From NCBI GenBank assembly GCA_028875055.1, contig JAPPGG010000056.1:1-64000 (forward strand): a stretch of DNA of 64,000 nt, in the 5' to 3' direction. Shown piece after piece: positions 1-64,000 of this stretch. The notes under the pieces were generated by a model that did no database searches, had not been told where the DNA came from, and was given only the letters and a program-made list of their open reading frames with translations. Source of the stretch: Chloroflexota bacterium (GTDB lineage: Bacteria; Chloroflexota; Dehalococcoidia; Lucifugimonadales; UBA3495). The translations under genes and the position numbers were made by a program. Numbering within the stretch: the stretch's first letter is position 1; each line of letters starts with the position of its first letter.

Positions 1-131
1 CTTCTTCGGTTTTCCTATTCTAGTTTCCCACCACTATTCATGCGATAGCCCTGGCACCCTACCTTGTTAAGGTTGACCCGTAGTAACCCCCTTGTTAGAA
101 TTGCCGGAGTGTTTTCTAAATTGGGGCCCAA

Positions 132-740
132 ATGCTGGTAATAGGCCTGACCGGTGGCATCGGAACCGGCAAAACCGAGGTTTCCAGGCTGCTTCAGGAA
201 CTGGGGGCCACGGTACTTAATGCGGACCAGGTAGGCCACGAAGCTTATACTCCCCATTCCGAGGCGTGGAACGAGGTCGTCAAGGCTTTTGGGGAAAGTA
301 TTCTCCAGGATAGTGGCGAAATAGACCGAAGGAAGCTCGGTGGAATCGTATTTGCCGACCCCGACCAATTGGAAATCCTTAACGGGATAATGCACCCCCG
401 CATGGCGGCGATTGTCAGGGAGAAGTTGCAGGGCCTGAACCAGGGAGGAGTCGAAGTGGCCGTGATTGAAGCGGCCGTTCTGTTTGAGGCGGGCTGGGAT
501 TCCCTGGTTGACGAAGTCTGGACTACCGAGTCACCCGAGCCCCTGGTTGTAGCCAGGCTCCAGGAACGTAACGGCTTCTCTCCTGAGGAGATTCGCAAGC
601 GCATCGCTTCGCAGATGTCGTCCTCGGAAAGATCAGATCGGGCCACTGAAGTAGTGAACAATTCCGGCGAGCTTGCCGACCTGGAAAACACGGTCAGGGC
701 AATTTGGAAGCGCCGAGTCGAAGGAAGGATTGAGCATTAA
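132..740 (+). CDS. coaE: Dephospho-CoA kinase
   Basis: N-terminal P-loop [17 protein letters not shown], followed by [10 protein letters not shown]; about 200 aa, typical CoaE. Confidence 0.93.
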
Positions 741-742
741 TA

Positions 743-1663
743 ATGGTTGAAGCGGTTGAGTCCGAACAGAATGAACCCCAATTCAAGGAATATGCTATTG
801 AAGAGTTCCTGGTTCGCAGTGAACCCTATTACCGACCCGTAGGAGACGAGCTTGAACTCTTCACCGCGGCCTACAATCAGCACATTCCGGTGTTGCTGAA
901 GGGTCCCACGGGTTGCGGAAAGACCCGTTTCGTAGAATACATGGCCTGGAAGCTGGGCCGGCCCATGACGGTAGTACGCCCCATGGACAGTGGCCGACCG
1001 GCACAGGAGTTGAGGGAAGGCGAAGTTCGGGTGCCCCTGGTCACTATCGCCTGCCACGAAGACCTGACCGCCAGCGACCTTGTGGGGCGCTACCTGTTGG
1101 ACTCGGAAGGCACCCGGTGGATTGATGGCCCAATGACCCGCGCCGTGAAGGCGGGGGCCATTCTTTACCTGGATGAGGTGGTGGAAGCCCGTAAGGACAC
1201 CACCGTCCTGATTCACCCCTTGACTGACCACCGCAGGATCTTGCCGGTGGAAAAGACGGGCCAGATCATCGAGGCAGATGATCGCTTCCTGCTTTGCATC
1301 TCATACAACCCTCACTACCAGAGTGCCCTGAAGGACTTGAAGCACAGTACGCGGCAGCGGTTCATCTCCGTTGAGTTTGACTACCCGCCGGCTGAAATCG
1401 AAGCTGAAATCGTGAAGAAAGAGAGCGGCTGCAGCGACGAACAGGCTGGCGCCCTGGCCAAACTGGGAGAGAAGGTCCGCAACCTGCGGGACCATGGCCT
1501 TGCCGAAGGGGCCAGCACCAGGCTGCTCATTTATGCTGGCCGGCTTATGACCGAAGGAATACCCCCGCGGCGGGCCTGCCAGGTTGCTATAGTCTGGACT
1601 CTGACCGATGAACCCGAACTTCAGCGCAGTGTCGAAGAGGTGGTTTCCTCCATCTTCGAATAG
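743..1663 (+). CDS. MoxR-type AAA ATPase of the CbbQ/NirQ/NorQ family
   Basis: Walker [25 protein letters not shown], Walker [15 protein letters not shown]; followed by a NorD/CbbO-like VWA protein. Confidence 0.88.
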
Positions 1664-1668
1664 AGGTC

Positions 1669-2265
1669 TTGATGGGTTCATCCTTCCCCGACCTGGTTAA
1701 GCAGGCATTGGCGCAACGGTCCAGATGGATTTTGACCGATGAGAGCCTTATGCCTGCCGCCGTTTTGGTGACGCTCTATCCCAAGGACGGGGAGTACTGC
1801 GTTCTCCTCAACAAGCGATCGGAAATTGTGGAGCATCACAAAGGGGAAATCTCCTTCCCGGGAGGGGCCAGAGACCCCGAAGACGGTGACTTCCAGGAAA
1901 CTGCCCTGCGCGAAGCCGAAGAGGAGATGGGCATAAACCCATCGGATGTCACCATCCTGGGCCAACTGGATGATGCCGTGACCCGCAGCGGGTTTGGTGT
2001 CAGGGTGTTCGTAGGAGCAATACCCCACTCGTACCCCTTCAGCCCCAGTGATCTGGAAATTGCTGAGGTGCTGGAGGTTCCCGTCAGGAGCCTTTATGAC
2101 CCGGCAAACATCCGCTGGGAAACCCGGTTGACCGGCGAAGGATTGACCACGGTATATTCCTATGTCCACGACGAGCACGTCGTATTTGGAGCTACTGCCA
2201 AGATACTTCAGCAGTTTCTGGACATCATGGAAGAGCCTTTGAAAAAGGAGGGGCTGACGTCTTGA
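1669..2265 (+). CDS. NUDIX hydrolase (CoA pyrophosphatase-like)
   Basis: Nudix box GGARDPEDGDFQETALREAEEEMGI. Confidence 0.9.
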   Translation: MMGSSFPDLVKQALAQRSRWILTDESLMPAAVLVTLYPKDGEYCVLLNKRSEIVEHHKGEISFPGGARDPEDGDFQETALREAEEEMGINPSDVTILGQLDDAVTRSGFGVRVFVGAIPHSYPFSPSDLEIAEVLEVPVRSLYDPANIRWETRLTGEGLTTVYSYVHDEHVVFGATAKILQQFLDIMEEPLKKEGLTS

Positions 2266-5200
2266 GCAACGCTCCCTTTGATGAATTAGAAGCTGAACTG
2301 GCCAAATTTCCCCCGGCAGTGCTGGATGCCTATCGTGAAGCGCTGGAGGAGATGGAAACAACCTTCTCCTCCGAAGAGCTTGTTCTCTGGGGCAAGGAGG
2401 GTGCGGCCATAGCCGGCCAGACGGTCCGGTCTTGGGAATCAGCGGTTGAGTATTATCGGGTTTGCCCGCTGGTGGCCCGCTCTCTTGCCTTCCCTTCGTT
2501 CATGCAGTGGGCCCGCTGCGGCACCTACCTGTCCCAGGATTCGCCGGCGCTGGCCGTATCCTTCTTCAGGGCCAGCCCTTCCATAGTCTCGAACCTGCGT
2601 CCCCAGTACATTCCCCGCTGGGCCGGCCTGGGCCGCAGCCTCTACAAGGGCACCTGGAAGTCCAGTACCCTGTCCGGCCGTTTCTTCGAAGTTAGTCCGG
2701 ACCTGATTCGCAACCTTCCCTTCTGGGACGTGGAAGTCTTTGCCTCCCTGGTAGAGGCGCTGTCCTACAAGTCCTACGACGTTGCGGTAGAGTGCCTCAC
2801 CCTGGGCAAGGACGTTCTGCCGGTGATGGGTCGGGAGCGGGAGGCCTTCCTGGCCATGTGCCGCGCCCTTTCCGATGGCAACTGGCGCGAGGTCAAGAGC
2901 TGCTTTGAGGTAGCCCCCAAGGCCCTGCAGCAAATAGACGAAGGGCAGACCAGCCGCTTCCTCAAGCTGGGCGAACGACTGACCAAGGTGGGTATTCGGG
3001 ACACGGCTCGCTTCCTTTCCGACGGCAGCCAAGCCCTGGGACAGATTCCTCAAAGTTCCCAGGCCCACATCCTCGACCTTTGCGAGGGATTGCTGGCCGT
3101 TACCCCGGAGGCGGTGCCCTGTTTCTTGAAGAGCCTGGACGGGGTAATGCACCGGGTAACTATCAATCAGCTGGATACCTGGTTCCAGCATGGAGTCCAG
3201 CTCCTCAAAGACAATCCGGAAAGCGGCATTGCCTTTTTCAAGGTCGAGTCCAATACGTCGGAATCCCTTCTTGAAACCCTGTCTTCCAGCCTGGAACTTG
3301 ATCGCGTGAAGGGCGTGGTACGGCTCTACTGCCGTGCCCTGTCCGGCTCCCCTATTGAGGCGCTGAGCACCCAGGAGCTGGTCCGGCGCAACATAGGCTG
3401 GGTGGACCAGGATACCGCCACTACCGATGGCACCAAGGTATTTCTCCCGCCGGTGGTTGACCACTACCAGAACAAAGAGCAAAACTTCTCCTGGTTCAAG
3501 GTCGTCGCTACCCACCAGGTCGCACACCTGGAGTTTGGCAGCTTCGATTACGATTTCAGCCGTACGGCACATCTTTTTGAAGAAGAACGCCGCTACATCC
3601 TGGAGCGGGAAAGAGGAGCCAGCCAGATTTCCGACGACGTGCTGGTGGGCGATCTGGAACCCGATGGACAGATGCGCGCGTACACCGACATCGGCCGATT
3701 CCTGAGCCTCTTTGACGACCGCCGCCTGGCCTTCGACCTTTTCACCGTCCTGGAAGACGTGCGCCTGGACTACCGAATCAAGGCGGAATACCCCGGCATT
3801 CGGCGGGCCGCCATCGATGTGCAGGCCGAAGCCCTGGCCGTCCGACCCGAAGTGGAAGACCTGCCCCTGCAGGAAGCATTGGTGGAGTTGCTGATCCGGA
3901 TGAGCCTGGACCAGTTCAATAACCTTCCGATACCTGTAGATTTTCGGGAAGAGGCCACCATGCTGGCCCAGATTCTCGTCGTCCTGCGAAATGTCGCGGC
4001 CAACGTAGAGGATACTGGCGAAGCTACCCTGCGAGCCTACGAAATTATTTCCAGGATGGAAAACGAGACCCAGCCCGAAGACCAGTGGGAACCGGAGGAT
4101 ATGGAAGAGCCGGGCGACTTTTCGGAGGAGGAGTTCCAGTCCCTGCTCGACAAGCTGCAGGCATCCCAGGACTCTTCGGGCGATGCCGGTGAAGGCGACC
4201 CCTACGACTCACCCGAACCGGTGGACTATCGGGGCGATTTCAAGCCCGAAATGGTCCAGTTGCTCACCAAGCTGCAGATGGACCAGAACCAGCAGGGTGA
4301 GGGCGAGCCGCTTTCGCAGGAAATGCTGGAACAATTGCTGCAGGACAGCGCTGAACTGGAACTGGATGCTGAGCAAGGTGACATAAACAACAGCACCAGT
4401 ACCTTTGCCCAGAACATTATGAAAGAGGCCGGGGTGCCACCTCCCAACTCCCAGCCCGGGCAGGGTTACGGCCCGCTGCTCCACGACGACGATCAGGGCG
4501 GCGAGTTGGAAGCCCGCGAACCCAAGGCCTACGTTTATGACGAGTGGGACTTCCGCGCCAACGATTACAAGCCCCGCTGGTGCGTCGTCAAGGAAAAGTC
4601 CCTTGACGAGGGCGACCCGGCCTTCTATAACGACGCGCTCAAGAATTACTCAACCCTTCTCAGCCATATCAAGCGGCAGTTTGAGCTCATCATGCCGGAA
4701 ACTTTCCGGAAGATCTATCGCATGGTGGATGGCGAGGACATTGACCTTAACGCGGCTCTAGAAGCGGCGGCGGACATTCGCATGAAGGTTCCGCCCGATG
4801 AAAAGATTTACTGGCGTCGCAACAAGATCGAACGGGATGTCTCCGTGGTATTCCTGCTGGATATGAGCGCCTCCACGGCTGAGGCCATCGACGAAGGCAG
4901 GCATACAGTGGACGACCGGGATGCTCCCGACGACCCTGTGGAGTACATGGTGTGGCTGCGCCGCCGTCGTGAGGGCCTGGTTCGCCGGCATTACAAGCGC
5001 ATTATCGACCTGGAGAAGGAGAGTACCGCGCTCTTGATTCAGGCCCTGGAATCCATAGGCGACAACTACGGTATCTATGGGTTCTCCGGATATGGCCGCG
5101 AAAACGTAGAGTTCTACGTGATCAAGGACATTGAAGAAAACTTCACCGAGCGGATCAAGCGGCGCATCGACAAGATAACTCCGCTGCACGCTACCCGCAT

Positions 5201-5522
5201 GGGCAGCGCTATCCGCCACGCCATCACCAAGCTGGAAAACCAGGACTCGCCGACCAAGATCATGTTCCTGATCAGTGATGGTCGGCCACAGGACCGGGGT
5301 TACAGCCGGGAAGGGGTGGAGAAGGAGTACGCGGTCCACGATACGCACATGGCCCTGCTGGAAGCCAAGCGGAAGGATATTACGCCCTTCTGCCTCACGG
5401 TGGACAAGGCCGGACACGACTACCTGAAGGAAATGTGCGGTGACATGGGCTACGAAGTCCTGGGCGACATCTGGGCCCTCCCCGAGCGGTTGCCCATGCT
5501 GTACCGGCAGCTAACTGCTTAA
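2262..5522 (+). CDS. Large NorD/CbbO-like protein with C-terminal von Willebrand factor A domain
   Basis: C-terminal MIDAS VVFLLDMSAST and later FLISDGRPQD; TTG start overlaps the Nudix stop (TTGA). Confidence 0.82.
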   Translation: MSNAPFDELEAELAKFPPAVLDAYREALEEMETTFSSEELVLWGKEGAAIAGQTVRSWESAVEYYRVCPLVARSLAFPSFMQWARCGTYLSQDSPALAVSFFRASPSIVSNLRPQYIPRWAGLGRSLYKGTWKSSTLSGRFFEVSPDLIRNLPFWDVEVFASLVEALSYKSYDVAVECLTLGKDVLPVMGREREAFLAMCRALSDGNWREVKSCFEVAPKALQQIDEGQTSRFLKLGERLTKVGIRDTARFLSDGSQALGQIPQSSQAHILDLCEGLLAVTPEAVPCFLKSLDGVMHRVTINQLDTWFQHGVQLLKDNPESGIAFFKVESNTSESLLETLSSSLELDRVKGVVRLYCRALSGSPIEALSTQELVRRNIGWVDQDTATTDGTKVFLPPVVDHYQNKEQNFSWFKVVATHQVAHLEFGSFDYDFSRTAHLFEEERRYILERERGASQISDDVLVGDLEPDGQMRAYTDIGRFLSLFDDRRLAFDLFTVLEDVRLDYRIKAEYPGIRRAAIDVQAEALAVRPEVEDLPLQEALVELLIRMSLDQFNNLPIPVDFREEATMLAQILVVLRNVAANVEDTGEATLRAYEIISRMENETQPEDQWEPEDMEEPGDFSEEEFQSLLDKLQASQDSSGDAGEGDPYDSPEPVDYRGDFKPEMVQLLTKLQMDQNQQGEGEPLSQEMLEQLLQDSAELELDAEQGDINNSTSTFAQNIMKEAGVPPPNSQPGQGYGPLLHDDDQGGELEAREPKAYVYDEWDFRANDYKPRWCVVKEKSLDEGDPAFYNDALKNYSTLLSHIKRQFELIMPETFRKIYRMVDGEDIDLNAALEAAADIRMKVPPDEKIYWRRNKIERDVSVVFLLDMSASTAEAIDEGRHTVDDRDAPDDPVEYMVWLRRRREGLVRRHYKRIIDLEKESTALLIQALESIGDNYGIYGFSGYGRENVEFYVIKDIEENFTERIKRRIDKITPLHATRMGSAIRHAITKLENQDSPTKIMFLISDGRPQDRGYSREGVEKEYAVHDTHMALLEAKRKDITPFCLTVDKAGHDYLKEMCGDMGYEVLGDIWALPERLPMLYRQLTA

Positions 5523-5549
5523 GCTCAACAAAGACGGTCGCTGAACAGA

Positions 5550-5578
5550 AAGGGCGAGCCTTTAACAGCTCGCCCTTT
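5550..5578. terminator. Bidirectional-type intrinsic terminator between convergent genes
   Basis: aaagggcgagc-ctttaaca-gctcgcccttt hairpin followed by agctttt, between the NorD-like gene (+) and cinA (-). Confidence 0.75.
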
Positions 5579-5617
5579 AGCTTTTCTCTTCCTGGTCCCG
5601 CAGTTGCGGGAGTGTCC

Positions 5618-6880
5618 TCAGCCCTCGTGTTCCTCCACAATCAGTTTCCGCAACTCGGTCAGGGCTGTGTTGGCTACCCGGCGCTTGATGACGATGCGCC
5701 GCGGTGGCGTACGAAACTCAAGCTGCCGGACCTGCTTCATTCCCGCTATTGCCACGTAAACCTGTCCCACGGGTTGGTCGTCCACAGGTTCGGGCCCAAT
5801 TACTCCCGTAATCGCGATGCCGTAGTCGGCTCCCATTGTTTCCCGGACGGCGTTGGCCATAGCCAGGGCGGTTGCTGCACTGGCCAGGCTATACTGTCGC
5901 AAAGTGGCGGACGGTACGCCGCTGGCGGCAAGCAATTCCTTCGTCGTGGCAACTACGCCGCCCTTGAAATAGCCGGTACTGCCGGGAACGTCCGTAATGC
6001 TGTTGGCCAGGAATCCGCCGCTGGCAGACTCCATGGTGGCCAGGGTCAAACCGCGTTCCGACAGGGCTTGCCCGGCGGCTTCTTCCGGCGTTTCAGAATC
6101 ATAACCCCAGATGTAGGGCCCCAACCTCTCGGTAATTGCGGCCTCTACCGGAACTATCATCTCCCTCGCGGTTTCTTCATCCCCGGCTCGGGCAATCACC
6201 CGCAGGTGGATCCCATCGGCCTTGGAATATATGCCCAGGTAGGGGTTTTCGTGGCCAAAGAACTCGGATATTTCCTCGTCAATGGCGGCCTCGGACATGC
6301 CCAGGGTCTTGATATTCCTGGTGATGGTAACTTCTTCATCAACCAGTTCCCTGAGCCGCGGAGCTATCTCTTCGTGCCAGATTGGCTGCATTTCACCCGG
6401 CGGCCCTGGCATACAAACTATTATTTTCCCGTCTCTTTCCGCCCACCATCCGGGCGCAGTGCCATTCCGGTTGCGAACAAACTGGGCGGAAGGGATCAGG
6501 TGGGCCTGCTTGATGTTGTGAGCCGGCATGGCAATGCCCCTGCCCGCAAAATACCTTTCCAGGTTATCCACAACTTCCTGCTGGACCGTGGGGGTTTCCC
6601 CCAGGGCTGCGGCCACCGCTTCCCTGGTCAAGTCGTCCTGTGTCGGGCCCAGGCCGCCCGTAGTGAAAATTACGTCGGACCGGTCCAGTCCCCTGGTGAA
6701 AGCTTCTGTCAGCTTGTCCAGGTCATCGCCGATGATAGACACCCACTGAAGCTGAATTCCCAGGGGCGGAAGTTGAGTCGCGATCCACGACCCATTGGTG
6801 TCGGTCAATTCGCCCATCAGCAACTCGGTGCCGATGGAGAGGATTTCAGCCTTCAATGAACCACCTCTTGTGATCGACAA
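5618..6880 (-). CDS. cinA: CinA family protein (MoCF-like domain plus nicotinamide-nucleotide amidase domain)
   Basis: AEILSIGTELLMGELTDTNGSWIA, TTGGLGPTQDDLTREA; C-terminal SASGGFLANSITDVPGSTGYFKGGVV. Confidence 0.92.
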   Translation of the reverse strand: MSITRGGSLKAEILSIGTELLMGELTDTNGSWIATQLPPLGIQLQWVSIIGDDLDKLTEAFTRGLDRSDVIFTTGGLGPTQDDLTREAVAAALGETPTVQQEVVDNLERYFAGRGIAMPAHNIKQAHLIPSAQFVRNRNGTAPGWWAERDGKIIVCMPGPPGEMQPIWHEEIAPRLRELVDEEVTITRNIKTLGMSEAAIDEEISEFFGHENPYLGIYSKADGIHLRVIARAGDEETAREMIVPVEAAITERLGPYIWGYDSETPEEAAGQALSERGLTLATMESASGGFLANSITDVPGSTGYFKGGVVATTKELLAASGVPSATLRQYSLASAATALAMANAVRETMGADYGIAITGVIGPEPVDDQPVGQVYVAIAGMKQVRQLEFRTPPRRIVIKRRVANTALTELRKLIVEEHEG

Positions 6881-6950
6881 TTGGGGAGGCTGTTGTTGTT
6901 CTTTCGAAGCGCCCGCAAGGCAATGCTGTCAGGTTTACTCCCCGCACGGC

Positions 6951-7955
6951 CTAGCTGCCCTCTCCCAGGGGTACGGGAGGATTGCTTACCAGTCCTTCGA
7001 TCGCCTCTGCCCATTCGACGGGGACGGTGTAGAGCTCAGTCTGGCCGGAAGTGACGGCGTATCGAAGGTCGCCCTCGGGAGTCAGGTCGCCCAGGAAAAA
7101 CTCGAAGGTCTTGTCGGCGTTGGTTGCCAGCCATACACTTGTTGTGGCCGGCTCCAGCCCATAGTTCCCCGGGTCCCGAAACTCTTCCTTTACCGTGTCG
7201 ATTACATCGGGATTTTCCAGCAGCACATCCCAGTTTTCCCACTGTTCCGCCGGTATTGGGATATCTCGTTCCTCTTCGGTCCCTTCGATCTCTTCTACAA
7301 TGTACCAGTTCCCTTCCCGGTCCTCCCCATAGATAACCGTTTCTTCATCCACGGTAACTTCGAAGTAAATGACCTCCTGCTTCCCCACGTTGAGCAGTTG
7401 GCGGTCTTCTATGTCAGTGTCGTATAACCTTGGATATGGGGGTTGGAAGACGAGGCGGTTAAGGACCCGAGCCCAGATCTGTGGCACGATGAAGAGCTTT
7501 TCCGAGCCCACCAGGCGCGCATACTGATTCTGCCCATCGGGAGTTTCCAACCCAAGATGTGCCTCATAGCTGCGACCGGTTCGCTCGGTGATGCGGATTG
7601 CCGTGATGGGGGGAGCCAGACCGTATTGAGCCGCGTCTCCCATTTCGTCCGACAAGGTGCGGACTACCTTGGGGCCGCTCAGCAGCAGCGGGGTACCACT
7701 CCACTTATCCTGATATACCTGCCGTTCCCGATCTTCCTCAACTATGAACCAGCGCACACCCCCGGGCCTTTTCCGATATTCCACCGTATCGCCCTGGTAG
7801 GTAACCACAATGTTCGTCAGAGAATTGTCATCCACCCTCCAGAGCCAGTCCTGATCCTGCTTGGGTTCCGGATTCCTGGTCAGGACCACACCCGCGACGG
7901 TGCCGCCAAACAGGAGAAGTACGACAATCAGGAGAATGGTGAGCCGAATATTCAT
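6951..7955 (-). CDS. DUF4340 domain-containing protein
   Basis: N-terminal membrane segment and repeated GL...FLGDLTPEG..RYA / LGLETPDGQNQYAR pattern typical of DUF4340; downstream of a Gld-like ABC operon. Confidence 0.75.
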   Translation of the reverse strand: MNIRLTILLIVVLLLFGGTVAGVVLTRNPEPKQDQDWLWRVDDNSLTNIVVTYQGDTVEYRKRPGGVRWFIVEEDRERQVYQDKWSGTPLLLSGPKVVRTLSDEMGDAAQYGLAPPITAIRITERTGRSYEAHLGLETPDGQNQYARLVGSEKLFIVPQIWARVLNRLVFQPPYPRLYDTDIEDRQLLNVGKQEVIYFEVTVDEETVIYGEDREGNWYIVEEIEGTEEERDIPIPAEQWENWDVLLENPDVIDTVKEEFRDPGNYGLEPATTSVWLATNADKTFEFFLGDLTPEGDLRYAVTSGQTELYTVPVEWAEAIEGLVSNPPVPLGEGS

Positions 7956-8097
7956 TGATAGTCAACCTGCCGACATACCGGTAGTATTTCAAAGAAGGGA
8001 TTTCCGGCCCCGCCTGTACTCCGGTCTCAGCGCCCTCGCACAGCGCCGGACAGCGGACCCGGGTTGTTCGCGCCAATTGGTCTGGCGGAGCTTGCGC

Positions 8098-10053
8098 CTA
8101 CCGCCGTATCCACCACACCAGACCCGCCATCAGGCCCATCAACCCGGGAAGCAGCAACCAGGAAGAAAACTTGACGAAGTTCTCCTGGTTGCGGTCCACG
8201 TTAAATTCCCTGATGGCCAGCGCCTTGGGGCGGAGGGAAACCAGGGAATGGTCTCCCACCAGGTAGTTGACGGAATTAAGGAAAAGGTCCTTGCCGCTTC
8301 CCCGGTCATAGAAACTGTTGGACACAAAGTCCGAGTCTCCCATCACGACCATGCTCGCAATGTCGTTCTCAGCAATGGAAGCGGGGTTGGTGGGAGGGGC
8401 GGCCCCCACCGGTCCCAGGGCCCTGACAAAAGTGACTGGAGAAAACGGGCCCCTCGGGTCCGGATCGTTCTCCAGGTCGGTTCTGGGCTCTGTACGTTCA
8501 GAGTCCTGGATGACATAGCTGTTAAGCGAGCTGAAAGCCAGGGGAACCGGCTGCCTCAAGCCTGTTCCGTCGTCGAAGGACTGCAGGGAGGCGGCGCCGG
8601 GCATCAGCACCACGTCCAGGGACTGACCCTTGGGCGTGGTGATTTCCAGCAGCGTCTCCAGGATGTCGCGCGGCAACTGGGAAATCACTTCCCTGGGCAA
8701 CTCCATTGGATTGACGGTCTGAAGTCTGAGGGTATGCGGATTCCCCGGCAGGGAGCCGTCCAGGTCTCTGATGTATCCGGTGCCTATGACCACGCCCCAG
8801 GTGGCCATGAACTGCCTGAAGGTTTCCGGGGTATCCGGATCGGCCAGAAATACCAGCCGTCCCGCGGACGGACGGTCAGACCCGTCCGGATTTTTGCCCT
8901 GGAGAAACAGGTTCAAAACCTGGGCGTGAGACTCCGGCAGCTCGTTGGTGGGACGCGCGACGACAAGGAGAGCCGCATCTTCCGGCACGCTGACGTCATC
9001 GTTGCTGCCGATCCACCGCAGCGGCTCCACGCGGTAATTGTCCTGCTCCAGGCCCAAACGTACATCGCTGTAGCCATCGGCGCCGGCGCTGTCCACGCTT
9101 CGTTCACCATGGCCCGCCAGGAAATAAATGGCTTTTTGCTCCTGCCCAGTGACCACCAGGATGCTGGTCACCAGGTCCTGCTCCAGGTGACTGTAGTTGG
9201 CGTCGCGAGGCTGGATTACATCTACAGTGTCTCCATCCTTCAGTTTGACCACGATGGACTCGTTTACAAAGGCCACCGGCGTATTTCCAAAGTACTGGTT
9301 AACCCTTTGGGGATTGACGTCGGGATCTACAAAGGAGGACGCGAACTTGGTGGGCCTGGCAGCCTCAAATTCTCTGAATGTTTCTTCTACCTTCGCTTCC
9401 CGGTTCAGTACCTGGAACGCCGCGCTGGCGCTTCCCTGGGGTCCGACCGAAACCTCGCCCTTGTAGAAGGCAATGACTTCAATCTCATCATCCAGATCGT
9501 TGAGGAGCTGCTCGGTACGTTCGGCCAGGCTGTATTGGTTGGTGGCCGTAACGTCCATGCGCGCATTTGTGCTGAAAGAAACAATGTTGGCTACAAGAAC
9601 AATGCCCAGGAACGCCGCCAGCATTATCAGCGAGTTGACGCCGTATCGTCCCGTGCGACTGATAAAGGCGGCCACCACTGAACTCAGGGAGATCAGGCCC
9701 ACCAGCAGGAGAAGCGCGACGCCGAAGCCGAGGCTGATGTAGCCATAGAGGCGCATGGAACTGACAAAGGCCACCAGGATGGCGCCCGCGACTATGGCCA
9801 CTATGCCGGCGATTACCAGGGGGGTGCCAAAGGCGCCTATAGTGTTCAGAGAAGGTTCAAGAAAGCTGAACAGGGTACGAGACCGTAACTCCTCCTCTTC
9901 CTCGCCCTCGATACTTTCGTTTTCCGGAGTATCGGACTCCTGCGGACGGGATTGCCTGCCGCGGCGCCCTTGCCGCCGCCAGTCTCCGCCCGCCTCGTTT
10001 GGTTGCTCGCTCATTCTATCTCCATCTCCGGAATTCCAGGGACCGGATTGCAA
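8098..10053 (-). CDS. GldG-like ABC-type auxiliary protein
   Basis: N-terminal TM helices, then TATNQYSLAERTEQLLNDLDDEIEVIAFYKG, YFLAGHGERSVDS, C-terminal TM helix; adjacent to ABC permease and ATPase genes. Confidence 0.8.
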   Translation of the reverse strand: MQSGPWNSGDGDRMSEQPNEAGGDWRRQGRRGRQSRPQESDTPENESIEGEEEEELRSRTLFSFLEPSLNTIGAFGTPLVIAGIVAIVAGAILVAFVSSMRLYGYISLGFGVALLLLVGLISLSSVVAAFISRTGRYGVNSLIMLAAFLGIVLVANIVSFSTNARMDVTATNQYSLAERTEQLLNDLDDEIEVIAFYKGEVSVGPQGSASAAFQVLNREAKVEETFREFEAARPTKFASSFVDPDVNPQRVNQYFGNTPVAFVNESIVVKLKDGDTVDVIQPRDANYSHLEQDLVTSILVVTGQEQKAIYFLAGHGERSVDSAGADGYSDVRLGLEQDNYRVEPLRWIGSNDDVSVPEDAALLVVARPTNELPESHAQVLNLFLQGKNPDGSDRPSAGRLVFLADPDTPETFRQFMATWGVVIGTGYIRDLDGSLPGNPHTLRLQTVNPMELPREVISQLPRDILETLLEITTPKGQSLDVVLMPGAASLQSFDDGTGLRQPVPLAFSSLNSYVIQDSERTEPRTDLENDPDPRGPFSPVTFVRALGPVGAAPPTNPASIAENDIASMVVMGDSDFVSNSFYDRGSGKDLFLNSVNYLVGDHSLVSLRPKALAIREFNVDRNQENFVKFSSWLLLPGLMGLMAGLVWWIRR

Positions 10054-10741
10054 GGAACAGGAACACGGCGATAACGCTCAGGAAGTAAACGACGTGCTTG
10101 GTATCGATGACTCCCCGGCCGAAATCTTCGTAATGGGACTGAAAGCCAATCTCCCCAATCAAAACGGAGGCGACCCCCCCAACCAGATCGGTGCTGAAGT
10201 GCACCACATACAGCGCGCCAATGACGCCTATTCCTACGATCAATGCCACAATCTGGTTGCTTGTAATTGTAGAAGTCAGCATGCCGATGGCCAAAGCCGC
10301 CGCGCCGTATAGAACGAGGCCCAGATAACCGGCGTAGAGGGGGCCCAGGTCGGGTTCGGCGAAGATATAAAGCAGCAGGGGATAATAGAGGGTCAGGGCC
10401 AGCATGGCCAACAGGAAAACAAAACTGGCCGTATATTTGCCAATGATGACTTCCCAGTCCCGAACCGGCGACGTCAGGAGCAGTTCTATCGTCCCCAGTT
10501 TCTGCTCCTCAGCCAGGAGACGCATGGTAAGAGCCGGTGGCAGGAAAATGAGGAAAAGCGAAGTCCAGGTAAAGAAGGAGTCCAATGTTGCTTCAGGGAA
10601 GGGATTGTTCTCGCTGGGCACAACCCCTATTGCAAAAACGATTCCGGTCAGGGCCAGGAATATCATCCCTACAATGTAGGCTATGGGTGTGCCGAAATAG
10701 ACTTGAATCTCCTTCCAGGCCACTGCCTGGATTGTTCGCAT
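10016..10741 (-). CDS. ABC-2 type (GldF-like) permease
   Basis: Six-helix hydrophobic protein, AVAWKEIQVYFGTPIAYIVGMIFL, TMRLLAEEQKLGTIELLLTSPV. Confidence 0.87.
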   Translation of the reverse strand: MRTIQAVAWKEIQVYFGTPIAYIVGMIFLALTGIVFAIGVVPSENNPFPEATLDSFFTWTSLFLIFLPPALTMRLLAEEQKLGTIELLLTSPVRDWEVIIGKYTASFVFLLAMLALTLYYPLLLYIFAEPDLGPLYAGYLGLVLYGAAALAIGMLTSTITSNQIVALIVGIGVIGALYVVHFSTDLVGGVASVLIGEIGFQSHYEDFGRGVIDTKHVVYFLSVIAVFLFLAIRSLEFRRWR

Positions 10742-10742
10742 T

Positions 10743-11705
10743 TTAAAGCTCCTCGTGGGTGGTTAGCCTCAGGAAAATGTCCTCGAGGCTCATACTTACC
10801 AGTTGCATGCTTAACAGGCTCCATTCATTGCTCACGACGGCGCGAGAGATTTCGTCCCTCAGGTCCTTTCCCTGCTCAACATGGACGATGTACACGTTGC
10901 GACCCTGGTTATAGCGCTGAGTCACCTCGGTAACGCCAGGAACTCTTCGTAGTACCGACAGAACTTCCTGCGCCGGACCGCCCACTTCCACCTGCAGTTG
11001 GTCAACACCCTGCAGGCGCTGTGCCAGGTTGCCCGGAGTATCCTCCGCCACGATGTGTCCCTCGTGGATGATAAGCACACGCTCACAGATCATGTTGACT
11101 TCCGGAAGGATGTGGCTGCTCAATACCACAGTCTGTTCCTTGCCCAGGTCCTGGATCAGCCTCCTGGTCTCCACTACCTGAATGGGGTCGATACCGATGG
11201 TGGGTTCGTCCAGCACCAGCACTTCCGGTTCGTGCAGAATGGCCTGGGCTATACCTACGCGCTGCCGGAATCCCTTGGAGAGTTTTCCTATGATGGTCTT
11301 GTGATAGTCCTGAAGGCGACACACCTCAATTACGTCGCCAATGCGACGCTTTATCTGTCGCGCGGGCATTCCTCGCAAGGTGCCCATGTATTTCAGGTAG
11401 CTGCTTACCGGCATTTCGGTATGGAGGGGCACTGTTTCGGGCAAGTACCCTATGCGCTTGCGCACCTCAAGGGATTGCTCAACCACATCATAGTCGGCCA
11501 GTGTCACCTTGCCTTCGGTGGGAGGCATGTAGCCCGTCAGGATGCGCATGGTTGTGGTCTTTCCCGCCCCATTAGGACCCAGAAAGCCAAGGATTTCACC
11601 ACGCTTCACGCCAAAGTTCACCTCTTCGATGGCCGGCCTCGGTCCATAGAAGTGCGTGAGACCCATTGCCTGGATCATGAGATCGCTATTCTGTGTCTCT
11701 TCCAT
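10743..11705 (-). CDS. ABC transporter ATP-binding protein (GldA-like)
   Basis: Walker A GPNGAGKTTTMRILTG, signature LSKGFRQRVGIAQAI, Walker B VLVLDEPTIGID. Confidence 0.93.
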   Translation of the reverse strand: MEETQNSDLMIQAMGLTHFYGPRPAIEEVNFGVKRGEILGFLGPNGAGKTTTMRILTGYMPPTEGKVTLADYDVVEQSLEVRKRIGYLPETVPLHTEMPVSSYLKYMGTLRGMPARQIKRRIGDVIEVCRLQDYHKTIIGKLSKGFRQRVGIAQAILHEPEVLVLDEPTIGIDPIQVVETRRLIQDLGKEQTVVLSSHILPEVNMICERVLIIHEGHIVAEDTPGNLAQRLQGVDQLQVEVGGPAQEVLSVLRRVPGVTEVTQRYNQGRNVYIVHVEQGKDLRDEISRAVVSNEWSLLSMQLVSMSLEDIFLRLTTHEEL

Positions 11706-11786
11706 AGCAGGGTGGCTGCGGGACAGGCGCGGCCCAAAACCGAGTTCCCTTACTCAAGCAGCCAGATTCTCTCCACAAATACAGCG

Positions 11787-11815
11787 TTGAATTAGAGCAG
11801 TAGTGATGATATTCT
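11787..11815 (+). promoter_or_regulatory. Putative sigma-70-type promoter for speD
   Basis: TTGAAT-N17-TATTCT upstream of speD. Confidence 0.35.
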
Positions 11816-11842
11816 ATACGTCGGCATTTGCCAAGAGTTAGT

Positions 11843-11876
11843 CGGGGGACGGAACTGTCCCCCGCTTGATTTTTTT
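11843..11876 (+). promoter_or_regulatory. Terminator-like hairpin in the speD 5' leader
   Basis: CGGGGGAC-ggaact-GTCCCCCG, 5-nt gap, then 7 T; 27 nt before the speD ATG. Confidence 0.45.
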
Positions 11877-11903
11877 ACCTATCGGAGGCGAAAGACAGGA
11901 AAG

Positions 11904-12311
11904 ATGCACCTGGTTATTGACGGTTACGCCGGCGACACCGTAAAGATGTGGGATGTGGAGTTGGTCCGCGAGTTTCTTACGAATTATCCGGACAATCTTG
12001 GGATGACCAGGATCACTGAACCCAATGTTCTGGAATACAACGGGCCCAAGATTGAGGACGCGGGTGTTTCGGGCTTTGTGATAATCGCGGAAAGCCATAT
12101 CAGCATCCATACATTTCCCTACCGGAACTACGTCAACATTGACATCTTCTCCTGCAAGTCCTTCGACAACGACCAGGCCACCCGCGATGCCAGGGACTTG
12201 TTCGGCCTCACCGATACAAAGACCTGGCTGCTGGACCGGGGCCTGGAGTGGCTGAACTCTGACCAGGGTTTCACCGAAACCCAGGAACAGCGGTCGGCCC
12301 TTCGCTCCTAG
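11904..12311 (+). CDS. speD: S-adenosylmethionine decarboxylase proenzyme-like protein
   Basis: [23 protein letters not shown] motif typical of the SpeD/SpeH cleavage region. Confidence 0.88.
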
Positions 12312-12326
12312 CAAGAGGTTACGAAA

Positions 12327-13253
12327 TTGGTCGGAAGAGAGGACAAGGACCTGCCCTGGATTCCGGCCAATTTTCTTGCCCTGCCCCCGCACCAGTCCGA
12401 TCTTGCCACCGCCGGAGCTGTGCTGATTCCGGTTCCCTGCGACAGCACAACCTCAGTCCGCAGCGGCGCGCGCCTGGGCCCATCGGCAATCATCGAAGCC
12501 TCCTATGGTTTGGAAGACTACGACTGGGAACTGGACCTGGATGTTTCACAGGTAGGAATCCACACGACACCGGCCCTGGAACCCCATACCGGCAATCCTG
12601 CCGAAATGGTTGAACGTGTCCGCCTGGCCGTAGTACAGCATCTGTCCCCCGAGCGGTTGCTGGGCGTAATTGGCGGCGATCATTCGGTATGCATCGGGTC
12701 CGCCCTCGCCCACCTTGAAGTTTTCCCCCGTATGTCAGTGCTCTACCTGGACGCCCACGCAGACCTGCGGGACGAATACCTGGGCACAGCTTGGGGACAT
12801 TCTTCCGGCGCCCGGCGCATCAGCGAACGTTGCCCTGTCACCCTGGCCGGAATCCGGAGCATGGCCCCGGACGAACGGGACTACCTGGAAGCCTCGGGCA
12901 TAACCGCCCTTGGCTGGCCGCCGAACCCTGGCGAGAGCCGGGAAGCCTACGCATTACGGTTGACGGAGGGTTTGGGCGACGAGGTTTACATAAGCCTGGA
13001 CCTGGATGTTCTGGACCCGTCTCTGATGGCCGCGGTAGGGACTCCGGAGCCGGGGGGCATGTTCTGGCTTGACATAATGGCAGTGCTGGCCGGTGTGGCC
13101 GGCTCGCGCCGAATAGTGGGCTTTGACGTCAGTGAACTGGCTCCTGGGGACGGCCCGCCGGCCTGCGCTTATACGGCAGCCAAGCTCATCTACAAGATCA
13201 TAGGATTGACGGCCGTCTCGAGCCATTCCCCCATAGCCCCAGTTATACACTGA
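12327..13253 (+). CDS. speB: Agmatinase / ureohydrolase family protein
   Basis: Metal-binding motifs GGDHS, DAHADLRD, SLDLDVLDPS. Confidence 0.9.
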   Translation: MVGREDKDLPWIPANFLALPPHQSDLATAGAVLIPVPCDSTTSVRSGARLGPSAIIEASYGLEDYDWELDLDVSQVGIHTTPALEPHTGNPAEMVERVRLAVVQHLSPERLLGVIGGDHSVCIGSALAHLEVFPRMSVLYLDAHADLRDEYLGTAWGHSSGARRISERCPVTLAGIRSMAPDERDYLEASGITALGWPPNPGESREAYALRLTEGLGDEVYISLDLDVLDPSLMAAVGTPEPGGMFWLDIMAVLAGVAGSRRIVGFDVSELAPGDGPPACAYTAAKLIYKIIGLTAVSSHSPIAPVIH

Positions 13254-13457
13254 ATCTATTCCAACCCCCTGCCAGCTGCAAAATCCGGAACGTCTTGCTA
13301 CCAGCGAGGCTGGCAGGCATGGCTTTGTGAATCTGTGTCCAAGCCAGGTTGCGTATAATGGTTCTAACAGGGCGTCCACCCCTGCCGCACTTCCCATGCC
13401 TGGCAGGATCGCGGTAGTTTGGCCGCCTGAATCCGGCAGTGAAGGTCGTTATATCCG

Positions 13458-14564
13458 GTGGACTCGTCAATTCGCCTGGGCAAGATCTTTGGCATCCCGC
13501 TGGGAATCAATTACAGCTGGCTGATTGTCTTTGGCCTGGTCATATTTCTCATGTCCTCAAGATTTGAGGAAGTGTACCCTTACTGGCCGGTGGCATCGCG
13601 CTGGTCGGTCGCCATTTTGACAACCGCGCTGTTTTTCCTGTCCGTGCTGGCCCACGAGCTCTCCCACAGCCTGGTGGCGCTGGCGTGGGGCATACCCGTC
13701 AGGGGTATCACGCTTTTCATCTTTGGCGGAGTTTCCCAGCTGGCCCATGACGCCCAGCGACCGATGACCGAGTTTCTGGTATCGGCCGTGGGCCCCGCGA
13801 CCAGCCTGGCGCTGGCGATTATTCTCGGAATTGCCTGGTACCTGCTGGGCGACTACAGCTCTTACCTCAGCGCCGTTCTATTCACCCTGTTCGCCATCAA
13901 CTTATCGCTGGCAGTCTTCAATATGCTGCCGGGGTATCCCCTGGATGGAGGGCGCGTGCTTCGAGCGGGTATCTGGGGCGCCACCGGCAACTATTGGCTG
14001 GCCACGAGGCTGGCGATCCACGCCGGCCAGGGGATGGGCATACTGATGGTTTCCGGCGGTGTTGTCTGGGCGCTTACCGGCAATTTCCAGGCCATATGGC
14101 TAGCCCTGGTTGGGGGCTTCCTGGTATATGTGGCGACCGCCAACTACCGTCAGGAGGCCGTCAGGCATACCCTCCGGAATTTCAAGGTGGGAGCTGTATT
14201 TCCCCGGCCGTGGCAGCCGCTGCCCGGGAATCTGCCGGTCCTGTCCCAGGAAGTGCTGATGGCGATGTTCATTGCCGGCTACACAGGCATTGTTGTGGAC
14301 GGCCCCCCTTACGGCGTTGTGACTGGCCCAATCTTGAGTGATGCTTCGAGATTAAATCCGGAGTCAGCCACCATTTCAGGAATTATGGTCCCTATATCCT
14401 CCTTTCCCTCGGTTGACGCCGAAACACCCGTTTTCGAAGCCCTGGAGATGATGGACGGCGACCGAACTCAGCTACTGGCCGTGGTGCGAAACGGCGTTCC
14501 CCTGGGTCTGGTTACCAGCGCCCAGTTGCTGGAATGCATTCGGGCCAACCGTCGTGTTCGTTAG
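13458..14564 (+). CDS. Site-2 protease family (M50) metalloprotease with C-terminal CBS-like region
   Basis: [13 protein letters not shown] and [16 protein letters not shown] motifs; multiple TM helices. Confidence 0.9.
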
Positions 14565-14710
14565 GCTCTCATGGAGGCTCCAGCAAGGCTTTGCCCGGAC
14601 ATAGTCCAAAGAGTACCCTTCCTCGAAAATGCTGCCAGGGCTCCGGAACGAGCGCTAATACCAAACCTGCCTGTGCTAAAATGTTGCGCAGGCTAAAACA
14701 GAGGTTGCCA

Positions 14711-15904
14711 ATGTCTTCCCAGGGCTTGATTTACCTGGACCACGCCGGAACTACTCCGACCGACCCCCGCGTTCTGGAGGCCATGCTGCCTTATTTTTCC
14801 CAGCTCTATGGGAATCCATCCAGTATGCACACGGTAGGGCAGGAGGCCCGCTACGCGCTGGACAACGCCCGGGAGAGGACAGCAAGGGTCCTGGGTTGCC
14901 GTACCAGCGAGGTGGTGTTTACCAGCGGGGGGACCGAGTCTGACAACGCCGCTATAATCGGTGCGGCTACCGCCCTTCACGAGACGGGCAATCACGTAAT
15001 CACCTCCAGCGTGGAGCACCACGCAGTGTTGCATACCTGCCAGTACCTGGAAAACCTGGGCTACGAGGTTACGTTCCTCCCCGTTGACGAGTATGGGGCT
15101 GTCAGCCCGGAACAGGTGTACAATGCCACGGGTCCAGACACCACCGTGGTTTCAATCATGTACGCCAACAACGAGATCGGCACAGTTAACGCCATCCCTG
15201 AAATTTCCCAGGCCGTTCACCAGAGGGCCCAGGAGCTGGACCGCACAATAGTAATGCACACCGACGCGGTTCAGGCAGCCGGATACCTGGACCTGAACGT
15301 TCGTCAGCTTGGCGTGGATATGATGAGCCTTTCCGGCCACAAGTTTTACGGTCCCAAGGGAACGGGCGTCCTGTTTGTACGGCGCGGTACACCCTACCTC
15401 CCTCTATTGCTGGGCGGGGGCCAGGAACGGGAGCGCCGGTCGGGAACCGAGAACATTGCAGGAATTGTGGGGCTGGCGACTGCCCTGGAACTGGCCGACG
15501 CCGAGCGGGAAGCAGCGGCAGAAACCTGCAAGCATCTGCGGGACCGCATTGCCGACGAGATTATGGCCACGGTCCCGAACACCAGCCTGAATGGACATCC
15601 GACCCAGCGCCTGCCGAACAACGTCAACTTTTCCTTCGAAGGCGTGGAGGGTGAATCAATCCTTCTGGGCCTGGATATGGCAGGTGTGGCCGCCTCCAGC
15701 GGAAGCGCCTGCAGTTCAGGTTCCCTGGAGCCCTCCCACGTGCTGCTGGCCCTGGGGCAAACGGCGGAACTGGCCCGCAGCAGTCTGCGGCTAACCCTGG
15801 GGAAGGAAAACACCGAAGAAGAGATAGACTACCTGATAAATACGCTGCCCGATTTGGTGGCGCAATTGCGACAGCTCCCGACACTATCGGCCACTGGCTC
15901 CTGA
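14711..15904 (+). CDS. Cysteine desulfurase (NifS/IscS family)
   Basis: [61 protein letters not shown]; start placed at 14711 inside the longer ORF 14534..15904. Confidence 0.92.
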
Positions 15905-15911
15905 AGAGGGT

Positions 15912-16529
15912 ATGAACAACTTTACTGTACTTTTCCGTTTGAGATTTCCGGTAATCGCGCTATTGGTCCTTGCCCTGAGTTCCCTGGCCCTGCTGGCCTG
16001 CGCGGACGTTTCTCCCGCCCTAGGAAAATACTACACGGGCCGGACCCTTCACCTGAGTGTCGTTTCCATGGAACGAGAGCCGGAGCTTGTCTATTCCCTG
16101 CCAAGGGCAGGCGAGGCCCCCCAGTACTTCCGCCTGGCGCCCGAAGAAGAAGACCGTGAACTGCTTATGCTGCGCTTGAAGGTTGAGAACCATAAAGCCA
16201 CCAGCGCCATCGTCAGCATTGACCAGAACGCCGCAGAGATCCGGGACTTCTTCCACGAGAAGTATTTCCCCATCAACGTGAAGGAACGTCCGCAGGAAAT
16301 TGAAGCGCCAGAGGATATTTCGGGTCAGAGGGTGGCCCGGTGTCCCTTCCAGAATCCCGCTGATCTTTGCTTCCTGTGGAACACCACCTATGTGGACGGC
16401 TCGACCCGCGCTTTTGAGCTGCTGCAGGGGTTCGGTGTGGATGGGTGGTTGATTTTTGAGATTCCCAAGGATGCGGAGATTCGGGAACTTAGGTGGCGCG
16501 CGGGTGACGGCCTGACCATCGAGTTCTAG
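15912..16529 (+). CDS. Putative lipoprotein of unknown function
   Basis: Signal peptide with lipobox-like LALLAC; otherwise unrecognised. Confidence 0.6.
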   Translation: MNNFTVLFRLRFPVIALLVLALSSLALLACADVSPALGKYYTGRTLHLSVVSMEREPELVYSLPRAGEAPQYFRLAPEEEDRELLMLRLKVENHKATSAIVSIDQNAAEIRDFFHEKYFPINVKERPQEIEAPEDISGQRVARCPFQNPADLCFLWNTTYVDGSTRAFELLQGFGVDGWLIFEIPKDAEIRELRWRAGDGLTIEF

Positions 16530-16601
16530 GGGCCGCGGCAGGCGCTCCGCAAGAGTCCCTGCATTTGAGGCCGCTGCGCTGATGAGGCCATTCTTCCTGC
16601 T

Positions 16602-17252
16602 GTGCCCGAACAACCATTGACACCGCCCGAACCGACAATGCCGGCGGGACGGAAAGGGGCCACATGGCAGCGTCGCGCCTTCCACGCAACAGTAGGCACA
16701 GCAATTCCGGTTATTGCCATCTTCCTGCCGGACCAGTTGCCGGCAATCCTCACTGGAATTCTGGCCATCGCCAGTCTGACGCTGGACCTTGTCCGCTTTC
16801 GGCTGACCTGGCTCAACCGCTTGTTCCTCAAGTGGCTGAGCGTGCTGTTGAAACAAGAGGAGTCGGGTCGGGTCACCGGCGCGACTTTTCTCTTGATCGC
16901 GGCCTGCCTTTGCTTTCTCTTATTCGACAAGCCTGTGGCCGTGGCTGTGTTGCTCTTCTTGTCACTGGGGGACCCGGTTGCGGCGCTGGTCGGGCGTCCC
17001 ATGCCGGGACCAAGGATTCTGGGCAAGTCGCCGGTGGGGACCGTGGCATTTGCAGGCGTGTCGTTGGTGGTATTGGCCCTGCTTTCGGCTGCAGGCGTTG
17101 CGGAATTCAGTGGGACGCTGGTTGTCGCCGCATTGATCGCGGGTCTGGTGGAACTGGCGCCCATTCCTTTGGACGACAACCTGACCGTGCCCTTGATCAG
17201 CGGCTCTTTCGCGCAATATTTCCCTTTGCTTTTGGCCCTGGGAGGCCCCTGA
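16602..17252 (+). CDS. Dolichol/phytol kinase-like (CDP-alcohol/phosphatidate cytidylyltransferase superfamily) integral membrane protein
   Basis: Multiple TM helices, LSLGDPVAALVGRPMPG...GKSPVGTVAF, ELAPIPLDDNLTVPL. Confidence 0.7.
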   Translation: MPEQPLTPPEPTMPAGRKGATWQRRAFHATVGTAIPVIAIFLPDQLPAILTGILAIASLTLDLVRFRLTWLNRLFLKWLSVLLKQEESGRVTGATFLLIAACLCFLLFDKPVAVAVLLFLSLGDPVAALVGRPMPGPRILGKSPVGTVAFAGVSLVVLALLSAAGVAEFSGTLVVAALIAGLVELAPIPLDDNLTVPLISGSFAQYFPLLLALGGP

Positions 17253-17285
17253 CCGTACCGGGCGCCGGAAAGCAGACAAATGGAA

Positions 17286-17316
17286 AAGGGGCCGCTCTCG
17301 TCTTGAAGCGGCCCCT
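17286..17316. terminator. Intrinsic terminator between convergent genes
   Basis: aaggggccgct-ctcgtcttga-agcggcccct hairpin. Confidence 0.6.
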
Positions 17317-17341
17317 CGTCTTTCAATACCTAATTTGCCGG

Positions 17342-18688
17342 CTAGGCAGCCCCATCGAACTCTATGACTTCAGCCCTCTCCCGCTGGAATCTCAGGTAGG
17401 CTTCCTTTCTCATGGCGGGACGATGGGAACTCATTACTTCACTGGCCCTTTTGGCGCCCTCGGTTAACAGGTCAATGACCACCATAGCCATTATTTTGGC
17501 CGGATTGACTACTGCCGATTCATAGTCGGTAACCAGGTATTCCTTGCTATGTCCCGACCCTACTGCGCCGGCGGTATAGGGGTGGCAGGCGGGCATCAAG
17601 TGGCTGAGGTCTCCCATGTCGGTCGAGCCGCCCCGGTTGCGGCGACCGGGTATTACCAGCGTTCGGGACTCACCTACAACTGAGCAGGCATTTTGCCGGA
17701 ACATTTCCTGGAGGTGGGTGTCGTGTTTCATGGGCAGGTAGCCGGGGATGTTGGTTATATTCACCTGCGCTCCGACGGCCAGGGCTCCCGCCTTGAAGCA
17801 GCGGTCAACAATTGCCGAGTTCCTTACGACTGCCTTGGGCGAAGCCGACCTGACCCGCCACTCCAGGCGAACGTCCGCCGGAACTGCGTTTACGGCCTCG
17901 CCGCCCTTGGTCATAATGCCGTGGACCCTGACAGTGTCCTCGCCCCGAAATACTTCCCGGTTGTTGTGGATCGCCTGAAGGGCAAAGGAGGCCGCATTCA
18001 GGGCATTGATGCCCATGTGAGGCGCGCTTCCCGCATGGGAGCCTCTGCCCAGGAACTGGACGTATTTCACAACGTGACCGTTGCTGGTGCCGCCAACGGC
18101 AAACCGGTTGTCTCCCATATCGCTGGCGGTGTGGCACATCATCGCCATGTCCACGTCGTCAAATTCCCCCAGGCGGATAAGCTCCTGCTTGCCTCCCATA
18201 AACTCCAGCTTCTTTTCTTCCCGAAGTTGGAGCCGCCTGGCTACCTCGATAAACTCCTCGGCGGGAACTGCGAAGGGCACCAGCTCTCCCGACAGTTCGG
18301 CCAGTACCTCTGGCTGAGTAAGGCCGCGAATTGCGCCCAGCATCATGCCAATCTGGCAGTGGTGACCGCAGGCATGGGCAGCGCCGGTCTCTTCGTCAGC
18401 GTGGGGGTGCTCGTTGACTATCAGGGAATCCAGTTCGCCGATCACGGCAACACGGGGCCCTGAACCACCGCCCCCGTTGATGTGGCCCTTCACACCGGTC
18501 AGAGCCAGGCCACGCCGGTAGGGTATGCCCATCTCATCGAACTTGTCGGCAACCAGCTGGGACGTCTTGTATTCACTGAACCCTGGCTCAGGATTGTTCA
18601 GAATTTGCCGGGACACCCCGACAATTTCATCCCGGTGCCGGTCAATGGCCGCACAGGCTCGTTTCTTCAACTCTTCCCTAGTCAACAT
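17342..18688 (-). CDS. M20 family amidohydrolase (AbgB-like)
   Basis: GELDSLIVNEHPHADEETGAAHACGHHCQIGMMLGA, PAEEFIE; likely start MLTREELKK at 18688. Confidence 0.88.
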   Translation of the reverse strand: MLTREELKKRACAAIDRHRDEIVGVSRQILNNPEPGFSEYKTSQLVADKFDEMGIPYRRGLALTGVKGHINGGGGSGPRVAVIGELDSLIVNEHPHADEETGAAHACGHHCQIGMMLGAIRGLTQPEVLAELSGELVPFAVPAEEFIEVARRLQLREEKKLEFMGGKQELIRLGEFDDVDMAMMCHTASDMGDNRFAVGGTSNGHVVKYVQFLGRGSHAGSAPHMGINALNAASFALQAIHNNREVFRGEDTVRVHGIMTKGGEAVNAVPADVRLEWRVRSASPKAVVRNSAIVDRCFKAGALAVGAQVNITNIPGYLPMKHDTHLQEMFRQNACSVVGESRTLVIPGRRNRGGSTDMGDLSHLMPACHPYTAGAVGSGHSKEYLVTDYESAVVNPAKIMAMVVIDLLTEGAKRASEVMSSHRPAMRKEAYLRFQRERAEVIEFDGAA

Positions 18689-20021
18689 TGCTTTCCGCCT
18701 CATACGTCTGCTCACTGGCAAGGGACCGCATAAACTCCAGGTACTCGGTCCGGGTCATTTCCGGCCTGTGTTCCGCCACCACCCGGTTGCCCAGGCTGGC
18801 CCCATCGGCCAGCAGGTCAATGACCGTTGAGGCCATTGCCTTGGCAGCGGTAATAACCGCCAGCTGGTAGTCCTGTACCACGTAATCTGCGCCATGGCCC
18901 AGACCGGTGGCCCCGCCTACGTAAGGATGTATGGCGGGCATTATCTGGCTGATGTCCCCCATATCCGTGGAGCCGGTGCGGTGGGCCACGTGACCCACTC
19001 CCTGGGCTCCGACCAGTTCGGCTGCGTTGGGCTGGAAAATCTCATTCATTTGTCCGTTCTGGGCAAGAGGCATGTAACCCGGAATGGTCTGAATTCTGAC
19101 GCCTGCTCCCACGGCCATGGCCCCGGCCCTCAGGGCCCGGTCCACTTTCTTGTTGGCGTCCATAATTGCGTCTATGGTCTTTCCTCGGACAAAGGTCTCC
19201 ATCCGCACCTCCGCAGGCACGGCGCTTACCGCCTCCCCTCCCTTGGTAATGATGGGATGGACCCGCACCGTATCCGCATCGCGGAATGTCTCCCGATTGT
19301 AGTGAATGGCGGACAGGGCCAGGGTAGCAGCGTTAAGGGCGTTAATTCCCAGGTGAGGGGAACCGCCCGCATGGGAACCCTTTCCCAGGAACTGTATTTT
19401 CTTTGCCACCGTCCCATTGTTGGTGCCGCTGATGCACAGCTTGCCCTCTTCGACGGTGCTGGTCGTATGGACCATCATCGCCAGGTCCACATCATCGAAT
19501 TCACCCAGCTTGATAAGTTCGGGCTTTCCGCCCAGGAACTCGATCTTGCCCTCCCGGCGCAGGGAGTCCCGGTATTCAATCTCGATGTACTCTTCCGCAG
19601 GAACGGCAACCAGCGCAATTCGACCGCTCAGCTGGGCCAGAATTTCCGGCTGGCTCAGCCCAACCGCAGCCCCCATCAACATGCCAATCTGGCAGTGGTG
19701 GCCGCAGGCATGGGCCGCGCCGGTGGCAGCGTCGGCATGGGGATGCTCGTTGACAATGAGAGAGTCAAGCTCTCCCAGAAGAGCCATGGTAGGGCCAGGA
19801 CTGCCACCGAGAAGGTCAGCCCGGACACCGGTCAGGCCCAGACCCGACCGGAAGGGAATGCCCATTTCTCCAAAGAAACTGCCAACCAGTTGCGAGGTCT
19901 TCACTTCCCTGAACCCCGGTTCAGGGTTGTTCAGAATAGTCTTGGCCAGATTCACCAGGTCGTCGGCTCGTGAGTCTATGGCGTTATATACCTGGCGCTT
20001 CAACTCTTCCTTTGATGACAA
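18678..20021 (-). CDS. M20 family amidohydrolase (paralogue of the adjacent gene)
   Basis: GELDSLIVNEHPHADAATGAAHACGHHCQIGMLMGA, PAEEYIEIE; strong similarity to the neighbouring gene. Confidence 0.88.
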   Translation of the reverse strand: MSSKEELKRQVYNAIDSRADDLVNLAKTILNNPEPGFREVKTSQLVGSFFGEMGIPFRSGLGLTGVRADLLGGSPGPTMALLGELDSLIVNEHPHADAATGAAHACGHHCQIGMLMGAAVGLSQPEILAQLSGRIALVAVPAEEYIEIEYRDSLRREGKIEFLGGKPELIKLGEFDDVDLAMMVHTTSTVEEGKLCISGTNNGTVAKKIQFLGKGSHAGGSPHLGINALNAATLALSAIHYNRETFRDADTVRVHPIITKGGEAVSAVPAEVRMETFVRGKTIDAIMDANKKVDRALRAGAMAVGAGVRIQTIPGYMPLAQNGQMNEIFQPNAAELVGAQGVGHVAHRTGSTDMGDISQIMPAIHPYVGGATGLGHGADYVVQDYQLAVITAAKAMASTVIDLLADGASLGNRVVAEHRPEMTRTEYLEFMRSLASEQTYEAESNVD

Positions 20022-20123
20022 TGAAGCACCTCCCAGCTTTGTTTCCGCTTGGCAGCGTGTCCCGATTTTAGCAGAGAGGGATTAAAATAGATACAAGATA
20101 TTAGTTAAAGGTGGTCTCCCTTT

Positions 20124-21275
20124 ATGAAGATAGTAATCGCACCCCAGAGCTTTAAGGGCAGCGTGATGGCCTTGACCGCGGCCGAGGCTATTGAACGAGG
20201 CGTTCGAAAGGCTTCTCCGGCGGCGGAAACCGTGCTCGTTCCGGTAGCTGATGGCGGTGACGGCACGCTGGAAGTACTGGTAAACAGCACTGGAGGAGAG
20301 ATTTTCCGGTCCATCGTCACGGGGCCGCTGGGACACGCCGTTGAAGCCCCGTGGGGCGTCATGGGAGACGGCAGCACGGCTGTAATTGAAATGGCTCGGG
20401 CTTCCGGCCTGGCAATGGTCCCCCACCGGCGGCGCAATCCCCGCACCAGCACCACCTTCGGCACGGGGGAGATCATACGTGAGGCGCTGGACCGGGGATA
20501 CGAGCGGATCATTGTCGGCATGGGAGGCAGCGCAACCAACGACGCAGGCATGGGCATGGCCACGGCGCTGGGGGCCAGGTTTTTGGACGCCCAGGGGAGG
20601 CCACTGCCCAAGGGTGGGTCCGCCCTGGCCAGGCTGAGCAGCATTGACATAACAGACCTGCACAGCCGGCTTAGAGAGGTCACGATAATCGGCGCTACCG
20701 ACGTAACCAATCCCCTGTGTGGTTCGTCCGGAGCATCCGCTATTTATGGCCCGCAAAAGGGAGCCACACCGGAAATAGTGGCGGAACTGGATGCGGCCCT
20801 GGCCAACTTTGGACGGGTGGCCCAGCGAGACCTGGGGATTGACTTCCTGAACGGGGACCATCCCGGCGCCGGGGCGGCAGGAGGACTGGGGGCCGGCCTT
20901 ATGGCTTTTGCGAACTGCCGGCTTCAGTCAGGAATCGACCTGGTTTGTGAAGTCCTGAAATTCGACGAACACGTCAGTGAAGCAGACCTGGTGCTGACCG
21001 GAGAGGGAAGGGCGGACCTGTCCTCCATATACGACAAAGCTCCCGTCGGCGTAGCTCGCAAGGCAAGCCCTTACGGAGTCCCCACCGTGATTCTGGCTGG
21101 CAGCCTGGGCGAAGGATACGAACAGCTGTACCAGCACGGAATAGCGGGAATAGTGTGCATTGCCGACCGGCCCATGAACTTTGAGAGAAGCCTGGCCCGT
21201 ACCGAGGAACTACTGGAAGGAGCAGCGGAAAGAACGGTCAGGCTGCTGCAACTGGGTCGACCCGCTGAAGGATAG
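20124..21275 (+). CDS. Glycerate kinase (GlxK/GarK type)
   Basis: MKIVIAPQSFKGSVMALTAAEAIERG, VADGGDGTLEVL, GMGGSATNDAGMGMATALG, LTGEGRAD. Confidence 0.93.
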   Translation: MKIVIAPQSFKGSVMALTAAEAIERGVRKASPAAETVLVPVADGGDGTLEVLVNSTGGEIFRSIVTGPLGHAVEAPWGVMGDGSTAVIEMARASGLAMVPHRRRNPRTSTTFGTGEIIREALDRGYERIIVGMGGSATNDAGMGMATALGARFLDAQGRPLPKGGSALARLSSIDITDLHSRLREVTIIGATDVTNPLCGSSGASAIYGPQKGATPEIVAELDAALANFGRVAQRDLGIDFLNGDHPGAGAAGGLGAGLMAFANCRLQSGIDLVCEVLKFDEHVSEADLVLTGEGRADLSSIYDKAPVGVARKASPYGVPTVILAGSLGEGYEQLYQHGIAGIVCIADRPMNFERSLARTEELLEGAAERTVRLLQLGRPAEG

Positions 21276-21277
21276 AT

Positions 21278-21679
21278 CTACCCCAGTCTTTCCTTGACGA
21301 AATCAACGACGATGCCCCCAAGGAACAGGGCCCGCTCGGCATCGGCATCTTCAAAGGCTTCAGAACTGATGCCGCCGGGAAGGAACCCGGGGTAACGGGT
21401 TATTTCGTAGTATTTGTCCAGTTGCCTTGCTTCGCTCTTGATGGTGTCGAAGAACATCTCGAAGAGCTTGGCGTCCTCGCACAGGTCAATGAGGGAGTGG
21501 CCCCACACATCTTCGGCGCCCCGATGATACAGGTAAGCCTTTACGGCCTTTTCGGCCGCCTGCTGGCAGAGAAAGCAGGCCAGGTTATGGCGGTCCCCCT
21601 CCCGGTTGTACTGGGCATCCAGCAGATCCTGTTCAGCTTGACGCAGCCACCGCGCGCCCTCGGCCAGATTATTCGGCAC
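21278..21679 (-). CDS. HEPN domain-containing protein
   Basis: [15 protein letters not shown]...[23 protein letters not shown]...HSLIDLC. Confidence 0.85.
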
Positions 21680-22013
21680 TGTAGATCACCCTTCCATGCT
21701 TGATTGCGGTTGTCAGCGCGGGAAGCGAGTCCTGAAGCTCCTCGAATTCCTGCGGAGTGTAAACCTGGCAGTCCACGGCAACCATGCTGCTCAGGTGATA
21801 GGAAAAGAAGTCCGCCCGGCGGCCGAAAGCCCCCTCCACATCATGAACTACCACCAGGTCCACCCTGCTGTCAGGCGTAATGTCGCCCGTTACCATGTCG
21901 CCGGTCAGATACACTTTCTCCACGCCCAGCTGGGGCAACAAGCTGATGATGTTGTCCAGTTCCTTCTCCAGCATCTGCTTTCGGAACTGGGTGAATCCTA
22001 TTCTGACGGGCAT
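21669..22013 (-). CDS. Nucleotidyltransferase-fold (MNT-like) protein with a degenerate active-site motif
   Basis: [25 protein letters not shown] resembles GSx10DxD; overlaps the HEPN gene by 11 nt. Confidence 0.7.
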
Positions 22014-22053
22014 AAAAAAGCCTCCGGGGACTCTTGCCTCTTGGGCGGCCCAG

Positions 22054-22815
22054 TTAGCCCAGAAGCACCAAGTGGACTTCTTTGGGCCCGTGGACTCCTA
22101 CAACCAGCTTCATTTCGATGTCAGCGGTGCGACTGGGCCCTGTAATGAAGTTCAGGTAACTGCCCATTTCTTCGCCGTTCCGGTAGTATTCAAGCCTTCG
22201 CAGCAGGAACACGTCGTCAAGACTCTCCACCAGGTCTTCAGTCCTGACCATGGCCAGGTGAACGGGGGGAACCAGGGAAACGAGCCTGCTCAGCCCTTTT
22301 CGGGGCAGCACAACCACCGAGCCGGTCTCGGCTACCGCATAGTCCGCCCCGGTGATGCCCAGGCCGGATTCGATTATTCCGGACCTGACCCGGTCGCGGG
22401 CGCTGGCTTCATCCTGGGCAACAGTCACACACTCAATTCCTTCAGCCTGCAGCGCCGAGTCCAGCGGAAGCCTCGCAAAAACGGGCTGCTCAGACCGGGC
22501 GGCCTGCGTTACCGAGAGATTCCTGGCCAGTTCTACAACATAGCCGACGGCATCTTCCGCGCTGGTGGTCCGGAAAACGTTCCAGCTGCGCAGCCGGGCA
22601 GTATCAGCGAAACGGTCCAGGACTTCACCGCTCTTCTCCTCCAGCCGCTGCCTGATCTCCGTTGCTTGCCCTTCCAAAACCGCCAGATTTTCCGCCAATC
22701 GATGGTAAGGTGGCGTGGGCGCCAGGCCTTCGGTCCTGCCCAGGCTGCGGCGGACGTGCGATAAGAACGCGTCTTTCGGTATCCCAAGCGAATTCACATT
22801 TTGTATTTCGACCAT
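22054..22815 (-). CDS. lutC: LUD domain protein, lactate utilization LutC family
   Basis: LGITGADYAVAETGSVVVLPRKGLSRLVSLVPPVHLAMV, ITGPSRTADIEMKLVVGVHGPKEVHLVLL. Confidence 0.9.
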   Translation of the reverse strand: MVEIQNVNSLGIPKDAFLSHVRRSLGRTEGLAPTPPYHRLAENLAVLEGQATEIRQRLEEKSGEVLDRFADTARLRSWNVFRTTSAEDAVGYVVELARNLSVTQAARSEQPVFARLPLDSALQAEGIECVTVAQDEASARDRVRSGIIESGLGITGADYAVAETGSVVVLPRKGLSRLVSLVPPVHLAMVRTEDLVESLDDVFLLRRLEYYRNGEEMGSYLNFITGPSRTADIEMKLVVGVHGPKEVHLVLLG

Positions 22816-22835
22816 GCGAGCCTCTAACCCCGGCT

Positions 22836-24281
22836 TTAAGATTCGCTCTCCAGCTCATCTGCCCAGATCTGCCGGAAGCTTCGCCCAGCCAGAGTGGGCA
22901 TGTCACGGGCGGCTGTCCACCTGGAAACCAGCGGCAGGGATACCCTTTTATCGATTTTGCCTTCTGAAGAAAAGGGCTTTTGCACCAATTTGGCCACGCT
23001 TCCCGCGGCGGAAAGCGCGGCCGGATTGCTCATCAACCAGGTGTAACCCCTGGCGGCCTGCCTCTCGGTAAGGGTTGAGGAATTTTCGGTGTCGCTGGGG
23101 CTCTCCGCCAGCCGGTGACGCAGGTGGAGAAGCATCCTTGGGATGTTTATCTTAATGGGGCAGACTTCCCGACAGGCCCCGCAAAGGCTGGAAGCGTGGG
23201 GCAGGTCCTTGGCCTCCTTCAGCCCCACCAGCGTGGGAGAAACGATGGCGCCGATGGGACCAGGGTACACCCAGCCGTAGGCATGGCCGCCGATTTTGCC
23301 GTAAACCGGGCAGATGTTCAGGCATGCCCCGCAACGGATGCAGTACAGGGCTTCCCTCAGGTCGGGGTCCGCCAGCAGTCTGGACCGGCCGTTGTCCACC
23401 AGAACCAGGTGGAACTCTTCGGGGCCATCTTCATCCTCACTCCGCCGGGGGCCCGTCACCATGCTGACGTAGCTGGTAAGTCGCTGACCGGTAGCTGAAC
23501 GTGGGAGAAGGCGGAGAAAGATGGAAAGGTCTTGCAGCGAAGGAATCACCTTTTCCATGCCTGTGATACCAATGTGAATCCTGGGAGCCGAGGTACACAA
23601 GCGGCCATTGCCCTCATTCGTGATTATGACCAGGCTGCCAGTTTCTGCAACCAGGAAATTTGCCCCGCTGATTCCGAGGTCAGCGCTAAGGAACTTGCTC
23701 CTGAGGGTTTCCCTCGCCACTCTCGCCATTTCCTCGATGTCATCCGTGAGCGGCACGCCCAGTTTTTCGTGGAAGAGCTCCGAGACCTGTTCCTTGGTCT
23801 TGTGCAAGGCGGGAGCAACCAGGTGCGAAGGCGTCTCCTCTGCCAGCTGGATGATGTATTCGCCCAGGTCGGTCTCATAAACATCAACCCCGATGGCTTC
23901 CAGGGTCCTGTTCAAGTCCAGTTCTTCAGAAACCATGGACTTGCTCTTGGTGGCGATCTTCACCCCCCTGCTCTGGGCGATTTCGGAGACGATCGCATTT
24001 GCCTGTTCCGCGTCCCTGGCGAAATGCACCTGCCCGCCGGCCTTGGTCACCTGTTCGTATAGCATCTCCAGATAATGGTCAAGATGATCCAGGGTATGTA
24101 TCTTGATCCGGCGCGCCTCTTCCCGCCACTCCTCCCAAGCTTCCCAGCTTACCTCTTCTATCGCATCCAGTCGGGCTTCATTAAACCCGCCACCCACTTG
24201 CCGCAGGGCCCGCCGCAAGTTGACGTCTTCCATGGCTGCGCCGGAGGCGGCAATAAAGTCCCGGGTCTTTACGTCAGCCAT
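22836..24281 (-). CDS. lutB: Iron-sulfur protein, LutB/LldF family
   Basis: CIRCGACLNICPVYGKIGGHAYGWVYPGPIGA, CGACREVCPIKINIPRML. Confidence 0.93.
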   Translation of the reverse strand: MADVKTRDFIAASGAAMEDVNLRRALRQVGGGFNEARLDAIEEVSWEAWEEWREEARRIKIHTLDHLDHYLEMLYEQVTKAGGQVHFARDAEQANAIVSEIAQSRGVKIATKSKSMVSEELDLNRTLEAIGVDVYETDLGEYIIQLAEETPSHLVAPALHKTKEQVSELFHEKLGVPLTDDIEEMARVARETLRSKFLSADLGISGANFLVAETGSLVIITNEGNGRLCTSAPRIHIGITGMEKVIPSLQDLSIFLRLLPRSATGQRLTSYVSMVTGPRRSEDEDGPEEFHLVLVDNGRSRLLADPDLREALYCIRCGACLNICPVYGKIGGHAYGWVYPGPIGAIVSPTLVGLKEAKDLPHASSLCGACREVCPIKINIPRMLLHLRHRLAESPSDTENSSTLTERQAARGYTWLMSNPAALSAAGSVAKLVQKPFSSEGKIDKRVSLPLVSRWTAARDMPTLAGRSFRQIWADELESES

Positions 24282-25038
24282 TGCCAGCGCCTCCCGTTTC
24301 CTCTTGCCCTTCCAAGATCTCGGCGATGTGCCGCACTCTGACGGGCTGGCCTTGCCGACTCATTCCTCCTCCAATGTGCATCAGGCAGCTCATGTCGCAG
24401 GAAATAAGGGTGTCGGCTCCTGTCGCGAGAACATTGGCTATCTTGTCCTCCATCATGCCTTCGGAAATGTGGGGGTATTTGACGGAAAAGGTGCCGCCGA
24501 ACCCACAGCAGGTTTCAGCCTGGGGCAAGGGACGCAACTCCAGACCTTCCACTTTTTCCAGCAATAGGAGAGGTTCCTGCCGGACCTCCATCTCCCGCAA
24601 CAGGTGGCAACTGGAATGGTAGGTAGCAGTGGCAGGGAAACAGGCGCCCGCGTCCTCTATTCCAAGCACCTTGACCAGGAATTCGGAAAATTCGAACACC
24701 TTTCCCGCCAGTTGCTCGGCCTTCTCTCCATAGTCCGGGTCCCCTGAAAACAATTCGCGGTAGAAGACCTTGAGCATGGCTGCGCAGGATCCGGAGGGGA
24801 CCACCACGTAATCGCTCAGGGAGAAGCTGTCGATTACCCTCTTCCCCAACTGCCGAGCCAGCTGGGTATAGCCCGAATTAAACAGGGGTTGGCCGCAGCA
24901 GGTCTGGTCACTGGGGAAATCCAACTTGACGCCATGCCGCCGGAGCACGTTCACGACACTTACTCCCACCTGGGGGTAAAGCTGGTCCACGATACAGGTA
25001 ACAAATAGGGAGGTATGAACTTCGGCGGGTTGGGTCAA
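24274..25038 (-). CDS. lutA: (Fe-S)-binding protein, LutA family
   Basis: CCR motifs CCGQPLFNSGY, TYHSSCHLLRE, CCGFGGTFSVKYPHIS. Confidence 0.92.
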   Translation of the reverse strand: MTQPAEVHTSLFVTCIVDQLYPQVGVSVVNVLRRHGVKLDFPSDQTCCGQPLFNSGYTQLARQLGKRVIDSFSLSDYVVVPSGSCAAMLKVFYRELFSGDPDYGEKAEQLAGKVFEFSEFLVKVLGIEDAGACFPATATYHSSCHLLREMEVRQEPLLLLEKVEGLELRPLPQAETCCGFGGTFSVKYPHISEGMMEDKIANVLATGADTLISCDMSCLMHIGGGMSRQGQPVRVRHIAEILEGQEETGGAGNG

Positions 25039-25420
25039 TGCGTCCCTCTAGGATGGGCGGATCGGTCGGGTATAAGTAGCGAAAGGCTGTGAACTAAACC
25101 GAATCAGAACACTCGCAGTTGCAGGGTAGAGTAGCAGAGCATTTGGGCAGTGGCAACCGAAGGCTTCCCAGGCTGAGACCCCAATGAATCCTGATTCGCA
25201 CCCGGCCTATTGCTCCTTCAGTTTCCTACACCCTTGCGGGGCAGTCATTGCTCAGGCTGCCAGATCATAAAGACGTCGGGGCAGGCGCACCGTCAGGCCA
25301 TTGGAGGAAGTCCGAAGCCTCTCGCCGATTCCCGGCGAGACCTCTTCCAGGTGCGAGGTAGTTCCCGTCATTCATGCGGACCACCCCAACCCTCACTCAC
25401 GCCTGACCCGGGGCAAGCGC

Positions 25421-25455
25421 AAAAACGCAGTGCAGCTCAATCTGAGCTGCACTGC
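25421..25455 (-). terminator. Intrinsic terminator downstream of selC
   Basis: Perfect 13-bp inverted repeat gcagtgcagctca/tgagctgcactgc with a 3-nt loop, followed on the minus strand by GTTTTT. Confidence 0.8.
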
Positions 25456-25490
25456 ATTCAATGCCTGGAAAAAGAGGGCTCACACTAAGG

Positions 25491-25587
25491 TGGCGGGAGT
25501 GCGAGGGAGTCGAACCCACCTACCCCGCTCTTCACGAGGCACAACGGATTTGAAGTCCGCAAGAGCCACCGGGCCCCTTCCACTCCC
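25491..25587 (-). tRNA. selC: Selenocysteine tRNA (anticodon TCA)
   Basis: Minus strand GGGAGTGGAAGGGGCCCGGTGGCTCTTGCGGACTTCAAATCCGTTGTGCCTCGTGAAGAGCGGGGTAGGTGGGTTCGACTCCCTCGCACTCCCGCCA: 6-bp D stem (GGGGCC/GGCTCT), GGACTTCAAATCC anticodon arm, long variable arm, TTCGACT T-loop, encoded GCCA. Confidence 0.9.
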
Positions 25588-25617
25588 CTGTTACCTCACA
25601 ATGTAGGGAGGCGGGCC

Positions 25618-25947
25618 CTAACTGCCCAATACCGAGTCGATCTTGCGCTTCAGGGCGCCCTTCGGCAATGCTCCGACAACCTGGTCAACCGGCTCCCCGT
25701 CCTTGAAGAAAATCAGGGCCGGAATACTGCGTACGCCAAATTTCATTGCGATATTCGGGTTGCTGTCCACATCCACCTTGGCCACGTTGAGCTTGCCTTC
25801 ATACTCCAGGGCCAGGTCGTGGACGGCCGGCGCAATCATCTTGCAGGGGCCACACCACTCGGCCCAGAAATCTACCAGTACGGGCAGGTCAGAACCTTCA
25901 ACCTCGTCCGCCCAGGTACTTTCATTGACATCTACTGGTTCCGGCAT
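25618..25947 (-). CDS. trxA: Thioredoxin
   Basis: VDFWAEWCGPCKMIAP active site. Confidence 0.95.
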   Translation of the reverse strand: MPEPVDVNESTWADEVEGSDLPVLVDFWAEWCGPCKMIAPAVHDLALEYEGKLNVAKVDVDSNPNIAMKFGVRSIPALIFFKDGEPVDQVVGALPKGALKRKIDSVLGS

Positions 25948-26078
25948 CTAATCCTCCGGGGAATTATCGTCCCCTAATTGTACTTTTGAATGCAGTACCG
26001 GCGTCATCCTTGCTGCCGCCGATTATGTTCTCAGTTTAGCTTTTGTTGTACTTTCCGGTCAACCTGAAAACGTCACCG

Positions 26079-26221
26079 GGGTGTCCGTCAAGATTTTGGT
26101 AGAGCAACTGGATAGGGGCAGATATCGAAAGCTAAGGTAGGGGCGCAGGGCCCTGCGCCCCTACAGCGACGGCCTGCAACGGGGCCCCACCAGGCATTCC
26201 CCAAAAATTTGACGGACACCC
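26079..26221. mobile_element. MITE-like non-autonomous element, 143 bp, with TIRs and 9-bp TSD
   Basis: TIRs GGGTGTCCGTCAAGATTTTGG and (right end, reverse complement) GGGTGTCCGTCAAATTTTTGG, flanked by perfect direct repeats ACGTCACCG (26070-26078 and 26222-26230); internal 28-bp palindrome gtaggggcgcagggccctgcgcccctac. Confidence 0.85.
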
Positions 26222-26263
26222 ACGTCACCGCAAGCTGGGTCGTGCAATGAGCGCCCATCTTTC

Positions 26264-26293
26264 TTGGAATAACCTGGGCCTTTAGTTTATAGT
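26264..26293 (+). promoter_or_regulatory. Putative promoter for the rlmD-maf-tat operon
   Basis: TTGGAA-N18-TATAGT between the MITE-like element and the TTG start at 26313. Confidence 0.45.
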
Positions 26294-26312
26294 GTTGTGA
26301 AGGGGAAGAGAG

Positions 26313-28157
26313 TTGGTTCAGCAGAAGTTGAGCGTGGGTGAACGCATCGAATTGTCACTGGCTTCCTGGGGGCGGCTGGGAGAGGCCATGGCCTCATACG
26401 AAGGACAGGATGTGTTCGTTCTTGGCGGCATACCCGGGGAGAGAGTTACGGCGGAGGTGGTACGGGTCCGCCGGAAGTACGTTGCCGCCACTGTGGTGGA
26501 AGTGCTGGAGCCATCACCGGACCGCATTGAACCTCCATGCCCCTACTATGGCTACTGCACCGGTTGCCAGTGGCAGCATCTGGATTACCATGCTCAGCTG
26601 GACATAAAACGGGACAAGGTAGTCGACGCCCTGGAACGTGTCGGAGGACTGCAGAACGTTTCCGTCCGGCAAACCCTGCCATCGCCCTACCAGTATGGCT
26701 ACCGGAACCACGCCAGGTTCACCGTAGGAAAGAGCGGAGATCTGGGTTTTGTGAATCGGGAGACCAGGCGGTTCGTTCATATTGATCACTGCATGCTGAT
26801 GCATGATGGCATCAACCGGATTCTCGCTCAGTTGCAGGACCGGTGCGGTGAGACTACCCAATTGGCGGTCAGGGCCGGCCGTGATACCGGTGACTACCTG
26901 GTGCAGCCGCCCCTGAAAAACCCTGAAATTTCCGTCCCCACCGGTCAAAAGCACTACCTGGAGTCGGTGGCGGGCCGGGAGTTTCGGGTGGCCTCTCCGT
27001 CATTTTTTCAGGTCAATGTTGACCAGGCATCCCAGTTGATAGAAGTCGTGCGCGCCACCGCAGGGCTCAGCGGTAAAGAGGTGTTGCTGGACGCTTACAC
27101 CGGTGTAGGAACTTTTGCGATCTTGCTGGCCCCCTTCGCCAGCCAGGTTTACGCCATCGAAGAGTCCTCGGCCGCAGTAGAAGATGCCAGGCACAATTCC
27201 GCCGGAATCGAGAACCTGGAGTTTCTTCTGGGCAAAACTGAGGAGGTCTTGTCCGACTTGCCCTGTCCTCCCGATGTGGTGATTGTGGACCCGCCCCGCG
27301 CCGGTTGCCAGGCAGCGGCCCTGGAGAAATTGCTGGAGCTTAAGGCTCCGAAGCTGGTCTATGTGTCCTGCGATCCCGAGACCCTGGCCAGGGACTTGAA
27401 GGTGCTGCGGGCGGGCTCCTATTCGGTGGTTCAGATTCAGCCCCTGGACATGTTTCCCCAAACTCAGCACGTCGAATGTGTGGCATTGCTTGAATACTCT
27501 CCAATCGACAGTCCCCTGATTCTCGCCTCCGGTTCACCAAGGCGTCGGGAATTGTTGACTGAACTCGGCCTGAAGTTTGAAGTCCGCCCTTCCAATGCCC
27601 CGGAAGAACAGAAGGAGGGCGAAACCGCCGAAGAAATGGTGGAGCGCCTGTCGCGGGACAAGGCTATGATAGTGGCCTCCGACTCGACTGAAGGGTTCGT
27701 AATTGGGGCCGACAGCACGGTCGTCCTGGAAGGGCGTTCCATCGGCAAACCCCGGGATGAATCGGACGCTCGCCGCATGCTCGTTGAGTTGCGAGGCACG
27801 GAACACCAGGTTACTACAGGTCTCACCGTTATCAATGTTGCCACCGGCCGGTCCCTGACGGACCATATGACCGCCGACATAGTTATGCGCAACTTTACCG
27901 ACGCTGAGATGGAACGGTCCATCGCCTCCGGCACACCCATGGACAAAGCCGGCGCATATGCCGTTCAGGATGCGGAATTCCGGCCGGCTACCGTCCGGAG
28001 CGGCTGTTACACCAACGTGGTGGGTCTGCCACTTTGCCGTTTAATGGAGATGCTGGAAGAACTAGGGTACCAGCGACCGCCGGCATTGAACTCCGAAGTG
28101 AGCGGCCGCTGCCTGGGTGCCTGCCCCTTCAGTGACTCTGCGGAGAACACAAGGTGA
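26313..28157 (+). CDS. Fusion protein: TrmA/RlmD-type rRNA (uracil-5-)-methyltransferase plus Maf-like nucleotide pyrophosphatase
   Basis: N-terminal part: CPYYGYCTGCQWQHLDYHAQL, LLDAYTGVGTFAI, VIVDPPRAGC, VYVSCDPETLARDL. C-terminal part: LILASGSPRRRELL, IGADSTVVLEG, DKAGAYAVQ. One uninterrupted ORF. Confidence 0.9.
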   Translation: MVQQKLSVGERIELSLASWGRLGEAMASYEGQDVFVLGGIPGERVTAEVVRVRRKYVAATVVEVLEPSPDRIEPPCPYYGYCTGCQWQHLDYHAQLDIKRDKVVDALERVGGLQNVSVRQTLPSPYQYGYRNHARFTVGKSGDLGFVNRETRRFVHIDHCMLMHDGINRILAQLQDRCGETTQLAVRAGRDTGDYLVQPPLKNPEISVPTGQKHYLESVAGREFRVASPSFFQVNVDQASQLIEVVRATAGLSGKEVLLDAYTGVGTFAILLAPFASQVYAIEESSAAVEDARHNSAGIENLEFLLGKTEEVLSDLPCPPDVVIVDPPRAGCQAAALEKLLELKAPKLVYVSCDPETLARDLKVLRAGSYSVVQIQPLDMFPQTQHVECVALLEYSPIDSPLILASGSPRRRELLTELGLKFEVRPSNAPEEQKEGETAEEMVERLSRDKAMIVASDSTEGFVIGADSTVVLEGRSIGKPRDESDARRMLVELRGTEHQVTTGLTVINVATGRSLTDHMTADIVMRNFTDAEMERSIASGTPMDKAGAYAVQDAEFRPATVRSGCYTNVVGLPLCRLMEMLEELGYQRPPALNSEVSGRCLGACPFSDSAENTR

Positions 28158-28453
28158 ACCTCTTTGGCGTGGGGTTCCTGGAACTGGCCGTCATATTCCT
28201 TATTGCCTTCCTGGTCATGGGACCGGCCAAGGCCATAGAAATGGCGCGGACAGCAGGGAAGCTCATCGGGGACATGCGCCGCACCGTCAACGAGATGACG
28301 GCGGCGACCGACTTGAACGAGCCTCGCCCCACAGCGCCGCCCCCGGCGCCCCCGCAAGCCCCCGGCCCGCCGGTAGAGCCGCCCCCGGGGGCAGTGCCCA
28401 CCTCTGGCCCGGAAGAAGGGAATGAGCAGCAGCCGCGAACTCACACTGATTGA
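28154..28453 (+). CDS. tatB: Sec-independent protein translocase TatA/TatB family
   Basis: MNLFGVGFLELAVIFLIAFLVMGPAKAIEMARTAGKLIGDMR; directly upstream of and overlapping tatC. Confidence 0.8.
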   Translation: MNLFGVGFLELAVIFLIAFLVMGPAKAIEMARTAGKLIGDMRRTVNEMTAATDLNEPRPTAPPPAPPQAPGPPVEPPPGAVPTSGPEEGNEQQPRTHTD

Positions 28454-29192
28454 GCACCTGGTAGAACTACGCAAGCGCGTCTTCATCAGCCTGGTGGCGC
28501 TCATCATTGGGGCGATGGTGGCGTTTCTGTTCTGGACCGACATTGTCGAGCTGCTGAAGCGGCCGGCCCAGCAGGTAAACGACGGTGAAGGGGTCCTCCT
28601 GATCGCGACCCAGGTTACGGAGCTCCTGTCCACCAGCGTAAAGGTCTCGCTGGTTGGCGGATTCGTCCTGGCAATGCCCGTCATCCTCTACCAGGTTGTG
28701 CGGTTTGTGGCCCCCGGCCTCACGTCGGCAGAGCGTCGCTTTCTCTACCTGTTTATACCAGGGGCCCTCCTGGCCTTTCTCTGTGGCCTGGCCTTTGCCT
28801 ATTACGTCCTGACCCCCAGAGCCCTGCCGTTTCTGTTGACCTTTGGCGGCGGCGTGGCCGACCCGCTCATAAGGATCAGCAACCTGGTTGACGTAATGTT
28901 GAGGCTCCTCTTTTGGATGGGACTGGCCTTCGAAACCCCGGTGATCATGTACCTGCTGGCCCAACTGGGTATAGTCACATCGGGGATGTTCAGACGATTC
29001 AGGAAATACTGGGTAGTAATCGCCTTCATTCTGGGAGCCATCATTACCCCCACCTTCGACCCTCTGAATCAAACCCTGGTGGCGGCGCCGCTGCTGGCAT
29101 TGTACGAGGTGGGAATTCTCCTGGCCTGGCTTGCGGGCCGCAGCAGGCAGAGGGCGAGGAACGAAATGGCGTCGCTGTCGGAAGGCCACTGA
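28422..29192 (+). CDS. tatC: Sec-independent protein translocase TatC
   Basis: LTLIEHLVELRKRVFISLVAL, GLAFETPVIMYLLAQLGIV, FILGAIITPTFDPLNQ. Confidence 0.95.
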   Translation: MSSSRELTLIEHLVELRKRVFISLVALIIGAMVAFLFWTDIVELLKRPAQQVNDGEGVLLIATQVTELLSTSVKVSLVGGFVLAMPVILYQVVRFVAPGLTSAERRFLYLFIPGALLAFLCGLAFAYYVLTPRALPFLLTFGGGVADPLIRISNLVDVMLRLLFWMGLAFETPVIMYLLAQLGIVTSGMFRRFRKYWVVIAFILGAIITPTFDPLNQTLVAAPLLALYEVGILLAWLAGRSRQRARNEMASLSEGH

Positions 29193-29210
29193 GAGCAGGC
29201 CGAAAGAAAA

Positions 29211-29232
29211 GGGACGGCTCGACGCCGTCCCC
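29211..29232. terminator. Hairpin terminator between convergent tatC and tatA
   Basis: gggacggc-tcgac-gccgtccc hairpin. Confidence 0.55.
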
Positions 29233-29256
29233 TGAAATTGCAAACCCTGGTACTGT

Positions 29257-29469
29257 TCAGTTTTGCTTGTTCTCGTTACTCGCCTCGGTAGTCTCGCTCT
29301 GGACCGTGGTTGGCTTGACTTCCTCTTCACCCGTTACCGAGCTCTTGAAACTGCGGATGCCTTTTCCCAGCGACGAACCGATTTCGGGCAAACGCTTGGC
29401 GCCGAAAATCAACAAGACAATCAAGAGTATTATCAGAATCTGGGGCAATCCAATAGGACCGAAACCCAT
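29257..29469 (-). CDS. tatA: TatA/E family translocase protein
   Basis: [42 protein letters not shown]. Confidence 0.93.
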
Positions 29470-29585
29470 GACGCCTCCCGTCTGGATAGACTTTGCAGCT
29501 ATGATAACAGATTCGAAACTCCTTTAACAGTTTCTTGAGTGCAATGGAATGGGTATCCCTTGCCTGGGTAACCACCTGGGCCAAC

Positions 29586-29614
29586 TTGTTAGCGGCTGAG
29601 TCTGTCGCTATAAT
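29586..29614 (+). promoter_or_regulatory. Putative sigma-70 promoter for lpd
   Basis: TTGTTA-N17-TATAAT, 31 nt before the ATG. Confidence 0.6.
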
Positions 29615-29644
29615 CGGGCCAATCTTGAACCGGGGCGGGGAGCA

Positions 29645-31030
29645 ATGGCAGGGGAATACGATCTGGTAGTAATCGGCGCTGGTCCAGGGGGCTACGTGGC
29701 GGCCATAAGGGCCGCTCAACTGGGCCTCAAGACCGCCATCGTGGAACGGGATGAACTGGGTGGCGTGTGCCTGAACTGGGGCTGTATCCCCAGCAAGGCG
29801 CTGCTGAAGAACGCCGAGGTTGTCTCCTACTTCCATCGAGCCGAAGAGTTCGGCCTCAAGTTTGACGGCTTCTCCGCTGACTACGCCGCTGCCGTCGAGC
29901 GCAGCCGGAAAGTGGTGGACCGCAACGTCCGCGGAGTGGGCTACCTGCTCAGGAAGAATGAGGTGGAACACATCGCCGGAGAAGCCATTCTCCGGGGCGG
30001 CGGCATCGTGGAAGTTGCTCCCGAAGGGCAGAGGCTGCAGGCAAAGAACATTGTCATTGCCACAGGCGCCCGACCTCGTACCATCCCACCGCTTCCAATT
30101 GATGGACACCGGATCATCACCAGCAAGGAAGCTATCGTACTTTCCGACCTGCCCCAATCCATGGTAATCGTTGGCGGCGGGGCCATCGGTCTTGAATTCG
30201 CATATCTCTACCGTATGTACGGCGTGGACGTGACCCTGGTGGAACTCCTGCCCCGGCTGGCGCCCAACGAGGACCAGGAAATCAGTCGGCAGGTAGAACG
30301 GTCCATGGGACGACACGGAGTCAACATCATTACCGGAGCGGGTGTCACCGCGGCGCTACAGGAAGGGGATGGGCTGAAAGTAACCGTGGACAAGGCAGGG
30401 AACCAGCAGACCCTGAGTTGCGACAAGGTTCTGGTCGCCGTCGGCGTTCAGCCTAACAGCGAAGGCCTGGGGCTGGACACGCCAGGGGTGGCTACCGAAG
30501 GCGGCAACATTCAGGTAGATTCCTCCATGGCAACCAACGTTCCCGGAATATACGCCATCGGAGACGTTACCGGAAAACTGGCCCTAGCCCACGTAGCCTC
30601 TGCCCAGGCGACGGTTGCTGCCGAAACCATCGCCGGCCAGGAGCCCCAGCCGCTGGACTACGCGATGATGCCGCGGGCTACCTATTGCCAGCCCCAGATA
30701 GCCAGCTTCGGCCTGACGGAAGCCCAGGCAGTGGAAGCGGGCCACGACGTCAAGACAGGCAAGTTCAACCTCCAGGCCAATGGCAAGGCCCTCGGAATGG
30801 GCGAAACTGACGGCATGATCAAGCTGGTGGTTGACAGCAGGTACGGCGAAATCCTGGGAGCCCACATGGTCGGACCGGAAGTAACCGAGCTGCTGGGCGA
30901 ACTTTCCCTTACCCGTCTGCTTGAAGGAACCACCCTGGAACTGGGCTGGATGGTCCACGCGCACCCAACCATTTCTGAGATAATAAAAGAAGCGGCCCTT
31001 GACGCGGAAGGCCGCGCCGTCCACATGTAA
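29645..31030 (+). CDS. lpdA: Dihydrolipoyl dehydrogenase (E3)
   Basis: VVIGAGPGGYVAAIRAAQLG, GGVCLNWGCIPSKALL, C-terminal HAHPTISEIIKEAAL. Confidence 0.95.
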   Translation: MAGEYDLVVIGAGPGGYVAAIRAAQLGLKTAIVERDELGGVCLNWGCIPSKALLKNAEVVSYFHRAEEFGLKFDGFSADYAAAVERSRKVVDRNVRGVGYLLRKNEVEHIAGEAILRGGGIVEVAPEGQRLQAKNIVIATGARPRTIPPLPIDGHRIITSKEAIVLSDLPQSMVIVGGGAIGLEFAYLYRMYGVDVTLVELLPRLAPNEDQEISRQVERSMGRHGVNIITGAGVTAALQEGDGLKVTVDKAGNQQTLSCDKVLVAVGVQPNSEGLGLDTPGVATEGGNIQVDSSMATNVPGIYAIGDVTGKLALAHVASAQATVAAETIAGQEPQPLDYAMMPRATYCQPQIASFGLTEAQAVEAGHDVKTGKFNLQANGKALGMGETDGMIKLVVDSRYGEILGAHMVGPEVTELLGELSLTRLLEGTTLELGWMVHAHPTISEIIKEAALDAEGRAVHM

Positions 31031-31068
31031 CGGCGCGCGTCAGGGAAGGAAGACTTCAGGAGGTCCAG

Positions 31069-32490
31069 TTGGCAACCACCATAGTAATGCCCAAAATGGG
31101 CTACGACATGCGGGAAGGGACCGTAGTTCGCTGGTACAAGCAGGAAGGCGAAGAGGTGGCCCGGGGAGAGGTTATCGCGGACATTGAGACCGACAAGGCC
31201 ACGGTAGAGTTTGAAGCCTATACCGGCGGCGTACTTCAACGCAGAGTAGCCCGGGAGGGCATTCCGGTTCCCGTCGGCGACGCTATCGCCATCATCGCGG
31301 AGCCCGGGGAGGCTGTGGAGGACTCTTCGACAGGTACGGCCACTGCCCAGGCTGTAGCAGCGGACCCGGTTGCCGAGCCCACCACCGTCGCCCAGGCTGC
31401 TCCGGAGCCCCAGCGCGCCGATGGAGAGGTCCGCGCTTCCCCCATCGCCCGGAGACTGGCAAGAGAGCGGGGAATAGACCTGGCCACGGTGGCAGGAACG
31501 GGACCCGGCGGCCGGATAGTTGAGAAAGACGTGCTTGAGTACGTCCCTGAACCTCAGCCGGCCCAGGTAAACGGCTGGGTTAAGGCCTCACCCCTAGCAC
31601 GCCGGCTCGCGCGAGAAAAGGGGATCGACCTCTCCCAGGTATCAGGCAGCGGCCCGGAGGGCAGGGTCGTGGAGCAGGACATACTGTCCTACACCGCGCC
31701 GCCAGCAGAAGCCGGTGAGGTTGAAGCGCCCGCCCCGTACGAGGCCGCAGCCCCGGGCGCTCCGGAGGTCGCGGTTGCGGCGCCCGCCGGTTCGGCCGAT
31801 TCCTCCAGCACGGAGAGAGTGGAACTTTCCCGTATGCGGCAGGCCATTGCCAGGGTTACGGTGGACAGCAAGCAACAGGCTCCCCATTTCTATGTTACTG
31901 CGGAAATTGACATGGGACGGGCTATGGAGTTGCGCCGGGAACTTAATGACGTACTGACCGCTGAGGAGCGCGTCAGCGTCAATGACATGGTTGTCCGGGC
32001 TTGCGCCATTGCCCTTGGCAGGCATCCCAAGTTTAACTCCTTCTTCCGGGAAGACCATCTGCAGTTTAACGGGTCAATCAATGTCGGCATCGCCATATCC
32101 CTTGAGTCCGGCCTGATGGTTCCCGGTATCAGCGATTGCAATTCCAGGTCGCTGGCGGAAATCGCCGTGGCCAGCAAAGACCTCATCGCTCGGGCCAACA
32201 GCGGTTCCCTGCGTAACGAGGAATACAGCGAAACCACTTTCAGTGTCAGCAACTTGGGAATGTTTGACGTGGACAGCTTCGCCGCCATAATTTTCCCGCC
32301 CCACGCGGCGGTGCTGGCCGTTGGCACCGTGAAGGCACAACCCGTAGTCAGGGATGGAGAACTGGCCGTGGGGCAGATAATGAAAGCTACTTTGTCCACG
32401 GACCACCGGGTGGCCGACGGGGCGGAAGCCGCCCGTTTCCTGGTGGAGGTGAAGGAACTCCTGGAGAAGCCGGTCAGCCTCCTTCTCTAG
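31069..32490 (+). CDS. 2-oxo acid dehydrogenase dihydrolipoyl acyltransferase (E2) with two PSBD domains
   Basis: Lipoyl domain EIETDKATVEFEAY-like (DIETDKATVEFEAYTGG), two PSBD copies, catalytic STDHRVADG; TTG start. Confidence 0.93.
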   Translation: MATTIVMPKMGYDMREGTVVRWYKQEGEEVARGEVIADIETDKATVEFEAYTGGVLQRRVAREGIPVPVGDAIAIIAEPGEAVEDSSTGTATAQAVAADPVAEPTTVAQAAPEPQRADGEVRASPIARRLARERGIDLATVAGTGPGGRIVEKDVLEYVPEPQPAQVNGWVKASPLARRLAREKGIDLSQVSGSGPEGRVVEQDILSYTAPPAEAGEVEAPAPYEAAAPGAPEVAVAAPAGSADSSSTERVELSRMRQAIARVTVDSKQQAPHFYVTAEIDMGRAMELRRELNDVLTAEERVSVNDMVVRACAIALGRHPKFNSFFREDHLQFNGSINVGIAISLESGLMVPGISDCNSRSLAEIAVASKDLIARANSGSLRNEEYSETTFSVSNLGMFDVDSFAAIIFPPHAAVLAVGTVKAQPVVRDGELAVGQIMKATLSTDHRVADGAEAARFLVEVKELLEKPVSLLL

Positions 32491-32885
32491 CAGCCGTTTC
32501 AAGTCCCTCGACCCTTCACGGCGGAAGGCCGGCATGGTGTTGAGGGTCACTATCTCGTACTCGGCAGCTTCTCGCCTTCCGGGGACTATTTCCCTTGAAT
32601 TTCGGGAAGGCAGAATTGGGACCAGGCCTTTGGGTTCAAGGGCTGCCCGCTCATCCGTACAATCCGTTGACGTGCTGGGTGCCTGGAACACAAAATTCTC
32701 ATTTCAGGGCATTTTCCGGGCGGCAGTAAGTAATCTCCAGGTACGAAATGAGGTCACATGGTATCAGGTGACAGGAAAGACTGTTTTTTGCTCCTCTGGC
32801 CTGCAATCAGACCTCGTGGCGGGGTTCACCTGCCCTGCATTCCCTTTCCCTTATAATCCCGGACTAACTCAAGGAACCTGACTCC

Positions 32886-34319
32886 ATGCCTACGCCTCCG
32901 GCAGCAACCTACTCTCCTCGCATTTATCCTCTTGACCCACGCCACTTGACCGAAGAGGAGATCGCCGTGGCCTTCGCCATGACTTCGCGGAGGCCGGAAC
33001 CCTTCGACGAAATCGCGGAGCAGGTAAGCCAGGAGAAGGCCGCCGACTTCCACGAGCGGTGGGTGCTGGGCTACGGCCACGCTTCGGTGGCGGAGCACGC
33101 CGTGGTCCACTTGGCCGTGGAGAACATTAGCAGACTGGCTTGCGACTCCCTGGAAGACAACCGGCTGGCTTCTTACACCGAAAAGTCTTCCCGGTATCAG
33201 GTGATGCCCAAGGACTACTTTCACCTTCCTGCAGAACTTGAGAAATACCCTGAAGCAAGAGCCGCCTATCTGTCCACCTGCCAGGGACTGTTTGCCGCCT
33301 ATCAGCGGCTGGTAGGCGGCTGCATGGAATACCTGCGCGGGGAACTGCCCAGGCGGCAGGGCGAAAGAGACGGGGCGTACAACCTGCGGCTCCGGAGGAT
33401 CACCACTGACGTGTGCCGGTCGGTGTTGCCTTCCGCTACCCTTACCAATGTGGGGCTGACCGCCAACGCCCGTGTCCTGGAGCACGCCATTTCCAAGCTG
33501 ATGTCCTCGGGCCTTGCTGAAGAACGGGCAATCGGAGAGCAGTTGCGGGAGCAGGGAAGGGTCATTACTCCAACCCTCATAAAATACGCTGACCGCAACC
33601 GGTACCTGGAAGATTCACTCCAGCGCGACTGGCAACTGGGCTTTCCTGCCGGCGCGGGCGTTTCAACCGGCCCCTCAACTACCGTGAACCTGGTCCACTA
33701 CGACCCGGAAGCTGAGGAAAAGCTGGCCGCCGCCGTACTGTTTCGCCAGTCCTCCGGCGACTATGCCGGCGCCTGGGAGCAGTCCAGGGCAATGGACCCG
33801 GAAGACCGCTGTCAGCTCATCGACAGCCTTATGGAGAACCTGGGGGACCACGACGCTCCGCTGCGGGAGTTTGAGCTGATGGATTACACCTTCGAATACA
33901 TCATGGATTACGGCGCCTACCGGGAGTTCAAACGCCACAGGATGCAGTCCTATTTCCCGCAAGCGCTCACAGTTGACCTGGGATACAAAACACCTGAACT
34001 GATAGCGGAAGCCGGCCTGGAGGAAGACTTCCGCAGGGCCATGGAAGATTCGGAGGAAGGTTTCAGGAGCGTTTCCCGGGATGCCCCACTGGCAGCCCAA
34101 TATCTGGTGACTCATGGACACTACCGAAGGGTTTTGTCCAAGCTGAATCTTCGGGAGTGTTACCACCTGTTCAAACTGCGGTCCTCGAGTGAGGCTCACG
34201 AGTCGATCAGGGAGCCCATTCTGGAAGCCATGCGATTGGCTGTCGAGGTCCATCCCCACCTTTTCCGCTGGTTGAAACTCAGGGACTACCCCAACTGGTG
34301 GCCCTTTCCCGCTCAATAG
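32886..34319 (+). CDS. FAD-dependent thymidylate synthase family, two-domain form (ThyX-like)
   Basis: GHASVAEHAVVHLAVENISRLACDSLEDNRLASYTEKSSRY in the N-terminal half; EYIMDYGAYREFKRHRMQSYFPQAL in the C-terminal half. Confidence 0.8.
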   Translation: MPTPPAATYSPRIYPLDPRHLTEEEIAVAFAMTSRRPEPFDEIAEQVSQEKAADFHERWVLGYGHASVAEHAVVHLAVENISRLACDSLEDNRLASYTEKSSRYQVMPKDYFHLPAELEKYPEARAAYLSTCQGLFAAYQRLVGGCMEYLRGELPRRQGERDGAYNLRLRRITTDVCRSVLPSATLTNVGLTANARVLEHAISKLMSSGLAEERAIGEQLREQGRVITPTLIKYADRNRYLEDSLQRDWQLGFPAGAGVSTGPSTTVNLVHYDPEAEEKLAAAVLFRQSSGDYAGAWEQSRAMDPEDRCQLIDSLMENLGDHDAPLREFELMDYTFEYIMDYGAYREFKRHRMQSYFPQALTVDLGYKTPELIAEAGLEEDFRRAMEDSEEGFRSVSRDAPLAAQYLVTHGHYRRVLSKLNLRECYHLFKLRSSSEAHESIREPILEAMRLAVEVHPHLFRWLKLRDYPNWWPFPAQ

Positions 34320-34339
34320 CATCTACAGGAGCCAAACAA

Positions 34340-34371
34340 GGACGGGCCCCTCGGTTGAGGGGCCCGTTCCG
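34340..34371. terminator. Intrinsic terminator between convergent genes
   Basis: gacgggcccctc-ggttg-aggggcccgttc hairpin. Confidence 0.65.
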
Positions 34372-34400
34372 CGGTGTCTTTCTTGAAAAGGGAACCGGAG

Positions 34401-34928
34401 CTAAACGCCTGCGCCGCGCTGGGTACGCATGAAGTCCTCCAGCGCCTCCAGGTAGTCGGGGCTGGGGAACCGTTCGCCGTTCCGCACTTTCATGCCGTCC
34501 GTGAAGATCTCCAGCCGGTTGCCGTCAGGGTCGTTGAAGTAAAATGAACGGCTTCCGCTTCCGTAGATATTGTTGTCGCTTTCGATGCCGTGGGTAGTGG
34601 GACCATTCAAGATCTTTACGCCGTTGGTGTGCAGGTGCGCCAGGGCTCGCATGAATTCATCCCGGTCTTCCACCTGGAATGCGATCTGCTGGACCAGCCT
34701 GGCGTTGGCGGGAATGGCCTCTGAAACGTCCACCCCTTCTGGGGCGCTGGCGATAACCACGTCATGGTGGGTTTCATCAAACCGCAGGAAGGCGGTCTCG
34801 CTGCCGTCGGGGCGCTTGCGGTGGTTGGTTACCTGCAGCCCCAGGACCTCGGTGTAAAACTTGAAAGAACGGTCAAAGTCGGAAACCAGGATACCCACAT
34901 GGCCGATGCCCTTGATGTTTATACCCAT
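34401..34928 (-). CDS. VOC/glyoxalase family dioxygenase-like protein
   Basis: IGHVGILVSDFDRSFKFYTEVLGLQV, FYFNDPDGNRLEIFTD. Confidence 0.88.
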   Translation of the reverse strand: MGINIKGIGHVGILVSDFDRSFKFYTEVLGLQVTNHRKRPDGSETAFLRFDETHHDVVIASAPEGVDVSEAIPANARLVQQIAFQVEDRDEFMRALAHLHTNGVKILNGPTTHGIESDNNIYGSGSRSFYFNDPDGNRLEIFTDGMKVRNGERFPSPDYLEALEDFMRTQRGAGV

Positions 34929-35433
34929 GATTCTTCACTCCTCTTTCAGCTTCGATTAAGCTCGATTCGGGGAAACAGGCAGAGCTTGCCTTTGTTCTAC
35001 CCTATCGCCAGTTCCCCTGACTAGACCAAGTATAGCAAAGTGCATTCAAAGGTCAAAACTGCTGAGGAAACTCCTCCGTTCATCGCCCGACCCCTGGCCT
35101 TCCCGTCTCGCGCTCAGCTATTGTCAGCTGACACATGCCCCTTTCCAGACTGCGTTGACCTTGCCTACCATCAAACTTATTGACTGGAATTCAGAAAGAC
35201 TCAGCCGAACTTCGCCCTCCACCGTATTTTGAGCTCAAATTCCTTGGCCTTGACGCAGGAGTACTCATTTGGGGGGAGGTTCCGACTTTCAGGAGGCAGT
35301 TGCCAGATACAAAATGAGGCCAAATGAGACCAGATGGGGCCAAAATTCGTTTTTTCACCCGATGCCGGCAATTTCACCCTATGAAGCTGCTGACCTGCCA
35401 CCTCACCGAGATGGCGGGACGTAGCTTCGCGGT

Positions 35434-35592
35434 CTAGGGGTCGGAGCAGTCTCGGGTGAAGCCGCAGTTGGGACAACTGATCTTGCACTGCCGTTGAATC
35501 ATCTGGGCTCCGCAGATTTCGCAGAGCAATTCGTCAGCCCGGGAGGATGACCCGGCCTTCGTTGAGGTGGAAATCAGGGTGGGGTTGGTCAT
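35434..35592 (-). CDS. Small zinc-ribbon protein (52 aa), below the ORF-track size cutoff
   Basis: Manual translation MTNPTLISTSTKAGSSSRADELLCEICGAQMIQRQCKISCPNCGFTRDCSDP*; paired CxxC motifs; starts 28 nt after the anti-sigma stop. Confidence 0.8.
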   Translation of the reverse strand: MTNPTLISTSTKAGSSSRADELLCEICGAQMIQRQCKISCPNCGFTRDCSDP

Positions 35593-35619
35593 GACTTGTG
35601 CGACCTCTCACTGGAATTT

Positions 35620-36546
35620 CTATCTGTCGCCAGGCGACAGGATCCTGGTCTGCAGAACCATCTCCTCGCCGGACCCTGCGCCGGTGTGGGGTTTGTCCAC
35701 GGTAAGGTTCATCCAGTCGAACCCATACAGGGACTCGGGCGGGTCCAGCGCCATGGTTCCCCATCCCGACGAATCTACCGAAATCTGCCCCACTGCCAGG
35801 TGCTGCCCGTTGCGTGACAACCAAACGTTGAAGGCCTGCGAGGGCTGCGGAGGCTCCATGTTGGCCAGCATCAAGATTGCCTTCCGGCCGTCACTGGTTA
35901 CCAGCAGCACCCCTTCGGACTCGCTGTTTCCGTCGGTGGGACTCAAAAGGAGGGGCTGGGTAAAAGGTCGGGCCATCAGGTAGCTTGTTTCCATAACCTG
36001 CTTTAAGGCCGAATCGGTCTGCTGCCCTTCAATCGCCAGTTGAGAAACTCCCGTGCTGGCCGAGGCGAGCCCGGCCTCCAAGTGCTCCAAACGGGAGTTG
36101 GTTTCAATTCTCTCCTGCTGCAGCGTATTCAACCTGCTGGTTGTTACCACGTTCATGATCAACGAAGCGGTGAGCAGCCCCACTACCAGGGTGGCGGCCA
36201 GGGGCATAGCGAAGGTGCTGAGGGTGAAGCGGGTGGAGGCTTCGTCGCTTTCCTTCTTGCGGACCCCTCCCCCATCCAGGGGCCTGAAAATCAAAGGAAG
36301 TTCCTCGACCGACTCCATGACACGGGCCCCTATTCCCTGCGGGGCCGACACCTGAGGCACCGCCTCGGCTAAGGCAAGCCCTGCCTGCTGGAAGTCAGCA
36401 ACTGCCTGGACGCAAAGCGGGCAGATCTCGAGGTGAGCCTCGAAGACTTCCCGCTCGTCCTCTTCCAGGGAACCCAGCACATAGGATTCGACCAGGTCTT
36501 CGAGGCACTCTGCGCCATCTGGTAGGTATGGATTATTCGTCGTCAT
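35620..36546 (-). CDS. Anti-sigma factor (RskA-like, zinc-finger N-terminus)
   Basis: HLEICPLCVQAV zinc-finger motif, central TM helix, C-terminal RskA-type domain; overlaps the ECF sigma gene. Confidence 0.87.
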   Translation of the reverse strand: MTTNNPYLPDGAECLEDLVESYVLGSLEEDEREVFEAHLEICPLCVQAVADFQQAGLALAEAVPQVSAPQGIGARVMESVEELPLIFRPLDGGGVRKKESDEASTRFTLSTFAMPLAATLVVGLLTASLIMNVVTTSRLNTLQQERIETNSRLEHLEAGLASASTGVSQLAIEGQQTDSALKQVMETSYLMARPFTQPLLLSPTDGNSESEGVLLVTSDGRKAILMLANMEPPQPSQAFNVWLSRNGQHLAVGQISVDSSGWGTMALDPPESLYGFDWMNLTVDKPHTGAGSGEEMVLQTRILSPGDR

Positions 36547-37108
36547 CTTGCCGTAGTTCTTCCCGAAGTTTCTGCAGGGCCAATCGAGCCCTAGTCTTCA
36601 CTGTACCCAGTGGCTGGCCCAGCCTGGCGGCAATCTCCGATTGGGAGAGGCCATTGAAGTAAGCCAGGTTGATTACCTCTTGTTGAGCGGCGGGCAACTT
36701 GGACAATGCCTCGCGAACCCTTTCGGCCTCCAGGTTTCGCTCCACAGCCACGTCCGTGGCAACTTCGCCTGAAGGAAGAAGGTCCAGTGTCTCGTACTCT
36801 TTAGGGTCGGAAATAGCGGCGGCGCGGCGCCGGGACCTGATTACGTCGATGACCTTGTGATGAGCAACGCTCATTATCCAGGTCTTGGGCTGCCCCCGCG
36901 AGGAGCTATAGCTGGCCGCCTTTAGCCAGATATTCAGGAACACGTCCTGAGTGGCTTCCTCCGCCACCGCTTCCGAGCGGAGCATGTACCGGGCCAGCGA
37001 ATAGACCGCCGATGAATACCGCTCGTAAATTGCTTCGAGGGCATCCTTGTCTCCGGCAGCGATTCGAACTAGCAGCTCCTGGTCCTCCAGGACCTGGTAG
37101 TCAGTCAC
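36533..37108 (-). CDS. ECF-family RNA polymerase sigma factor
   Basis: YSLARYMLRSEAVAEEATQDVFLNIW (region 2) and INLAYFNGLSQSEIAARLGQPLGTVKTRARLALQKLRE (region 4). Confidence 0.95.
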   Translation of the reverse strand: MTDYQVLEDQELLVRIAAGDKDALEAIYERYSSAVYSLARYMLRSEAVAEEATQDVFLNIWLKAASYSSSRGQPKTWIMSVAHHKVIDVIRSRRRAAAISDPKEYETLDLLPSGEVATDVAVERNLEAERVREALSKLPAAQQEVINLAYFNGLSQSEIAARLGQPLGTVKTRARLALQKLREELRQDDDE

Positions 37109-37198
37109 CGTCTATCTCCCGTTTGCCTGGAGTCGACACGCCTCTCATTCTGCACTACGAAAATCCGCTACAACCGGATTCGCCCCTGAGAGTCGTGC

Positions 37199-38035
37199 TC
37201 ACTCATTGGTGTTTTCGAAACGCTCAATCAATTCTCGGGCCGCGCTGATCTCACGAACATTCCTGGACCGGCCGATCAGAGACTCCAGGGTTCCCAGCGC
37301 GGCGCTCTTCTTGCCCTGGTCCATTTGACAACGCGCCAGGACCAGATAGAGCCCGGTGTTATCCGGATCAATGAGCAACATTCGTTCGATCACCGGCGCC
37401 AGACGGACCCAGTCGCGAAGCTGGAAATAAATGATGCGGAGGTTGTTCAGCATACGCTCAAGGATCTGCCTGGAGGTGGTGGGAGCAAGGAAACTCTCAT
37501 CCCACTGTACCCGCTGACCGAATAGCTGTTCAGCCAGCCGACGGCAGTCTCCCGCCGAAAGAAGTTGGCCTCGATGGAACGGATCCATGTAGAGGTCCAG
37601 GTCCTGGATTTTCACCAGAAAGTGGCCGGGCATCCCTACGCCATTGCAATTCAGCCCCAGACGTGCCGCCACACCGAGATAGAGAACCGACAGAGTTATG
37701 GGAATCCCAACCCGGGTGTCAATTACCCGATTCAGAAGACTGTTCTGGGGATTGTAGTAGTCTTCAGCATTGCCGGAAAATCCCATTTCGTCGAAGAAGT
37801 AGCGATTCAGGCTTCGGGCCAACTCCCCGGGGTCTTCATTGTCGCCAACCGCAGCCTTGACCTGTTGCGCCATGTCGTCTAGCGAGCGCAAATAGCCATC
37901 TACGTCCAGATCCGGATATTCTTCGCCCGCGATCAACAAGGCGGCACGTTGCAAGTCTATTTGACCTTCAGGAGAGCTCATCTCCTGAATGAAAAGCTCG
38001 CGGAAACTGGCAGGGGAGCTATCGGGCATATTCAA
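37199..38035 (-). CDS. SirB1-like transglutaminase-fold protein with TPR region
   Basis: LLNRVIDTRVGIPITLSVLYLGVAARLGL, GMPGHFLVKIQ, YMDPFHRGQLLS. Confidence 0.85.
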   Translation of the reverse strand: MNMPDSSPASFRELFIQEMSSPEGQIDLQRAALLIAGEEYPDLDVDGYLRSLDDMAQQVKAAVGDNEDPGELARSLNRYFFDEMGFSGNAEDYYNPQNSLLNRVIDTRVGIPITLSVLYLGVAARLGLNCNGVGMPGHFLVKIQDLDLYMDPFHRGQLLSAGDCRRLAEQLFGQRVQWDESFLAPTTSRQILERMLNNLRIIYFQLRDWVRLAPVIERMLLIDPDNTGLYLVLARCQMDQGKKSAALGTLESLIGRSRNVREISAARELIERFENTNE

Positions 38036-38056
38036 CGGGTCGTTTTGGCGCTTATT

Positions 38057-39454
38057 CTAGACCACCAGGGTTTCCAGTAGACGGGTTAAATCGGGTTCTT
38101 CCTCAAACCGCCACAGGATGTCCAGCGCCGCCGAACATTGTTGCTCGGACAATACGGCTGAGGACAGGCTGGTGAATTTCTCGGCAACTTCATGGTCGCT
38201 AAGGGGGTTATTCTTGTGCCCCTTGGGATAGGAAGTGGCGGCTTCGGTGGTTCTGCCGCCGGACTCCACAACTTCAATTCTGCAGTTGTATTGCTGGGGA
38301 TACTTTTCGGTAAAGCCGGCTCCCTCGGACATGGTCATCCTGGACATAAGCGCCCGCAGGCTGGGGTCCGCGATACGGTGGGGCGCAAAACTCGCGGGAG
38401 TAACCGAGCCATCCTGAAGAGCCATGGCAACCAGGAAAGGGATGCTGTGGTCGGCAGTTTCCCTGGTCTGGGGATCCCATTTCTCGGGTTCCGTCTCGGG
38501 GCTGCTGACGCCGGACCGATAAATTTCGATGGAAATAGATTCGACGTTTTCGAGATTTATACGAGGGCGCAGGGCCACGGCAAGGCCGATTGGGGCCTGG
38601 GTGTGTATCTGAGAAGGATAAAATTTAAACGTAGTATCATTTATCAAAAACTGCTGGCCATCTCTTCCGAATTGCTCAAGGGTAACCTCCTGGGTAACCC
38701 CTGACTGCTCCCACAGTCCCCTTCTTCCCTGGAAGGGCTCGGCGGGGCCGGACATGCCTTCAGCGGCAAGCTGGGCCGCAAATACTCCTGCCCGGGTTGC
38801 GCTGGCCGTAGCGCATCCCTTCCACATGGAAAGTTCGCCGGTGCGAGTAACTCCAAGGGGCAAATTAGGGGCCAGGGCCAGGGATATGGCATTTCCCATG
38901 CTGTCCCGGTCCAGGCCCATCAGGGAACCGGCGGCGCAGGTGGCGCCAACGATGCTGAACATGCCCTGGTCCCAGCCCAGGTCACCGGTAACAACCTGGT
39001 CCGACAACCTGGCGAAAATTTCGTAGGCCAGGGTGATGGAAGTCAGAAGTTCCCGCCCGCTCCGGGAATAGGCGTCACCCACCGCCAATACGGCCGCAAT
39101 CATGTCGCTGGGATGACCGCCACCCGGAGAGAAGTAGGAGTCATTGCAGTCCAGGTAGCGGATCATGCAGCCATTGGCAAAAGAGGCCATATCCAGCGAA
39201 CTGAAGTCCTGGGTCCCGACCACCCGTGCCGGCGGATTCCCGGCGACAGAATACGCCAGCTTGCGGGCTATCTTGGCCGGTTCGGCCAGGTAACCACCCA
39301 TGGCACATCCCACCGTATCAATGAGTGTGCGCTTGACCTGGTGGACCGTGGCTGCGTCGAGGTCCTCATAGGTCAGGTCGCATGAGTATTCCGCCAGCAG
39401 CTTGGTGGTGTCGTCCATGGATGGCTCCGAATCTACTCTTTCTGGTCGATACAC
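38057..39454 (-). CDS. MmgE/PrpD family protein
   Basis: TLIDTVGCAMGGYLAEPAKIARK, SFANGCMIRYLDCNDSYFSPGGGHPSDMIAAVLAVGD. Confidence 0.9.
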   Translation of the reverse strand: MYRPERVDSEPSMDDTTKLLAEYSCDLTYEDLDAATVHQVKRTLIDTVGCAMGGYLAEPAKIARKLAYSVAGNPPARVVGTQDFSSLDMASFANGCMIRYLDCNDSYFSPGGGHPSDMIAAVLAVGDAYSRSGRELLTSITLAYEIFARLSDQVVTGDLGWDQGMFSIVGATCAAGSLMGLDRDSMGNAISLALAPNLPLGVTRTGELSMWKGCATASATRAGVFAAQLAAEGMSGPAEPFQGRRGLWEQSGVTQEVTLEQFGRDGQQFLINDTTFKFYPSQIHTQAPIGLAVALRPRINLENVESISIEIYRSGVSSPETEPEKWDPQTRETADHSIPFLVAMALQDGSVTPASFAPHRIADPSLRALMSRMTMSEGAGFTEKYPQQYNCRIEVVESGGRTTEAATSYPKGHKNNPLSDHEVAEKFTSLSSAVLSEQQCSAALDILWRFEEEPDLTRLLETLVV

Positions 39455-39481
39455 CGGGACATATAGCAGTAAGGGCCTCGC

Positions 39482-41494
39482 CTAGTTGTCGGCCGCCTGG
39501 GCTTCGGGCACCCTGCTGGTCAACTCGACGTAATGGTCTGATGCCTGGGCCACCAACAGTTCCACGTCCTCGGCCAGCACATAGCCCTGCTCGACCAGTT
39601 CCTCCGCTGCTGCCCTTATGCGGCTCAAATAGTCTTCCCGGGAAGAATAACGCTCCTCAATTGAAGCGCGGGGATCGCCGCTGGCTTCTCTTTCAGCCCG
39701 GGTGGCAGCGAAGGGAATGGTGGAGCCGGCCAAGGTGCCGCCAGTAGCTCCGCCAGAGGAAAGAATCTGCCCTTCCCCACCGATGTCTGCATGCCGCAGG
39801 TTCCAACCGGTATGGGTGGCCAGGGGTACGGTGGTCAGGGGCAATCGAATCCCGGCCTTTTCGTTGCCATCTTCGTCAACGGATGGAACCAGCAAAGGAT
39901 AGGGTTCCCCCATAACCGCTGGTACGTTTGTGGCCACTCCGGGCTCGGGTCCAAAGTCCATCCTGCGGAATCGACGGTAAGGGTCGGGAGTGTTTACGCC
40001 AGGAATCTTTCGCAACGCCTCAGACACAGAGTCGGCATCCGCAGCTGTGCCATCGTCCAGCCTGGGGTTCTGGCTTGGTGGCGCTTCTGTACCCTCGGAA
40101 ACCCACCGGTCCAGATTCACCAGCGCCGCTCTAAGCAGCGGCCTGTAGTCCAGGCAATTGAAAGGCTGCTGTCCCTTGCTTCCGTTCGCCGGGTCGCTGT
40201 CTCTCAGGTAAGTGGTGCCCAGCGGATGCTGCGCCCCACCAAAGTGGTAAACCCGGACATCGTCCGGAACCTCCAGGTCTCTTTCCCCTGACATGTCTAT
40301 ATGGACCATGGCTCCGCCGCCGCCCCAATACTCGGATGAGGTGTAGGTGTACATGATCTTGGGCAGCGGGCCCTGGGCGGCCGAACGGGTCAAGACGCCG
40401 TCGGTTTGCCCAGTAACCGGGTCGGTCTGCTCGCTGTCGCTAAAGGGGAAGAGATTGTTGGGGCTTCGGCTGGCCTGGCTGGAAGGCTGAGCAAAGCGCT
40501 GGTTGAATTCTCCGTGCTTGGCCCCGGCAACATGGGGAATCAGCCCGTCAAAGACCCTTCGACCCTGCTCATCGTAATTGAGGCCATAGTAAACAAGGTC
40601 GCGAAGGAAGCGACCGCTCTGGGAAGAACCGAAGCTGTAGGCGTATTCCAGGGAGCCGGCGCACGGATTTCCGTCCTCGGCAGTGCCGTGGCGCAGGAAG
40701 GACGCCAATTCACGGGTGGCCAGCAGGCCGGCCCCCACGATAGGGGCTCCAGTAGTGGAGTAGATGACCTGGTACACCTTGCCGGGCTCGAATCCGGACT
40801 CCCGGTAAACATAGTTGGCATCAGGGACGACCTGCCCATCCCTGACACGGGCAAATCGCCATTCTTCCCTGGGGATTATGGATTCCGGACCATCTTCGTG
40901 GTCCTGGACAGTCATGTAGGCTTCCCAGTCCTCCAGGTTGTTGGCAGGATAGGGCCGATGATTTCGGTCAGAAACGAAAACCTCGTTTATGGGCTCGTTA
41001 GGTACGAAGGTGACTACCAGCTTGCCGGAGATGCGAGTGCCATCCAGGTTGCGGGCCTCGGGCGGGTAGAGCCTGAGGACTCCGGGGACATCCGGCGCAT
41101 CGTGCTGCCAGCCGCACCAGGCGACAGTGTACCCCTGGCGCATCAGGAACCCATTCCCAGCCTCCAGGGGAACATCGGGGGCCAGGTCGGGAGCATTGTT
41201 GAAGTTGCGAAGGCAGGGACCACGGCCGCGGTTGAGAATGTCGAAAAAGAGCCTGCCGTTGCCCTTGCCGGGGTCAACCGGCCTCAGGATTCGAAAATCT
41301 GAGTAAAAGTGGACCTCACCCGTATTACTGCGAGGGGCAAGCTTGAGGTCAGTTACGGTTTCGTTGAAGGGATTCACCGGATCTACTGTGAAATAGACAG
41401 TCCCGTCCAGTTGTTCATAAGCTCCCACATCGCCGAATGACTCTCCGTTAGCGAAGGGTTGGCGGGAGGTAATTTCCAGCTTTCCTACAGCCAT
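39482..41494 (-). CDS. Alpha/beta hydrolase domain-containing protein (about 670 aa)
   Basis: EYAYSFGSSQSGRFLRDLVYYGLNYDEQGRRVFDGLIPHVAG and overall architecture of the large alpha/beta hydrolase-domain family. Confidence 0.75.
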   Translation of the reverse strand: MAVGKLEITSRQPFANGESFGDVGAYEQLDGTVYFTVDPVNPFNETVTDLKLAPRSNTGEVHFYSDFRILRPVDPGKGNGRLFFDILNRGRGPCLRNFNNAPDLAPDVPLEAGNGFLMRQGYTVAWCGWQHDAPDVPGVLRLYPPEARNLDGTRISGKLVVTFVPNEPINEVFVSDRNHRPYPANNLEDWEAYMTVQDHEDGPESIIPREEWRFARVRDGQVVPDANYVYRESGFEPGKVYQVIYSTTGAPIVGAGLLATRELASFLRHGTAEDGNPCAGSLEYAYSFGSSQSGRFLRDLVYYGLNYDEQGRRVFDGLIPHVAGAKHGEFNQRFAQPSSQASRSPNNLFPFSDSEQTDPVTGQTDGVLTRSAAQGPLPKIMYTYTSSEYWGGGGAMVHIDMSGERDLEVPDDVRVYHFGGAQHPLGTTYLRDSDPANGSKGQQPFNCLDYRPLLRAALVNLDRWVSEGTEAPPSQNPRLDDGTAADADSVSEALRKIPGVNTPDPYRRFRRMDFGPEPGVATNVPAVMGEPYPLLVPSVDEDGNEKAGIRLPLTTVPLATHTGWNLRHADIGGEGQILSSGGATGGTLAGSTIPFAATRAEREASGDPRASIEERYSSREDYLSRIRAAAEELVEQGYVLAEDVELLVAQASDHYVELTSRVPEAQAADN

Positions 41495-41582
41495 TTTCAG
41501 CCTCCATTTGGGGTTTTGAACTCAGCCGGCGCACCCATTAAGGGACCTGAACCAGCCGGCAAGCAGTGTGGGTTGACCGAAC

Positions 41583-44500
41583 TCACAAAATGGCGCTGGT
41601 ATCTACATCCAGGTCCGTTGGCGCTTCATCACCGGTGAAATCGAGCCACCAGCGGGCAAATTGCCCTTCGCCATACTTGTCGCGCAGGCGGGCGAGGTGG
41701 GCCTTGACCTGAACCAGCACCGGAAGCTCGTACTCGGTGACCAGCTGATATGTACGAGCCGTCCATTCAAGGGCGCCAACGAGGTTGTCCGTCTCTTCAG
41801 CCACCATACCAAGCTGTCCATACGTTCGGGCTACCCGCTGCACATCCCCCAGTTCTTCGAAGATCTCCCTGGCCTGGTGATACCAGTTGTCCGCCTCCGC
41901 GTATCTCTGCTGCTCGTGGAAAAGAACTCCCAGCTGTCGGCACTCATCGCCGGCTCCCCGGCGGTCGCCCAGTTCCTCCCGCCGTTCCAGGGCGGCGAGA
42001 TACCACTCTTCCGCCTCTTCGAATACTATCCCCCTGTCCTGCTCCAAAAGACCCAGGAAATGCAACTCTGTGGCCATCTGAGCCTGATTCCCGAGCCTGT
42101 CGCACAGGCCCAGAGCCTGCTGGTACCAGTTCTTGGCTTCATCGAAGTTGTACTGAGCATGACAGACCGTTCCCAGTTCGTGATAGACCTGAGCTGCGGT
42201 TTCTTCGTCACGGTGCTCTTCAACCATTTCCCGGGCACGCTGGAACCAGCTTTCCGCCTCTTTGTGCTCGAACTTCAGCTGGGTTACCAGGCCCAGGGCC
42301 CGGTAGTCCTTGACCATTTCCTCTTCGTCGGGCAGGCGTTGGTGGATATCCAGGGCCTTGCCGTACCACTCCTTGGCCTCGGTATAGAGACGCTGGTGCT
42401 GGCGCACCTGGCCCAGGGCAAAGTAGTCGTCGGCCACAGAGGAGCGGTCCTCTCCGCTCTCGATGATTTCCAGGGACTTCTGGAACCAGCCCGCCGCTTC
42501 ATCCAGTCTCCGGTAGAGCAGGGCTATGGCGCCAAACTGGTGATAAACCGACGCGACCCGTGGGTCTGAGTCGGCTTCGGGCTGAGCCGTCAGGTAATCG
42601 GACAGCTGTTCGTTGAGTTCCTGGGCGCGTACAACGTCACCGCTTTCTACAGATTCACTCACATCCGTGCCCAGGAGGTACAACCAAAGGTCAATGGCTC
42701 CGGCTTCAAACGCAGATTCAGCTGACCCACCGACGGCTTCCAGGAGTTGCGACCTCAAACGGCGAAGTTCGGGTATCCGGCGCTGCATCCGGTAAACCTG
42801 GGCAAGAGGCTGGACTATGAGCTGGGCGTTGTCCCATTGGCTTGCCTCCAGCGCCAGTCCAAGGGCCTGATTCAGGTTACCCTCCTCAGCCAGCACGGCC
42901 GTAGCGCCGGAGTCCTGATTCTCGTAAAGCGACTCCATAAAGTAATCCGCGGTATCCGCATACACTCGCACGAACTCAGTTTCCAGGGTGCTGATGGCTT
43001 CAGCTCGAAGCTGACGCCCGAGCTTGGAACCCAGGAATCGCGGCACCGCCGGATGAATCTGGTACACGCTGGGAGAAATGGGCTCCAGGAGGCCGGCGGC
43101 CAGCCCGGACCGCAACAGCGTCCGGCACGCGCCCCAACCCAGCTCCTCGCCCATCGCTCCCCGATAAGCTGATTCCTGGGTAATGTGGGTGAGTATGTCC
43201 ATCATTACCCGACGCTGGAACAGGGCAAGGAACGGCAGGTGGGTGCGACTGCGGTGTGACATCTTGGTCCAGGAGTATTCCATCAGGGCGGTAAGGTAGC
43301 TGTCCCTTCCTTCCTCCACAGCCCATTCGGGCAACTCGCCTGTAGTGCGGGCCAGTTCCCCGCGCAGTACGGAAGCAGGAACATCGTTGAGCAGTGGCAA
43401 AGCGACCTGGCAGGCCAGGGGATGGCCCTCAATGTCGTCCAGCAATGTTGCGACTTCTTCGTTGATCCGGCCAACGTCAATGCCTGCCCTGGCGACAATG
43501 GCGCCGCCTAACTCCCGTCGTTCAACCCGGTTCAGTCCCTTCATTTCTATGACGGCAGGCGGTACAGGAAGCCAGCCCTCGGTGGGATTTCGACTGCTCA
43601 GCAAGACCTTGCTGGCACCGGCGCCGGTAACTTCGGATATGAAGCGGGCCATGTCTGCCTGCTCGGCCTCAGTCAACAAGCCAGGCGAACCCGAGGGAAA
43701 GCCGGCGATGTTTTCCGCCCCGTCAAGAATTAGCAGCGAGGGCTGCTCCTTGAGGTATTCCACCACCCAGCCAAGCTGCCTCTCGGCGTTGAGGTCGGCG
43801 AACCTCAGGCCCAGGATGGAGGTGCCAATTTCGTGTATTACCCGTTCCAGGCTGGCGGAGTGAGAGAGCTCGAAGGGAGTGTAGAATACGCCGCCAGGCA
43901 GTTCCCTTCGACCCGTTTGCTGAAGCCAACGGGCCAGGCCGAGGGCCAGCTCAGTCTTGCCCACCCCAGTGTTTCCAGACAGCAAGACCAGGCTGTCTAG
44001 CTCCAGGGCCTTTTCCAGCTGCGCCATCTCGGCATCTCTGCCGATAAGGCCATACTGGCCGGCCACCGGAAACTGGCTTTCCGGCTCTTCATCCTGTTGT
44101 TGCTGGATGGCGGGGGGAGCCAGCGGATTGACCTGTTGGGCCAAGATGGCAGGAGGCGAATAGCTTCGAGAGCGGTAAACGGAGGGTGTGATCCAGTCCC
44201 ACGATACCAGTGGACCGGACAAAGTGGGGCGATGCGGTTCATCCATCAGGCCACTACGGGCAGCAGCGAGTGATTCTCCCGCGTCCTTACCCTGGGCCAG
44301 GGACTGGTAAAATCTGCGGAGGAAGCCCTCTGTTGCAGGAGCGCCCCGAAGCTGCGTGGGTACCAAGATGGAAGCCGGGACCCCTGCGCTGGCCAGTTCC
44401 AGACCTACCTTCTCCCAGGCCTGGCGTTGCTGTTCGGTCCTGTTGCCCCGATCCCCTGCCGAAATGAAGACCAGGGGAACTCCGGCATCAATCAAGGCAC

Positions 44501-45257
44501 GGCCCAACTGGGCTACGTCCACGGACTGTGCCGACGACCCTGGCCCTTCCAGGAGCAAATTGCCCTCGTCGTCAAGGACAATACCATCCAGGTGGACCAC
44601 GTGGTAGCGGGAAGGGTTTTGTTCCAGCCTATTGGTAAGGGCATCAAAGGTTGGGGGTCGGAGAAAATCGAGTTCCACCTCAACGTTCAGGCCCTCAAGC
44701 ACAGGAAGCAGCGCTTTTGACAGGCTGCAAGAGTAACTCTCATTTTGGTCCGCGACATAAGGCGCCGCTGCCAGGATGTTCAATTGTTCCGTCGTAAGTT
44801 CGGCGTCGAAGGGAGGTTGGTCCGAGGATTCGGTGTGCCTGATTAGGGATGAGATACCGGAGACCAGATATCCGGACTCCGGGTTATTCAATAGTTCCCA
44901 AGGGAGAGAAAGGAACTCGGCGCGGCTTGAGGCAATGCGCAGCTCTCGGTTTTCCCCGTCTTCAGATAGTACCGAGTCCAGCAATTGTCGGCATTCACCT
45001 TCAGGGAAAACAGTCTCGTACAGTAATCTCCCCAGGTTGCGAAAGCCGTTCTCCACGGCCCCGGCCCTCTCCACATTGGGCCCAAAGGGGCTGTCCAGGT
45101 ATTCCTGGAAGTACCAGGAAATCTCAGCTCGGTCTGCGTTTGCCAATGGATTACTGAAGGGCGTGGCTGGGGCGGCGACGGGGCTGTCCTCTGCCCGGAG
45201 AACTAGCTGGAGTTGGCCGGAGTCAGGTAAGTCGTGGATTTCCAAAGACCTGATCAA
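41583..45257 (-). CDS. CHAT-like domain plus STAND NTPase plus TPR-repeat protein (1224 aa)
   Basis: CHAT-like FLSLPWELLNNPESGYLVS and YHVVHLDGIV; Walker A LLSGNTGVGKTELALGLARWL, Walker B PSLLILDGAENI; many C-terminal TPRs. Confidence 0.85.
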   Translation of the reverse strand: MIRSLEIHDLPDSGQLQLVLRAEDSPVAAPATPFSNPLANADRAEISWYFQEYLDSPFGPNVERAGAVENGFRNLGRLLYETVFPEGECRQLLDSVLSEDGENRELRIASSRAEFLSLPWELLNNPESGYLVSGISSLIRHTESSDQPPFDAELTTEQLNILAAAPYVADQNESYSCSLSKALLPVLEGLNVEVELDFLRPPTFDALTNRLEQNPSRYHVVHLDGIVLDDEGNLLLEGPGSSAQSVDVAQLGRALIDAGVPLVFISAGDRGNRTEQQRQAWEKVGLELASAGVPASILVPTQLRGAPATEGFLRRFYQSLAQGKDAGESLAAARSGLMDEPHRPTLSGPLVSWDWITPSVYRSRSYSPPAILAQQVNPLAPPAIQQQQDEEPESQFPVAGQYGLIGRDAEMAQLEKALELDSLVLLSGNTGVGKTELALGLARWLQQTGRRELPGGVFYTPFELSHSASLERVIHEIGTSILGLRFADLNAERQLGWVVEYLKEQPSLLILDGAENIAGFPSGSPGLLTEAEQADMARFISEVTGAGASKVLLSSRNPTEGWLPVPPAVIEMKGLNRVERRELGGAIVARAGIDVGRINEEVATLLDDIEGHPLACQVALPLLNDVPASVLRGELARTTGELPEWAVEEGRDSYLTALMEYSWTKMSHRSRTHLPFLALFQRRVMMDILTHITQESAYRGAMGEELGWGACRTLLRSGLAAGLLEPISPSVYQIHPAVPRFLGSKLGRQLRAEAISTLETEFVRVYADTADYFMESLYENQDSGATAVLAEEGNLNQALGLALEASQWDNAQLIVQPLAQVYRMQRRIPELRRLRSQLLEAVGGSAESAFEAGAIDLWLYLLGTDVSESVESGDVVRAQELNEQLSDYLTAQPEADSDPRVASVYHQFGAIALLYRRLDEAAGWFQKSLEIIESGEDRSSVADDYFALGQVRQHQRLYTEAKEWYGKALDIHQRLPDEEEMVKDYRALGLVTQLKFEHKEAESWFQRAREMVEEHRDEETAAQVYHELGTVCHAQYNFDEAKNWYQQALGLCDRLGNQAQMATELHFLGLLEQDRGIVFEEAEEWYLAALERREELGDRRGAGDECRQLGVLFHEQQRYAEADNWYHQAREIFEELGDVQRVARTYGQLGMVAEETDNLVGALEWTARTYQLVTEYELPVLVQVKAHLARLRDKYGEGQFARWWLDFTGDEAPTDLDVDTSAIL

Positions 45258-45461
45258 GAGTTAACTCCATCTGTACCAGATTGGCAACTTAACGCTGGCC
45301 GGTCCACCCTGGGCCAGCGCACCCGGTTTTCGAGGGGAGACTGTTCCGTTTTCCCGTATGGCGCTTCGCCCGCATTATACTATATTTGGCTGGATTCAAA
45401 CTGGACTTTCTACAATGAACACGTCGACGAAGTTTACCTTGGACATTGAGAGGGCGGGCTG

Positions 45462-45890
45462 ATGATTTACCTTGACGACCGGATGAGAGAGTTGCTGTAC
45501 AGCGCCATGGACGACCGCTGTACCTGCCTGCTGGGGACGGCCGACGGGGAGGGCAAACCCCAGATCAGCATGAAAGGAAGCGTGATGGTCTTTGACCGGG
45601 AAACCCTGGCCTACTGGGAGCGGGCCAAGCGTTCAGCCCTGGATAACGTGGCGGCCAACCCCAACGTGGTTATCTTCTACCGCAACTCCCCTTTGAGGAT
45701 AACCTGGCGGTTCCATGGGAAGGCCGTGGTTTACGAATCCGGGGCAATCCGGGACAACGTGATGTACCGGACGGTGCAGGCCGAACTGGACCGGGACCCG
45801 GAACGACAGGGGGCCGCAGTGCTGGTCAAAATCGACAGCATCACCGACCTGGCAGGGAATGTGCTGCAGGGGCGGGATGAAGAGTGTTAG
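45462..45890 (+). CDS. Pyridoxamine 5'-phosphate oxidase family (FMN-binding) protein
   Basis: CTCLLGTADGEGKPQISMKGSVMVFDRETLAYWERAKRSALDNVAANPNVVIFYRN. Confidence 0.85.
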   Translation: MIYLDDRMRELLYSAMDDRCTCLLGTADGEGKPQISMKGSVMVFDRETLAYWERAKRSALDNVAANPNVVIFYRNSPLRITWRFHGKAVVYESGAIRDNVMYRTVQAELDRDPERQGAAVLVKIDSITDLAGNVLQGRDEEC

Positions 45891-46169
45891 CAGCCGTTCG
45901 ATGGGGGAAGGAGACCCGTTTTACCTTGGTCACCGGAAGTTATGCTCTCATCAGCGCAGTCGCGGTTAAGTGCGGATGACGGGTGAAGCTTCTTACCTGC
46001 CGCAGCGGGAGTCGGGAGAGCAACTAAGTCGGGTTTGACACCCGGCGCTGCCATGACAGAGTTAATAGGCAATTGACCCCTTTCCCAGCAGGGGCAGCAG
46101 CCCTGTGGCGTGTCGTCAAATAGCCCCGGCATGCCCGTGTGAGCAGGAATCTTGACTACAGCCGGCGAG

Positions 46170-46189
46170 GTTCCCGCCTTCGCGGGAAC
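46170..46189. repeat. Short hairpin repeat gttcccgc-cttc-gcgggaac
   Basis: Perfect 8-bp inverted repeat in a non-coding spacer; resembles a commonly recurring bacterial intergenic hairpin. Confidence 0.45.
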
Positions 46190-46237
46190 GACGAAAAGGT
46201 ACGCTGGATACTCTGCCTTCTATATTGACGGCAGCCC

Positions 46238-48364
46238 CTAACCCTGAAAAACGGCCAACGCATCAACTGCCCGAACTCCCTGTCCCTGAGGGAGGACCAT
46301 CAGGGGGTTGATGTCCAGTTCCGAAAGGGTCCCTTCCAGTTGGGCGGCCATCCGGGATACCTGGACCAGGACATCGGCGAGGGCATCCACGTCGGCAGGC
46401 GCCGAACCCCGGAAACCCTTCAGGATGCGCGAGCCCCTAACCTGGTCGATCATTTCCAGGGCTTCGGAACGAGTTATGGGGCACTGGCGCAGGGCGACGT
46501 CGTTATAGACTTCCACCATAACCCCGCCGGTTCCGAAAAGGAGCACGGGTCCTAACTGGTCGTCAAAGGACACACCTGCGATTACTTCCACGCCGCCGGT
46601 TACCATTTCCTGCACGAGGACGCCGTTGATGCTGGCGCCGGGAGAAGCCTGGCCGGCACTTGACATTACCTGGTCGTAAGCTGCCCGAACCTGAGCCTCG
46701 TCGGACAAGTTAAGCCTGATTACTCCGGCCTCCGTCTTGTGGAGGATGTCCGGAGAGTCCACCTTCAAGGCCACCGGATAGCCAATTTCGTTGGCCGCAC
46801 TTACCGCAGCCTCGACATCGGCGGCAACAATCTCTCTGGCGGTTGGCACATTCCAGGCGCCAATCAGTTGCTTGCTTTCGCTTTCCGAGAAGGCAGTCCG
46901 GCCCTGGCTCCGCATTTGGGCTACTACCCTTGACTGCGCGGCGGACATTTCGGGACACTCTCCAAAGCCCTCGGACAGGCGTTCATCGCGCCACTGGTGG
47001 TACTCCAGGAGGGTCTTGATCCCCAGGGCCAGTTTATCGGGGACGTAAAAGACGGGAACCTGCGCGCCTTTGAGCATGGACAACCCGTCGGTGGCGGACC
47101 GGGTACCAGTCCACAGGAAAGCCAGGCCTCTTTCGCTGGAGTCGCGCTGGGCAATAACCTGACTGGCCTGGGCATCTGAGCCGGCGCTGGCCACCACAAG
47201 AGTGCCAATGTGGGGCTGCTCGCTCATGTGTCGCATAATTTCAGGGAAAGAGTCGCTGTTGGCGAAACCGGTTACATCGGAGGGATTGGCGGCCCAGCCG
47301 AAACCCTTCAGCACATCGTTTATGCCATCCCGAGCTTCATCGGTCAGCGGCGGCAGGTCCAGGCCGGCCTGGCCACACATATCCGCAGTCAGCGAGCTGA
47401 TTCCCCCGGAATGGGAAACGACTGCCACTCCCTGCTGGGCAGGTTTTCTGGTGTGGGCCAGCAGCTGGGACACTTCCAGCAATTCGTCATAGTCCTGTAC
47501 CCGGGTAATGCCGTACTGGGCGAATATCTCGTCGTACAGGGCGTCGGAACCGGTGAGGGCCGCAGTGTGGGAACGGGCGGCGCGGGAACCCAGGTCGGAG
47601 CGACCGATCTTGATGAGAACGATTGGCTTGCCGCGCTCCGCCGCCAGCTTGGCGAGCTCGATGAGCTTTCGTGCGTCTTTGAATCCTTCAATAAACCCGG
47701 CAATCACCTTGACGGATTCCTGGTCGAGCAGGTAGCGGGCAAAATCACAGAAGTCCAGGTCTGCCTCATTGCCGGTTGATATGATGTGGCTCAGTCCGAT
47801 GCCTTCTTCCACCGCGCGGGTGAGGAAAGGACCAAAGGCGGAGGCCCCACTCTGGCAAACCAGGCCGATGGGACCGCTCAACCCGTCAGAGCCACGAGAA
47901 GACGCAGAGGGCCAAATGTCGCCCTGAACATTCGCTACTCCGAGGCAGTTGGGACCGCAAATCCGGAGCCCCGATTCCCTGGCAAATGCACCGACCTCGC
48001 CCTGGAGATCGCGGCGGTCATCCATATCCCGCTCGGAAAAGCCCGCTGAAATAACTATGGCGGCCCTGGCGCCCTTTTCGTGGCTCTCCCTCAAGACGTT
48101 CAAAACCTGGTGGTAGGGAACGACTATGCCCACCAGGTCGGGCGCCTCGGGCAAATCGGAAACGCTGGGATAGGACTGAACACCCATGATTTCGTCGTAG
48201 CGGGGATTCACCGGGTAGATATTGACCCGGTCTTTGGCCTTCAGCATGGCGTTGAGGAAACGGCCACCATATTGCATGCGGGGGGTGGCGCCTACAACGG
48301 CGACAGACTTGGGATTCAGCATTTTGTCGATGGACGCCAACTGGGCATCGGTCCAGGTTGCCAT
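46238..48364 (-). CDS. Acetate/acyl-CoA ligase (NDP-forming) family, fused CoA-binding and ATP-grasp domains
   Basis: MLNPKSVAVVGATPRMQYGGRFLNAM, GPNCLGVAN, ALTGSDALYDEIFAQYG; C-terminal ATP-grasp GYPVALKVDSPDILHKTEAGVIRLNL. Confidence 0.92.
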   Translation of the reverse strand: MATWTDAQLASIDKMLNPKSVAVVGATPRMQYGGRFLNAMLKAKDRVNIYPVNPRYDEIMGVQSYPSVSDLPEAPDLVGIVVPYHQVLNVLRESHEKGARAAIVISAGFSERDMDDRRDLQGEVGAFARESGLRICGPNCLGVANVQGDIWPSASSRGSDGLSGPIGLVCQSGASAFGPFLTRAVEEGIGLSHIISTGNEADLDFCDFARYLLDQESVKVIAGFIEGFKDARKLIELAKLAAERGKPIVLIKIGRSDLGSRAARSHTAALTGSDALYDEIFAQYGITRVQDYDELLEVSQLLAHTRKPAQQGVAVVSHSGGISSLTADMCGQAGLDLPPLTDEARDGINDVLKGFGWAANPSDVTGFANSDSFPEIMRHMSEQPHIGTLVVASAGSDAQASQVIAQRDSSERGLAFLWTGTRSATDGLSMLKGAQVPVFYVPDKLALGIKTLLEYHQWRDERLSEGFGECPEMSAAQSRVVAQMRSQGRTAFSESESKQLIGAWNVPTAREIVAADVEAAVSAANEIGYPVALKVDSPDILHKTEAGVIRLNLSDEAQVRAAYDQVMSSAGQASPGASINGVLVQEMVTGGVEVIAGVSFDDQLGPVLLFGTGGVMVEVYNDVALRQCPITRSEALEMIDQVRGSRILKGFRGSAPADVDALADVLVQVSRMAAQLEGTLSELDINPLMVLPQGQGVRAVDALAVFQG

Positions 48365-48784
48365 GGGGACCCTCTCTCAACACTAGATTAGGTTGTCATA
48401 AAGGAAGCGCATCTTTCGAGTTCAAACCGGCGCAGTGGCAATATACCGAAATTCGGCGAGGCTAACAATCGTAAAGGTACAGGCAGCCCGGTTCCGGGGA
48501 TGATGGCTTTTTCCTATTGCCTCGTCTTGGTCACGGTCGCTGAGGCCAGGGGAAAATCAAGTCTCGCGGTTGTTTCCCGTCATTTTCGCTCGTTTGGTAT
48601 CTGGACGCGGGGTCTGCTCGGCTAATGTGCGAGCGGGTTAGACAGACCTTACGGGGCGCCGGAAGTCGGGTCGGGCACTTAGCTGTTTCAGATTCCGCAA
48701 AAGCTGAAATGGAGAATTCGCCTGAATAGAGGTAGCTGATCGCTGGCAAGACGGGAAGGATTTTCTGCAAACCCCGATGAATGC

Positions 48785-48885
48785 AATCTGGATTCTTCAC
48801 TCCGGTCGGAATGGGAGTGGTCCCGGGTGGCGGCAGGTTGCCCTGCGAGGCTGAGTCGCCTGGGGCGGGTTGGAAGCCCGCCCCA
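48785..48885. repeat. Cluster of intergenic repeat-like sequences
   Basis: gattcttcactccggtcggaatg (minus-frame translation HSDRSEESR) and ggggcggg-ttggaag-cccgcccc palindrome. Confidence 0.45.
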
Positions 48886-48964
48886 TACGGCAGGTGAGAG
48901 CGATTCTATCCATGTCCCCTGTAATTCTGCGGCACGGGGCTGGCTAACAGTACGAGGAAGGACT

Positions 48965-50683
48965 CTAGGTCTCGCCGGCGGTTCTGAGGTCGGCGCGCCA
49001 ATCGTCAGGCGACGGTCCACGGTCAATAATGACATCTATGACCGAAGGCAGGCCGGATGCCTGGGCGTCCTGTAGGGCGACGGGAAGGTCACGGGAGTCG
49101 TTGATCTGAACTCCGAAGCAGCCGAATCCCCTGGCGACGGCGGCGTTGTCCGTCTCAACAAACTCGGAGGCGATGCGCCGGCCCTCCGCCTGGTGGTGCC
49201 GGACCATGCCCAGGGCGCTGTCATTAAAGACTATGCATATAAGGGGAAGGTCGTACTGCATCGCCGTGGACAGGGCATTTACAGTCATCATATAGCCGCC
49301 ATCGCCGGTGACACCGACAACCGGACGGTCCCGGTACACCAGCTTGAGGCCTACGGCGGCAGGCAGGCCCCAGCCCATGCCGGCCGTACCGCCAGGGGCG
49401 AAGAACGTATTGGCCTGGGCAGACTGGTAGAAATGGGCCATCCAGGTGCGGTTATTGCCGGCGTCCAGGGCGTAAACGGTATTGTCGGGCATATTTTCCC
49501 GCAATAGCGCCACCAGCCGCTGGGGCATGACGGGAGAGGAGTCGGTGTGCATGGCCGGGTCGTCGTAGTACCCCGCCTCGCTCTTCCTGCGGGGCAAGCT
49601 GTCCGTCCACTCCTGCCGATTGGAGGCGGTGGACCTGGCTACTTCCTGGGAGGCCTCAACCAGCTGAGCAAGGATGCTGCCGGCATCACCAATCAGGCCC
49701 AGTTCCACGGGGAAGGTCCAGCCGGCATTTCTGTCATCAATGTCAATCTGGATAATGCGCTGCCGGTGGGGGTCGAAGACATGGGGGCGCTCCCTGACGG
49801 TGTCCTGGGGACTGAGCTTGGCGCCTACAATTATTACAACATCGGCGTCGCCCACAGCCTGGTTGGCCGCTTCCTGACCGTAAACGCCGGCCATGCCCAG
49901 GGCCAGGGGATGGGTTTCCGCAAGAGCGCTTTTTCCCTTATAGCTGGTGGCAACGGGGGCTCCCCACATTTCAGCCAATTGCTGCAGCTGGGCGTGAGCC
50001 TTGCCCTGGTGCACGCCGTTGCCAGCCATTATGACGGGGCGCCGGGCCGCGGAGAGAATTTCAATGGCCTTCTCGACATCCTGGGGGGCGCTCTGGGGCT
50101 TGGCCGTGTTCAGATAACCGGCAGTGTGGTGGATAAAGGGAGGCGACTCCACGTCAACTTCTCCGGAGATGGAGGAGGAGCGCATTACCACCGCTGCAGG
50201 ACCGGGCCTGCCGCTGGTGGCGTGCTTGATGGCCAATTGGGTGCCCAGCGCCGCCTCCTTGGGACTGGCGGCCAAGGTGGTGTACTTGGTCATGGACTTC
50301 ATAATGGTGGGAAGGTCGATGCTGCCGTATTCGCCGGCACCGGACTGGTTCGCGGGATGCTGAGCGGAGCCGCCGTCGGAGGTATCGGTGAGCACCAGCA
50401 TAGGCGAGCTGCTCAGCATGGATTCCATGATGCCAAAGCTGGCGTTGGAACCGATGAAGAGCCCCTGTCCCATCACGACCGCGGGTTTGCCGGTGGCGCG
50501 GGCGTAGGCGTCGGCCATGATGGCTGCGGTCTGCTCGTGGCGGCAAAGGATTGCCTTGACGCGGTCCTCTTTGCCCACGAGGAGATTGTAGATCTGGCCG
50601 GTCCCGCCTCCCGGAATGCCAAAGACATACTCGATTCCCGCCTCTTCGAGAAACTGGACTATCAACTCTTGAGCTTGTGGCAT
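48965..50683 (-). CDS. Thiamine pyrophosphate-dependent enzyme (acetolactate synthase/benzoylformate decarboxylase-like)
   Basis: YVFGIPGGGTGQIYNLL, CRHEQTAAIMADAYARATGKPAVVMGQG, GDGGYMMTVNALSTAMQYDLPLICIVFND. Confidence 0.9.
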   Translation of the reverse strand: MPQAQELIVQFLEEAGIEYVFGIPGGGTGQIYNLLVGKEDRVKAILCRHEQTAAIMADAYARATGKPAVVMGQGLFIGSNASFGIMESMLSSSPMLVLTDTSDGGSAQHPANQSGAGEYGSIDLPTIMKSMTKYTTLAASPKEAALGTQLAIKHATSGRPGPAAVVMRSSSISGEVDVESPPFIHHTAGYLNTAKPQSAPQDVEKAIEILSAARRPVIMAGNGVHQGKAHAQLQQLAEMWGAPVATSYKGKSALAETHPLALGMAGVYGQEAANQAVGDADVVIIVGAKLSPQDTVRERPHVFDPHRQRIIQIDIDDRNAGWTFPVELGLIGDAGSILAQLVEASQEVARSTASNRQEWTDSLPRRKSEAGYYDDPAMHTDSSPVMPQRLVALLRENMPDNTVYALDAGNNRTWMAHFYQSAQANTFFAPGGTAGMGWGLPAAVGLKLVYRDRPVVGVTGDGGYMMTVNALSTAMQYDLPLICIVFNDSALGMVRHHQAEGRRIASEFVETDNAAVARGFGCFGVQINDSRDLPVALQDAQASGLPSVIDVIIDRGPSPDDWRADLRTAGET

Positions 50684-50935
50684 GGGACCTCCATGGCTTC
50701 AGTGTTGCTGATGGTTGGTATGGAGCAAGCCGCTACTCGCCAGGAATTCCTCCCGCAAATGGCGAACCCGTCCTTCCGCAGATTGGGGGGATGATAACCC
50801 TGCCCCAAAAGAGGGTCAAGATTGCTGAACGGGAGCTCGGGCGAAGGCAGCCGGGGTGCCTGAGGCGTTGACCGACAGGACCAGTCCCCATAGAATCTGA
50901 CCATCTTGAGGGCCTTAACATAAGGCGGTGCAGTA

Positions 50936-52051
50936 ATGCAGAGTGTGGAAATTGACCGCAGCAAGCGGCTGAAGGAAGAACCAGCGAAGGGTCACAATCG
51001 GTGGCATCCGGACATTCCCCCCATTCTCGAAGCAGAAGAGGGAGAAGAGGTGGTGCTGGAGACCAGGGACGCTTCGGACTGCCAGGTCAAGCCAGGCATG
51101 ACCGAAAAAGATATGGAAGGGTTCGACACCAAGGTTGCTCACCCCCTGACCGGGCCGGTTTACGTGAAGGGAGCTGAGCCTGGGGACCTGCTGGAGATTG
51201 AGTACCTTGACATAATTGCGCAACCCAATGGCTGGACTCGCAGCCGGCCGGGCGCGGGCTTCCTGAGGGATATATTCACCGAACCTTACCTGGCCCACTG
51301 GGAAATGAAGGACGGCTGGGCCACATCGCCGCAGATTCCGGGGGTGCGGATCGTGGACGGTTCCTTCATGGGCACGGCGGGAATTGCTCCTTCCCACGCC
51401 CAGTTACAGGCGTGGACGGAGCGTGAGGCAGACCTGGTCCGGCGAGGCGGAGCCGCAGCGCCCCCGGATCCGGAAGATGCCATCCCTCATGGCGGGAAAA
51501 TCGCTGAAACGGGGTTGCGGACCTTGCCCCCGCGGGAAAACTGTGGAAACGTGGACGCCAAGCAGCTGACCAAGGGGTCCAGGCTGCTCATTCCGGTTAA
51601 CGTGGAAGGGGCATTGTACTCCGCCGGGGACGGTCACTTCGCCCAGGGTGATTCGGAGTGCTGCATCACCGCCATTGAAATGGGAGCCACCGCAGCAGTC
51701 CGGTTCAGGCTTCTGAAGGGAGAGGCCGCCCGCCACAATATCCGCTTTCCCCGTTACGCCCATCCGGGATATTTCCTGCCGCCGGAATGGGCGGCCCCGC
51801 GAAACTTCATCGCAACCATGGGCATGCCAATCAGGGATGACGGGATACAGGAAGGAGAGGACCATCTGACGCTGGCGGCGCGGAATGCGCTGGTCAATAT
51901 GATTGAGCTATTGCAGGAACGAGGGTGGAGCAAAGAGCAGGCCTACATCATTTGCAGCGTTGCCGTGGACCTGAAGATCAGCAATATTGTAGATCTGCCT
52001 AATGTGACGGTATCCGCTTTCCTGCCTGAGGATATTTTTCAGGGGTCATGA
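50936..52051 (+). CDS. Acetamidase/formamidase family protein
   Basis: GPVYVKGAEPGDLLEIEYLDI, ENCGNVDAKQLTKGSRLLIPVNVEGALYSAGDGHFAQGDSECCITAIEM. Confidence 0.92.
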   Translation: MQSVEIDRSKRLKEEPAKGHNRWHPDIPPILEAEEGEEVVLETRDASDCQVKPGMTEKDMEGFDTKVAHPLTGPVYVKGAEPGDLLEIEYLDIIAQPNGWTRSRPGAGFLRDIFTEPYLAHWEMKDGWATSPQIPGVRIVDGSFMGTAGIAPSHAQLQAWTEREADLVRRGGAAAPPDPEDAIPHGGKIAETGLRTLPPRENCGNVDAKQLTKGSRLLIPVNVEGALYSAGDGHFAQGDSECCITAIEMGATAAVRFRLLKGEAARHNIRFPRYAHPGYFLPPEWAAPRNFIATMGMPIRDDGIQEGEDHLTLAARNALVNMIELLQERGWSKEQAYIICSVAVDLKISNIVDLPNVTVSAFLPEDIFQGS

Positions 52052-52251
52052 AACAAGGCAAGAGGTACAAAGGTAAACATAAATGTAGTGATTCGCTCCA
52101 GGAGCGTCGTAGAGCCTGTTTTTCGGCCCTGGACGTATTGGAGGACCCGACAAGCCCGCATTTCAACGCACAGGATGATTGGCGGAGAGCGCAATAATTG
52201 ACATAAGCATAAACTTGTTCAATAAATCCGGTCAGATCCGGACCCCAACAG

Positions 52252-52287
52252 AAAAGCCGTCCGCTCAATGAGTCGGACGGCTTTTTT
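52252..52287. terminator. Intrinsic terminator between convergent genes
   Basis: aaaagccgtccg-ctcaatgag-tcggacggctttttt hairpin with a T-run. Confidence 0.85.
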
Positions 52288-52379
52288 GGTTGCTGCTCAC
52301 AGCAACCCATCTCATCACATCCACCACATAGGCACGTCTGAGGGCAACCGCTCCGGCGACAGGCCATACCGGAGTAGTA

Positions 52380-52604
52380 CTAACTGACGCGCTTCACTTC
52401 CAGGGTCTCACCCGGGGCGAGGGCGACGCGGCGGACGCTGATGCCGAGCTTGAGCAGCCAGTACCCGAGTGTAGCCTTGCTGACACCCAGTTCCTCTGCT
52501 GTACTCGACAAACCCCGCTCATTAACCATTTCCGGGAGCAACTTTTCCAGGGGGCGCTGGTGTTCCTTTTCTACACGCTGCATCAGTTTCGTCTTGCGGG
52601 CCAT
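52380..52604 (-). CDS. Small helix-turn-helix protein
   Basis: 74 aa, NERGLSSTAEELGVSKATLGYWLLKLGI HTH; purine-rich ribosome-binding site upstream (aggaggag on the minus strand). Confidence 0.7.
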   Translation of the reverse strand: MARKTKLMQRVEKEHQRPLEKLLPEMVNERGLSSTAEELGVSKATLGYWLLKLGISVRRVALAPGETLEVKRVS

Positions 52605-53272
52605 GGTACTCCTCCTCAGTTGGCGGTGAAATAGTGTTGAGTGCTAAGATGTACCAAATTGTACTGAGTGTTCCGGCAAAAGTCAATACATTGCTATTTT
52701 AATTTTTAAACTTTTTTTAGAAATATCTGGAACTGAAAATAGCTACGAAAATTGGGGTTTCAGGAGGTGTTGGGGCTGATCCAGGGCCGAAAAAGGCCTT
52801 AAATCGGCTCTCAGCGCGCCGGCGATTTTGGCGAAGGTGGGCCAGAATTCGGAGACCAGAACAGAGGACAGGGTTACACGGGTCCGCACGGCTGAGTTTC
52901 CTGGCTGATTGAGGGGTACCTCGGTGGCCACTTCCGGTACACGGGAGAGCAGCAGTCCTGAAGCGGACGTCAGTGGTACATCGTTAGTGCACTTGAACAC
53001 TCGGAGTGACGCCAGGAACGGCGAGGGGAGTGTCAGCGTGAGCCCCACGCTTTCTTGCGGAAGTAACTGTTCCCCAGAAACGCGCCAATGACGTCCGCAG
53101 GACGCGATGGCCGGGGAGGTTAGTTGGTCCCTTACTCTACTCTTAGTGGCGCGGCGCCCTTTCTCGGTCCGCGATAGAAGGGGTTTGACCGGCACCGTCC
53201 CCTTTGCTAGGCTGGCCGGGCGAATCTTCGGATGAAAGCAACGAAATCGGCTAACGCAGGAAGCGAGGTCAA

Positions 53273-54247
53273 ATGGTCCAGCCACCTACCCTCAAGGATG
53301 TTTATGACGCCAGGAAAACCATCGCGCCGTGCCTGGCCAGGACACCATTACATTACTCAGCGGGACTGAGCCAGTTGTTTGAAGCTGACATATATCTGAA
53401 GCACGAGGAATACCATCCCCTGGGCGCGTTCAAGATCAGGGGAGGCATCAACCTTCTGGCGCACCTGTCTGAAGAAGAACGCAGCAGAGGCGTAATTGCT
53501 GCATCCACGGGTAATCATGGTCAATCAATAGCCAGCGCATGCAAAATGTTTGGAGCAAGGGCATTGATAGCTTTGCCGGCAAAGGACCCGAATCCTCTGA
53601 AGGTAGCCGCGATGGAGGCCCTGGGAGGAGAGCTGGTCTTTTACGGGGAAAATTTCGATGAAGCCAAGGCCCATGCGGAACGACTGGCTCGTGAAGAAGG
53701 CTACCGCTATGTTCACCCCACAGACGAACCCCTGCTGGTGGCGGGGGTAGGCACCCAGGCGTTGGAGATTATCGAGGACCTGCCCGACGTAGAGGTGATG
53801 TACCTGCCCCTGGGGGGCGGAAGCGGTGTGGCGGGAGCCTGCGTTGTAGCCAACGCAATCGACCCTGAAATAAAGGTAAGGGCGGTCCAGTCCGAGGGAG
53901 CGCCGGCCGGCTTTATGTCCTGGCAGCAGGGCCAACTGGTACAGGCTCCGATGGACACATTCGCAGAGGGCATCGCCACCATGAACGGGTACGAATTGCC
54001 CCAGCGGATCATTCGGCATATCCTGGACGATTTCGTCCTGGTGAGCGACGATGAGCTTCGATTTGCCATGGGGTTGTTGATTGAGAAGGCACACACCCTT
54101 TCGGAAGGAGCGGGAGCAGCGGCCACGGCAGGCGCCCTCAAACAGCGGGAGAGCCTGAAAGGGAGAAAAGTTTCAGTTACAGTCAGCGGAGCAAATACGA
54201 CGGCGGCCCAATTGGATGCTGCTCTGGAAGTGTACCGCCGATCTTGA
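53273..54247 (+). CDS. PLP-dependent threonine/serine ammonia-lyase-like enzyme
   Basis: HPLGAFKIRGGINLLAHL (PLP lysine), ASTGNHGQSIASACKMFG, LPLGGGSGVAGACVV. Confidence 0.88.
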   Translation: MVQPPTLKDVYDARKTIAPCLARTPLHYSAGLSQLFEADIYLKHEEYHPLGAFKIRGGINLLAHLSEEERSRGVIAASTGNHGQSIASACKMFGARALIALPAKDPNPLKVAAMEALGGELVFYGENFDEAKAHAERLAREEGYRYVHPTDEPLLVAGVGTQALEIIEDLPDVEVMYLPLGGGSGVAGACVVANAIDPEIKVRAVQSEGAPAGFMSWQQGQLVQAPMDTFAEGIATMNGYELPQRIIRHILDDFVLVSDDELRFAMGLLIEKAHTLSEGAGAAATAGALKQRESLKGRKVSVTVSGANTTAAQLDAALEVYRRS

Positions 54248-54339
54248 AAAGTGTAACGCAATGCACATTCATTTACCTGGTCCTTGGCATATAGAATGTA
54301 CTAGATGGCTGTGCGGAACTTGCGCAAATGTAATAGATA

Positions 54340-55353
54340 TTACGTTACATTTTGAGAAATGTACCGGGCCAGCTCATCCCTGGAGAATTCCGGCAACGGC
54401 ACCTCTCCCTCGTAACCGATCATAACCAGTCCCTCTTCAGGGGAGATTACCTGTCCAACTTCCCAGGCGTTGATGCTGGCCTCTTCCAGCGCCCTCAACA
54501 AGGTTGGTACCTGGGCTGAAGGCAAGGCAATTATCAGGCAGCCCGATGCCAGGAGGCCCAGGGGGTTCAGGTTAAATAGCCGGCAGATTTCCTCGCATTG
54601 GGGAAGTACGGGTATGCTGCTTTGCTCCACTGCCAATCCCATACCCGAAGCCCGGGCAATTTCTCTCAGTCCCGTGACCACACCCCCTTCGGTGGGATCA
54701 TGCATTGAGTGCACTTCAGCTACGGCGCAAGCTATTCGGGCTTCGGGCACCACGCTGATACCCGGGCGGTACAGGTACTCCCTGGCCGCCTCCAAAGAGG
54801 ACTGAGTCATTCCGCATTCCAGGAGACGGCTGCCGAACTCCCTGGCCAATACGGCTGTCCCTTCCACGGCTACTCCCTTGGTGATAACTATGCTGTCCCC
54901 TTCCTGGGCTCCACCGGTCCTTACCAGCTTGTCCTTTTCGACTTCGCCAAGCATGGAACCCATTACGAGGGGCCGGTCGATTCCGTATGTTACCTCGCTG
55001 TGACCGCCAATAAGTGCGATGTCCAAATCAGTACACGCTGCCAATACCTGGCCATACAGCGCTTCGGCCTCAGCCTCCGAGAAGGTCTCCGGCGCCAGCA
55101 GAGTGGCTAGGAACCACATTGGTACACCGCCGGTACACGCAATATCGTTGGCATTCACCTGAACCGCGTACCAGCCAATTTCATCGGTAGCAAAGGTAAT
55201 GGGATCGCTCTTGGCAATGAGCAGCCGGTCGCCCATATCTATGGCGGCCGCGTCCTCTCCGAGCTTGGGTCCGAGCACCAACCTGGGATCGTGTTTGCCT
55301 TCTGTTGCCAGGAGTCTTTCCAGTAGTTGAGGAGGAAACTTGCCCAGGTCCAT
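54340..55353 (-). CDS. AIR synthase-related (HypE-like) protein
   Basis: GPKLGEDAAAIDMGDRLLIAKSDPITFATDEIGWYAVQVNANDIACTGGVPMWFLATLL, HDPTEGGVVTGLREIA. Confidence 0.85.
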   Translation of the reverse strand: MDLGKFPPQLLERLLATEGKHDPRLVLGPKLGEDAAAIDMGDRLLIAKSDPITFATDEIGWYAVQVNANDIACTGGVPMWFLATLLAPETFSEAEAEALYGQVLAACTDLDIALIGGHSEVTYGIDRPLVMGSMLGEVEKDKLVRTGGAQEGDSIVITKGVAVEGTAVLAREFGSRLLECGMTQSSLEAAREYLYRPGISVVPEARIACAVAEVHSMHDPTEGGVVTGLREIARASGMGLAVEQSSIPVLPQCEEICRLFNLNPLGLLASGCLIIALPSAQVPTLLRALEEASINAWEVGQVISPEEGLVMIGYEGEVPLPEFSRDELARYISQNVT

Positions 55354-55744
55354 CAGCTGTCACCGCGCCCTTCCAGTCTGTCCGACAGTTTAGCAGAGGC
55401 AACCGCTGTTGACGGCGTTGAACCGACTGGGTATATCCGGGCCGAAATAAGGGGCATTTTTAGGCATCAGGGACTCGGAATACCTTGAAAGGGCTCATTT
55501 CGGCTCTCAGTGCACGGAGAGATTCGTGGCCGTAATGATGCGGTGGTCCAAGACCGATGCTGATACCACTCCGACCAACCCAGGGGAACCGCCTTTCAAA
55601 GGACTTCTTGCAAAGGGAAGCCCCTGCATCCAAGTCCATGACCGCCAGCCCGGCGCCGGGGGCCAATCCATGGGGCCCTGCCCGAAGTTTTGAGCCCGCC
55701 AATAAGCCCGGGTTGACATAATTCTGTGCCGACCGCCCTGGTAA

Positions 55745-56569
55745 ATGCAGAGTGGGAATTGCGATGCCTTAGACCTGCCCATTCCATGCGACTTTCTCGA
55801 CCCGTCCGATTTAATCGTGCTAAACTCTGTCTCACTATCCAACTACGGCAATCTGAACGAATTGACTGCGATCACATCCACCGAGCGATTTGCCACGGCA
55901 GTTACCCCTCCTCCCGGTCACCAGCTTCGGGAGTTAAACGCGGGAGTACTGCGGTTGCTGGAAGGCGGTGTAATTGCAGTCCCTACCGATACTCTGTTTG
56001 GTCTGGCCGCGGACGTACTGAACGAGAAAGCGCTGTCCAGGGTGTTTGATATAAAGGGACGGCCCGCCGATCTGGCCCTGCCCGTCCTGGTCGGAGACTG
56101 GGAACAAGTGGGCATGGTAGCCGAGGTCGAGAGCGATGCCACTGAATACCTGGCGGCTGAATTCTGGCCTGGATCGCTCACGCTAGTCCTGCCCAGGCGC
56201 GCGGGCCTCTCCCCGGTAGTAACGGGAGGCCGCGATACCGTGGCAGTCAGGATGCCCAACCATTGGGTCCCACTGAACATGGCCGCCAACCTGGGCAGTC
56301 CCATCAGCGGCACCAGCGCCAATCGCAGCGGCGGACCGGACCTGAAGAGTCTGGAGGAACTGAGAACCAGCCTGGGCGACAGGGTGGACGCGATTATTGA
56401 GGTGGGGCCGCCTCCTGCTGGAGTGCAGTCAACCATAGTCGATATGACGAAGGGCTCGCCAATGCTGATCCGGGAAGGGGCTACCAGCTTCGACGAAGTG
56501 CTGAAAGCGTGGGAGCGCGTCAAAGATGCACGGATTGCAGATGACATCCAAGGAGGGCGGCATGGCTGA
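55745..56569 (+). CDS. L-threonylcarbamoyladenylate synthase (Sua5/YrdC/YciO family); start codon uncertain
   Basis: GGVIAVPTDTLFGLAADVLNEKALSRVFDIKGRP, LPVLVGDWEQV, SPISGTSANRSGGPDLKSLEEL. Confidence 0.87.
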   Translation: MQSGNCDALDLPIPCDFLDPSDLIVLNSVSLSNYGNLNELTAITSTERFATAVTPPPGHQLRELNAGVLRLLEGGVIAVPTDTLFGLAADVLNEKALSRVFDIKGRPADLALPVLVGDWEQVGMVAEVESDATEYLAAEFWPGSLTLVLPRRAGLSPVVTGGRDTVAVRMPNHWVPLNMAANLGSPISGTSANRSGGPDLKSLEELRTSLGDRVDAIIEVGPPPAGVQSTIVDMTKGSPMLIREGATSFDEVLKAWERVKDARIADDIQGGRHG

Positions 56570-57596
56570 ACCCCAGGCATTGACGCCCTACCGTGAGGCG
56601 CTTGAAAAGGAGTTGAGGAACTGCTTCTCAGAGCGTCAGGGTTTCCTCTACAACGTTCTGCGGTACCACATGGGGTGGGTTGATCAGCAGGGCCAGCCCG
56701 AGAGTGGATCAACCAGGCACAGTTTTCACTCGCTCTTGGCTCCAGCCGTTTGCGAAGCTGTTTCCGGCCAGTATGAAGCTGCCTTGCCGGTGGCGGCCGC
56801 CGTGGAACTGCTTTACAATTTTTCGCTGGTTCATGGTGACGTTCAGGCCGGCAGGCTGGAAGCAGGGGACCGCCCGAGTGTCTGGTGGGTCTGGGGTCCG
56901 GCCCAGGCGATCAATGCCGGGGACGGGCTGCACGCGCTGGCCAGGGTGGCGATTATGCGCCTTGCCGACATGGGCCTTCCCCCCGACCGGGTGCTGCGGG
57001 CCTCTGAAATGCTCGACCGGTCATGCCTGGCGATGTGCGAAGGCCAATACGCTGACCTGGGATTCCAGGACCGCATGCTGGTCACCATGGGCGAGTACGA
57101 TGATATGATAGCCCGGAAAAGCGGGGCGCTGACCGGGTGCTCGGCTGCCGGTGGAGCTTTGGCGGCTGGACTGAACGAGGCTGATCAGGAGGCCCTTCAG
57201 AGCACTGGCGTCAAGTTGGGAATGGCCTGGCAAATTACCCAGGACGTAGCTGATTTCTGGGGCCAGGAAGGAAATGCAGTGACGGCCAGCAATGTCCTGA
57301 ACAAGAAGAAGAGCCTGCCCCTGATTTATGCACTGGAAGAGTGCGGCACTTCGGGCAAGCGGGAAATAGGCGCGGCATACATGAAACGAGTGCTGGAACC
57401 TGCCGACCTGGCGCGGGTTGTCGAAATAATGGATGGGACCGGAGCCAGAGAGTATTCGGAAGAGCGGGCCCGTCGGCTTTCGGAAGAAGCGATGGAAACA
57501 CTGGAGCCTCGAGTCAGGCGCGCCGAATGCCTTCCCACCTTGCGTACGCTGGCCGAAATGGCCCTTGAGTCCGGGACGCAACAGGTGACACGGTAA
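56562..57596 (+). CDS. Polyprenyl synthetase family protein with degenerate Asp-rich motifs
   Basis: LLYNFSLVHGDVQAGRLEAGDRPSVWWVWGPAQAINAGDGLHALA and GMAWQITQDVADFWGQEGN resemble isoprenyl diphosphate synthases; likely start MAEPQALTPY at 56562. Confidence 0.8.
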   Translation: MAEPQALTPYREALEKELRNCFSERQGFLYNVLRYHMGWVDQQGQPESGSTRHSFHSLLAPAVCEAVSGQYEAALPVAAAVELLYNFSLVHGDVQAGRLEAGDRPSVWWVWGPAQAINAGDGLHALARVAIMRLADMGLPPDRVLRASEMLDRSCLAMCEGQYADLGFQDRMLVTMGEYDDMIARKSGALTGCSAAGGALAAGLNEADQEALQSTGVKLGMAWQITQDVADFWGQEGNAVTASNVLNKKKSLPLIYALEECGTSGKREIGAAYMKRVLEPADLARVVEIMDGTGAREYSEERARRLSEEAMETLEPRVRRAECLPTLRTLAEMALESGTQQVTR

Positions 57597-57624
57597 AGAG
57601 TCCACGCAGGAGCTTTCGCAGAGC

Positions 57625-58821
57625 ATGGCAAAGCGCACCCTTTCGAGCCTGGACGTAGCAGGCAAGCGGGTATTGGTCCGGGTTGACTTCAATATCCCCA
57701 TAGAGCAGGGAGTAGAAGTGATAGCTTCCTACGACCAGCGGTTGCGGGCTACCCTGCCCACGATCCACTACCTCCTGGAGCGGGACTGTCGCATAATTCT
57801 TTGCTCTCACCTTGGAAGGCCAGGCGGCCAGGTAGTGGAGGCCTTGCGAATGGCGCCGGTGGGCGACAGGCTGGCGGAACTGCTGGGACATCCGGTGCAA
57901 AGCCTGGGGGACTGCGTCGGCCCGGAAGTTGAGGCGGAGATTAACTCCATGGCGCCTGGCCACATCGTGCTGCTGGAGAACCTGCGATTTCACGCCGGTG
58001 AAGAGAAGAATGACCCCGGGTTTGTAGCAGCGCTGGCCTCCCTTGCGGACTGCTTTGTGATGGACGCTTTCGCGGTGACCCACCGGGCCCATGCATCAAC
58101 CGCGGGAATCACCAGCCTGCTTCCCTCGGCCATGGGACTGCTGGTACAACGGGAAGTGGAGCAAATGGGCCGGGCCCTCGAGTCCCCGGGCAGCCCCCTG
58201 GCCGCCCTGATGGGAGGCGCCAAGGTAAGCGACAAGATCCTGGTGCTGGAAAACATCCTGGACAAGCTGGACCACCTGTTCATCGGCGGGGGCATGGCCG
58301 TGACCTTTTTGAATGCCCAGGGTTACCGTACGGGCGCGTCATCCATCGAGGCTGACCGGCTGGACTTTGCCCGGGATGTGATCGGTCGGGCGTCCGCCAG
58401 AAACATCGGCGTTCACCTGCCCACTGACCTGGTGGTGGCCAGCAGCTTTGAAGCCGATCCTCCGGAAACGCGTACAGTGCCTTCGGACCAGGTGCCCGAG
58501 GGGTGGTACATAATGGATGTGGGGGAGGCCACGGCAGCCAGGTACGCTTTGGCCCTGAAGGACTGCCGCACCATTATCTGGAACGGCCCCATGGGGGTTT
58601 TCGAAATGCCCCGTTTCAGCGCCGGAACCCGGGTTGTTGCCAACGCCATCGCCGGACTGCCGGACGTAACGACAGTGGTCGGGGGAGGGTCCACGGCCGA
58701 GGCGGTAGAAGAACTGGGCCTGATGGACAGTATGACCCATGTTTCCACCGGCGGAGGCGCGTCCCTGGAATTCCTTGAAGGCCGGGAGCTACCCGGAATT
58801 GCAGCTCTTCCTGATGCTTGA
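57625..58821 (+). CDS. pgk: Phosphoglycerate kinase
   Basis: VLVRVDFNIPIEQG, CSHLGRPGG, GGAKVSDKILVLENIL, WNGPMGVFE, GGGSTAEAVEELG. Confidence 0.97.
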   Translation: MAKRTLSSLDVAGKRVLVRVDFNIPIEQGVEVIASYDQRLRATLPTIHYLLERDCRIILCSHLGRPGGQVVEALRMAPVGDRLAELLGHPVQSLGDCVGPEVEAEINSMAPGHIVLLENLRFHAGEEKNDPGFVAALASLADCFVMDAFAVTHRAHASTAGITSLLPSAMGLLVQREVEQMGRALESPGSPLAALMGGAKVSDKILVLENILDKLDHLFIGGGMAVTFLNAQGYRTGASSIEADRLDFARDVIGRASARNIGVHLPTDLVVASSFEADPPETRTVPSDQVPEGWYIMDVGEATAARYALALKDCRTIIWNGPMGVFEMPRFSAGTRVVANAIAGLPDVTTVVGGGSTAEAVEELGLMDSMTHVSTGGGASLEFLEGRELPGIAALPDA

Positions 58822-58881
58822 AGGTTCGGAAGAGTTTTCCATTGGACAGGATAAATTCCAAACGGATTAAGTGAGTAAGAA

Positions 58882-60087
58882 ATGATTGACCTGGAACAGC
58901 TTCACGATTGTTACGTCTCCACATCATCCAAGATTGTGCTCCTCGTAGTTGACGGATTGGGCGGTCTGCCGCATCCGGATACCGGGAAGTCGGAACTGGA
59001 GACGGCCAGCATTCCCAACCTGGACGCCATGGCCAGGGAAAGCGCCTGCGGCATGACCACTCCAGTACTGCCGGGCGTCGCTCCCGGCAGTGGGCCGGGG
59101 CATCTGGCGTTGTTTGGTTACGACCCGCTGAAGTACGTAATCGGCAGGGGCGCCCTGGAAGCGCTGGGGATAGAGGTGGAGTTGCGTCCCGGTGATTTGG
59201 CCGCGCGAGGAAATTTCTGTACCGTCGATGGCAACGCAAATCTGGTTGACCGTCGGGCAGGACGCATACCAACCGAGTTCAGCGCGCCACTTTGCGAACG
59301 ACTCGATACCATCGAGTTGCCGGGGGTTCAGGTCGACGTTTTCCCGGTGCAGGACTACCGGTTTGTGCTGCGCCTGAGAGGAGAAGGGCTGTCGGAAGCT
59401 ATTACCGAGACCGACCCGCAGATAACCGGTGTACCGGCCATGCCGGTAAAGGCCCTGGACCCTTCGGGGGAGAAAACGGCGACCCTGGTGAATGAGTTTG
59501 TATCCCAGGCAGCGGGCCTGCTGGGCGGAGAGGAGCGGGGGAATATGGTATTGCTCAGGGGCTGGGCCCAGTTGCCTTCGCTGCCGCCCATGGGCGATGT
59601 GTACCGGCTCAATCCCGCGGGCATTGCGGCTTACCCAATGTATCGGGGCCTGGCCACGGTCGCCAACATGCGGATAATTCCGACGGGCCGGACCTTCAGC
59701 GACGAGGTGGACACCCTCCACCAGGAATTCGACAACCACGACTTCTTTTTCATCCACTACAAGCCAGCCGATGCGGCAGGGGAAGACGGGGACTTTGACG
59801 CCAAGGTGAAAACCCTGGAGGACCTGGACCCGCTGATACCCAGGATTCGCGAACTTAACCCGGATGTGTTCATGGTTGCCGGAGACCACTCGACACCGGC
59901 CATCATGGCAGCCCACAGCTGGCATCCCGTGCCCTTTATGCTTCACTCTCAGCTGACCAGGGGTGAGGGTGTACCGGGATTCAACGAGCGGGCCTGTAAT
60001 TTGGGTTCCATCGGCAGCATTCCTGCCACCAATATAATGCTGCTGGCCTTGTCCCACTCGGGGAAGTTGACCAAGTACGGCCCCTGA
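58882..60087 (+). CDS. apgM: 2,3-bisphosphoglycerate-independent phosphoglycerate mutase, archaeal type
   Basis: KIVLLVVDGLGGLPHPDTGKSELETASIPNLDAMA, GSGPGHLALFGYDPLKYVIGRG, VAGDHSTPAIM. Confidence 0.93.
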   Translation: MIDLEQLHDCYVSTSSKIVLLVVDGLGGLPHPDTGKSELETASIPNLDAMARESACGMTTPVLPGVAPGSGPGHLALFGYDPLKYVIGRGALEALGIEVELRPGDLAARGNFCTVDGNANLVDRRAGRIPTEFSAPLCERLDTIELPGVQVDVFPVQDYRFVLRLRGEGLSEAITETDPQITGVPAMPVKALDPSGEKTATLVNEFVSQAAGLLGGEERGNMVLLRGWAQLPSLPPMGDVYRLNPAGIAAYPMYRGLATVANMRIIPTGRTFSDEVDTLHQEFDNHDFFFIHYKPADAAGEDGDFDAKVKTLEDLDPLIPRIRELNPDVFMVAGDHSTPAIMAAHSWHPVPFMLHSQLTRGEGVPGFNERACNLGSIGSIPATNIMLLALSHSGKLTKYGP

Positions 60088-60123
60088 CCCTTCAATCGCA
60101 ATGGCAACAGGAGTTTCTGAAGC

Positions 60124-60897
60124 ATGCCAGCCACCGTAGTCGCCGGAAACTGGAAAATGAACACGACCCTGGACGAAGCCAGGGCTTTGGCGAAGGGTGT
60201 TCGGGACCTGGCTGCGAACGCGGCCGGTGTGGAAGTAATTCTTTGCCCGCCGGCTATTTCGTTGGCGGCAGTGCGGGATATGGTTTCCGGCTCGGCTGTG
60301 AAGGTGGGCGCTCAGAACATACACCACGAAGACTCTGGGGCATACACCGGGGAAATATCTCCGGTGATGCTGGCGGGTGTCTGCCAGTATGTCATTCTCG
60401 GCCATTCGGAACGCCGCCAGCTATTTGGCGAAACCGACCAGCAGGTCAACCTGAAGGTGAAGGCGGCTATCAGCCACGGCCTGAAGCCCATAGTTTGTGT
60501 TGGTGAAACCCTGGAGCAGAGAGAGTCGGGGCAGGCAGCTCACGTAATCTCGGGCCAGGTTGGAGCGGCCCTGGATGGGGTTGCACCGGTTGACATAAAC
60601 GGGCTGATTGTGGCTTATGAGCCGGTGTGGGCCATAGGCACGGGTCAGGCGGCTACACCGGAAGGCGCCTCAGAGATCATGGGCGGAGCAATCTCCGAGA
60701 CCCTGCATTCCCTCTACGGCAGTTCCTCTGCCGCTGTGCCGCTTCTCTATGGCGGCAGCGTAAATGCCGGAAACATCGTGGACTTCGCGGGACAGTCGTG
60801 CATTCACGGCGCGCTGGTGGGTGGCGCCAGCCTCCAGGCGGACTCATTCATGGAAATTGTTCGCCTGGCCGGGGAGACCAAGGGCGCCGGCAGCTAA
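60124..60897 (+). CDS. tpiA: Triosephosphate isomerase
   Basis: [57 protein letters not shown]. Confidence 0.97.
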
Positions 60898-60923
60898 GGA
60901 GAGACTCCCAGCCTCACAGAGCG

Positions 60924-61850
60924 ATGTCCGTCAAAGTTCCTGAGGTAATTTTTGTAGTAGGCCCTACCGCTGCGGGAAAGACCAGGCTGGCCATCGAGCT
61001 GGCTCAGAGGTTGAGCGGCGAGATTGTCAATGCCGACAGCCGGCAGGTCTATCGGCACATGGATATCGGCACCGCCAAGCCAACGCCCGCCGAACGCAGC
61101 GAGGCACGGCACCACCTCCTGGACCTGCTCCCCCCGGACCAGAATTTCAGCCTGGGTACCTTCCTCAGCCTTGCCAGGTCTTCCATCGATGAGATAAACG
61201 GGCGCGGTTCTCCAGCTATAGTTGCGGGAGGTACCGGACAGTATGTCTGGGCCCTCTACGAGGGCTGGAATGTGCCGGAAGTTCCCCCCGATGAAGATTT
61301 TCGCCGCCAACTGGAGGCTGAAGCGGCGGAGTCGGGCGGTGAGGCGCTATTCCGACAACTGGGTTCCCTTGACCCGGAACGGGCCAGCAATCTGGATCCC
61401 CGAAACGTCAGAAGAATAATCCGCGCGCTGGAAATCCACCACGTAACCGGAGAAAAGCCTTCGGCCCTTCAGCAATCGGGGGACAAGGGCAGGCAGGGAC
61501 CCGTGATCGGGCTGACCCTGGACCGCAACCGTCTCTATGAACGCATTGACGCTCGGTTGGACCGGATGATGGCCGACGGGTTCCTGGATGAAGCCCGGAG
61601 CCTGCAAGACATGGGCTACAAGCTGGGCGAGGGGCCGCTGGCCTGCCCGGGATACCGGGAACTCGGCCAGTTCCTGGGAGAGGAAACATCCCTGGAAGAG
61701 GCGGTGCAAAGGGCCAAGTTCCAGACCCACCGCCTGGCCCGCCGTCAGTACACGTGGTTCAAGCCGGGCGATGCCCGAATCAACTGGCTAACGGGAGAAG
61801 ATTCGGCGCTTGCGGAAGCTGCCGCAAAGGTGATTGCCAGGGTTGGGTAG
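60924..61850 (+). CDS. miaA: tRNA dimethylallyltransferase
   Basis: VVGPTAAGKTRLAIELAQRLSGEIVNADSRQVYRHMDIGTAKPT, VAGGTGQYVWAL; start at 60924 within the longer ORF 60627..61850. Confidence 0.95.
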   Translation: MSVKVPEVIFVVGPTAAGKTRLAIELAQRLSGEIVNADSRQVYRHMDIGTAKPTPAERSEARHHLLDLLPPDQNFSLGTFLSLARSSIDEINGRGSPAIVAGGTGQYVWALYEGWNVPEVPPDEDFRRQLEAEAAESGGEALFRQLGSLDPERASNLDPRNVRRIIRALEIHHVTGEKPSALQQSGDKGRQGPVIGLTLDRNRLYERIDARLDRMMADGFLDEARSLQDMGYKLGEGPLACPGYRELGQFLGEETSLEEAVQRAKFQTHRLARRQYTWFKPGDARINWLTGEDSALAEAAAKVIARVG

Positions 61851-61920
61851 CCTTCCTTTCTGCCATTTCGCCAGCTACAGCCTGTGGTAAAATACCCGCA
61901 ACCTGCGGCAAGAGGGTCTG

Positions 61921-62769
61921 ATGAATTTCACCAAGATGCACGGGGCCGGCAACGACTATATCTATATTGACGCCCGTCGTATGGACGAAGACTGGCCGGA
62001 GCTTTCGAGAATGATGAGCGACCGGCATTTTGGTATCGGGGGGGACGGAATCATCCTCATCCTGGACTCGGAGCAGGCAGATCTGCGGATGCGCATGTTC
62101 AATGCCGATGGCTCCGAAGGTGAGATGTGCGGCAACGGCATCCGGTGTTTTGCCAAGTACGCCATTGAACGGGAAATTGTTTCGCGGCCGGAAAGCGGGC
62201 TTACCGTGGAGACCCTGGCTGGCATCAGGACGGTTTACCCGATTTATGGCGAAGGCGATGTCGCAGGGGCGCGGGTTTCCATGGGCCTGCCTCACCTGAA
62301 TCCCCGGGAAATACCTGTCAGTCTTGACCCTGCCCTGGAAACGAGCCATGGCCCAGTGCTCAAATATCCCATTCACCCAGGGGACTTCCGTTTGTTTCTC
62401 GCCTTCGTGTCGATGGGAAATCCCCATGCGGTCACCTATATTGACCAGCCCGTGGGGGAGTTTCCCCTGCACAACATAGGGCCGCTGGTAGAGGGACATC
62501 CCATGTTTCCCAGGCGGGTTAATTTTGAGATAGTCAACCAGATTGACCCCAGCCACCTCAATGCACGGGTGTGGGAACGTGGGTCGGGAGAGACCATGGC
62601 TTGCGGAACGGGGGCATGCGCCATAGCAGTAGCATCCAGGCTGCAGGGCCTCATTGAAGACCGCGTTGACATAACACTGCCTGGAGGCACCCTGACCATC
62701 GAGTGGGACGGCGAGGGAGAGGTTTACCTCGAGGGCCCCGCCACGGAAGTATTCAGCGGCGAGTGGTGA
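61921..62769 (+). CDS. dapF: Diaminopimelate epimerase
   Basis: MNFTKMHGAGNDYIYIDARR, MCGNGIRCFAKY, ETMACGTGACAIAVAS. Confidence 0.96.
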   Translation: MNFTKMHGAGNDYIYIDARRMDEDWPELSRMMSDRHFGIGGDGIILILDSEQADLRMRMFNADGSEGEMCGNGIRCFAKYAIEREIVSRPESGLTVETLAGIRTVYPIYGEGDVAGARVSMGLPHLNPREIPVSLDPALETSHGPVLKYPIHPGDFRLFLAFVSMGNPHAVTYIDQPVGEFPLHNIGPLVEGHPMFPRRVNFEIVNQIDPSHLNARVWERGSGETMACGTGACAIAVASRLQGLIEDRVDITLPGGTLTIEWDGEGEVYLEGPATEVFSGEW

Positions 62770-62873
62770 CGTTCTGCCTGAACAGCGCGGGGTGCACATT
62801 TTTGACATTATGAGAGCCCAGTTCGACAAACCTGTGGCCTTCGAGCTGAACGGTATCGACCAGGAGTAGCAAA

Positions 62874-64000
62874 GTGGAGTTTTCCAGCAGACTGGGCAAG
62901 TTGGCCCCCTATCCCTTCGTAGAAATTTCACGCATTATTGCCGAGAAGCGGGCAGCCGGGGCGGACGTGGTCACCTTCGGCATTGGCGACCCGGATATTC
63001 CCACGCCCCAGCCAATCGTGGACAGGCTGCTTGCGGCTTCCCAGGACCCGCCAAATCACCGCTACCCCGAAACTGATGGCTTGCCGGAGATGAGGCGCGC
63101 CATCGCGGAATGGTACCGTAACAGGTTTGCCGTAAGTCTGGATGCCGACAAGGAGGTTCTTCCCTTGATTGGCGCCAAGGAGGGTATTGGGCACGTAGCT
63201 TTCTGCTTCCTGGACCCCGGTGACCTCGCCCTGGTGCCGGATCCGGCATATCCCGTATATGGCGTGGGCACCATGTTCGCGGGGGCCGAGAGTTACATAA
63301 TGCCGTTGCTGGAAGGGAATGGCTGGCTTCCCGACCTGTCGGCTATCCCCGACGATGTGGCCATGAAGGCCAAGGTAATGTGGCTCAATTATCCCAACAA
63401 CCCGACCAGCGCAGTGGCCAGCGCCGAAGACCTGGCAACCTACGTAGCCTACTGCCGGGAGCACGACATCGCCCTGTTGCACGATGCAGCCTACAGCGAG
63501 GTTGGCTACGACGGTTACAAGGCCACCAGCGTGTTGCAGGTCGAAGGCGCGATGGACGTGGGCATTGAGTTTCATTCCCTTTCCAAGAGCTACAACATGA
63601 CCGGTTGGCGAATGGGTATGGCGGTTGGCAACGCCGATATGATCAGGGCTCTGTTCCAGATCAAGGCCAACCTGGATTCGGGAGTCCCGCAGGCGATTCA
63701 GGAAATGTCTATGGAAGCGCTCACGGGGCCCCAGGACTGCATTGAGGACAATCGGGTGATCTACCAGTGGCGACGAGACCGGGTTGTGGAGGCTCTGCGC
63801 TCGATGGGCCTTGATGTGGCCATACCGCAGGCCAGCCTGTACATCTGGGCCAGTGTTCCCGAGGGATTCACCTCGGCGGACTTCGCTGCCCGGTTGCTGG
63901 AGGACATAGACATAGTTGTCACCCCCGGTTCCAGCTACGGGCAGTACGGCGAAGGTTACATAAGACTGTCCCTGACCACTCCTGACGAAAGAGTGGAGAC
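62874..64000 (+). CDS. LL-diaminopimelate aminotransferase-like class I/II aminotransferase (truncated by window end)
   Basis: Manual translation from GTG 62874: VEFSSRLGKLAPYPFVEISRIIAEKRAAGADVVTFGIGDPDIPTPQPIVDRL...WLNYPNNPTSAVAS...HSLSKSYNMTGWRMG; open to the window end, so absent from the ORF track; follows dapF. Confidence 0.88.
   Translation, partial: MEFSSRLGKLAPYPFVEISRIIAEKRAAGADVVTFGIGDPDIPTPQPIVDRLLAASQDPPNHRYPETDGLPEMRRAIAEWYRNRFAVSLDADKEVLPLIGAKEGIGHVAFCFLDPGDLALVPDPAYPVYGVGTMFAGAESYIMPLLEGNGWLPDLSAIPDDVAMKAKVMWLNYPNNPTSAVASAEDLATYVAYCREHDIALLHDAAYSEVGYDGYKATSVLQVEGAMDVGIEFHSLSKSYNMTGWRMGMAVGNADMIRALFQIKANLDSGVPQAIQEMSMEALTGPQDCIEDNRVIYQWRRDRVVEALRSMGLDVAIPQASLYIWASVPEGFTSADFAARLLEDIDIVVTPGSSYGQYGEGYIRLSLTTPDERVE

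Follow-up and report, generated by a model that had tools for sequence, protein, structure and literature searches.

We identified a pseudo-CHAT domain, shared throughout its family, in a STAND-TPR switch protein whose NTPase motifs are intact and whose gene lies on the minus strand of the window (the whole 64,000-nucleotide stretch of Chloroflexota DNA analysed here, from a MAG of 3.75 Mb that is 98% complete). As a rule, CHAT-STAND proteins are interpreted as effectors that act by proteolysis in defence or cell death. We read this one, with a probability of roughly 60%, as a domesticated ATP-driven STAND-TPR scaffold or switch that carries a non-catalytic pseudo-CHAT, a function that we infer together with the regulator and clasp roles proposed below. 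The observations behind this reading are the family-wide absence of the catalytic dyad, the confinement of the dead domains to a single clade, their persistence under selection, the intact NTPase motifs, an inverted pattern of constraint, synteny, and the lack of a detectable active partner. The gene and its parts are as follows:

41583..45257, minus strand: CHAT-STAND-wHTH-TPR gene for a 1224-aa protein; GGAG lies shortly before the TTG start codon
44142..45257, minus strand: pseudo-CHAT domain, residues 1-372 (Pfam PF12770, AF2 model, PDB fold matches)
44064..44141, minus strand: linker, residues 373-398 (alignment entropy)
43338..44063, minus strand: STAND NTPase, residues 399-640 (AAA_22/NACHT/nSTAND, AF2, PDB 6mfv and Apaf-1)
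43953..43976, minus strand: Walker A GNTGVGKT, residues 428-435, Gly433 and Lys434 invariant
43722..43736, minus strand: Walker B LLILD, residues 508-512, Asp512 invariant
42858..43337, minus strand: winged-helix region (residues 641-800), better conserved than any other part (alignment and AF2)
41634..42857, minus strand: helical region and TPR solenoid, residues 801-1208 (TPR_12 x4, AF2)

The open reading frame proposed in an earlier sequence-only reading is genuine, and the N-terminal ~370 aa, which that reading had called CHAT-like, match PF12770 at residues 75-344 (E 4.6e-14, a score of 53 bits where the cut-off is 24). Since a search of PDB sequences with the CHAT profile returned chance matches only, fold comparison was needed. 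The AlphaFold2 model of residues 1-380 (pLDDT 90.6, pTM 0.91) has SAVED-CHAT, Craspase TPR-CHAT and separase among its best Foldseek matches in the PDB, all with probability 1.00, and shares the CHAT/separase fold of 8tl0, 7y8t and 5fc3 at modest TM-scores (0.38-0.54 by query). Very long chains from the C1 central pair of cilia (PDB 7sqc and 7n6g, E ~1e-7 to 1e-5) match the same model too, which might mean that a structural protein of cilia contains a CHAT-like domain. Behind the CHAT region, the P-loop NTPase that had been claimed is borne out by an AAA_22 match, weaker NACHT/nSTAND matches and intact Walker motifs, GK[TS] and LLhhD being found in every full-length orthologue. The G(H)P motif reads GHPL, with G and P invariant, and a winged helix and a TPR sensor are seen in the model and in Pfam. 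By its Walker A/B and GHP motifs, winged helix and C-terminal repeats, as judged from alignment and model, the window protein classes as a STAND NTPase, whose ligand-driven oligomerisation is putative. The model of residues 396-1224 (pLDDT 90.9) shows a helical region followed by ~8 clear TPR hairpins, and TPR_12 matches four stretches; the TPRs described earlier are thus present, and the suggested number of about ten is slightly high but fair. The top PDB match of the STAND-wHTH-TPR model is 6mfv, a STAND-TPR protein, with Apaf-1 lower down.

The residues that bear on catalysis are the following:

44580..44582, minus strand: Ile226, in the column of the catalytic His; 33 orthologues have I/L/A/F/V/Q/M there, 15/15 active relatives His
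44454..44456, minus strand: Gly268, in the column of the catalytic Cys; 33 orthologues have G/S/A/P there, 15/15 active relatives Cys
44586..44606, minus strand: YHVVHLD scaffold motif, residues 218-224; Y218, H219, H222 and D224 retained in the dead clade
44757..44759, minus strand: Tyr167, near-invariant Arg in active relatives, putative pocket position
44727..44729, minus strand: Cys177, near-invariant Arg in active relatives, putative pocket position

The two codons had been named exactly in the sequence-only reading, and Ile226 and Gly268 align to the His and Cys columns of the active relatives, the sites being located by this alignment rather than by structural superposition. Among the 33 orthologues compared (30 same-family genomes with the CHAT part covered plus three from a search of the order), none has His or Cys at these columns, whereas all 15 nearest relatives outside the family have HFDxHG (HFDGHG or a close variant) and AC or SC there, the Cys lying after the next core strand beyond HFDGHG. 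As the dyad is absent from 33/33 orthologues and present in 15/15 outside relatives, we excluded an isolated mutation or an assembly error; the substitutions are shared by independent orthologues, and I226/G268 stand where active clan CD CHAT proteases have their His-Cys dyad. Retention of protease activity through a shifted or alternative catalytic set is hardly conceivable: H219, H222 and D224 are still present, but the same residues occur in the active relatives beside the true His, no Ser or Cys is conserved at the nucleophile site among the 33 dead CHATs, and the best-shared Cys column reaches <=39%, 5/33 dead CHATs having no Cys at all. Moreover, the dead clade has lost residues that hardly vary among 14 active relatives (E51, R167, R177, G227, Q269, A298, M299, V303 and L352), some of which are likely, by analogy with caspases, to have formed the substrate pocket. 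Scaffold residues are kept (W120, E121, H219, H222, D224, G323, R334, D354, W355 and P358), and a further set is conserved specifically within the dead clade (L10, N124, Y130, P300, M338, W353 and S363). Judged from these alignments, it is nearly certain that the CHAT of the dead clade is proteolytically inactive, and the proposal of a pseudo-protease CHAT on a STAND ATPase is supported across the family.

In the relative search the gene is present in nearly all genomes of the same family, usually as a single copy, many of the compared genomes being incomplete MAGs; 'SAR202 cluster bacterium bin22', at 84% identity, is among the nearest named records, which suggests that the window belongs to that part of Dehalococcoidia. 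G014 has two divergent copies of the pseudo-CHAT-STAND-TPR protein (C72 and C135, L044), 58% and 55% identical to the window's, which reflect either a duplication or a mixed bin. The tree on STAND-wHTH supports the dead group at 96/90 and the active group at 98/96, and the tree on CHAT alone supports the dead clade at 100/99. Because the trees place the dead CHATs in one clade, the dyad was probably lost once. Branching outward from the dead clade are the CHAT-less lineages g12 (G015, G025; inside the family) and f10 (G043, G801), and then the active G847. In both CHAT-less lineages STAND and TPR are retained, and no PF12770 CHAT was found in G015, G025, G043 or G801. Since distant active relatives share the full-length architecture, the CHAT-less forms are best read, on this tree, as at least two deletions. 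A CHAT remnant was sought upstream of the g12 genes; an ABC permease gene lies ~60 nt away and no remnant was seen. The most telling active relative, G847, belongs to the same order and has YNAVHFDGHG, ILNACQSA and a very similar N-terminus; its CHAT-STAND half and probable TPR half lie on two contigs, and the full length is not seen in one piece. A second strong CHAT match (227 bits) is found on G847:C215 (L187), in which the dead-clade genomes differ.

Loss of the dyad goes together with a reversal of constraint. In two groups of five active relatives the mean identity is 0.64-0.65 for CHAT and 0.51-0.55 for TPR; in the dead clade it is 0.41 for CHAT, 0.70 for wHTH and 0.64 for TPR. TPR identity exceeds CHAT identity in 465/465 dead pairs versus 1/20 active pairs, CHAT being the better conserved in the other 19, although the pairs share history and the 465 are not independent tests. 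At matched STAND divergence, CHAT and TPR identities are 0.39 versus 0.61 in dead pairs and 0.50 versus 0.46 in active pairs, and in these alignments the reversal is consistent despite the non-independence of the pairs. The dead CHAT is nevertheless still under selection, since dN/dS over eight close pairs is 0.08-0.28 for CHAT, as against 0.05-0.21 for STAND, 0.01-0.12 for wHTH and 0.02-0.08 for TPR, some of the dS values being near saturation. These figures bear on the possibility that the pseudo-CHAT is a vestige, STAND-wHTH-TPR working alone while the CHAT, drifting until it is lost, persists for the sake of folding or by chance. The two lineages that have lost CHAT and keep the remainder would fit this, as would the fact that, of all domains in the dead clade, CHAT is conserved least, evolving several times faster than the TPRs; such faster evolution could mark a slowly decaying domain instead of a working clasp. 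However, every pair gives a dN/dS well below 1, the frame is open in 33/33 orthologues, the window's CHAT models confidently, and conservation extends to residues peculiar to the dead clade, and we therefore regard a vestige as unlikely, though worth keeping in mind.

A further, active CHAT in the cell, which the sequence-only reading had considered as a possible partner, was not detected: apart from the second copy of the same protein in G014, there is no other PF12770 CHAT in the source genome or in 34 family genomes, and no Peptidase_C14 (PF00656) in the 33 genomes searched for it. PF12770 misses some dead CHATs (G010, G030) and is of limited sensitivity in that sense, while canonical active CHATs score far above the cut-off. 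Regulation of some other, active protease of the cell by the pseudo-protease has a parallel in animal pseudo-caspases such as FLIP(L), which are known as paralogues of active caspases (PMC7586951), but with PF12770 matching only copies of the same protein and with no C14, these being the two protease families that the searches covered, we hold it very improbable.

A role in immunity or cell death had also been suggested. It might take the form of an anti-phage defence or cell-death sensor with the pseudo-CHAT as a decoy or dominant-negative part, and a STAND with a caspase-fold domain in the effector position is indeed the design of conflict systems (PMC7159879, PMC10907252); vWA-MoxR systems, moreover, commonly hold inactive caspase domains (PMC7159879). 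However, PADLOC named no defence system, returning generic TPR and weak ATPase matches only, and no active counterpart occurs in the same cells by the PF12770 and C14 searches. Since the gene occurs mostly once per genome, in nearly all members of the family and in conserved order among metabolic genes, with highly conserved sensor TPRs, an immune or cell-death role is disfavoured and we consider it improbable. A variable sensor would fit changing invaders, and a constant sensor would fit an internal ligand.

The neighbours of the gene in the window are these:

39482..41494, minus strand: Abhydrolase_10 gene, 88 nt downstream on the same strand
38057..39454, minus strand: MmgE/PrpD gene, in the cluster of most orthologues
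37199-38035, minus strand: Transglutaminase-like (Transglut_core2) protein with C-terminal TPR, kept in the cluster of 9 genomes
35620-37108, minus strand: ECF sigma factor gene, overlapped by the RskA-like anti-sigma gene that follows it; ~half of related genomes have the pair in this syntenic cluster

The conserved gene order runs through a TPP enzyme, an acyl-CoA synthetase-type ATP-grasp protein and a PNPOx-like gene to the STAND gene, followed by Abhydrolase_10, an LLM-type oxidoreductase, MmgE/PrpD, ECF sigma and RskA-like anti-sigma; the LLM-type gene is missing from the window itself. In many orthologue genomes the next downstream gene starts within ~100 nt, and in the CHAT-less g12 genomes MmgE/PrpD overlaps the end of the STAND gene. 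In genomes of g2/g3 (L055, L056, L061, L062, L049), as many as three CitE-like lyase genes lie immediately upstream of the STAND gene but on the other strand, the names LLM and CitE-like being our reading of the neighbours' sequences. A scan for sigma-70 promoters upstream of the gene found none. This synteny fits vertical inheritance and possible co-transcription, the latter judged from spacing.

The reading that we prefer, a domesticated STAND-TPR switch, may be put as follows. An active caspase-like CHAT on an ATP-driven STAND switch would have lost His and Cys once, in an ancestor of the SAR202/Dehalococcoidia family, and the protein would then have been retained as a single-copy, vertically inherited regulator. 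Its TPR solenoid may bind a constant internal partner, whereupon the STAND module would swap ADP for ATP and assemble; the non-cutting pseudo-CHAT could serve as an N-terminal clasp that binds protein or is autoinhibitory, and the output might consist in scaffolding or binding, perhaps with a link to the adjacent catabolic gene cluster. Inactivity itself, assembly, ligand, output and operon link are the conditional parts of this scheme. Taken together, the data suggest a defence-type or cell-death-type machine turned housekeeping regulator. The wider version, in which a bacterial NLR-like STAND machine was domesticated when its effector died once, selection moved to the sensor, and the protein became a core regulator of the whole SAR202-type family with the former effector a non-catalytic clasp or deleted, we put forward more tentatively, at somewhat less than even odds.

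Active, dead and deleted CHATs form a well-sampled series along a single tree, in which the shift of constraint away from the protease and on to the sensor can be measured; the series offers a natural test of the STAND-TPR part alone. It cautions that in annotation a CHAT match does not always mean a protease, and it provides a conserved signalling protein for testing in an ocean and sponge lineage of which hardly anything is in culture. We found no report of an inactive CHAT domain in a STAND protein in the open literature, outside which most subscription journals lie. DdvA (8rw5/8rot), a fold match considered as a known pseudo-CHAT precedent, was rejected, having a Cys at the site when aligned to an active relative.

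Among known systems, the closest are the active CHAT-STAND-TPR proteins of Chloroflexota (comparison set L167-L180; taxonomically closest G847, L185), which have the same collinear CHAT-STAND-wHTH-TPR architecture, with ~22-27% identity to the window protein in CHAT and ~26-32% in STAND (BLAST), but differ in their intact HFDxHG and Cys motifs, conserved Arg residues, CHAT better conserved than TPR, and patchy distribution with sometimes several copies per genome. The bacterial pseudo-orthocaspases (PMC6426788) are alike in that a caspase-fold domain lost His-Cys and is kept in clades, some with TPRs, and one of them, SyOC of Synechocystis, has a reported oxidative-stress phenotype (PMC7889975); they belong, however, to the C14 p20 family, whereas the domain here is a CHAT and PF00656 has no match in the source genome. 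The vWA-MoxR ternary conflict systems likewise hold an inactive caspase-fold domain in an NTPase-based system, for which a decoy or dominant-negative role has been proposed (PMC7159879), but there the inactive domains are fused to vWA, and for the window protein no active counterpart was found. Craspase TPR-CHAT (Csx29), SAVED-CHAT and separase share the CHAT/separase fold but are active His-Cys proteases without STAND, in a CRISPR or cohesin context (PMC9729208); in particular, type III-E Craspase does not match here, the eight neighbours examined being metabolic and sigma/anti-sigma genes, with no Cas7-11/gRAMP gene among them, and a STAND module being present. 6mfv and Apaf-1 share the STAND fold, and 6mfv also the TPR sensor, with no CHAT and 15-17% identity over the structural alignment. 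Finally, LypABC of Caulobacter (PMC13236601) resembles the protein described here as NLR-like immune machinery in non-defence use, but differs in its working peptidase domains and its domain make-up.
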